A program made the position numbers and the translations under genes. Positions 1 through 32,762 of a stretch of DNA of 32,762 nt are shown one piece after another. Below the pieces are notes generated by a model. That model saw only the letters and a list, made by a program, of their open reading frames with translations. It searched no databases and was not told where the DNA came from. Source of the DNA: an uncultured bacterium (GTDB lineage: Bacteria > Latescibacterota > UBA2968 > UBA8231); assembly GCA_937942165.1 (NCBI GenBank), contig CALDFW010000124.1:1-32762 (forward strand), read 5' to 3'. Within the stretch, counting starts at the first letter, position 1. Every line of letters begins with the position of its first letter.

Positions 1-1
1 T

Positions 2-76
2 CAGGTTGTTTTTACAGCCAATGGTATCGGCTACTATGCGAGCGAGATCTTTTTTGGTGACAGTGGCCACTGGTAA
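2..76 (+). CDS. possible C-terminal end of a truncated gene
   Basis: The window opens inside an open frame of 24 codons that ends with TAA at 74-76. The residues read like protein (a run of Gly, Tyr, Phe and Asp ending in Gly-His-Trp), while the overlapping longer frame is Arg-rich and looks like a shadow. No family can be named from so short a tail, and the call depends on sequence upstream of the window. Confidence 0.3.
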   Translation, partial: QVVFTANGIGYYASEIFFGDSGHW

Positions 77-545
77 CCTCTGGATAGATCAAGAGTGGAT
101 GGCTTGGCATCAAACGGCCAGGCCGGTCGCATTGCTCCGCCTGTTGTGCGGGCGACAAATACGTATAAGATACTGTGTTTACAGACACTTGAATTATAAC
201 TAATCTCTGGACTGAATCAAGTAAAAAATGAAGTTCGTGAATTTATTGGACCTAACGTATCCCCCCTATAAACCCGGGTCTTATGTGGTTGTCTTGCAGC
301 ACTGCTGGAGAAGACGGGATCCATTGGGTGAGGGTGTGTATTAGGGAACAAGATAAAGGCTATGGGCGTCTCTTTGTGGGATGATGGCCTGTGCGTCTAA
401 CCTGCCGCTCTGCCTCCGATTTTGCACCGTGCGGTATCTGTGTTGAGCGGTGTTTGCGTACCCCGGCTACTGTCGGATAGGCTATTTGCGCGCACGTCGT
501 GCTAATCAATACATTACCGCACGTTATGAATATTTTAGGTCGACT
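77..545. other. non-coding stretch upstream of the two-component operon
   Basis: About 470 bases without a gene I can support. The longest in-frame ATG reading, 228-344 (38 codons), has no ribosome-binding site and no recognisable features. A TATAAC hexamer lies at 195-200 but has no convincing -35. I looked for a sigma-54 -24/-12 element because a sigma-54 activator lies just downstream, but the GG-to-GC spacing of the candidates is wrong. The promoter of the downstream operon is presumably here, but I cannot place it. Confidence 0.5.
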
Positions 546-1991
546 GTGAATACATCCTCTACGGCCCCTCATCGCGCGCGAATTGGGCAGAAACTCGTGC
601 TGAGTTTTGTGCTCCTCGTCATGGTCCTTATCGGCACTTCAGGTTGGACTCTCGTCGAGCTCACTCGGCGGAGTTTAGAGGGACAAATGCGCGGCCATCT
701 GGTTTCGACGGCTGAACTGGTGGGATCTGGCATTTCCGGAGACGTGCTGCGAATTCTGGCTCCAGGGTGGGAGCGAGCAGGGATATATCGGACGCTGGTG
801 ACTAAGCTACGTCGGGCAAAGGACGTAGTCGGGGCGCGGCGGATCTATGTGTTTGATCGGTTGGGGCGGAATTTACTCGATACAGAAGGAATGCCCATCG
901 GTCAACAGTATCACCATATCCGCATACGCGACCGCAGTGAAGTTGAACGCGCGCTCAGCGGGGATCCGACCTATTCCGTGCTGTTCTTTACCGAGGACGA
1001 CGTAGCCTATATGACGGGATATGCACCAATTTACGATCGGGGTGAAGTCATCGCAGTGGTCGGGGTCGATATTGGCGCGGGGTTCGTCGATGCGATGCGG
1101 GTTTTCAAGCGCTCGGTCTTTATTTTTGCGCTAGTGAGTGCGCTCCTAACCATCGCCGTGGCTTGGGGGATGGCTCTGAGGTTGACCCGGCCAATCCTGT
1201 CTCTAGTCCGGGCTGCGCGCGAGATTGGTCAAGGCAAGATGAGTCACCAGATCGCCGCTCCCAGTGACGACGAAATTGGGTATCTCGGCGAGACCATGGA
1301 GGAGATGCGCAGGAAGTTACTCGCGCGCGATGCCCAGCTGCGACAGATGCTGGGAGGGGTGGCACACGAGATACGGAACCCATTGGGTGGCATTGAGATA
1401 TACGCAGGACTTATAGCGGATGATCTGCCTGAGGGAGATGAGCGCAAGGAGCACATTCAAAAAGTTCGGCAGGAAGTTCGCAAGCTGGACCAGGTCATTT
1501 CAGATTTTCTGAACTTTGCCCGTCCTGCGCCCCCGGTAGCTGAATCCGTCCCGGTCGAGACCCTCGTCGCCGACGCGGCATTTCTACTTCAGCCCGATAT
1601 GGAGCGGGCAGGGGTGACCTATCTATCAGACATAGCTGACGGAGTGCGGCTATATGCCGATCCGGAACAGGTGAAGCGTATGCTGTTCAACTTAATGAAA
1701 AATGCGGTGCAGGCGATGCGCGATGGCGGGACGCTGATGGTGCGCGCCCGCTTGGAGCGCAACGCCGTGAGCATCGAAGTGGCCGACAGTGGCCCGGGGA
1801 TAGCAGAATCTGTGCGCGCTCAGCTTTTTGAGCCGTTTTTTACCACGCGTGAAAAGGGTTCGGGATTGGGACTAGCGGTTGTTTCCCAGACGGTGGCCGA
1901 CAACGGAGGGCATTTGGAGCTAGATAGCGAAGAGGGGCGAGGAACCGTATTCAAAGTTGTTCTTCCGGCAAGAGCGGGGAGCGATTCGTGA
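546..1991 (+). CDS. membrane sensor histidine kinase (NtrB/ZraS/AtoS type)
   Basis: This is the sensor of a two-component system. It autophosphorylates on a histidine and passes the phosphate to the response regulator encoded next. In order it has a short cytoplasmic tail, a first membrane helix at about residues 17-34, an extracytoplasmic Cache-like sensor (about 40-190, ending in a YAPI...VVGVDI stretch typical of Cache folds), a second membrane helix (about 192-211), HAMP, a HisKA helix with HEIRNP (His274), and a GHKL ATPase domain with N-box Asn382/Asn386, DSGPG at 414-418 and GSGLGL at 438-443. All catalytic boxes look intact. I chose the GTG at 546 (481 aa); an in-frame GTG at 450 would add 32 residues that do not look like protein. 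The stop overlaps the next start by four bases. The ligand is unknown; the nearest family members sense metals, short acids or envelope state. Confidence 0.9.
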   Translation: MNTSSTAPHRARIGQKLVLSFVLLVMVLIGTSGWTLVELTRRSLEGQMRGHLVSTAELVGSGISGDVLRILAPGWERAGIYRTLVTKLRRAKDVVGARRIYVFDRLGRNLLDTEGMPIGQQYHHIRIRDRSEVERALSGDPTYSVLFFTEDDVAYMTGYAPIYDRGEVIAVVGVDIGAGFVDAMRVFKRSVFIFALVSALLTIAVAWGMALRLTRPILSLVRAAREIGQGKMSHQIAAPSDDEIGYLGETMEEMRRKLLARDAQLRQMLGGVAHEIRNPLGGIEIYAGLIADDLPEGDERKEHIQKVRQEVRKLDQVISDFLNFARPAPPVAESVPVETLVADAAFLLQPDMERAGVTYLSDIADGVRLYADPEQVKRMLFNLMKNAVQAMRDGGTLMVRARLERNAVSIEVADSGPGIAESVRAQLFEPFFTTREKGSGLGLAVVSQTVADNGGHLELDSEEGRGTVFKVVLPARAGSDS

Positions 1992-3403
1992 GTCAGATTC
2001 TAATTGTTGATGACAATGAAACGCTCGGCAGCGGAATTGCGCTCATGTTGCAGCGGATGGACCATCAGGCTACAGCCGTTCTCAGCGGAGCCGCTGGTAT
2101 AGAGCATCTGGGTGCCCATCGCTGTGATCTGGTTATCACGGACTACCGCATGGACGGGATGGACGGGATGCAGGTCCTCCAAAAGGTTAAAGAGCGCTGG
2201 CCGGATACGGACGTGATGATGATGACCGCACACGGGACCATCGAAATTGCCGTTGAGGCGATGAAGCGGGGTGCGATAGATTTTATCACAAAACCCTTTC
2301 CCCATGACGCACTGCGTTTAAAGGTGCAAAATGTGTTGGAATATCGTCAGGCACGGCAGGAGCGCTCCCGCTTGGGCGAGGAGAATCGCTACCTGCGCGA
2401 GGAGATAGACGGCCGCTATAACTTTGGCGAGGTGGTCGGTGATTCCGAATCGATGCGCTCGATTTTAGGGACGGTGCAAAAGGTTGCTTCTAGTGATTCA
2501 TCTGTCCTTGTATACGGGGAAAGCGGCACGGGTAAGGAGCTCGTTGCCCGGGCTTTGCACTATCAGAGTAATCGCGGAGAGGGTCCCTTTGTGAAGGTTA
2601 ACTGCGGCGCCCTCCCTCACGAGCTTTTCGAGAGCGAATTATTTGGTCATGAAAAAGGTGCTTTTACCGGAGCAGTGCGCCAGAAAAAGGGCAAGTTTGA
2701 GCTGGCGGAAGGGGGGACGATATTTCTCGACGAAATAGGGGATGTGCCGCTCGATGCACAGGTTAAACTGCTGCGGGTGCTGCAGGAGAGGCAGTATGAC
2801 CGAGTCGGGGGAGAGCAGACCCTTGAAGTGGACGTGCGCGTCGTCGCTGCAACCAACAGAGACCTGCGCAACATGATGTCCGAAGGGGCGTTTCGCGAAG
2901 ACCTCTTTTACCGATTGGAAGTCATACCGTTCCACCTTCCTCCCCTGCGCGAACGGCGCGAAGATGTCCCCTTGCTCGTCGATCATTTCATGAAGAAAAA
3001 ATGTCGGGAAATGAATATACCTCTCAAGCGTCTGCACGATGAGGCGCTGAGGGCGTTTTGCTCATATCCTTGGCCTGGCAACGTTCGCGAGTTAGAAAAC
3101 GTTATCGAGCGAACGATTGTGCTGTCGGACCGTGACACTATTTCTCTACAGGATGTTCCTATCATGATAGACGATGGCGCAGAGGGTGATACAGAAGCGG
3201 TCGCATCAGCAAGCGACGAGGAGGAGGCAATCGCAGAGCCTCGCGAGTCACTGGCGCTCAACGAGCGCATGGATGAGATGGAGCGTTCGTTGATTGTTCG
3301 GGCTATGGAGGAGGCTGGGCGGGTCAAGACGCGGGCGGCAGAGCTCTTGGGTATTAAGACCAGCGCTCTCTACTACAAGTTAGACAAACACGGGATCGAA
3401 TAG
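1988..3403 (+). CDS. sigma-54-dependent NtrC-family response regulator
   Basis: This transcription activator partners the preceding kinase. The receiver domain (1-118) has the acidic pair Asp8/Asp9, the phosphoacceptor Asp52, Thr80 and Lys102. The AAA+ domain (about 148-385) has Walker A GESGTGKE at 177-184, the sigma-54-contacting GAFTGA loop at 224-229 and Walker B with FLDEIG near 246-251. An acidic linker (about 395-420) leads to a Fis-type helix-turn-helix (about 430-470) that ends in the usual ALYYKL stretch. At 471 aa it is standard length and every key residue is present, so it should activate sigma-54 RNA polymerase when phosphorylated. It starts at a GTG that shares four bases (GTGA) with the kinase stop, which implies translational coupling. 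I could not identify a target promoter in the window. Confidence 0.95.
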
Positions 3404-3408
3404 ACTTT

Positions 3409-4335
3409 ATGTTGTATGCCTTTACTGCGTGTATTCTGACGTTTTGTTGGTTACTTGTCGATTGTGCTCGAGCGGATGTAGGAAAAATTGGCGTTCTGCG
3501 CACAGAGGCTCGTGAGGCGCGTTCTGCGTGTGATTGGTTGGAAAAGCAGCGTCGCCTTATTGTGGTCCAGGCCGAGAGCCTATCGACTTACATAGATAGC
3601 CTAAAGGCGACGGACCAAGAGCTTGAAGAGCTTCACGAGGCACTGCGTGAGTCGCTTGGTTTAGTGCAGCAGCTAGTGGAGATTGATCACTCCCTCGATC
3701 GGGCAAGAGCATATGAGGATAGTCTGACAGACCGGTTGCGCTTGGAATACGACTGGGAGATAGGCGTGCTTATACAGCAGCTACAGGATCGCTCTGACGG
3801 CGGTCTTTTAACGCAGCTTATGGTCTATCAAGAGGCCCGCAAAGCCCTTGGGATGGCCGCTTCGCGGGCTATGCTAAGATATGACGAGGGTATGGATATT
3901 GAAGGGGATGATGGGCCAGAGGAGATCCGGCAAAAGCTGGAGCTCATGGATGATCTGGCACAGCGCTTAGATAGAGAAAGGCGCAACCTCGAGAGTCGAC
4001 TAAGGCGGCTAGAAGACGCCTATAAACTGCGCCTGGCGATGCAATCTTTTTTTCGCGGGCAGCAGGCGCGGACGAACGGTAATGTTGCTCAGGAAGCTCT
4101 TCAAGTTGCAGCACCCGCTGAAGGGGAAAAGAGACGCGGTATTGGTTTCGTCCTGAGCGTGGACGGAGAAGAAGTTAGCGGAATCGCCATAGTACCCGGC
4201 GAAGACTTGCTCTTGGAAATCCAGAAGTGGAAAGTGCGACAACAGGAATTAGACGAGTTAAAAGCCGTCGTGCGAGAACGGTCGGCAACCTTTCGCAAGT
4301 ATCTGCAGGACATGCTCAGAGGACCGGATGATTAA
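3409..4335 (+). CDS. exported coiled-coil protein of unknown function
   Basis: I do not recognise a family. The protein starts five bases after the response regulator stop, so it is probably the third gene of the two-component operon. Its first ~22 residues form a hydrophobic segment ending in Ala-Arg-Ala-Asp, consistent with a signal peptide. Residues ~25-120 and ~165-215 are rich in Glu, Leu, Arg and Gln with heptad-like spacing, suggesting long coiled coils. Residues ~235-270 look globular and beta-rich, and the tail (~275-308) is helical again. It could be a periplasmic partner or target of the sensor kinase; this rests only on position. An uncleaved N-terminal anchor is an alternative to a cleaved signal. 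Confidence 0.8.
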   Translation: MLYAFTACILTFCWLLVDCARADVGKIGVLRTEAREARSACDWLEKQRRLIVVQAESLSTYIDSLKATDQELEELHEALRESLGLVQQLVEIDHSLDRARAYEDSLTDRLRLEYDWEIGVLIQQLQDRSDGGLLTQLMVYQEARKALGMAASRAMLRYDEGMDIEGDDGPEEIRQKLELMDDLAQRLDRERRNLESRLRRLEDAYKLRLAMQSFFRGQQARTNGNVAQEALQVAAPAEGEKRRGIGFVLSVDGEEVSGIAIVPGEDLLLEIQKWKVRQQELDELKAVVRERSATFRKYLQDMLRGPDD

Positions 4336-4363
4336 TTGACCTGCTGGGCGTTTAGTAGGCGGG

Positions 4364-4708
4364 TTAGGCTTCATTTCCGCGCGCCTCCTCGCGCGCGGTG
4401 GCACGCGTAGCTCCCAGGGCCTTTTCAAGCGCGATATAGGCGGGCCAAGGGTCAATCGAGCCACAGCTAAATAGGTCGGCTGCAGCGAATAGGCGTTCGG
4501 GCCATGTATGGATGGCCAGGTGGCTCTCACGCAGTGATAAGATGCCGGTGACCCCCTGTGGCGAAAAGCGATGTACAGTAGCCGATAATACGTGGGCTCC
4601 GGCCGCTTTTGCTGCTTTGCGCAGCTGGTCCTCTATGAATACTGAATCATCCAGGCGGCTTTCATCGCAGCCGTAGAAATCCATCAACAGGTGGCGCCCC
4701 AGCTGCAT
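4364..4708 (-). CDS. speD: S-adenosylmethionine decarboxylase proenzyme (class 1B)
   Basis: This pyruvoyl enzyme decarboxylates S-adenosylmethionine to give the aminopropyl donor for spermidine synthesis in the cytoplasm. The proenzyme cuts itself between Glu61 and Ser62, and the serine becomes the pyruvoyl group. The signature ESHLAIHTWPE is seen at 61-71, with His67 and Cys82 in the positions of the processing and proton-donor residues. The 114-aa length fits the short prokaryotic (SpeH-like) form. The ATG overlaps the TAA of the upstream metallophosphoesterase by one base (TAATG), so translation is probably coupled. No spermidine synthase (speE) is in the window. Confidence 0.93.
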   Translation of the reverse strand: MQLGRHLLMDFYGCDESRLDDSVFIEDQLRKAAKAAGAHVLSATVHRFSPQGVTGILSLRESHLAIHTWPERLFAAADLFSCGSIDPWPAYIALEKALGATRATAREEARGNEA

Positions 4709-5823
4709 TACGATGTGCTCCTTATGGTGTGTAGCGCTATTTCAGACGGCGCGCCTAGGCGCAGGGGGGGTCCCCAATATCCGCAGCCGCTATGAACGTA
4801 AATCCACGTTGATTCATGTCGGTGCAGTCCGGCTAAATAGGTCTGCTGTAGGGGGACGATGTATTTCCACGGAATAAACTGTCCTCCGTGCGTATGGCCG
4901 GAAAGCTGTAGGTCGGCTCCGCCGGCAGCGTGGACGCTGCGCGGTTGGTGAGCCAGTAGTATCGTAAGGTCTGCTTTAGGGGCATTTGTCAGCGTTCCTA
5001 GGGGATCTGAACGGTGGTCTGGTAGCACGGCTTCTGCGCTAAAATCTGTGATTCCCACTAGGGCTATCCTGTGCTCTCCTCGCTCTATTAAACAGCTATC
5101 GTTGATTAAGACGCGAAATCCAAGGCGCTCTGTTTGGGCCGTCCAGTCGTGCACGCCAGAGTAGTATTCGTGGTTTCCAGTGATGGAAAACAGGCCCAAA
5201 GGAGCTCGCAGGGCGGCCAGCGGCTCAACGTCGGCTTTGAGTCGCTCTACCGGTCCGTCGGCCATATCACCGGTAAAGACAATCAGGTCGGGCTGCAGTG
5301 CGTTGGTGCGATCGACTATGCGTTGGACAAAGTCTCTCTTTATAGTTGGACCCACGTGTAAATCGCTCAGGTGTGCTATGCGCAATCCCGCTAGCTCTTT
5401 GGGGAGTCCGTCTATTGCTATGTCGACGTTGCGCACGCTGGGCGTTCGCCGTGCCTGATAGAGACCCCAAAGAGTGAACAAACACGAAGCGACTAAGGTA
5501 ACTGCATCGAGTTGAGCCCCAGTTGCGGGCAGTTCGAATCCTGCCCATTGTAGGAGGGCTCCGCTCAGGTCGCGGAGGATAAAGGTGCCGGTCAGTGTGA
5601 TAAAGAAGCCAAAACCACCGTAGGAAACCCAGGCGTATAGATCGCCTATATGGCGCCACAGCGTGCGTTCGCGCATGCGCACGGCAAGAAGCGGTGACAG
5701 GGCGAGTATGGCTACTGAAAAGGTCCACACCGCATTCCAAGGCCAGGGCAAATGAATGCCCAACCGCCAGCCGCCGTACCCGTAAATAGAAGTGAGCAGA
5801 ATTAGTGCGATAGGAAAAAACAC
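4708..5823 (-). CDS. membrane-anchored metallophosphoesterase (YkuE/YaeI type)
   Basis: This is a calcineurin-like metal-dependent phosphoesterase on an N-terminal membrane region. About four hydrophobic helices lie in residues 3-125 (around 3-20, 31-48, 66-90 and 107-122), followed by the catalytic domain. Five metal-site motifs are seen: DLH at 154-156, GD at 185-186, GNHE at 216-219, His292 and GHTHGG at 309-314. Relatives include phosphoesterases acting on UDP-diacylglucosamine-like or other lipid substrates, but the substrate cannot be read from sequence. It begins with GTG at 5823 without an evident ribosome-binding site, about 35 bases downstream of a good minus-strand promoter. It ends in a one-base overlap with the S-adenosylmethionine decarboxylase gene. 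Confidence 0.9.
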   Translation of the reverse strand: MFFPIALILLTSIYGYGGWRLGIHLPWPWNAVWTFSVAILALSPLLAVRMRERTLWRHIGDLYAWVSYGGFGFFITLTGTFILRDLSGALLQWAGFELPATGAQLDAVTLVASCLFTLWGLYQARRTPSVRNVDIAIDGLPKELAGLRIAHLSDLHVGPTIKRDFVQRIVDRTNALQPDLIVFTGDMADGPVERLKADVEPLAALRAPLGLFSITGNHEYYSGVHDWTAQTERLGFRVLINDSCLIERGEHRIALVGITDFSAEAVLPDHRSDPLGTLTNAPKADLTILLAHQPRSVHAAGGADLQLSGHTHGGQFIPWKYIVPLQQTYLAGLHRHESTWIYVHSGCGYWGPPLRLGAPSEIALHTIRSTS

Positions 5824-5865
5824 GGTGCTTAGATTTTGTTAAGTGCTCATTGGATTAGACCTTTA

Positions 5866-5894
5866 ATTGTATGGGATGCACCTTGCTAAAGCAA
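5866..5894 (-). promoter_or_regulatory. sigma-70-like promoter for the phosphoesterase-speD operon
   Basis: On the minus strand TTGCTT (5889-5894) and TACAAT (5866-5871) are separated by exactly 17 bases. The expected transcription start is near 5859, leaving a leader of about 36 bases before the GTG at 5823. The -35 lies wholly inside the palindrome at 5880-5897. Confidence 0.6.
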
Positions 5895-5897
5895 GGT
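5880..5897. repeat. perfect palindrome overlapping a -35 element; candidate operator
   Basis: ACCTTGC, a four-base spacer TAAA, then GCAAGGT: two 7-bp arms with perfect complementarity. It covers the -35 of the minus-strand promoter and sits 25 bases upstream of the plus-strand ATG at 5923. A repressor dimer bound here could shut off the minus operon and perhaps influence the plus one. It could instead be an RNA hairpin in the leader of the SIMPL gene. Confidence 0.5.
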
Positions 5898-5922
5898 AGC
5901 ACCTTCAAAGGGGAGTAGGCAT

Positions 5923-6603
5923 ATGACTAATAGGTGGGGCAAATCAATGCTCGTATTTCTCGGGGTACTAGGCGCGACATACGTCGAGGCCCAAACGCCG
6001 CGGACGCTTGAGGTATACGGGGAGGGACAGATTGAGGTCGTGCCCGATATGGCTCATGTGCAAGTTGGCGTAACGACCGTCGGCGAGCACGTAGAAAAGG
6101 CTTCCGCTGAGAACGCACGTGCGGTTGAGGCAGTGCTTTCAGCCGTGGAGGCCACTGGAGTTGAGCGAACTGATATGGCGACGAGCAATTTTTCGATTGG
6201 CATGGAGCGGAACTACCGAGAAGAAAAAGATCGCGCTGTTTATCGGGTCAACAATATGGTGGATATCACCGTGCACGACCTCTCTATCATTGGCCAGGTT
6301 TTAGGCGCGGCTATGAGCGGAGGGGCCAACGAAGTGCGCGGGTTGCGTCTGGAAGTGGCTCAGAAGCGTGCGGCCATGGTCCGAGCGCGTGCGCTGGCAG
6401 CAGAGGATGCACGGCAAAAAGCGGAACATCTGGCGTCTTTGCACGGAGTAGAAATCGGCCCCGTGCTGAGCATCACAGAGGGGGGAGGAGGAGGGCCGGC
6501 TCCCCTCCTTAAGACAATGGCGATGGATGCACGATCGGTGCCCATTAGCGCGGGGAGCCAGCGCCTTAGTGCGACCATACGCGTCGTTTACCAACTGAAG
6601 TAA
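5923..6603 (+). CDS. periplasmic SIMPL-domain (DUF541, YggE-like) protein
   Basis: Members of this family are exported proteins with a BP26/YggE fold, linked to oxidative-stress tolerance or found as ring-forming outer-membrane proteins; the molecular activity is unsettled. A signal peptide (~1-23) ends at Glu-Ala-Gln. The rest matches the family from the ...VYGEGQIEVVPD start through the SNF...VNN region (~85-108) to the final Thr-Ile-Arg-Val-Val-Tyr strand. A Gly-rich stretch lies near 186-192. The length (226 aa) is typical. An AGGGGAG-type ribosome-binding site sits about seven bases before the ATG. The next gene starts 14 bases downstream, so they may be cotranscribed although their functions look unrelated. 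Confidence 0.9.
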   Translation: MTNRWGKSMLVFLGVLGATYVEAQTPRTLEVYGEGQIEVVPDMAHVQVGVTTVGEHVEKASAENARAVEAVLSAVEATGVERTDMATSNFSIGMERNYREEKDRAVYRVNNMVDITVHDLSIIGQVLGAAMSGGANEVRGLRLEVAQKRAAMVRARALAAEDARQKAEHLASLHGVEIGPVLSITEGGGGGPAPLLKTMAMDARSVPISAGSQRLSATIRVVYQLK

Positions 6604-6617
6604 GGGGGCACAGACCC

Positions 6618-7694
6618 ATGAAGGAAAGCTATAGGCCGGAATGGCCGTCCAAAACGGACTATGCGATTGGAATATGTGGCGCAGGGGGGATTGTCAATGA
6701 TGCCCACCTCCCGGCGTATCGGAAGGCTGGTTTTCGCGTCGATTGCATTTATGATGTGGATCGTTCTCGTGCGGAAGAAACGGCTGCTCGTTTTGAAATC
6801 CCGCGCGTATGCGATTCTCTGGAATCGCTTGCTGAAGCGGTTGATATAGTCGATGTGGCGGTGCCAGCTTGGGAAAACGGTCGGGTTGTAGAAGTGCTGA
6901 CAGAGGCAGGGGTCGGCCTGCTATTGCAAAAGCCGCTGGCTGAGGATTGGCAGACGGCCTTGAGCACTGTTGAGCGAATTCGCTCGGCCGGGCTGACGGC
7001 GGCCGTAAATCAGCAAATGCGCTGGGAGCCCGGCGTGCGAAGCTGTCGACATTTACTTTCGCAAGGGGTTTTAGGGGCACTTTACGATGTCGCTTTTCAG
7101 ATATATGTGGATACGCCCTGGCATTTATGGGGATGGCTCAGTCAAAAAGAGACCATTGAGGTGCTCTATCATTCGATCCACTACCTTGACGCGATTCGCT
7201 ATCTCACGGGATGCGAACCGCACAGCATATACTGCAGCGGGAGTCGGCGACCGGGGTATGCGGCTAAGGGAGAAACGCGCACCTGCACGCATTTGACGTT
7301 TCCCGACGACCTGAGGGCAACCGTTCTTTGCAATCATCACGTCGAATGGGGGCGGTCCGGGCAGCAGAGCGAATTCCGCATTGATGCGACCGACGGCATG
7401 GCCGTACGTCAGCTTGGATTATTATTGAACTACCCGAGTGGGGAACCCGACGCGCTCCGCTACATCACGCGAGCCGATGGGCAGTGGCGGGAAGCCACGT
7501 TTGAAGAAACGTGGTTCCCCGATGCATTTGTCGGGCCGATGACTTCTCTTATGCGCGCCATGAACGGTGAGATCCTCAAGCCCGAGACCGACGTTGAAGA
7601 TAACTTGCACACGCTCCGTCTAGTGTTTGCCGCCTACGAGTCCATGCAGACGGGAAATGCGATCGACCTAAGGCATCCATCATGGCAGATCTAA
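6618..7694 (+). CDS. Gfo/Idh/MocA family NAD(P)-dependent oxidoreductase
   Basis: This family oxidises or reduces sugars, inositols and related polyols in the cytoplasm. The Rossmann fold begins with the glycine motif GICGAGGIV (18-26) and has an acidic residue after the second strand (Asp47) that usually favours NAD. The family's EKP motif appears as QKP (104-106), so the usual Glu is replaced by Gln, while the active-site lysine (Lys105) is kept. Residues ~140-330 form the alpha/beta substrate domain. The 358-aa length is normal. The start has a GGGGG ribosome-binding site. It lies between a SIMPL gene (14 bases) and a PhyH dioxygenase (42 bases). The substrate is unknown. Confidence 0.9.
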   Translation: MKESYRPEWPSKTDYAIGICGAGGIVNDAHLPAYRKAGFRVDCIYDVDRSRAEETAARFEIPRVCDSLESLAEAVDIVDVAVPAWENGRVVEVLTEAGVGLLLQKPLAEDWQTALSTVERIRSAGLTAAVNQQMRWEPGVRSCRHLLSQGVLGALYDVAFQIYVDTPWHLWGWLSQKETIEVLYHSIHYLDAIRYLTGCEPHSIYCSGSRRPGYAAKGETRTCTHLTFPDDLRATVLCNHHVEWGRSGQQSEFRIDATDGMAVRQLGLLLNYPSGEPDALRYITRADGQWREATFEETWFPDAFVGPMTSLMRAMNGEILKPETDVEDNLHTLRLVFAAYESMQTGNAIDLRHPSWQI

Positions 7695-7736
7695 CGCTTC
7701 TGAACCGGTTAATATAGACAACAAGAGAGAGAACGA

Positions 7737-8480
7737 ATGAATGAGAACGAGCAGTACCTCTTTGACTTACAGGGGTATATCGCGGTACCTAATGCGCTTG
7801 ATAAACAGCAGTTGGAAGACCTCAACGCCCTACTAGACAAGCATATTGAGCAGGAGTGTGCCAGCGATAGGCCTACGCACCGCTTTGGAGGGTTATTGGA
7901 ATGGGGAAAACCCTACCGAGATTTAATCGACAATCCGTCTATCGTTCCCTACTTGGACGTCATACTCGGTGAGCGCTTTCGCTTGGACCACCTATACGCC
8001 GATTTAATACGCAGCGGTACGAGTCCGATTGGCGCGACCCTGCACGGCGGCGGTGCCCCATTCGATCCGTCTCAGTACTACCATTTTCACGGGGGGCAAA
8101 TGTATAATGGACTAACGGTGGTCGCGTATAATTTGGCCGACGTCGGGCCTGAGGATGGCGGGTTTGGTTGCGTGCCGGGTTCGCACAAGAGCAATTACCG
8201 TTTCCCCGGCGAATGGCGAGATATGTCAGGAAATATAGAGCCCTGCGTTCGTCGCGTTACCGGTCCGGCTGGTACTGCCGTCATTTTTACGGAAGCGTTG
8301 ACGCATGGTGCCTTACCCTGGACCGGCCAAGGCGAGCGGAGGACAGTATTTTTCAAGTACAGTCCGCATCCCATATCGTGGTCTGCTCGCTACTTTGACG
8401 AAGTGGATTATGAAGATTTAACCGAGCGGCAGCGCGCGATCTTAGAAGCGCCTAATGCGCGCTATGCCAACAGGAAATAA
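7737..8480 (+). CDS. phytanoyl-CoA dioxygenase (PhyH)-like protein with an atypical iron site
   Basis: It resembles the PhyH family of Fe(II)/2-oxoglutarate oxygenases: the core stretch GFGCVPGSHKSN (142-153), a C-terminal His190 and Arg201/Arg202 eleven to twelve residues later match the distal histidine and the 2-oxoglutarate arginine. The usual HxD pair is not obvious. At the expected distance (87 residues before His190) the sequence is His103-Gly-Gly, with no carboxylate; His116/His118 are other candidates. Such proteins are common in Latescibacteria-like and planctomycete genomes beside sugar oxidoreductases. The start is ATG with a purine-rich AAGAGAGAG upstream. It is probably the last gene of the SIMPL-oxidoreductase unit, followed by a strong hairpin. 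The substrate is not predictable. Confidence 0.8.
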   Translation: MNENEQYLFDLQGYIAVPNALDKQQLEDLNALLDKHIEQECASDRPTHRFGGLLEWGKPYRDLIDNPSIVPYLDVILGERFRLDHLYADLIRSGTSPIGATLHGGGAPFDPSQYYHFHGGQMYNGLTVVAYNLADVGPEDGGFGCVPGSHKSNYRFPGEWRDMSGNIEPCVRRVTGPAGTAVIFTEALTHGALPWTGQGERRTVFFKYSPHPISWSARYFDEVDYEDLTERQRAILEAPNARYANRK

Positions 8481-8483
8481 GCG

Positions 8484-8524
8484 CAAATCGCCCCGGTCCT
8501 ACGATAGAGAACCGGGGCGATTTG
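8484..8524. terminator. strong hairpin terminator between convergent genes
   Basis: A perfect 13-bp inverted repeat (8485-8497 with 8511-8523), with an additional C-G pair at 8484/8524 and a 13-base loop. The GC-rich stem is flanked by A and T bases that make it usable on either strand. It lies four bases after the dioxygenase stop and 27 bases beyond the minus-strand HTH gene's stop. The U-tract is short, so efficiency is uncertain. Confidence 0.8.
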
Positions 8525-8551
8525 TAGTCGCAGTATGTCTGAGCAGATAAC

Positions 8552-8740
8552 TTATACGTACTCTACGATGTCTGTTGGGAGGCAGTTGAGGTCGCGGCAG
8601 ATATTAGACAGAGTATAGGGATCCATACCGTCCGTGCCCCCGTCGACCGTTTTCTTTATGTGCTGATAGGTCGTCAAATTAATTTCGGGCTTTCTGTCTT
8701 CGAGTATCTGCTCAATTTCTTTTTTCTTGAAGCGTATCAT
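8552..8740 (-). CDS. small Cro/C1-type helix-turn-helix regulator
   Basis: A 62-aa protein resembling the compact Cro/C1 HTH family (HTH_26-like). The C-terminal TLSNICRDLNCLPTDIVEYV is close to the family's usual ending. The expected middle recognition region has a Gly-rich insertion (VDGGTDGMD), so the fold may be modified. I chose the ATG at 8740 because a GAGGAAG ribosome-binding site lies about eight bases upstream; a TTG at 8782 would add 14 residues. A near-consensus promoter lies upstream. It probably regulates its own promoter region, which it shares with the divergent phosphoesterase gene; this is inferred from position. Confidence 0.8.
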   Translation of the reverse strand: MIRFKKKEIEQILEDRKPEINLTTYQHIKKTVDGGTDGMDPYTLSNICRDLNCLPTDIVEYV

Positions 8741-8803
8741 GTATTGTGCTTCCTCGCCGCATAAAAGGGTTTCGTGGGTCAAGCCCAGCCTTAAATCGCT
8801 CTG

Positions 8804-8832
8804 ATAATAACATAGACTACGCTGATAGTCAA
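8804..8832 (-). promoter_or_regulatory. sigma-70-like promoter for the small HTH gene
   Basis: On the minus strand TTGACT (8827-8832) and TATTAT (8804-8809) are separated by exactly 17 bases, close to consensus. Transcription would start near 8797 and leave a leader of about 57 bases before the ATG at 8740. Confidence 0.65.
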
Positions 8833-8848
8833 AAAAGTTACGTCCGAC

Positions 8849-9595
8849 ATGCGCATATATGCTCTATCTGATTTACACGTTGATTTTGAGGAGAATTGGG
8901 AGTGGGTCAGAGCTATATCCCCAGTAGAATACCAAGGGGACGTGCTGATTGTGGCGGGTGACGTGACGCACAAAACAGAGCGCGTACTGCGGACATTTGA
9001 TACGCTGCGAGAACGGTTTCTTCGCGTTTTCTTTGTTCCGGGAAACCACGATTTATGGGTGCGGGGTGAGCGGGGGGATTCGTTGGAAAAACTAGATGCA
9101 CTGCGCTCTGTATGCGCAAAGTCTGGTGTCGACATGGAGCCCGCGGAAGTGAATGCCGTGCGCGTGGTCCCGCTGCTTTCATGGTATAGCAGCGAGTTTG
9201 ATCCGCGCTGCCAAGACCGTGCGGTTCCCGTTGCATGGGGAGACTATCGCTACTGTAAGTGGCCAGATGAGGTTGTCGAGATTGATCGCCATTTCTCCTC
9301 TATCAACAGGGAGCCGTCGAATGGAGATGGGCTAACGGTGAGTTTCTCTCATTTTCTCCCCCGGTGGGAACTGCTGCCCGATGTGACACACCTGCGATTT
9401 AAGGCGCTGCCTCTGGTTGCGGGCAGTGGCTTAATCGAACGACAGCTGCGCGCTTGGGGCGCGCACATACACGTGTTTGGCCACAGTCATATTCCCTGGG
9501 ATATGGAGCTTGATGGGGTTCGCTACGTGCAGCAACCGCTGGCGTATCCTAAAGAGCGGCGCGGACGTTCTCCTCGCCTAAAGCAAATCTATTAA
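8849..9595 (+). CDS. cytoplasmic metallophosphoesterase
   Basis: A calcineurin-like phosphoesterase with no signal peptide or membrane helix. Metal-site motifs are seen in order: Asp8-x-His10 (SDLH), Gly37-Asp38, Gly65-Asn66-His67-Asp68, a later histidine in SFSHFLP (~168), and GHSH near residue 212. The 248-aa length is normal for the family, and the order matches small metallophosphoesterases of unknown substrate rather than the nuclease or purple phosphatase branches. It diverges from the HTH gene and faces the ABC permease gene tail to tail, only 21 bases apart and without an evident terminator. Confidence 0.88.
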   Translation: MRIYALSDLHVDFEENWEWVRAISPVEYQGDVLIVAGDVTHKTERVLRTFDTLRERFLRVFFVPGNHDLWVRGERGDSLEKLDALRSVCAKSGVDMEPAEVNAVRVVPLLSWYSSEFDPRCQDRAVPVAWGDYRYCKWPDEVVEIDRHFSSINREPSNGDGLTVSFSHFLPRWELLPDVTHLRFKALPLVAGSGLIERQLRAWGAHIHVFGHSHIPWDMELDGVRYVQQPLAYPKERRGRSPRLKQIY

Positions 9596-9616
9596 ATGGG
9601 GAAGAGCGAAGGTGCT

Positions 9617-10864
9617 TTACTCGTAGCGGAGTGCATCGATCGGACTGAGCAGAGCGGCCTGACGTGCGGGATAGATACCAAAGCCTATGCCAACAGCTGC
9701 TGAAACGCCAAAGGCCAGAGCGATGGTCCAGGGTTGAACGATGGTTCGCCAGCCGGCATAGAGGGTGATAACTTCGGGAATCGCATAGCCGAGGATAACG
9801 CCAATTGTGCCGCCCAAGAGACTAACCATAAGAGATTCGACGAGGAATTGTGATAGGATGTCCTTGCGGCGTGCGCCGAGTGCTCGCCGAATGCCGATCT
9901 CTCGCGTGCGTTCCAAGACGGAGGCGAGCATGATGTTCATGATGCCAATGCCACCAACCAACAGAGATATACCCGCAATACACCCCATGACGACGTTAAA
10001 TATTTGCTGCGTTTTTTGACTCTGACGCAGCAACTCCTCGGGAATAGCAATTTTAAAATCCTCAACTCCACGGTGTCGCCGGTTCATGATGGCGCGCACG
10101 ATTGTTGCCGCTTCTGACAGACTTTCAGAATCGGTTACCTTGACCGTGATCTGCGTAAGTTCCGCCTCGTCATTGGCAAATTGGAAGCGTCGCAGCACGG
10201 TCGTGAGGGGAACGTAGATGTCTTCATCCGTGTTGCGAACTTCAAGCACGCCGCCAATCTTGCCTCCGGCCGCTCCTTTGTCCTCGAGCACGCCAATTAC
10301 CGTAAACCACTGGCTGCGAATTTTTACGCGCTGTCCAATTGGATCTTTAAAAAAGAACAGGGCGCGCTTCGCGTCGCTGCCCAACACGCAAACGCGTCGC
10401 GTTTCTGTTACATCTTCTGCGCTGAAAAATACGCCACTGCTCATACGGGCGTTGAGCACAGTTAGATACTCTGGAGTTGTGCCGACGACCATGGTATTAA
10501 AGGTGTTGCTTCCGGCCAACGCCTTGCTTTTGAACTCGCGTTGCGGGGTAACGTATTCAGCTAGGGGGAAAATGCGCTGTATGGCCTCTGCATCCTCTCG
10601 GCTCAATCCCTGCGAAAGATTGCGGTCGCTGTTTATGGCATCTTCTAGTCCATCTTCGCTCTTGTCCCAATGCTGTACGATGATGTTGCTTATGCCCATC
10701 TGCCGTATTTGCTCTAGCGATTCCTGTTTAGCTCCTTCTCCGATGGAGAGCATGGCAATTACGGCGGCCACGCCAAATATGATGCCGAGCATCGTGAGTA
10801 GGGTGCGCAGCTTGTGGGATGTGAGTCCTACGATACTCAGAGCTGCAGTCTCGCGTAGGTTCAT
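9617..10864 (-). CDS. MacB/FtsX-type ABC transporter permease
   Basis: This is the membrane subunit of a mechanotransmitting (type VII) ABC exporter. Helix 1 lies at about 21-41, a large periplasmic MacB_PCD domain fills ~45-285, and three helices lie near 291-311, 341-361 and 376-398. The conserved cytoplasmic stretch RTREIGIRRALGARR precedes the third helix, and the protein ends in the family's Pro-Ile-Asp-Ala-Leu-Arg-Tyr-Glu. Unlike E. coli MacB, the ATPase is a separate gene (13449-14153). Its ATG directly follows the TAG of the upstream adaptor gene with no gap. It is the last gene of a five-gene operon. The exported substrate is unknown. Confidence 0.93.
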   Translation of the reverse strand: MNLRETAALSIVGLTSHKLRTLLTMLGIIFGVAAVIAMLSIGEGAKQESLEQIRQMGISNIIVQHWDKSEDGLEDAINSDRNLSQGLSREDAEAIQRIFPLAEYVTPQREFKSKALAGSNTFNTMVVGTTPEYLTVLNARMSSGVFFSAEDVTETRRVCVLGSDAKRALFFFKDPIGQRVKIRSQWFTVIGVLEDKGAAGGKIGGVLEVRNTDEDIYVPLTTVLRRFQFANDEAELTQITVKVTDSESLSEAATIVRAIMNRRHRGVEDFKIAIPEELLRQSQKTQQIFNVVMGCIAGISLLVGGIGIMNIMLASVLERTREIGIRRALGARRKDILSQFLVESLMVSLLGGTIGVILGYAIPEVITLYAGWRTIVQPWTIALAFGVSAAVGIGFGIYPARQAALLSPIDALRYE

Positions 10865-12238
10865 CTACTGCAGATCCCCCGCGGGCTGGGTCCCGCTCTT
10901 AGCCGTGCCGCTGATGTCATCGCCCAGTAGAGTCGGGTCGTGTAGGGTAACGCGATCGTCGGGGGCGAGGCCATCCTCGACAACGACGTAGTTATCGTTG
11001 CGTTTGCCCAGATCGACCTCTGTTTCCTCAGTCTGGCCATCAACCAGACGATAGACAACGGTGCGGCCTTCCTTTTCGAAGACGGCATCTAGAGGCACGT
11101 AGAGCGGTAGGGGAGCGGATTGCGCTAGGACTTCTTGGCTGGGGGGGGGCTGAATTGAGTCCGTCTTAATCGTTGGGCGGGGAGGGATGGTTTCAATTAT
11201 GACTTCACTTGTAGCCGTCATTCCCGGGCGGAGGCGCTCATCCTGCTGGTCTATCTCAATCGTTATGTCAAAGACCTTGACGTTTTTCTCGCCTTCTTTC
11301 TCCCGTCCTAGGGTCGCAATATTAGTTACCACTCCGGTGAAGCTAGGCCCCGGCAGCGCGTCGAGTCGGACCGTGGCGTATTGGCCGACGGACAGTTTGT
11401 CGACATCTACTTCGTTTACGTACGTTTTAACCTGCATTTTAGACAGGTCGGGCAGGGAGATGATATTAACGCCCCCCCAAATATTATCGCCTACGCGTAT
11501 TTTTTCTGGTCCACTGCCTTTCCATACCTTGCCGTATACAACGAGGCCGGGTTTTTCCGCATTGATTGTGATGGCTTCTATTTCTTTGTTTGTCCTGTCC
11601 AAGTCTCGCTGCTGACGCTCAATGTTTAGCTCGCGTTTCTTGATTTCAGCGGCGTTGACCACGCGTTGGGCCGCGAGTCTCTCCACGGCCTGCTGGTAGT
11701 TCAGTTGGGCTTTGCGGGCTTCGATTTGTGCGCGTTCTTTCTCCACTGTTGCTTCAAAAGCCATTCGTTCAACCTGTAGTTCGGCCAGGCGCAGGTTGGC
11801 TTCCTCATTTTCTATGGCAGCTTTTAGCCCCGCAATATCTGCTTTCTGTGTGGCCTGAGTCTTTTCCAATTCGGCGCGTGCTTGCTCTAGCTGCTGTTCG
11901 TCATCGGCTAGTCGTTTCTGAAATTCGGTCGGTTCAAACTGGACGAGGAGGTCGCCGATGTCGACCTGTTCACCCTCGGGGAACAGGTGCGTAACCTTGA
12001 GCTCGCCTCGCACTCGGGGGGCAACGATGTTTTCCGCTTTTACGGCCTCTAACTCACCCCCCTTGAGGTTGAGAGAGATGATGAATTCGCCCTGTTCGAC
12101 GGGGTAAGTGACGGTTTCGGAAGTCTCTTTGTCACTGGGGAATGCAAACCAGAACAGAGCGGCCACTAGCAGGATGGGGACTGCCATAAGGCTGCGTTGT
12201 ATTCCGCGTTCTTTCTTTGGTGATTCTTTTGCAGGCAA
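10865..12238 (-). CDS. periplasmic adaptor (MacA/HlyD family), second of two
   Basis: This is a membrane-fusion protein linking the ABC permease to an outer-membrane channel. A basic N-terminus is followed by one anchor helix (about 18-35). The biotinyl-lipoyl-like half-motifs flank a long coiled coil (about 105-210), then comes the stretch KPGLVVYGKV...VGDNIWGG...LPDLSKMQV, then beta-barrel and membrane-proximal domains. The start is TTG at 12238, which gives the basic tail expected before an anchor; an ATG 17 codons on would remove it. It is clearly related to the neighbouring 393-aa adaptor (shared VDIGDL and GDNIWGG motifs). No TolC-like channel gene is in the window. Confidence 0.92.
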   Translation of the reverse strand: MPAKESPKKERGIQRSLMAVPILLVAALFWFAFPSDKETSETVTYPVEQGEFIISLNLKGGELEAVKAENIVAPRVRGELKVTHLFPEGEQVDIGDLLVQFEPTEFQKRLADDEQQLEQARAELEKTQATQKADIAGLKAAIENEEANLRLAELQVERMAFEATVEKERAQIEARKAQLNYQQAVERLAAQRVVNAAEIKKRELNIERQQRDLDRTNKEIEAITINAEKPGLVVYGKVWKGSGPEKIRVGDNIWGGVNIISLPDLSKMQVKTYVNEVDVDKLSVGQYATVRLDALPGPSFTGVVTNIATLGREKEGEKNVKVFDITIEIDQQDERLRPGMTATSEVIIETIPPRPTIKTDSIQPPPSQEVLAQSAPLPLYVPLDAVFEKEGRTVVYRLVDGQTEETEVDLGKRNDNYVVVEDGLAPDDRVTLHDPTLLGDDISGTAKSGTQPAGDLQ

Positions 12239-12270
12239 GGTGAAAACGTTCCTTTCGCCGGATGCGCGTT

Positions 12271-13452
12271 TTATTGCAGAGGGACCAGCGAAATCTGATC
12301 ACCTTCGCTCAGGCCGCTATCCACTAGCGCTGCGCTACTGTTGCGCGAGCCTAGGAAAACTTCTACTGGATGGAGATTCTCACCGTCAACGCGATATACA
12401 TAGCGCTTTTCCTCGCGGTATACAACGGCAGATAGTGGAACAGAAAGTTCCTCTTCGTGGTGTTCAATGACGACGGCAACTTCGGCAGACATGCCGGGTT
12501 TCAACCGATTATCTTCTTCGCTGATATCGATGAGCATTTCAAAAACGCGGATATCTCTTGCATCGGGTTGGGGGGTTGCCATAGGTGCAATATGAGAGAC
12601 CAAGCCGTGGAAAACAGGTCCTGGAAAGGCCTCTAGGCGAATGGATGCTTTTTGACCTATCGCCATGCGCTTGATGTCCATTTCACCGACGAGGCAGCGG
12701 ACCTGCATTTTTGATAAGTCAGGTAAATCAATCAAGGCGTGTCCGCCCCAGATATTGTCTCCGACGGCCACTTTGGATTGTCCCTGGGCTCCTGGCTTGC
12801 GAATTTTACGATAGACGACGATGCCGGGTTTAGCTGCGTATACGCGCGTTCGTTCAAAGTTGCTGCGCGCTCGATCGTAGCGAAGCTGCCGGCGCGAAAT
12901 GTTGTGCTGATGGCTTTGAAAATCAACGCGATTAATCACTTCCTGTGCCGTGGAATCTTCTCGCACTTCTGCCAAACTCCGGTGCGCTTTCTCCATAGTG
13001 ATGCGCGCTTGCTCTTGGTCGATGGGAGAGGAGAAACGCTGGCGCTCCACGTTGAGTTCGGCCAGGCGTAGGGCCGCTTCCTGCTGTTCAATTTTGCGTT
13101 TCAAGTCAGCCAGGCGTTGGTTTCGCTGGGCTTTGGCTTTTTCAAAGTTTGACTGGGCCTCGACCAACTGAGCTTCGCGGTTACTCATGTCATCGATAAA
13201 CTCAGCTGGATCAAATTGAATCACCAGATCGCCTATGTCGACTTGGCTCCCTTCCGCCGCTAAATCCGTTATTTTGAGCCGCCCGCCAATGCGGGGAGAA
13301 GTTATGACCTCGCCGTCAGCTGCTTGAACTTCACCCCCTTCAAAATGCGTCACGGAAAACGGGCCGCGCTGAACGGTATACAGGGGTATGTTCGCCGTAT
13401 CGTCGCTGCATGCGACGAGAACAAGCACACAGAAGTAGGCGAGCCTTTTCAT
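12271..13452 (-). CDS. lipoprotein periplasmic adaptor (MacA/HlyD family), first of two
   Basis: A second membrane-fusion protein of the same exporter. The first 15 residues are a lipoprotein signal ending in Leu-Val-Ala-Cys15; Ser16-Asp17 follow, and in enterobacteria an Asp right after the Cys favours inner-membrane retention, but here it is one residue later. A split lipoyl domain and a coiled coil (~90-185) follow, then the [10 protein letters not shown]...VGDNIWGG...LPDLSKMQV block shared with its neighbour. Its ATG overlaps the ATPase gene's TGA (four bases), so they are probably translated together. The gap to the next adaptor is 32 bases. The pair may form a mixed hexamer or serve different stages; neither can be told from sequence. 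Confidence 0.92.
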
Positions 13453-14153
13453 GTGCGACGCTCCGGAGATACGGGCTCGTCGCGCTCGACCACGCCGTCG
13501 CGAAAACGCACGATCCGATGACTGTAGCAGGCGATTTCTTCTTCGTGCGTGACCAGTATAATCGTGTTTCCCTGAGCGTGCAGTTGGCGAAATAGCTCCA
13601 TAATTTCTTTACCCGTGCGCGTGTCGAGTGCGCCCGTTGGTTCGTCGGCCAGGATGATGGCCGGATCGTTGACTAGGGCGCGCGCAATAGCCACGCGCTG
13701 GCGTTGACCCCCGGAAAGTTCGTTGGGACGATGGTGCATGCGGTCTGCAAGGCCCACAGATTCTAGGGCGTTTACAGCGCGGTCGCGTCGCTCTGACGGT
13801 GGAACGCTGCTGTAGACTAAGGGCAGCTCGACGTTGTCTAGCGCGTCCGAGCGCGGCAGTAAGTTAAACGTTTGAAACACAAAGCCGATCTCGCGATTTC
13901 GTATATGAGCGAGTGCATCATCGTCCATTTCGCTAACCTGCTGCCCGTTGAGTTCGTACTGACCTGAAGACGATACATCAAGACACCCTAAAATATTGAG
14001 CAGCGTTGATTTACCCGATCCGGAGGGGCCCATAATGGCGACGTACTCGTTTACATCAATGTCGAGCGAGAGGCCGCGCAGCGCATGAACCTGCGTTGCA
14101 CCCATATCGTACGTTTTGACTAGGTCGCGAATTTGAATGACGGATGCGTTCAT
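13449..14153 (-). CDS. ABC transporter ATPase (MacB/LolD type)
   Basis: This is the ATP-binding subunit of the exporter. All motifs are present: Walker [10 protein letters not shown] at 42-50, Q-loop Gln94, signature LSGGQ at 146-150, Walker B ILADE with catalytic Glu171, D-loop after ALD, and switch His203. At 234 aa it is a stand-alone ATPase of the LolD/MacB/FtsE group, working with the FtsX-like permease at the operon's end. It overlaps both neighbours by four bases (ATGA), a strong sign of a single operon. The pairing with periplasmic adaptors indicates export or efflux rather than lipoprotein sorting. Confidence 0.96.
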
Positions 14154-14800
14154 TCTAAGGACTTTAGGCTAGTTTGGGGTGCCCAGCCACTCACGAGCGA
14201 TGAGGGTTGTCGAACTTCTATCCAGCCGCTCTCGTATCCTTCAACGAGTAAGACCGTTCCTTGGGATACGAAAGCACCTTTTGCTGCTGGCAACGTATTG
14301 GGTGCAGAGGAGAGCGCGATATCTTCAAGGGTGATAACCATGCGAGCGATAAATGAGTCAACGGTGTGCGTAAAACTTTCCAAGGCATCGCGGGCATAGT
14401 CGTTGGCCGGATCGATCCGAACCGCAGCTAAGCTACTGTAGCGCCAAGTGATGTCAATGCTGGGGGAAGCATTGCTGCGGAGACGGTCAATAAAGGGCCG
14501 ACCGTCTAAGGTGGGGGGACCTTCGACCTCATAAACGGCCGTAACGAGAGTTTCGCTGTCTGGGTTTTGAGGACTGGGTTGGACGTGCCAGCGGAGCAGA
14601 TGCCCTCCGGCGTAATTTTCCAGAATGTAGGCCGTGGTTACTTCTTCGTAGGTCGCCGTTATCCCCCTGTATGAGCATTCTGCTTTCCGCAGAGAGGAGA
14701 GGTCGTTGCCGATAGCTCGCTGGGGTGCAGAGCTGGCAAGGGGTGCTAAGATAAGCGCTAGGCTCAGGGCATAAGCCGCTGGATGCGTAAAAAGGTGCAC
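14150..14800 (-). CDS. exported protein with a C-terminal SH3-like domain
   Basis: I do not recognise a named family. The first gene of the ABC exporter operon, 216 aa, starts with GTG at 14800; a stop two codons upstream excludes most alternatives. A signal peptide (~1-25, ending Ala-Ser-Ser-Ala) implies export. Residues ~165-212 look like a bacterial SH3 barrel (the [22 protein letters not shown] stretch, then SGWAP). The middle part has no recognised motif. SH3b domains often bind cell-wall or protein ligands, so it may be a periplasmic accessory of the exporter; that is inference. A four-base overlap joins it to the ATPase gene. Confidence 0.8.
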
Positions 14801-14842
14801 AGGTATTTATACGTCGATTGGCTGTCTGTTTTGTTTAAGAGA

Positions 14843-14871
14843 ATCGTATCGCGAAGGGTGTGCATTGTCAA
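14843..14871 (-). promoter_or_regulatory. sigma-70-like promoter for the ABC exporter operon
   Basis: On the minus strand a perfect TTGACA (14866-14871) and TACGAT (14843-14848) are spaced by 17 bases. The expected start is near 14836, about 36 bases before the GTG at 14800. The rest of the gap to 14999 shows nothing I can name. Confidence 0.6.
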
Positions 14872-14999
14872 GCGCGAGGAGGGTAGAATCATCGAGACAA
14901 CAGGTCGAGAAATTACAGGGTGAAAATTGACCTGAGTGCGCATTTTCGTTGAAATGGGATTGAATACTTAGGGCTGTAAAAAAAGAGCGAAAAAGAGCG

Positions 15000-16949
15000 T
15001 TAGACCCAATAGATGTTATTGTCCGTCATCCCCGTGAAGAAATCTACAATTAGCCAAAAGCCTGCTACGGCGAACTGCCCGAGAATGAGCCCGAGGAAAA
15101 ACGGCCGCGCGCGCTGGAACAGCGTTGGACCCCCATAGCGCAAAATTAGGCTCTTGATAAGCCAGGCTAAGAAAACGCTGAAGGAAATATAGTTGGTCAT
15201 CGAAATGGTGCTCACGGCAAAACCCAAAGGATGGAGCGGCCACCATAAAAAGTGCTGGCGCGCTAGCATGAGTAGCCCCATAACGGTGCCTCCGGACAGC
15301 GTAGAAATCCATCCGGTGATATTGGGCCCCTGCGGATCGTTGAGATGTCCACTGATAAAGTTAAATGGGTAGACCGGACCGCCTGTGGGACCAAAAAACC
15401 AGCCGTTTAGGTTGATTCCACCATATTCGTAGCTCAAGTAGAGCACGGTGACGATAGAAGTGCCCATGCTGATGAGTATGGATAGAGCTATAGCGCCAAA
15501 TAGACTGCGCTTGTGTCGACCAAGTGTGTCCTCGGCAAGCTTGAGGCCGTTGGCACAGGACGCGAGGACAAAGGTTCGGATGTCTGCCGCCCAAACAAAG
15601 GTAAAGCCAAGGGCCGTCAGCGTATGTGGGCCTAAAACGGTATTGCCCAATCCCGAAGTGACAAAGTCAGAGGCGATTAGCGGCGCGCGCGCTGCGGCGA
15701 TTCCTCCCTCAGCCACGACGCGCGTCACGGCGATAAAGAGCAAGTACATCGCGGTTAGGTAAATGGGTAGGACCCACCAAGCCATGCCGGCCAGCCACAG
15801 CCAGCCGAAAATAAAGAGATTGCTGATGAGTAAACCGAATACGGCCGTGCGGTAGGAGAGCATTTCTTCGGAGTCGTCGATGGAGGGGTCGCCCTTTATA
15901 GCTTTCCGCCAAACATCGGCCAAGTGAGGTTTGGCCGTCCACAGGCCAAAGATTGCCAGGACCAGCATGGCCCCCATGCCCTGATGGGCTAAGACGGGGA
16001 AGGATGCGGCGTAGTAGAGCTTTTGTGTGCTGGTGATGCCCAAAATGCCAAAGATACCTTCTTGTACTCTCGCCAGCAGGTTAAAAAACCAGATGGCAAA
16101 GGCAATCTCCAAATTGACGAAATAGGAGAAGCCCAACATGGGAAAAGAGAGCACGATCTGCAGGGCCGTAGCGTTGCGAAAGAGAGGTATACTCGTCTGC
16201 AGATTGACACTCGGAATGAAGTTGTAGTAATTGTGCAGCGCGCGCAGTGATCCCACGATAAAAGGCAGGGCGAAGCCAATCCACATAAGGCCACTTTTAA
16301 AGAAGGGCTTTATGATAGAGGGGCGCTCTCCGTCCTCGATCATGGCCATGGGCACCTGTACGAGAGGGAATGCCAGTCGCTCGCGCACGATCCACTGCCG
16401 GCGCAGCACCACGCTAATACAGATCATCGAGAAGTAGATGGACAGAATCAGCGGCATCCACGCGACAAGGGGTTTAAGCCAAACGGCCCAAGGTAGCGCG
16501 TAGTTTCTTGGGGCCCCTTCGTAAAAGAACTTAACCGCTTCGTAATCCTGTGGGACCAACCAGGTTTGTATGTAGGGGTGAATCAGTTGGTTCCACTCGT
16601 TTTCTGGGCTGGCGTAGTAGACGGCGCCGCTGATAATGGGGAGCAGGTATTCTGTGAGACCCATCGTTGGGATCGCGCAGCCGACGATGCCCATTATGTA
16701 CACGACGGCCAGTTCCTGCCGGTGGAAGGCCAGGCGAGGATGAAGGAGGCCGAGGAACGTGTGCACGAAAAAGACGAAAACAAAAAATAGAAAGATGGCG
16801 CCAGCGGTGCTGAAGTCGAGAGCCATATAGGATCCGCGCAGCACCATGTTGCCGTAGGGGGCTCCAACGCTGATACAGAAAGCGATTAGGGCGCCAGCCA
16901 GGAGGGAGCGGAAAGTGACACCTGAGACGGGAGTTTGCATTTCACTCAT
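15000..16949 (-). CDS. large polytopic membrane protein (DUF6785/OPT-like)
   Basis: A 649-aa, very hydrophobic protein with roughly 12-15 membrane helices. It resembles the DUF6785 family (often with DUF6784) found repeatedly in Latescibacteria-, Poribacteria- and planctomycete-type genomes and distantly like oligopeptide transporters. Recognisable stretches are the N-terminal helix containing a Gly-Ala-Pro-Tyr-Gly motif, the HRQELAVVYIMG loop (~76-87) and the TRVVAEGGI block (~415). Its role is not established; transport of an organic solute is likely. The gene runs divergently from an aldo/keto reductase and a sugar-type oxidoreductase 76 bases away, which suggests carbohydrate uptake. Confidence 0.82.
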   Translation of the reverse strand: MSEMQTPVSGVTFRSLLAGALIAFCISVGAPYGNMVLRGSYMALDFSTAGAIFLFFVFVFFVHTFLGLLHPRLAFHRQELAVVYIMGIVGCAIPTMGLTEYLLPIISGAVYYASPENEWNQLIHPYIQTWLVPQDYEAVKFFYEGAPRNYALPWAVWLKPLVAWMPLILSIYFSMICISVVLRRQWIVRERLAFPLVQVPMAMIEDGERPSIIKPFFKSGLMWIGFALPFIVGSLRALHNYYNFIPSVNLQTSIPLFRNATALQIVLSFPMLGFSYFVNLEIAFAIWFFNLLARVQEGIFGILGITSTQKLYYAASFPVLAHQGMGAMLVLAIFGLWTAKPHLADVWRKAIKGDPSIDDSEEMLSYRTAVFGLLISNLFIFGWLWLAGMAWWVLPIYLTAMYLLFIAVTRVVAEGGIAAARAPLIASDFVTSGLGNTVLGPHTLTALGFTFVWAADIRTFVLASCANGLKLAEDTLGRHKRSLFGAIALSILISMGTSIVTVLYLSYEYGGINLNGWFFGPTGGPVYPFNFISGHLNDPQGPNITGWISTLSGGTVMGLLMLARQHFLWWPLHPLGFAVSTISMTNYISFSVFLAWLIKSLILRYGGPTLFQRARPFFLGLILGQFAVAGFWLIVDFFTGMTDNNIYWV

Positions 16950-17025
16950 CAGTGCACCGCAGTGAAAACTTGGTTTAGAACGGGGCGGGATCTATCCGCT
17001 TCCCATTGAAGATAAGGCTCGGACA

Positions 17026-18015
17026 ATGTCATTTCAACAAGGGCAGAAACGCACAATGGAATATCGCAGGTTGGGGCGAACAGAGTTGGAGTGTAGTGCG
17101 GTTGGTTTAGGGACGTGGGCATTCAACTCGTCCGTCTACGGTCCAGTGGACAGGACGGCAGCGATCCAAGCCATCGACGCGGCGCGAGAGGTCGGTATAA
17201 ATCTTTTTGATACGGCCCCGCTGTATGGAACGGGCGAAGAGGACGGCATTGCCGAATCCGTTCTTGGCTCGGGACTGCGCGGATGTCGAAAAGATGTCAT
17301 CATTTCGACTAAATTTGGACGCAAGCCGACAGAGGGTAACAAGGCCAATTTTAACGGCCGCTATGCGCGTCAATCCGTAGAGGAGAGTCTCAAGAGGCTG
17401 GGGACAGACTATATCGACTTATTGTTTTTCCACTCACCCTTTTCTCCTCGGGAAATAGACGACGACGTATGGGAGAGCCTGGCTCGCCTAAAAAGAGAAG
17501 GAAAAGTTCGGTTTATCGGTCATTCCATATCGAAGTTCGAGGATACGCAAGAGATGGCTCGCACCTGGGCCGAAGAGCGTAAAATCGACGTGATACAAGT
17601 CGTTTATAGTTTGCTAAATCGCGAAGCCGAAGCGCTGATTGGTGAACTTGGTAAGGCCGGTGTAGGAGTCGTCGCACGCGAGTCGTTGGCCAATGGTTTT
17701 CTGTCGGGGAAGGTACGTCGCGATAGCACGTTTCCGGCCGGGACGCTCAATGCGCGCTACACGCGTGAGGAGGTCGAAGCGCGGGTTGATCGGGTCGAAG
17801 CGCTGTCTTTCCTCGTGCGCGAGCCGATTGAGAGCATGCCACAGGCCGCGCTGCGCTGGGTGTTGGACAATCCGTGCGTGTCCCTCGTTTTAACGGGAGC
17901 AAAAAGTGCAGCGGAAGTGCGAGACGGTGCGCGGGCGTCACAGTGGCCGTCCTACAGTCGAGAAGAAATGGATCGAGCTGCTCTGCTTCATATCAGCGAT
18001 TTTGCTGCGGCTTAG
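17026..18015 (+). CDS. aldo/keto reductase
   Basis: An NADPH-dependent (beta/alpha)8-barrel oxidoreductase of the cytoplasm acting on carbonyl or sugar substrates. The catalytic tetrad is seen as Asp62, Tyr67, Lys96 and His136, within FDTAPLYG, ISTKFG and LLFFHSP. The C-terminal half keeps the cofactor-binding stretch near NPCVSLVLTGAKS. The start at 17026 has AAGG eight bases upstream; an ATG ten codons on (MEYRRLG) would also make a normal N-terminus. It starts the transcription unit divergent from the DUF6785 gene and is 12 bases from the second Gfo/Idh/MocA gene, with which it is likely coexpressed. Confidence 0.92.
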   Translation: MSFQQGQKRTMEYRRLGRTELECSAVGLGTWAFNSSVYGPVDRTAAIQAIDAAREVGINLFDTAPLYGTGEEDGIAESVLGSGLRGCRKDVIISTKFGRKPTEGNKANFNGRYARQSVEESLKRLGTDYIDLLFFHSPFSPREIDDDVWESLARLKREGKVRFIGHSISKFEDTQEMARTWAEERKIDVIQVVYSLLNREAEALIGELGKAGVGVVARESLANGFLSGKVRRDSTFPAGTLNARYTREEVEARVDRVEALSFLVREPIESMPQAALRWVLDNPCVSLVLTGAKSAAEVRDGARASQWPSYSREEMDRAALLHISDFAAA

Positions 18016-18027
18016 GAAGGATTGCAT

Positions 18028-19251
18028 ATGAATGTTCCAACGATTGGTCTGGTCGGGATGGGAGGGTTTGCCCGGACGCACAAGCGATATATACAAGCCG
18101 TAGAGGAAGCAGGTATTGGTCATCAGGTAGCTCAGGTTGCCATTCCATCAGATCAGGCGTTATTCGCCGACGAACTAGCTGAGTTAAAAGAGCGTGGAGT
18201 GCGCATTTTTTCCAGTCTGCGCGAGATGCTGGCCCGGTGCAGAGAGGAAATCGACGTTGTTTGTATTCCCACGGGTATTCCGCTGCATCGCTCTATGGCA
18301 ATTGCCGCGCTCGAAGCCGATTGTAACGTGCTGGTAGAGAAGCCCTCTGCTGGTAGTATTCAAGATGTCGATGCCATGCTTGCAGCTGAAGCGCGCAGTC
18401 GCGGTTTCTGTGCCGTTGGCTACCAGCATGCCTACAGTCCCGATTACCTGCGCGTGAAAGAATTTGTCTTATCTGGCCAACTGGGTCGCATTCAACAGGT
18501 TCGCTCATTCGGCTGCTGGCCGCGCGATCCGAGCTACTACGATCGCAACACTTGGGCGGGGAAACTCGCAGTGGGAGATACGTGGGTTCTCGATGGACCC
18601 CATAACAACGCCCTATCCCATGCGATCAATATCATGTGCATTATGGGTAGCATGGAGCCGGGGACCGCCCTGCAGCCCAGCTTCGTGCAGGCCGAGCTAT
18701 ATCGAGCTAATGCGATCGAAACAGCAGATACGGTGGCTCTGCGCGCCGACACAAATGAGGGGGTCGAAGTTTTTTTTGCCATGAGTCACTGCACGGAGGA
18801 AAATGTCGATCCCGTGTACGTAGTGCGCGGAGAAAGGGGAGAGATTGAGTTGGACTATGGTGGATCGGCTCGCGTTCGCCTTGTCGATGGAACGGAGCTG
18901 GAGTGGGCTAGCACAGAATCGGAGCCTCAGGTGCTGCAAAATGTGGTAAAAGCGGCTGCGGGACAGAGCGGGCTCTGCTGTCCGTTGGCCCTTACTCGAG
19001 CACAGACGCTGTGTGCCTGTGGCAGCTTTGAATCATCGCCGATTCGGACGTTGCCCGAGGAAGTTTGCCGTACGCAGGCTGGGGGGCAGCGCATAGTCGA
19101 TGGAATGAGCGGTCTTGTGCGGAGAGCCTGGAATGAGGGCAAGCTCTTTTCTGAACTCGGCGTAGGATGGGCCCTTCCAGGGGAGAAAATCGATCTGAAG
19201 GACTACGCCTACTTTCCTTCGTTTCGAAGGGAGATTGGATACACTGAGTAA
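18028..19251 (+). CDS. Gfo/Idh/MocA family oxidoreductase (second copy)
   Basis: A 407-aa NAD(P)-dependent sugar- or polyol-type oxidoreductase. The Rossmann motif is GLVGMGGFARTH (7-18), the active-site motif EKP is intact (104-106), and GYQHAYSP (131-138) leads into the substrate domain. I chose ATG 18028, which has AGGAAGG seven bases upstream, over the TTG two codons earlier. It is a distant paralogue of the enzyme at 6618-7694 and longer at the C-terminus, where several Cys residues lie (around 307-340). It probably works with the aldo/keto reductase on an imported sugar; the substrate is unknown. Confidence 0.92.
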   Translation: MNVPTIGLVGMGGFARTHKRYIQAVEEAGIGHQVAQVAIPSDQALFADELAELKERGVRIFSSLREMLARCREEIDVVCIPTGIPLHRSMAIAALEADCNVLVEKPSAGSIQDVDAMLAAEARSRGFCAVGYQHAYSPDYLRVKEFVLSGQLGRIQQVRSFGCWPRDPSYYDRNTWAGKLAVGDTWVLDGPHNNALSHAINIMCIMGSMEPGTALQPSFVQAELYRANAIETADTVALRADTNEGVEVFFAMSHCTEENVDPVYVVRGERGEIELDYGGSARVRLVDGTELEWASTESEPQVLQNVVKAAAGQSGLCCPLALTRAQTLCACGSFESSPIRTLPEEVCRTQAGGQRIVDGMSGLVRRAWNEGKLFSELGVGWALPGEKIDLKDYAYFPSFRREIGYTE

Positions 19252-19275
19252 AGGGCGGAGTAGGAGGTAGGCAAT

Positions 19276-20937
19276 CTACCAGGTAGGACAAACACCCAGC
19301 TGAGGATGGGCCTGTTGGCGGTTGATATCGCTGATCCGGATGCCGCTTTCGCCGTAGTTTATGACGGCCATATTGGCACGCCCCACTTTCGATTCGGTCA
19401 AATCTGCAGTGCTGTTTAGAAGTTTTTCTCCGGTTACAACCTTCACGGCGAGGAGGTCGAATAGCGCTTCGATTAGCGTGCGGCGTCTCACGCGTATTTC
19501 GTTTGACTTGTGGCTCTGAGCGTGCTGTTTGAGCACTTGTTTTTGCTGGATGTAATTGGTGTTGTGCGATGCTGTGAGGACTTCTGCTGTGGTAAGGCCC
19601 CAGCCCATTTGTGGGGTTTCCTGCAAGAAGTAGTTCTCCGCGCGCATTTTAAGTGCGACTTGTTGGACATCTTCAAAAAATTGAGGATACATACGCAGCA
19701 GATTTGCGCTGGTAATTTTGAGGAGTTTGCCGTCGAGGATTGCGCGCTGGATTCGAGGGACCATGACCAGAGAGAGGCCCTGCTCTTCTGCTTGGTCTAG
19801 GAGCGAACCAACCACGGGATCGCGGAGCTTCTTTGCCAATTGTCGCTCTATGCTCAGGCGATCTTCTGGAATGATCTGAAGGCCGAGATTGTTTTCCAGG
19901 TGATCCAACGTGATGAGATGGGTCAGCGAGTTTAACCGATCCTCAGCAGAGGGGACGGCTTTCGTTTGCTCCTCACTCTCGTCTTCTGCTATGGGTTCGT
20001 CTTGCTGGTCTTTTCGTCCCTGTTTTCTCTGACTAAACCGTTCTCGTGCTCGCTTTTTGCGCTCTTCTATCCTGCGCTCTCGCTCTTTTAAATTGATTGT
20101 CCGATCCGCAGCGGACGGTGAGTTTCGACGGGTCTCTTCTGGTCCATCTTTCGCAGTAGCTTCTTCTTTCGGATTTTTATCCTCTTGGTCAGTTTCATCC
20201 TCAACGGGAAAGAGTGAATCCCCGTCTTCTTCAGAGCCGTATTCATCTTCTTCGACGGGCCATAGATCGTCCGTTTTATCGGGCGACTCTCCGTCGTTAC
20301 GGTCCTGCTTGGACTTTTCTCTTTTCCCAATGGCGCTCTCTTTGCGCTCGCCTTTGGTGGGTACAAATCCGGCCGTTTCCTCTCCGTCGTTACGGTCCTG
20401 CTTGGACTTTTCTCTTTTCCCAATGGCACTCTCTTTGCGCTCACCTTCGGTAGGGACAAACTCAGGCGTCTCTTCGCGATGGTGTCCGACGGATGGGGTA
20501 AACCCCGGCGTTTCCTCTGGGATGGGGTCTTCTGGTCGGTGAGGCCTGGACTCTGATGGTTCGAGCGATCGTTGGGAAAGCGAACTGCGGGAAGAAGTCG
20601 TCGAAGGATACTCGTCCTCAGTGCCGAATAGATCATCCGATGTATCCCCTTCAGAAAAGAGATCCTCTTCGCCGAAGGGGGCGTCGTCTTCCTGCGCCAG
20701 ATCTACACCCGACTCGGATTCGTTTTGTCCCAGCAGCGCGTCGATTCGATTCGCCATTGAAACTTCGACGTAAGGACGCGCAGTCAACAGTGCGCGTCTG
20801 GCCAAATCGCTCAACGGTTCGCCATCCTCAAAGGGGGGCAAGAGCTGGCCACACCATGCTTGCATGAGAAATTGCTTCTCTTCGCGCTGGATATCGTGGA
20901 GGCGCTTTTTTGAGTGAGGCGAGGCGTCGTCGTTCAT
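19276..20937 (-). CDS. large charged protein with a tandem duplication, unknown function
   Basis: I do not recognise this 553-aa protein. It has an N-terminal helical part (~1-70), a long low-complexity region (~72-330) rich in Glu, Asp, Ser, Lys and Pro, and a well-ordered-looking C-terminal domain (~330-553) with mixed helices and no known catalytic motif. Residues 156-186 and 187-217 are a 31-residue tandem repeat, with a third partial ETPGFTP start at 142. A basic helix (~283-308) suggests nucleic-acid or protein contact. No signal or membrane segment is seen, so it is cytoplasmic. Its start overlaps the upstream gene's stop by one base (TGATG), so the two are coupled. It converges on the oxidoreductase gene 24 bases away. 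Confidence 0.8.
   Translation of the reverse strand: MNDDASPHSKKRLHDIQREEKQFLMQAWCGQLLPPFEDGEPLSDLARRALLTARPYVEVSMANRIDALLGQNESESGVDLAQEDDAPFGEEDLFSEGDTSDDLFGTEDEYPSTTSSRSSLSQRSLEPSESRPHRPEDPIPEETPGFTPSVGHHREETPEFVPTEGERKESAIGKREKSKQDRNDGEETAGFVPTKGERKESAIGKREKSKQDRNDGESPDKTDDLWPVEEDEYGSEEDGDSLFPVEDETDQEDKNPKEEATAKDGPEETRRNSPSAADRTINLKERERRIEERKKRARERFSQRKQGRKDQQDEPIAEDESEEQTKAVPSAEDRLNSLTHLITLDHLENNLGLQIIPEDRLSIERQLAKKLRDPVVGSLLDQAEEQGLSLVMVPRIQRAILDGKLLKITSANLLRMYPQFFEDVQQVALKMRAENYFLQETPQMGWGLTTAEVLTASHNTNYIQQKQVLKQHAQSHKSNEIRVRRRTLIEALFDLLAVKVVTGEKLLNSTADLTESKVGRANMAVINYGESGIRISDINRQQAHPQLGVCPTW
20287..20472. repeat. two-copy in-frame tandem repeat of 93 bp
   Basis: Copies at 20287-20379 and 20380-20472. 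About the first 65 bases of each (plus-strand order) are almost identical; the last ~28 have diverged more. The period is exactly 31 codons, so the reading frame is kept. The high identity indicates a recent duplication by slippage or unequal recombination. Confidence 0.9.
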
Positions 20938-21932
20938 CAGGGAATTAACGTTGGGTAAACGCCGGGCCAGAGGCGGCGGGACGTGCGCCAGCGGGGCAGG
21001 CCCACTTTGCCGTGAATGGCAATCTTCCGATCCTTCTGAACGGTGTAGACGCTGTGGTGAACGCCCATTCCCTTATCGTACTGGGTCGTAGTGCAGGAGT
21101 TGCAATTTTGCTCGAATAGGTGCTCCTGCAAGGCCTCTCCGCATATGATGCGGTCGTATATGTCTTCTAACGCACTTTTTTGCACGCTGGAGCTGCTGGG
21201 AAGGGACCAGGTTCGAGCATAATTTGAGAGTCGTTTTTCTGGGCTGCGAAGCGTGCAGTTGAGATAATCAATCTCACAGAGCACCCATTGGGATCTCTCC
21301 AGCGGCTCTGAGTAAAATGATTGCTCCTCATACCAGTTGGGCACGCTGCGTCGCTTGTAAAAATAAGCGTCAAAGCGGAGGCGGAGGTTTTCTATACTAC
21401 AGGGTAAACGCCCGTTTTCTCCGTCGCCTAACTCTTTGTGACGCATTAGAATAAGAGTTGAGGAGAACATCTTTTGTAGCGCGGGTAAATCACAGGCCTC
21501 CAGCGCGCTTGCCACATCCGTAAGCAGAAAGAGCCGGTCCAAAAACTCATCGAGTTCTCTATTGTGTCTGTCCGATTCTTCCGGAGAGAACACGCACCCG
21601 ATAATCGTTTCGAGCTGCTCGGGGGGGATAAAGCGCTCCATAAAGATCCACCGCGCTCGGTCTCGATTGGAAAGAGTGGCTATTTCAGGCGTTGGACCGT
21701 CAAAACGAACGGGGGTGCGGACGGGCGGTTTCGCAGGTCCGAGTTCTCTGTCGAGAGGCTCGTCAGTCTCTTGGCTGCGGTGCGATGGGCTGGGCGTATG
21801 AAAGGAGACGCCTTGGTCTATGAGCGGTTTGAGGTGTTGCCCCAATTCTTGGGCCAGCTGCTCGTCCTCAAGAGGACCGAATTGTCCATTTTCGAGGTCT
21901 ATAATAGCCTGAGCGAGTTCGTCTCGATTCAC
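20937..21932 (-). CDS. conserved-looking cytoplasmic protein of unknown function
   Basis: I do not recognise this 331-aa protein. Residues ~1-40 are helical and acidic, ~42-75 form a Pro/Ser-rich linker, and ~85-331 look globular. A run of Cys residues (at about 144, 177, 219, 226, 264, 276 and 279) includes a Cys-x2-Cys pair in NCNSCTT that could bind metal. No signal or membrane helix is present. The start is GTG at 21932, the first plausible start after an in-frame stop. It is the first gene of a two-gene minus unit with the 553-aa protein and shares an AT-rich divergent promoter region with the STAS-GHKL gene, which suggests related function. Confidence 0.78.
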   Translation of the reverse strand: MNRDELAQAIIDLENGQFGPLEDEQLAQELGQHLKPLIDQGVSFHTPSPSHRSQETDEPLDRELGPAKPPVRTPVRFDGPTPEIATLSNRDRARWIFMERFIPPEQLETIIGCVFSPEESDRHNRELDEFLDRLFLLTDVASALEACDLPALQKMFSSTLILMRHKELGDGENGRLPCSIENLRLRFDAYFYKRRSVPNWYEEQSFYSEPLERSQWVLCEIDYLNCTLRSPEKRLSNYARTWSLPSSSSVQKSALEDIYDRIICGEALQEHLFEQNCNSCTTTQYDKGMGVHHSVYTVQKDRKIAIHGKVGLPRWRTSRRLWPGVYPTLIP

Positions 21933-22003
21933 AGCCAGTTCACATTAGCGTTGAGGAGGGATAGAGATTTGTCACGCGCTATGGCATGCGTTAGTTTATT
22001 CGC

Positions 22004-22035
22004 TTTAACTAATTAAAAACAACGCTATAAGTCAA
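22004..22035. promoter_or_regulatory. AT-rich divergent promoter region
   Basis: Plus strand: TTTAAC (22004-22009), 16 bases, TATAAG (22026-22031), a plausible promoter for the GTG at 22054. Minus strand: TTGACT at 22030-22035 is a good -35, but the matching -10 near 22006-22012 is poor. The opposed elements overlap, so transcription of the two units could interfere. Confidence 0.4.
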
Positions 22036-22053
22036 TATATTGAGTGTTCTACT

Positions 22054-22929
22054 GTGCAATTAGCCGTCAAAAACTCAAATTTAAATCCGCGTGTGGTCGA
22101 TGAGTTATTATCGGAATTCCTGAGTGGGATTCACGCTTCTACCGACCGCGCTGAAGTCGTGATAGACCTCGGTGCGCTGCGCTTTATTGACCCGTATGGA
22201 CTCGTAGCGCTGTGCCTTATGGGGCGATATGCGCGGACGGTCGTCCCGCGGGTTTGTTACCGCGTGCCGCCGGCCGTGCCGCTGCGCAGGTATTTAGGGC
22301 GGGTGCGCTTTGACCAAGCCCTAGAAGGTATTGAGTTAGAGGGCCCCGAGTTACTGGTCGATCAGGATCGCGAAAAGGTCGATAGTGAGTCGCTCTTGGA
22401 GCTGACTCGGATTCAGGCCCAGGCGGACGTTGAATCGCTGCTGGGACATATTGGTCTGCGCGTAGAGGCTATCCTGGCAGAAGAGTTGCTATATACTGCC
22501 GTGGAGATAAATCAGTTTAAAAACGTAATTGCCGAACTGTGTCATAACATACTGGATCACAGTATGAATTGGGGCTACGTAACGGCCCAGCGCTACATGG
22601 ATCCACGCTTGCGGAAAAAGTATGTAGTCATCGGCGTTGGAGATCTCGGCATCGGCATAAAAAAGAGCCTATCACAGCGCCACGACGTATCCGATTGGAC
22701 GCACGGTGCCGCTATTAAAAACTCGCTAAAGCAAAACTTTTCACGGGATGATAACCGCGGCCTCGGTCTGTATATCGTCAACCAGATATGCAATCGCTAT
22801 AGGGGTAGTTTGCACATGAGGACAGGGGATACGCGGCTTTATATACGCGGTCGAAATCAGTCAGAACATCCCTCCGTGCACTTTCCCGGAACTCAAGTAG
22901 CGATCGCACTCTACCAGCGCGATACATAG
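22054..22929 (+). CDS. STAS-GHKL fusion ATPase (anti-sigma/switch-type)
   Basis: The N-terminal part (~1-95) resembles a STAS domain (the VVIDLGALRFIDPYGL core at 35-50). A linker is followed by a GHKL ATP-binding domain with N-box Glu161/Asn165 (ELCHNILDH), G1 box GDLGIG (196-201), G2 box RGLGLYI (235-241) and a final Gly-Thr (279-280). No phosphoacceptor histidine domain is present, so it is not a standard histidine kinase; it is closer to serine kinases of partner-switching systems or to structural GHKL ATPases. The STAS site usually reading Asp-Ser-Ser-Gly here reads Asp-Pro-Tyr-Gly, so it lacks the phosphorylatable Ser/Thr. It starts with GTG (22054). A 49-aa membrane protein follows nine bases later. 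Confidence 0.82.
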   Translation: MQLAVKNSNLNPRVVDELLSEFLSGIHASTDRAEVVIDLGALRFIDPYGLVALCLMGRYARTVVPRVCYRVPPAVPLRRYLGRVRFDQALEGIELEGPELLVDQDREKVDSESLLELTRIQAQADVESLLGHIGLRVEAILAEELLYTAVEINQFKNVIAELCHNILDHSMNWGYVTAQRYMDPRLRKKYVVIGVGDLGIGIKKSLSQRHDVSDWTHGAAIKNSLKQNFSRDDNRGLGLYIVNQICNRYRGSLHMRTGDTRLYIRGRNQSEHPSVHFPGTQVAIALYQRDT

Positions 22930-22938
22930 GATTTTGCC

Positions 22939-23088
22939 GTGTTTGGTCAGCGCCACAAACCGCCGAAGCCACCCGGCTATGAGCCTTTTCTCATGGTGCT
23001 GTTTGCCGTGCTGATCGCTCTGCTCTTGACGGTCGGATATGGCGCGCTGATGGCGCTGAGCGAGCGAGCAAGCCAACCCCTCTACTAA
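22939..23088 (+). CDS. small single-pass membrane protein
   Basis: A 49-codon reading frame begins with GTG nine bases after the STAS-GHKL stop and ends with TAA at 23086-23088. A basic, proline-rich head (residues 2-16) leads into one clear membrane helix (about 17-40, ending in GYGALMAL) and a short polar tail. The positive-inside rule puts the N-terminus in the cytoplasm. An AGG lies about nine bases upstream of the start. No family is recognised; the spacing suggests cotranslation with the ATPase and possibly membrane recruitment of it. Confidence 0.65.
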   Translation: MFGQRHKPPKPPGYEPFLMVLFAVLIALLLTVGYGALMALSERASQPLY

Positions 23089-23156
23089 CCCCACATATTG
23101 ATGTGCTGGATTTCGCCTCTTCTCTATTTTGTGTAGTGGGTATCCTCAAAAGTAGC

Positions 23157-23185
23157 TTGACAGTTTGTTCTATCCCGCCTAAGCT
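23157..23185 (+). promoter_or_regulatory. candidate internal promoter before the STAS/wHTH-NurA-HerA unit
   Basis: A perfect TTGACA (23157-23162) is followed after 17 bases by TAAGCT (23180-23185), a poor -10. AGCTTA (23182-23187) and a TAAGCT about 16 bases later form short inverted arms that could be an operator. The gap 23089-23298 otherwise shows no gene. Confidence 0.4.
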
Positions 23186-23298
23186 TATTTAATTGAATCT
23201 ATTTAAGCTGCTCTTTGAGGCGAGTAGGGCCGATGCCTTATGCGCTGAGGGTTATCCTATGGGAACCAGCTTATGTCACTCCATTCAGGATAGGGTCC

Positions 23299-23892
23299 AT
23301 GCAAGAAGCGCCAGAGCATCCGGTGAACGCGTGCCAGATTCATCGCGGAGTGCCTTTTGTCTTCCAAGCGGAACAGGGCATTTTGAGCGGGCGTCCGAAG
23401 GGGGCTGCGCTGCTTGAAGCGCTCATGGCTCACTTACAGCTGTGCCAAGACAATACGGCGATCGCCTTGGATTTTGAACAGGTGCAGTTTGTCGATGTGT
23501 CGTGTGCTGATGAGATGCTTAACAAACTGCTGCTGCGTCTGCGCAGCGGAGAGCTGAAGAATCGCTTTGTGTTTATCGTCTCGGCCAATGCCTCTGTGCG
23601 AGAGACGGTTGAAGCGGTCCTTCAACTGCGCGATTTAGCCGTGTTGGCAGAGGATGGAGAGGGACAGGTTGAACTGCTGGGTGCGCTCAAGACACCCATG
23701 CGGGAGGCGCTGGACGTCTTGCTAGAGCGAAAATGCGCCACTTCTGCCGAAGTGTCAGAGCAGATCGATAAAAACGTCAATATCGTATGCAACCGACTCA
23801 ATGCCTTACAGCGACTCGGGTTGGTGTGCCGATTGCGCGACGGTTCCGTCGTGGGAGGGGGACGACAATACTTCTATGTATCAATTCTCTAA
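23299..23892 (+). CDS. STAS-like (DUF4325-type) protein with C-terminal winged helix
   Basis: The first ~130 residues resemble a DUF4325/STAS-like alpha-beta domain, with the core LDFEQVQFVDVSCADEML at about 57-74; Ser68 sits where the STAS phosphoacceptor serine would be. Residues ~133-197 look like a winged helix (ALDVLLERKCATSAEVSEQI, a recognition helix NIVCNRLNALQRLG, then a beta wing). So it may be a DNA-binding switch protein controlled by the GHKL ATPase upstream; this partnership is inference. I chose ATG 23299, which has AGGA eight bases upstream; the frame is open to a TTG at 23215. The next gene starts 17 bases inside its 3' end. Confidence 0.75.
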   Translation: MQEAPEHPVNACQIHRGVPFVFQAEQGILSGRPKGAALLEALMAHLQLCQDNTAIALDFEQVQFVDVSCADEMLNKLLLRLRSGELKNRFVFIVSANASVRETVEAVLQLRDLAVLAEDGEGQVELLGALKTPMREALDVLLERKCATSAEVSEQIDKNVNIVCNRLNALQRLGLVCRLRDGSVVGGGRQYFYVSIL

Positions 23893-24562
23893 ACGTCAGT
23901 TCTTCTGGGTGTGCACCTTGGTATTTTGCGCTGGGCTCGCAGTGGCACAGCAGCTGCGCGAGGGCACGCTGCGGGTGCAAGAAAGCGTGGAAAACATGCG
24001 CGACGCCCCTAACGGACGCAAGTTTGGCACGCTCTTAGAGGGCACTGAAATCGAAGAAATTTCTCGGGACGGAAAGTGGGTTCGCTTTCGCATCGAGGGG
24101 TGGATATGGGGCCCCTCGTTGGAGGGCTTTGTCGAGGAGCGGCCGCGGGAAGAAGCCGCCGCAGCCGAGCCCGCTCCCCGCCTGCCCTTACAGGATGCAA
24201 TGCCCCGCGCCAAACGGCTAGTAAACGAACAATACGGCACGTTCTATGGGCTGCATATAGACGCCGACTTGGAGCTGCTGCGCATCCGACTGCGAGTCGG
24301 AGACATTGGACAGGAGCGTTTGCGCGCTCGGCAGCGAGTCGTCATGAAAGCGATATGGGATTTGGTTGGTGACGAACTGGACAAGCCTATCACTCGCGTG
24401 CGCATAGAGACGAATCGGGCAGATGGCAGCGGTGCCGTTGGGACGATATTTGCCGAATGTCCCGTAGAGACGCTGGAAGTTGAAGAACTGTCCGAGGAGG
24501 AGTGGGCCCGCACCGTGCGCATTTCTGATGACGGAGGCCAATCGTGGGTAGACGAGCCTTAG
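23876..24562 (+). CDS. exported SH3-domain protein of unknown function
   Basis: A 228-aa protein with a signal peptide (about 1-25, hydrophobic core FFWVCTLVFCAGLA) and a bacterial SH3 domain (~28-85: initial LREGTLRVQE, NMRDAPNG, and GKWVRFRIEGWIWG at the end). The C-terminal half (~110-228) is a mixed alpha/beta region without a recognised motif. The ATG at 23876 overlaps the previous gene by 17 bases; earlier in-frame starts would put about 25 polar residues before the signal peptide. Finding an exported protein between a STAS/wHTH gene and nurA is odd, as NurA and HerA are cytoplasmic. It may be an independent passenger of the operon. Confidence 0.8.
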   Translation: MYQFSKRQFFWVCTLVFCAGLAVAQQLREGTLRVQESVENMRDAPNGRKFGTLLEGTEIEEISRDGKWVRFRIEGWIWGPSLEGFVEERPREEAAAAEPAPRLPLQDAMPRAKRLVNEQYGTFYGLHIDADLELLRIRLRVGDIGQERLRARQRVVMKAIWDLVGDELDKPITRVRIETNRADGSGAVGTIFAECPVETLEVEELSEEEWARTVRISDDGGQSWVDEP

Positions 24563-24652
24563 TCTATGCTGGTTCCGCGGAGAAAGCGCCACGGTATCGG
24601 ACGCGGTCGTTCCCGAGTTCTGAGAAAAGCTGTAGGGGGAAAGAAGGGGGCG

Positions 24653-25885
24653 ATGCTTGATCTATTTGCCGTAAAAAATCAAATCGATGAGATGGTCGCC
24701 GATGAATGCAGGGCGCAGGAAGACTTCCGCGAGAAGTTGGAAATGGCCGTGCAGGCGTATCGAGGCTGGCAGGCTGATTGGCAGACACTTGCTGAGAAGA
24801 TCGCCCGTTCGCGAACCTCTTGGCTCATGCCGGGCATCGTTGAAGGTCTCGACGTAACTCCGACCTGTCTACAGCGCCCGGAAAAGATCAGCATTGCGGC
24901 GACGGACGGATCGCAGATTTTCCCCGATCGACATGAGATTTCCTCCTGCTTCCTCATTAATATCGGCTATATCTTGCTCCACTACGGCACGGGCGAAAAA
25001 CCGCTGATGAGCAGCAAGCCCACCCTGTACTACCGCGAAGAAGAAATCTTTGAAGAGTGGGACGGCCGTCGAGTATTCGTCAATCGCGAGCTAGTGGGGA
25101 CCAAGCGCGGCCTGATGGAATTCAGCGAGCTGGCGGCTCTGTCACTGGCCGCGCAGGAGGCCGGCCACAGCGTGCTAGCCTGTTCGGACGGCACGCTCAT
25201 CCAGTGGAGTCTCGAGGGGAAACCGCACGATTTTAAAGACTATGTGCTCGGAGAGACCATGCGCGACTTTGACGCACTTGAAAAGGCGGGTCTGCCCGTG
25301 TGTGGCTACATCAGTCATCCGGGCAGTCAGGATGTGATCAACGCGCTGAAGCTGGGTCTCTGTCCGCAGGATACGGCTGACTGCGATCGCTGCCCGTGGC
25401 GACCGGAAAACCAGCTCGGTTGTTCGTCCGAAGAAAAGGAGGTGCTGCAGGCGCAGCTGTGGAACGGACGCGTGCCCTGTAGTCCACTCGATGGTATCAG
25501 TGATGCCGTGCTGATGCGACAGATCTTAAAGCCGGGTCAGCGCTCACCGGTGTTCCGCTCTTCGTCAAAAATACTCGAGTCCTACGGGCGGCACTGGATT
25601 CACTTTTTCTACGTGCACGTGGGCCAAGAAATTGGCCGCGTGGAGGTCCCCGAGTGGGTAGCGCAGGACGAGAGTATGCTCGAATTGGTGCACGCCTGCA
25701 TTTGCGATCAGGCCGAAAAGGGTCAGGGTTATCCAGTGGCCCTGTCCGAAGCGCATGAACGGGCGGTGGTCCGCAGTGCCGACCGAGAGTCGTTTTACCG
25801 TTTTTTGCGCGATACGTACGTCAAGAACGATATGCGTGCCCACATTTCAACAAAGAGTTTTAAAAAGCGCCATGTCGGTATATAA
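24653..25885 (+). CDS. nurA: NurA-family nuclease
   Basis: NurA is a Mn-dependent 5'-3' exonuclease/endonuclease that pairs with the HerA translocase to resect DNA ends. The motifs fit: ATDGSQ with metal-binding Asp85, CSDGTLIQW with Asp179, YISHPGS (about 219-225), a late YPVALSEAHERAV with His368, and a basic C-terminal tail with Lys401/Lys404. An insert with four cysteines (Cys237, Cys244, Cys247, Cys257) could bind zinc or an iron-sulfur cluster. I chose the ATG at 24653 (410 aa), where the sequence begins to look like NurA; an ATG at 24566 would add a 29-residue Arg/Lys-rich tail and cannot be excluded. The HerA partner is two genes downstream. Confidence 0.88.
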   Translation: MLDLFAVKNQIDEMVADECRAQEDFREKLEMAVQAYRGWQADWQTLAEKIARSRTSWLMPGIVEGLDVTPTCLQRPEKISIAATDGSQIFPDRHEISSCFLINIGYILLHYGTGEKPLMSSKPTLYYREEEIFEEWDGRRVFVNRELVGTKRGLMEFSELAALSLAAQEAGHSVLACSDGTLIQWSLEGKPHDFKDYVLGETMRDFDALEKAGLPVCGYISHPGSQDVINALKLGLCPQDTADCDRCPWRPENQLGCSSEEKEVLQAQLWNGRVPCSPLDGISDAVLMRQILKPGQRSPVFRSSSKILESYGRHWIHFFYVHVGQEIGRVEVPEWVAQDESMLELVHACICDQAEKGQGYPVALSEAHERAVVRSADRESFYRFLRDTYVKNDMRAHISTKSFKKRHVGI

Positions 25886-25942
25886 ATTTTTTTTTGCTGC
25901 CCTTCACAGCGCGCGGACTGAGGCTAAATTGGGAGGTCATAG

Positions 25943-26599
25943 GTGAGCACGATAGGGGAATCATCTAATCCGCTGAGTCGTTTTATGAGCGACGAATCGA
26001 ATGCGATCAATGCGTCGTCTGGCCCAGAGCGATCCCACGTGGGTGAAGTCGTGGAGAGTAGTACGACTGAGCTTGTTGCCGAAGCGCGTCAGCTACACGG
26101 AGCACCGTCTTTTGGACAGTTTGTTCGCGTGGATTCGGAGGTGCCTATTGTCGGCATCGTGTTTAACGTCTTCACCCATTCGATTGAACCCAACCGAAGG
26201 CCCACTGCCTACGGTAAGACGGAAGACGAGCTGCGCCTAGAGCAGCCGCAAATCTTCGAGCTGCTGCGCACGGAGTTTCAGGCGCTTGTTATTGGCTACC
26301 TAGACGAGATGGGTCCCGTGCAGATCTTGCCGCCTCAGCCGGCGCGTATTCACAGCTTTGTGCACGTATGTAGCGAAGATCAAATTCGCGCCTTTACGCA
26401 TACAGACGACTACATGCGCTGCATACTCAATACGGTAAAGGTCCCTACGGACGAATTGCTCATTGCCGCACTGCGTCAAACCATGCGCGCGCACGGGGGC
26501 GATCGCGCCTATTTAGTGCGCATGGGTAAAGAGCTTTCACGCCTGCTCGGAGACGACTACGATCGCCTTAGTTCGATCGTGCGTCGAGCGGCTTATTGA
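25943..26599 (+). CDS. HerA-associated conserved protein (HAS-barrel-like)
   Basis: A 218-aa cytoplasmic protein of the type that sits beside herA and nurA in several bacteria, notably cyanobacteria. After a polar head (1-30), residues ~32-95 look like a HAS-barrel: GEVVESSTTELVAEA, then SFGQFVRVDSEVPIVGIVFNV. A helical region follows with the LLRTEFQALVIGY and PPQPARIHSFVHVC stretches, and the C-terminus is a helical bundle (LVRMGKELSRLLGDDYDRLSSIVRR). HAS-barrels in HerA help dock NurA, so it could be an adaptor; the precise role is not known to me. The GTG start has a GGGAGG site six bases upstream. It ends one base before the HerA ATG. Confidence 0.75.
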   Translation: MSTIGESSNPLSRFMSDESNAINASSGPERSHVGEVVESSTTELVAEARQLHGAPSFGQFVRVDSEVPIVGIVFNVFTHSIEPNRRPTAYGKTEDELRLEQPQIFELLRTEFQALVIGYLDEMGPVQILPPQPARIHSFVHVCSEDQIRAFTHTDDYMRCILNTVKVPTDELLIAALRQTMRAHGGDRAYLVRMGKELSRLLGDDYDRLSSIVRRAAY

Positions 26600-26600
26600 G

Positions 26601-28301
26601 ATGGGTACTATGGCTAAGAGAGAAAATGGCACAGGGGTATATAAGTCGCTGCGCGGCCAGGAAATCGGGGTCATAACGCGCGGGTCTCTGGTCGAGGGGC
26701 TCGAGATGAAACTCGATGCGAGACAGAACATAGAAGACATGAAAGCGGGTAAGTTCGTGGTTATCGAGGGCGATAAAAACGACTTTTTCTCCATGGTTAC
26801 GGATATGCGGCTGGACGCGAATAATCAGGAGGTCTTATTGCATCCCCCGCGTCAAGAAGACGAGTTGCTGCGTCAGGTGCTCAGTGGGACGAGCACGTAC
26901 AACATCGTGTCGCTGCGCCCGATGCTCATGATGCCCAAAGGAGCCGACGGTGATGAGGGACCGCGTCCGGTGAAGGCCATTCCCTCGCATTTTTCACAGG
27001 TCCAAGACGCAATGGAAGAGGACGTCGCAAAGATATTTGGGCGAGAGGGGGACGAGCAGGGCAAGTACTTTTCCATCGGCTCTCCGCTCGATATGGACAC
27101 TCCCGTCTGCATCGATATGGTGCGTTTTGCCGAGCGGTCAAACGGGATCTTTGGCAAGACGGGAACGGGCAAATCCTTTTTAACTCGACTCGCGCTGTGC
27201 GGACTCATTCACTTTGATAAAGCCGTAAATCTCATTTTCGATATGCACAACGAGTACGGCTTTAAGGCGATGAAAGAAACGGGGCAGAGTAACTCGACCT
27301 TTGTGAAGGGCCTCAAGCAGCTTTTTGGAGAGCGGGTTGCCATCTTTTCTCTAGACCCACAGTCCACGCGCGCGCGCGGAGTGCAGCCCGATCACGAGGT
27401 CTATATCTCCTACGATCAGGTCACCGTAGACGATGTGGCTACGCTGCAGGACGAACTCAAGCTAAACCCAACGGCCGTTGAGTCTGCCTATCTGGTGTAC
27501 GCGATCTATAAGGATCGGTGGCTGCGCACGCTCCTGGCACAGGAGGGGCCCGACGTCGAGGAGTTCGCCAAGGAAATCGGCGCGCATCCCGGTTCACTTG
27601 TGGCCTTGCACCGCAAGCTTAAGCGCTTGGAAAACTTTCCCTTTATGGTGCAGAAAGGCCATGAAGATGGCGATGTTGTAGACCGGATTATGGAGTATCT
27701 GGACAGGGGAATTAACGTCGTGTTAGAATTTGGCCAGCAGACGAGCATGCTGTGCTATCTCTTGGTCGCCAATATTATTTCTCGCCGAATCCACGAGATG
27801 TACGTTAAAAAGAGCGAGCGCTTTTACTCGACGCAAAAGCCGGAAGATCAGCCTCGCCAGCTGATGATTACCATCGAGGAGGCGCATAAATTTCTCAACC
27901 CATCGGCGGCAAAGCAGACCATATTTGGGACGATCGCACGCGAAATGCGTAAATATTACGTATCCCTGCTGGTAGTCGATCAGCGGCCTTCGGGAATCGA
28001 TGACGAAGTCCTGTCGCAGATCGGCACGCGCATCACGGCGCTGCTCAACGATGAGAAAGACATCCAGGCCGTGCTTACGGGTGTGAGCGGCACGGACGGC
28101 TTGCGCAGCGTATTGGCTAGCCTGGACTCAAAGCAGCAGGCATTGGTCATCGGCCACGCGGTGCCCATGCCCGTGGTCATAAAGACCCGAGAGTACGGGG
28201 CGCAGTTCTACCGCGACATGGGCTGCCTCGACGACGTTCCCCCAGCAGAGCGCCGCGCTCAGGTTGAGAAAAAGACCAATGCGCTTTACGGGGATAACTG
28301 A
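26601..28301 (+). CDS. herA: HerA hexameric DNA translocase
   Basis: HerA is a bipolar FtsK/VirB4-like ATPase that forms hexameric rings and drives NurA in DNA end processing. Residues ~18-110 form the HAS-barrel (IGVITRGSLVEGLEMKL onward). The RecA-like core has Walker A GKTGTGKS (185-192), Walker B with Glu426-Glu427 in LMITIEEAH, and a VVDQRPSGID sensor stretch (458-467) whose Arg462 may serve in the arginine-finger region. The 566-aa length is usual for bacterial HerA. The start may be 26601 or the ATG nine bases later. It is probably the last gene of the operon starting at 23299. A YdcF-type gene follows after 49 bases. Confidence 0.93.
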   Translation: MGTMAKRENGTGVYKSLRGQEIGVITRGSLVEGLEMKLDARQNIEDMKAGKFVVIEGDKNDFFSMVTDMRLDANNQEVLLHPPRQEDELLRQVLSGTSTYNIVSLRPMLMMPKGADGDEGPRPVKAIPSHFSQVQDAMEEDVAKIFGREGDEQGKYFSIGSPLDMDTPVCIDMVRFAERSNGIFGKTGTGKSFLTRLALCGLIHFDKAVNLIFDMHNEYGFKAMKETGQSNSTFVKGLKQLFGERVAIFSLDPQSTRARGVQPDHEVYISYDQVTVDDVATLQDELKLNPTAVESAYLVYAIYKDRWLRTLLAQEGPDVEEFAKEIGAHPGSLVALHRKLKRLENFPFMVQKGHEDGDVVDRIMEYLDRGINVVLEFGQQTSMLCYLLVANIISRRIHEMYVKKSERFYSTQKPEDQPRQLMITIEEAHKFLNPSAAKQTIFGTIAREMRKYYVSLLVVDQRPSGIDDEVLSQIGTRITALLNDEKDIQAVLTGVSGTDGLRSVLASLDSKQQALVIGHAVPMPVVIKTREYGAQFYRDMGCLDDVPPAERRAQVEKKTNALYGDN

Positions 28302-28350
28302 GAATGGTCGCGGGGTATTGATGCTCCGTCCTACGGGTCGGCTCTAGGCT

Positions 28351-29130
28351 ATGTTTCCACTTATTTCTAAACTGCTGACTCCGCTCGTCTCTCCAATGGG
28401 GCTGGCCTGTGCCCTGTGGGTCCTGGCGGCCCTTGCTCGTTTTTTCAAGCCGCGCTGGAGCGTGCCCCTGCTATGGGCTGGGGTGGTCCTCCTGTCCGCG
28501 TTCAGTTCGAAGTGGATAGGGAACGGACTGCTCCGACACCTGGAGCGACAATATCCCATTATCACGGTTGAAACCCTTCCGCCGGTCGATGTGATTGTCG
28601 TTCTGGGGGGGGCTACGCTACCGGCCATTGCCCCGCGCGTTCACGTAGAAGTTACAGAAGCGCATGATCGCCTCTTGCACGGCATGCGTTTATATCGAGC
28701 GGGCAAGGCGCCCTACATTCTGCTGAGCGGAGGGACCATCCCCGAACTGAGTGGGAGCTCGCAGAGCGAAGCCGAGCAGCTGCGCCTCCTTGCGCTCGAG
28801 TCGGGCATACCAGAGCGGGTGCTCCGCCTTGAGGCCGAGTCGCGCAACACCCATGAAAATGCGCTTTACAGCGCGCGGATAATGCGCACAGAGGGCTGGG
28901 AAAACGCGCTTTTAGTCACGTCGGCTTCCCATATGCCGCGCGCAGCGGCGACTTTTCGCGCCCAAGGCATACGTTTTTCCGCGGCGCCGACCGACGTGCG
29001 GATCGCGGATCAATCCTTCACCCCTAGACACTTAATCCCCACGGTTCTCGGACTCGAACGTTCAACTACTGCCGTCAAAGAGTTTGTTGGCTGGTGGGTC
29101 TACGTGCTGCGCGGGTGGATACAGGTTTAG
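28351..29130 (+). CDS. YdcF/ElyC-family (DUF218) envelope protein
   Basis: A 259-aa inner-membrane protein of the DUF218 family. Two membrane helices (~14-32 and 38-56) precede a Rossmann-like domain. Family motifs include VDVIVVLGG (78-86), LLSGGT (about 127-132) with a following acidic SEAE, and the ESRNTHEN block (~165-172). In E. coli, ElyC affects peptidoglycan and enterobacterial-antigen lipid-carrier metabolism, and YdcF binds S-adenosylmethionine; neither function can be assigned here. It ends in a four-base overlap with the RNase HI stop on the other strand, leaving no room for a terminator. Confidence 0.9.
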   Translation: MFPLISKLLTPLVSPMGLACALWVLAALARFFKPRWSVPLLWAGVVLLSAFSSKWIGNGLLRHLERQYPIITVETLPPVDVIVVLGGATLPAIAPRVHVEVTEAHDRLLHGMRLYRAGKAPYILLSGGTIPELSGSSQSEAEQLRLLALESGIPERVLRLEAESRNTHENALYSARIMRTEGWENALLVTSASHMPRAAATFRAQGIRFSAAPTDVRIADQSFTPRHLIPTVLGLERSTTAVKEFVGWWVYVLRGWIQV

Positions 29131-29591
29131 GGCTTCGCCTCTGGAACAAGCAGCTCGGGCTGATCGCCGCGCGAAAAGGCCTGGGCGATTTCGTCGCAGC
29201 GCTCATTGTCGGGGTCGCCGGCGTGTCCTCGCGTATACTCCCAGCGTATTTGAGGGGTGTTTAATGCATCTAATATGCGCCACAGATCCTGATTAAGGAC
29301 GGGTTTTTTTGCCGCGGTGCGCCAGCCGCGGCGCTTCCATCCGTGAATCCATTCGGTGATGCCCTTTAGCACGTACTCGCTGTCTGTTACCATGGTTAGG
29401 TCCGGCTCTTCACCCACGCATTTGAGGCCTTCTATAACGGCCTGAAGCTCCATGCGATTGTTGGTGGTTTCCTCGGAAAATCCCCCAATTTCGCGCACCG
29501 TGCCATCTGCGTAGAGAATGCGCGCGGCCCAGCCGCCCGGTCCCGGATTGCCCGAACAGGCTCCGTCGCTGTAGATCGTCGTCTTACCCAC
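29127..29591 (-). CDS. rnhA: ribonuclease HI
   Basis: Cleaves the RNA strand of RNA-DNA hybrids, removing R-loops and primers. At 154 aa it has the standard bacterial length, and the four catalytic carboxylates are present: Asp9 (YSDGACSGNPGPGG), Glu48 (NNRMEL), Asp70 (VTDSEYV) and Asp133 (ERCDEIA). The flexible-loop His123 is also present. The basic handle region (WIHGWKRRGWRT) is present, so substrate binding should be normal. I chose GTG 29591, which has GGGGA five bases upstream; the frame stays open to 29714 but that part is leader with promoter and palindrome. It diverges from lpdA. Confidence 0.96.
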   Translation of the reverse strand: MGKTTIYSDGACSGNPGPGGWAARILYADGTVREIGGFSEETTNNRMELQAVIEGLKCVGEEPDLTMVTDSEYVLKGITEWIHGWKRRGWRTAAKKPVLNQDLWRILDALNTPQIRWEYTRGHAGDPDNERCDEIAQAFSRGDQPELLVPEAKP

Positions 29592-29614
29592 GTTAGTCCC
29601 CTGTAAACTGGTTG

Positions 29615-29634
29615 CGTGGCGCGAAATTGCCACG
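29615..29634. repeat. short inverted repeat in the rnhA leader
   Basis: CGTGGC, eight bases, then GCCACG: 6-bp perfect arms. It lies between the rnhA promoter and its GTG, so it would be in the leader RNA of rnhA, and it is about 60 bases upstream of the lpdA start. It may be an operator or an RNA hairpin; the arms are short enough to be chance. Confidence 0.3.
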
Positions 29635-29649
29635 GTGTTGATTCTTGCT

Positions 29650-29677
29650 AAATTATTCCCTCTGCTGTGCGTGTCAA
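29650..29677 (-). promoter_or_regulatory. sigma-70-like promoter for rnhA
   Basis: On the minus strand a perfect TTGACA (29672-29677), 16 bases, then TAATTT (29650-29655). The start would be near 29643, about 52 bases before the GTG at 29591. Confidence 0.45.
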
Positions 29678-29692
29678 TCGAATGGAAAATAT

Positions 29693-31099
29693 ATGAGTCA
29701 AGATAGTGAAGCATACGATCTGGTTGTAATAGGTGGAGGGCCGGGGGGCTATACTGCAGCAGTGCGAGCGAGTCAGCTTGGAATGCGCGTAGCCCTTGTA
29801 GAGCGTGAAACGCTTGGGGGAGTGTGTCTCAATTGGGGCTGTATCCCCACGAAGGCTCTGCTGAAGCAGGCGGAGCTGTGGTCTCAGCTGTCTCGCGGTG
29901 AAGAATTTGGTTTTGCCCTGAGTGATGCGCGGTTTGACTGGCATAAGGTGGTGGCCCGTTCGCGCGATACGGCAGACGGACTGGCGCAGGGGGTTGCCTA
30001 TCTCATGAAGAAAAATGGGGTAGAGGTATACGCCGGAATGGGCCGTGTCACGCCGCTGCGCAGCGTCGAAGTGCGCGATGGCGAAGATGCCGTTGTCCAC
30101 GTGCTCGAGGCGAGTCACATCCTTATTGCCACGGGTAGCACGCCCCGTTCGCTGCCCGGTATCGAAATAGACAGCGAGCGGATTATCTCGAGTCGACAGG
30201 CCATGGTCTTAGAATCGATGCCCTCCGATATACTCATCGTCGGAGCCGGTGCGATAGGCGTTGAGTTTGCCTACTTCTTTAACGCGTTTGGCAGCCGGGT
30301 CACCCTGTTGGAATCGCTCCCGCAGATTCTTCCCAGAGAGGACGGAGAGGCCGCTGAGGAGCTGCGTGCCAGTTTGGAACGCCAGGGCGTAGCGATAGAG
30401 ACGGATGCGCGCGTGCAGGGCGTCCAGGTGGAGTCGGACGGTGTGCACGTGGACTTTGAGACGCCAGCCGGAACGAGAGAGGCCACGGTAGAGCGGGTGC
30501 TGATGGCCGTTGGCGTCAGCGCACAGAGTGCGGGGTTAGGCTTAGAGGCACTGGGCGTGCGCTTGCGAGACGGTGCGATCGCAGTAGACGAACGCCAGCA
30601 GACTTCTGTCGAAGGAATCTGGGCCATCGGCGACGTGGCGGGGCCTCCTCAGCTGGCGCACGTGGCGTCGGCAGAAGGCATAGCAGCCGTCGAGTTTATG
30701 GCTGGGAGAAGTCGTCCCGGCGTCGACCGCAGCGCGGTCCCCAGCTGTATTTATAGCCATCCACAGGTCGCCAGCGTGGGGATGAGCGAAGAGCAGGCTC
30801 GCGAAAAGGGTATAGAGATTAAGGTCGGGCGTTTCCCCTTTGCCGCAAGTGGCAAAGCGCGTGCCGCAGGCGAGACAGAGGGCTTTGTGAAGCTCGTATT
30901 CGGCTCCCGCTATGGCGAACTCCTCGGCGGCGTCGTCGTTGGAGCCGAGGCCACAGAGTTAGTGGGCGAGTTGGCACTCGGCCTTAGACTGGAGGCCACG
31001 TATGAAGAGTTGCTGCATACGATCCACGCACACCCGACCATGGCAGAGGGGATTATGGAGGCTGCGGGGGAAGCATTTGGCGAGGCGATTAATATCTGA
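29693..31099 (+). CDS. lpdA: dihydrolipoyl dehydrogenase
   Basis: This flavoprotein is the E3 subunit that reoxidises dihydrolipoamide in the 2-oxoacid dehydrogenase complexes or the glycine cleavage system, using NAD. FAD-binding GGGPGGY lies at 14-20, the redox-active disulfide is Cys45/Cys50 in GGVCLNWGC, a second dinucleotide fold (IVGAGAIGVEFA) lies near 180-191, and the C-terminal catalytic pair is His447/Glu452 in HAHPTMAE. The 468-aa length is typical. I chose ATG 29693 over a frame open to 29645. No E1 or E2 gene is adjacent, so the partner complex is encoded elsewhere. Confidence 0.95.
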   Translation: MSQDSEAYDLVVIGGGPGGYTAAVRASQLGMRVALVERETLGGVCLNWGCIPTKALLKQAELWSQLSRGEEFGFALSDARFDWHKVVARSRDTADGLAQGVAYLMKKNGVEVYAGMGRVTPLRSVEVRDGEDAVVHVLEASHILIATGSTPRSLPGIEIDSERIISSRQAMVLESMPSDILIVGAGAIGVEFAYFFNAFGSRVTLLESLPQILPREDGEAAEELRASLERQGVAIETDARVQGVQVESDGVHVDFETPAGTREATVERVLMAVGVSAQSAGLGLEALGVRLRDGAIAVDERQQTSVEGIWAIGDVAGPPQLAHVASAEGIAAVEFMAGRSRPGVDRSAVPSCIYSHPQVASVGMSEEQAREKGIEIKVGRFPFAASGKARAAGETEGFVKLVFGSRYGELLGGVVVGAEATELVGELALGLRLEATYEELLHTIHAHPTMAEGIMEAAGEAFGEAINI

Positions 31100-31143
31100 C
31101 GGCAAGCCCAGCGGGGGTAACCGCCTTTACACGGAAGGACGAT

Positions 31144-32244
31144 ATGAGCGAACAGGATTTCCCCACGTATGAGGGCATCGGCGTGCGGCCGCTGATAAAT
31201 GCCAAGGGCACCTACACGATTATCAGCGGTTCGGTTGTGCTGCCTCAGGTGCGACAGGCGATGTACGAAGCGTCCCAGCGCTACGTGCATTTGGAGGAGT
31301 TAATGGAAGCGGTCGGCGCGAGGATTGCCGAATTGATGGAGTGCGAATGGGGCCTCGTAACCAACGGCTGCGCGGCTGCGCTGTGCCAGATTACGGCCGC
31401 CTGCGTGGCCGGGACCGATCCCGAAAAAATGGCCCGATTGCCCGATACGCGGGGAATGAAGAATGAGGTCATCGTGCAGAAGAGCCATCGCCACACGTAC
31501 GATCACGCCGTGCGCATGGCGGGCGTCGATTTAATTGAGGTCGTTACGCGCGCTGATTTAGAGTCTGCCATAAGCGACCGAACGGCCATGCTCTTGGTTT
31601 TTGGTGACGCCGCCGAGCGCGGTGAAATTTCGGTACGCGATATGGCAGAAATCGGGCACGCTCACGGCATTCCGACCTTTGTAGATGCGGCGGCTGAGCG
31701 TCCAGACGTCCCCAACTGGTACTTGGAGCAGGGCGTTGATGCGGTCGGTTATAGCGGGGGAAAATGTCTGCGAGGACCGCAGGCAGCTGGTCTGGTTCTC
31801 GGGTGCAGGGAATTGCTGCAGGCAGCTTTTATCAACGGAGCACCTCACCATGCGCTGGGTCGTCCTATGAAAGTGGGAAAAGAAGAGATCATGGGCCTAC
31901 TCGCTGCCGTTGAGCAGTGGGTTGTGCGCGATCATCAGGCCGAGTGGAAAGCCTGGGAAGAGCGCCTGCAGAAAATCGTGGACGTGGTGGGTCAATATAC
32001 GACGGTCCAGACGTCTATTCGCCCACCGGGGCGTTCTAACGTAGCTCCCGTTCTATCCGTAGAGTGGGATCCGGAGAAGTTGGGTATAAGCGGCGGTGAA
32101 GTGGGACGTAAGCTGTCTGAGGGAACGCCGCGCATTGAGGTTTTTAACGGCGCAGGCGGTTTTTCCGTCATGCCTTATATGATGCAGGAAGGCGATGCCG
32201 AGGTCTTGGCTGACCGCTTAGAAGAGATCTTTTCGGGCATATAG
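31144..32244 (+). CDS. SelA-like PLP-dependent enzyme
   Basis: A fold-type I pyridoxal-phosphate protein of the SelA-like group, which includes selenocysteine synthase and D-glucosaminate-6-phosphate ammonia lyase (DgaE-type). The PLP lysine is Lys207 in GYSGGKCLRGPQ, with Asp181 (TFVDAAAE) to hold the pyridine nitrogen and His116 or His118 (KSHRHTYDH) as possible stacking residues. At 366 aa it lacks the N-terminal extension of true SelA, and no selB, selD or tRNA-Sec is seen. An amino-sugar or amino-acid lyase is therefore more likely than selenocysteine synthesis. It has a GGAAGGA site five bases before the ATG. A 100-aa gene starts 11 bases after its stop. Confidence 0.87.
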   Translation: MSEQDFPTYEGIGVRPLINAKGTYTIISGSVVLPQVRQAMYEASQRYVHLEELMEAVGARIAELMECEWGLVTNGCAAALCQITAACVAGTDPEKMARLPDTRGMKNEVIVQKSHRHTYDHAVRMAGVDLIEVVTRADLESAISDRTAMLLVFGDAAERGEISVRDMAEIGHAHGIPTFVDAAAERPDVPNWYLEQGVDAVGYSGGKCLRGPQAAGLVLGCRELLQAAFINGAPHHALGRPMKVGKEEIMGLLAAVEQWVVRDHQAEWKAWEERLQKIVDVVGQYTTVQTSIRPPGRSNVAPVLSVEWDPEKLGISGGEVGRKLSEGTPRIEVFNGAGGFSVMPYMMQEGDAEVLADRLEEIFSGI

Positions 32245-32255
32245 GAGTGTGGTCA

Positions 32256-32558
32256 ATGACTAATATAGAGGGATCATGGGTGGTGCATATTCGCTTTATT
32301 CGTGGAGAGGCAACCCATTCCATGCTGGTAGAGCAGGAGGGAGGAGTGCTGGGGGGACGCTACCGCTCGCAGTACGGCGAGCGTCGCATCGAGGGCAGCG
32401 TCGAGGGGAATCAGATTCGGTGGCGCGTTCCCATGCACTATCAGGCCGTGGGGGCGACCTATGCCTTTGAGGGCACCTTAGAGGGAGAGACCCTGCAGGG
32501 GCGCGTAGACTTGGGGGAATATTGGCAGGGGACATGGGAAGCCAAACGCGTAGAGTAG
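32256..32558 (+). CDS. small beta-rich protein of unknown function
   Basis: A 100-aa protein with regularly alternating strands (SWVVHIRFI, THSMLVEQEGG, LGGRYRSQYG, IEGSVEGNQIRWRV, YAFEGTLEGETLQGRV, QGTWEAKRV). This pattern suggests a small lipocalin-like or antiparallel barrel made of repeated units. No signal peptide is seen. I chose ATG 32256, which has AGGAG eight bases upstream. It starts 11 bases after the SelA-like gene and is probably cotranslated with it; small proteins of this sort often sit beside SelA-like or amidohydrolase genes, but I cannot name a family. Confidence 0.75.
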   Translation: MTNIEGSWVVHIRFIRGEATHSMLVEQEGGVLGGRYRSQYGERRIEGSVEGNQIRWRVPMHYQAVGATYAFEGTLEGETLQGRVDLGEYWQGTWEAKRVE

Positions 32559-32634
32559 GGATGTTTAACGCCTTCTGCTTGCCGAATTTGGCCCGTCCGT
32601 GATACCTTTAGTCGAGAGGCGAAAGGGGGATAGC

Positions 32635-32762
32635 ATGAATGCACTGCACTACGCTGTACTGGCTTGTATCGGACTGTTGCTCTCGGCATGCAGCGGGGGA
32701 AACAAATCGACGGCAGGTCCGGAAGAGGTGTCGCTGCCCGAGGCGCCCGTGCTGCGCGTTTC
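32635..32762 (+). CDS. lipoprotein, N-terminal fragment (runs off the window)
   Basis: The ATG at 32635 has an AGGGGGA site four bases upstream. The first 42 codons encode a type II signal (~1-18) with lipobox Leu-Ser-Ala-Cys19, followed by Ser-Gly-Gly and a Pro/Glu-rich linker. The rest lies beyond the window, so the function cannot be told. The sequence between the previous stop and this start (about 75 bases) shows no clear promoter. Confidence 0.7.
   Translation, partial: MNALHYAVLACIGLLLSACSGGNKSTAGPEEVSLPEAPVLRV

Follow-up and report, generated by a model that had tools for sequence, protein, structure and literature searches.

The window analyzed here, 32,762 nucleotides long, is an entire contig (C124) of a metagenome-assembled genome (MAG) that is 74% complete, and its named relatives are Latescibacterota MAGs, part of them filed as Gemmatimonadetes. 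Seven open reading frames on its plus strand encode a STAS-GHKL protein, a 49-aa membrane protein, a STAS-winged-helix (STAS-wHTH) protein, an SH3-like protein, NurA, a HAS-barrel protein, and HerA (Table 1). The preliminary description had listed these seven co-directional genes, and the reading frames, the Pfam matches, and orthologues in other genera agree with it. Comparison of the open reading frames across loci revealed that all seven genes are retained in other genera, which excludes chance open reading frames. The start codons given for the STAS-wHTH, SH3-like, and NurA genes (all ATG) were refined from orthologues.

Table 1. Features of the HerA-NurA locus in the window
Feature	Position	Strand	Evidence
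CapK-like STAS-GHKL kinase, 291 aa, without N-terminal HTH	22054..22929	+	HATPase_c 1.5e-8; STAS fold N-terminal; E161/N165 invariant
49-aa single-span membrane protein, MFG.H.PPKPP.. motif	22939..23088	+	family-wide orthologues
Predicted -35 element TTGACA of repressor operon	23157..23162	+	TTGAC[AC] at same place, 25/25 loci
Probable -10 element TAAGCT, spacer 17 bp	23180..23185	+	comparative
Predicted operator TTAA-N10-TTAA, TTAATTGAATCTATTTAA	23189..23206	+	both half-sites exact; consensus TTAAnTGAATTCAnTTAA in 34/34 repressor genomes
CapS-like STAS-wHTH repressor, 197 aa, predicted phosphorylation site Ser68	23299..23892	+	profile match to CapS PDB entries; S68 invariant
Exported SH3b-like protein, overlapping repressor gene	23876..24562	+	hydrophobic N-terminal segment; SH3_3 weak in orthologues
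NurA nuclease	24653..25885	+	Pfam NurA 2.2e-32
Stand-alone HAS-barrel protein, 218 aa	25943..26599	+	Pfam HAS-barrel 9.9e-7
HerA hexameric DNA translocase	26601..28301	+	DUF87/HerA 3.4e-29; PDB HerA matches incl. 4D2I

HerA-NurA loci are defined by the pairing of NurA with a HerA/DUF87 ATPase, and both Pfam matches and gene order place that pairing in the window. As in Deinococcus (PMC9960219), a HerA translocase accompanies the NurA nuclease; unlike the Deinococcus locus, the window adds a stand-alone HAS-barrel gene and a dedicated upstream repressor. The HAS-barrel gene sits between nurA and herA wherever a locus has both. Orthologues of the 49-aa protein were found in five genera (g1, g2, g3, g4, and g6), including genera without the kinase. 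The SH3-like gene overlaps the STAS-wHTH gene by 17 bases. Its product had been called an exported SH3 protein, which holds for the hydrophobic N terminus and, weakly, for the orthologues (SH3_3 matches of 1e-4 to 5e-3), but the window copy gave no SH3 match in the domain search.

Promoter and predicted operator

The 49-aa gene is separated from the STAS-wHTH start by the one 210-base gap (23089 to 23298) that the preliminary description had reported, overlooking an operator-like palindrome inside it. This palindrome has exact half-sites and a degenerate spacer, and the consensus or a near match lies upstream of every STAS-wHTH gene. Of 25 aligned loci, all have an exact last half-site and 24 an exact first one, and each locus carries a TTGAC[AC] -35 box 26 to 32 nt before the palindrome together with a TA-rich -10 element. 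From the spacing of these elements, whose conserved form is TTGACA-N17, the palindrome is predicted to cover the expected start site. A generic promoter scan by itself missed both promoter and operator, as a window-only inverted-repeat search missed the operator; both were found because loci were compared.

We scanned all 64 genomes for the operator with up to two mismatches, alongside a control pattern. The scan placed a site at the STAS-wHTH promoter in 34 of 34 genomes, with at most one mismatch in 30, whereas a single off-promoter site of that quality (in G008) was found across all 64 genomes. The palindrome is usually the sole such site per genome, and the control pattern seldom matches except in the AT-rich G007. 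The herA/nurA loci without STAS-wHTH (L070 to L076, of which L070 and L071 are short) contained no site even at three mismatches. Of 30 exact matches to TTAA-N10-TTAA in 46 loci (704 kb in total, partly redundant where loci from one genome overlap), 25 are the repressor promoter. Chance alone would give 0.24 such matches in the window, so that the motif is weak evidence in a single sequence; the strength of the case for an operator is its positional conservation. In one genome (G025), a second operator-like site leads to unrecognised genes.

The kinase and the repressor compared with CapK/CapS

CapS is a STAS-wHTH dimer with two kinds of DNA site, a "wide" TTAA-N10-TTAA and a "narrow" TTAA-N-TTAA (Chambers et al., EMBO J 2026, PMC13373217). 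CapK, activated by single-stranded DNA (ssDNA), phosphorylates CapS at Ser54, which makes the dimer dissociate and relieves repression of the immune operon downstream (PMC13373217). In the window, a STAS-GHKL kinase is likewise found with a STAS-wHTH protein that carries a conserved serine and is the predicted repressor of its own operon. The half-site and spacing of the predicted operator are identical to those of the experimentally measured wide palindrome, but upstream of the repressor gene only the wide form turned up here.

Pfam recognized a clear HATPase_c domain and a weak STAS_2 domain in the STAS-GHKL protein. The AlphaFold models of the two STAS proteins are of moderate confidence (pLDDT 70 and 64). 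In the STAS-GHKL model, the N terminus matches SpoIIAA, RsbS, and TM1442 (target-normalised TM of ∼0.6 to 0.7) and the remainder matches histidine-kinase ATPase domains. Residues E161 and N165 are invariant and align with E214 and N218 of CapK from the Enterobacter roggenkampii CapK/CapS pair, our reference for residue comparisons (CapS WP_001567865.1). The STAS-GHKL protein is best read as a sensor kinase. It lacks both the CapK HTH, whose deletion in CapK had no effect (PMC13373217), and the ssDNA-stacking Trp68 of CapK, with no equivalent aromatic that could be placed; the stacking aromatic of VapK is F54 (PMC13373217). A STAS-GHKL kinase without an HTH is also found in VapK-VapS-VapC, but VapS has no wHTH and inhibits the VapC toxin (PMC13373217), and a PIN domain (VapC) was absent among the ten window proteins scanned with Pfam. 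PHROG 3364 matches the kinase; a search of phage records revealed no relatives at tblastn sensitivity.

Pfam matches to the STAS-wHTH protein were weak for both STAS (below cutoff) and wHTH. The top PDB matches of its profile were 9Z72/9Z73 (1.6e-8) and 9Z71 (1.9e-4), all given as CapS (PMC13373217). Its C terminus is a winged helix by predicted fold, and Foldseek with the moderate model returned winged helices, with no full-length STAS-wHTH chain or CapS entry among the matches listed (structures to April 2026). Ser68 is invariant in 17 of 17 sequences and aligns with CapS Ser54, and the Gly-Gly of the CapS wing is retained as G187 and G188. However, the CapS residues N145 and K151, described as absolutely conserved DNA contacts (PMC13373217), are not conserved in the residue alignment.

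The window pair is therefore CapK-like and CapS-like rather than classed as a CapK/CapS member, because defining features of the published families do not hold for it; it very probably works that way. The preliminary description knew of no described system with this combination. A literature search outside subscription journals and preprints found no description of HerA, NurA, and a STAS domain together, and the main text of the CapK/CapS paper, its supplementary loci apart, mentions neither HerA nor NurA (PMC13373217); the regulatory pair, in contrast, is of a described kind.

Linkage and inheritance of the pair

The STAS-GHKL kinase is present in 34 of the 64 phylum genomes; these 34 also carry STAS-wHTH, and none of the 64 has one without the other. 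The sampled genomes are related, and the pattern goes back in large part to a single loss within the family of the window. NurA was detected in 41 of the 64. The expectation that both STAS genes would neighbor herA/nurA in relatives was borne out for one of them. STAS-wHTH lies directly upstream of nurA in all 33 judgeable genomes, with the SH3-like gene intervening in genera g1 and g2 (the 34th repressor genome, G044, was left out since its contig is truncated). The kinase gene adjoins the nurA operon only in genera g1, g2, and g4 of a single family, f1 (17/34 genomes, counting G052 as linked though its contig breaks between kinase and repressor operon), where the 49-aa gene stands between the pair. 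In the 17 genomes of families f2, f3, and f4 it is unlinked, its distance from the operon being 1.7 Mb in closed G039, >3 Mb in closed G038, and ∼35 kb in G027. This also differs from capK-capS, in which capS directly follows capK in 443 of 443 loci (PMC13373217).

Could the kinase belong to a different pathway? STAS and GHKL domains are the classic parts of partner switches such as SpoIIAB-SpoIIAA and RsbW, in which a GHKL kinase acts on a STAS serine, and the kinase is unlinked in half of its genomes; it might thus be an ordinary anti-sigma-type switch on a sigma factor, its proximity to nurA in one family being incidental. We consider this very improbable, given its exact co-occurrence with STAS-wHTH and the adjacency of the homologous pair in Nostoc and Cytobacillus. 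Among predicted open reading frames at six unlinked kinase loci, no STAS partner or sigma gene was recognised as a conserved neighbor, and the apparent output, unlike that of SpoIIAB-SpoIIAA/RsbW, is a DNA-binding repressor rather than a sigma factor. Alternatively, STAS-wHTH may repress the operon in answer to another signal, such as a ligand, with the kinase serving elsewhere. The operator evidence bears on the repressor only, and outside f1 no operator is conserved at the kinase genes. This reading is nevertheless improbable in view of the perfect co-occurrence of kinase and repressor even when unlinked, the invariance of Ser68 at the predicted phosphorylation site, the CapK/CapS precedent, and the correlation between their pairwise distances (r = 0.85, as expected for joint vertical inheritance).

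Three f1 genera (g3, g6, and g7) have neither kinase, repressor, nor operator and keep SH3-nurA-HAS-herA. In the HerA tree they form one clade nested among carriers; thus, their absence probably reflects one joint loss rather than several. HerA itself is single copy, is 68 to 88% identical across the class, and has a tree that follows families.

Proposed regulation and function of the HerA-NurA operon

To our knowledge, how DNA end resection is controlled in HerA-NurA bacteria is largely unknown. We propose, with a probability of roughly 0.77, that a CapK/CapS-like kinase-repressor switch controls the DNA-end-processing operon described here. By homology, a STAS-wHTH dimer would bind TTAA-N10-TTAA over the predicted start of the operon to which its gene belongs, repressing itself and the downstream nurA, HAS-barrel, and herA genes. 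The STAS-GHKL kinase, linked or unlinked, would phosphorylate Ser68 in the STAS domain of the repressor, as CapK does in CapS, breaking the dimer and freeing the promoter. The trigger is probably ssDNA left by DNA damage, a step that is less sure, as no counterpart of the stacking aromatic could be assigned in the kinase. Induced HerA-NurA would process broken ends for repair, and since resection exposes ssDNA, one may speculate that the circuit reinforces itself. The preliminary description had the ATPase sensing a state and the STAS/wHTH protein controlling the machine; a sensor kinase and an operon controller are indeed the likely roles, but control is most likely transcriptional, through a repressor on the predicted operator, and not direct.

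Such a switch would work like Deinococcus PprI-DdrO, in which ssDNA sensing derepresses repair genes outside LexA, although there a protease cleaves the repressor, no kinase takes part, and the systems are not homologous as far as known (PMC10904395). Replacement of the SOS response was rejected: LexA was found in 57 of the 64 genomes, so the switch would run beside it.

The operon had been described as an end-processing or defense machine. In the second role, HerA-NurA would degrade invading DNA once infection switched on the CapKS-like pair. Indeed, in the published set of 443 capKS loci, 348 stand ahead of an operon with a known or predicted immune role (PMC13373217), HerA is common to many defense systems, and PADLOC HerA models match the window HerA. 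On plasmids, the nearest relatives of the two proteins are encoded by neighboring Nostoc genes that precede an E2/E1/JAB operon, as in published CapKS-type loci. However, neither a further PADLOC component nor mobile-element genes were found in the locus, and Mre11-Rad50-type repair operons elsewhere begin with a CapS-like gene. In contrast to CapK/CapS, the genes under the proposed switch form a stably inherited HerA-NurA operon that is not recognised as an immune one. Defense is rather unlikely on this evidence; vertical inheritance and the single copy of HerA favor repair as the purpose.

If the proposed switch is correct, HerA-NurA gains a transcription switch of its own that responds to damage and whose operator and phosphorylation site are defined, and the reach of CapK/CapS extends from phage defense operons to core repair genes, which suggests that such switches also serve ordinary DNA repair. 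The kinase would not need to be encoded beside the repressor; searches limited to adjacent genes would therefore miss such systems. New here are the stably inherited DNA-end-processing target, the unlinked kinase without an HTH, and CapS-like genes heading Mre11-Rad50-type operons in another class. A broader view, which we offer tentatively, is that CapK/CapS-like pairs are an old damage response parallel to LexA over double-strand-break machines (HerA-NurA here, Mre11-Rad50-type in the other class), in which ssDNA produced by the machine, once induced, acts back on the kinase and from which immune capKS is a mobile offshoot.

Outside the phylum, a STAS-wHTH relative was found in 8 of ∼320 other genomes sampled, among them all three available from one class (G136, G386, and G277). 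In G136 it heads a run of methylpurine glycosylase, UvrD-PDDEXK, Mre11-like, and Rad50-like genes; the run in G386 begins in the same way before the contig ends, and the G277 locus contains PHP-like, Mre11-like, and Rad50-like genes. An unlinked STAS-GHKL kinase was present in G136 and G277, and none was found in G386. The link of STAS-wHTH with DNA-processing genes recurs, as a raw count in a small sample without a background expectation. The remaining relatives, apart from G164 and G083, precede unrelated genes. On a Cytobacillus plasmid, a kinase without an HTH adjoins a CapS-like gene upstream of ThiF/DUF6527, and the Nostoc plasmid kinase beside its CapS-like gene likewise has no HTH. G164 carries a kinase-like match and a STAS-wHTH gene ahead of a Y-family polymerase, and in G083 a TTAA-N10-TTAA palindrome lies just upstream of the STAS-wHTH gene, with a restriction-modification-like set alongside.

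Genes bordering the HerA-NurA locus

Two unannotated proteins of 331 and 553 aa are encoded divergently from the STAS-GHKL kinase gene. Pfam and PHROG searches of both returned zero matches. Their genes are kept beside the HerA-NurA locus across the family, including where kinase and repressor have been lost. By eye, the translation of the 553-aa protein contains a near-perfect segment duplication, PT.GERKESAIGKREKSKQDRNDGE. The genes listed downstream of the locus in the window again adjoin it in genera g3 and g6 of the same family.

Coordinates of the features discussed
Feature	Location	Strand
331-aa and 553-aa proteins	window 19276-21932	-
Duplication in 553-aa protein	window about 20300-20480	-
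Kinase	window 22054-22929	+
ElyC-like DUF218, RNase H, lipoamide dehydrogenase-like and SelA-like genes	window 28351-32244	
Kinase gene with in-frame TGA	G030:C201:83068-83853	
Second operator-like palindrome	L148:1447-1464 (G025:C758)	
STAS-GHKL-like match and STAS-wHTH gene ahead of Y-family polymerase gene	L136:5552-8820	-
Distant STAS-wHTH genes	L137:6365-10006	
Distant STAS-wHTH genes	L138:5526-9132	

Kinase relatives and a second operator-like site

Because the window kinase matches PHROG 3364, an unannotated family, over its full length (8.6e-25), phages carry relatives; a tblastn search of phage records, however, detected no relatives. In genome G030, the kinase gene contains one in-frame TGA, and both the repressor and the operator are retained.

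Genome G025 has a second operator-like palindrome, identical in sequence to that at its own repressor promoter. Downstream of it lie genes for proteins of 98 and 224 aa, neither with an assigned function.

CapS-like genes in other settings

CapS-like genes head Mre11-Rad50-type repair gene runs at two loci (L131 and L134) from another bacterial class. At L136, a Y-family DNA polymerase gene is directly preceded by a STAS-GHKL-like match and a STAS-wHTH gene. More distant STAS-wHTH genes at L137 and L138, which represent two genomes of one genus, are flanked by an AraC-type-HTH protein and a winged-helix AAA ATPase, with domains identified by Pfam at L137 and assigned from the matching layout at L138.
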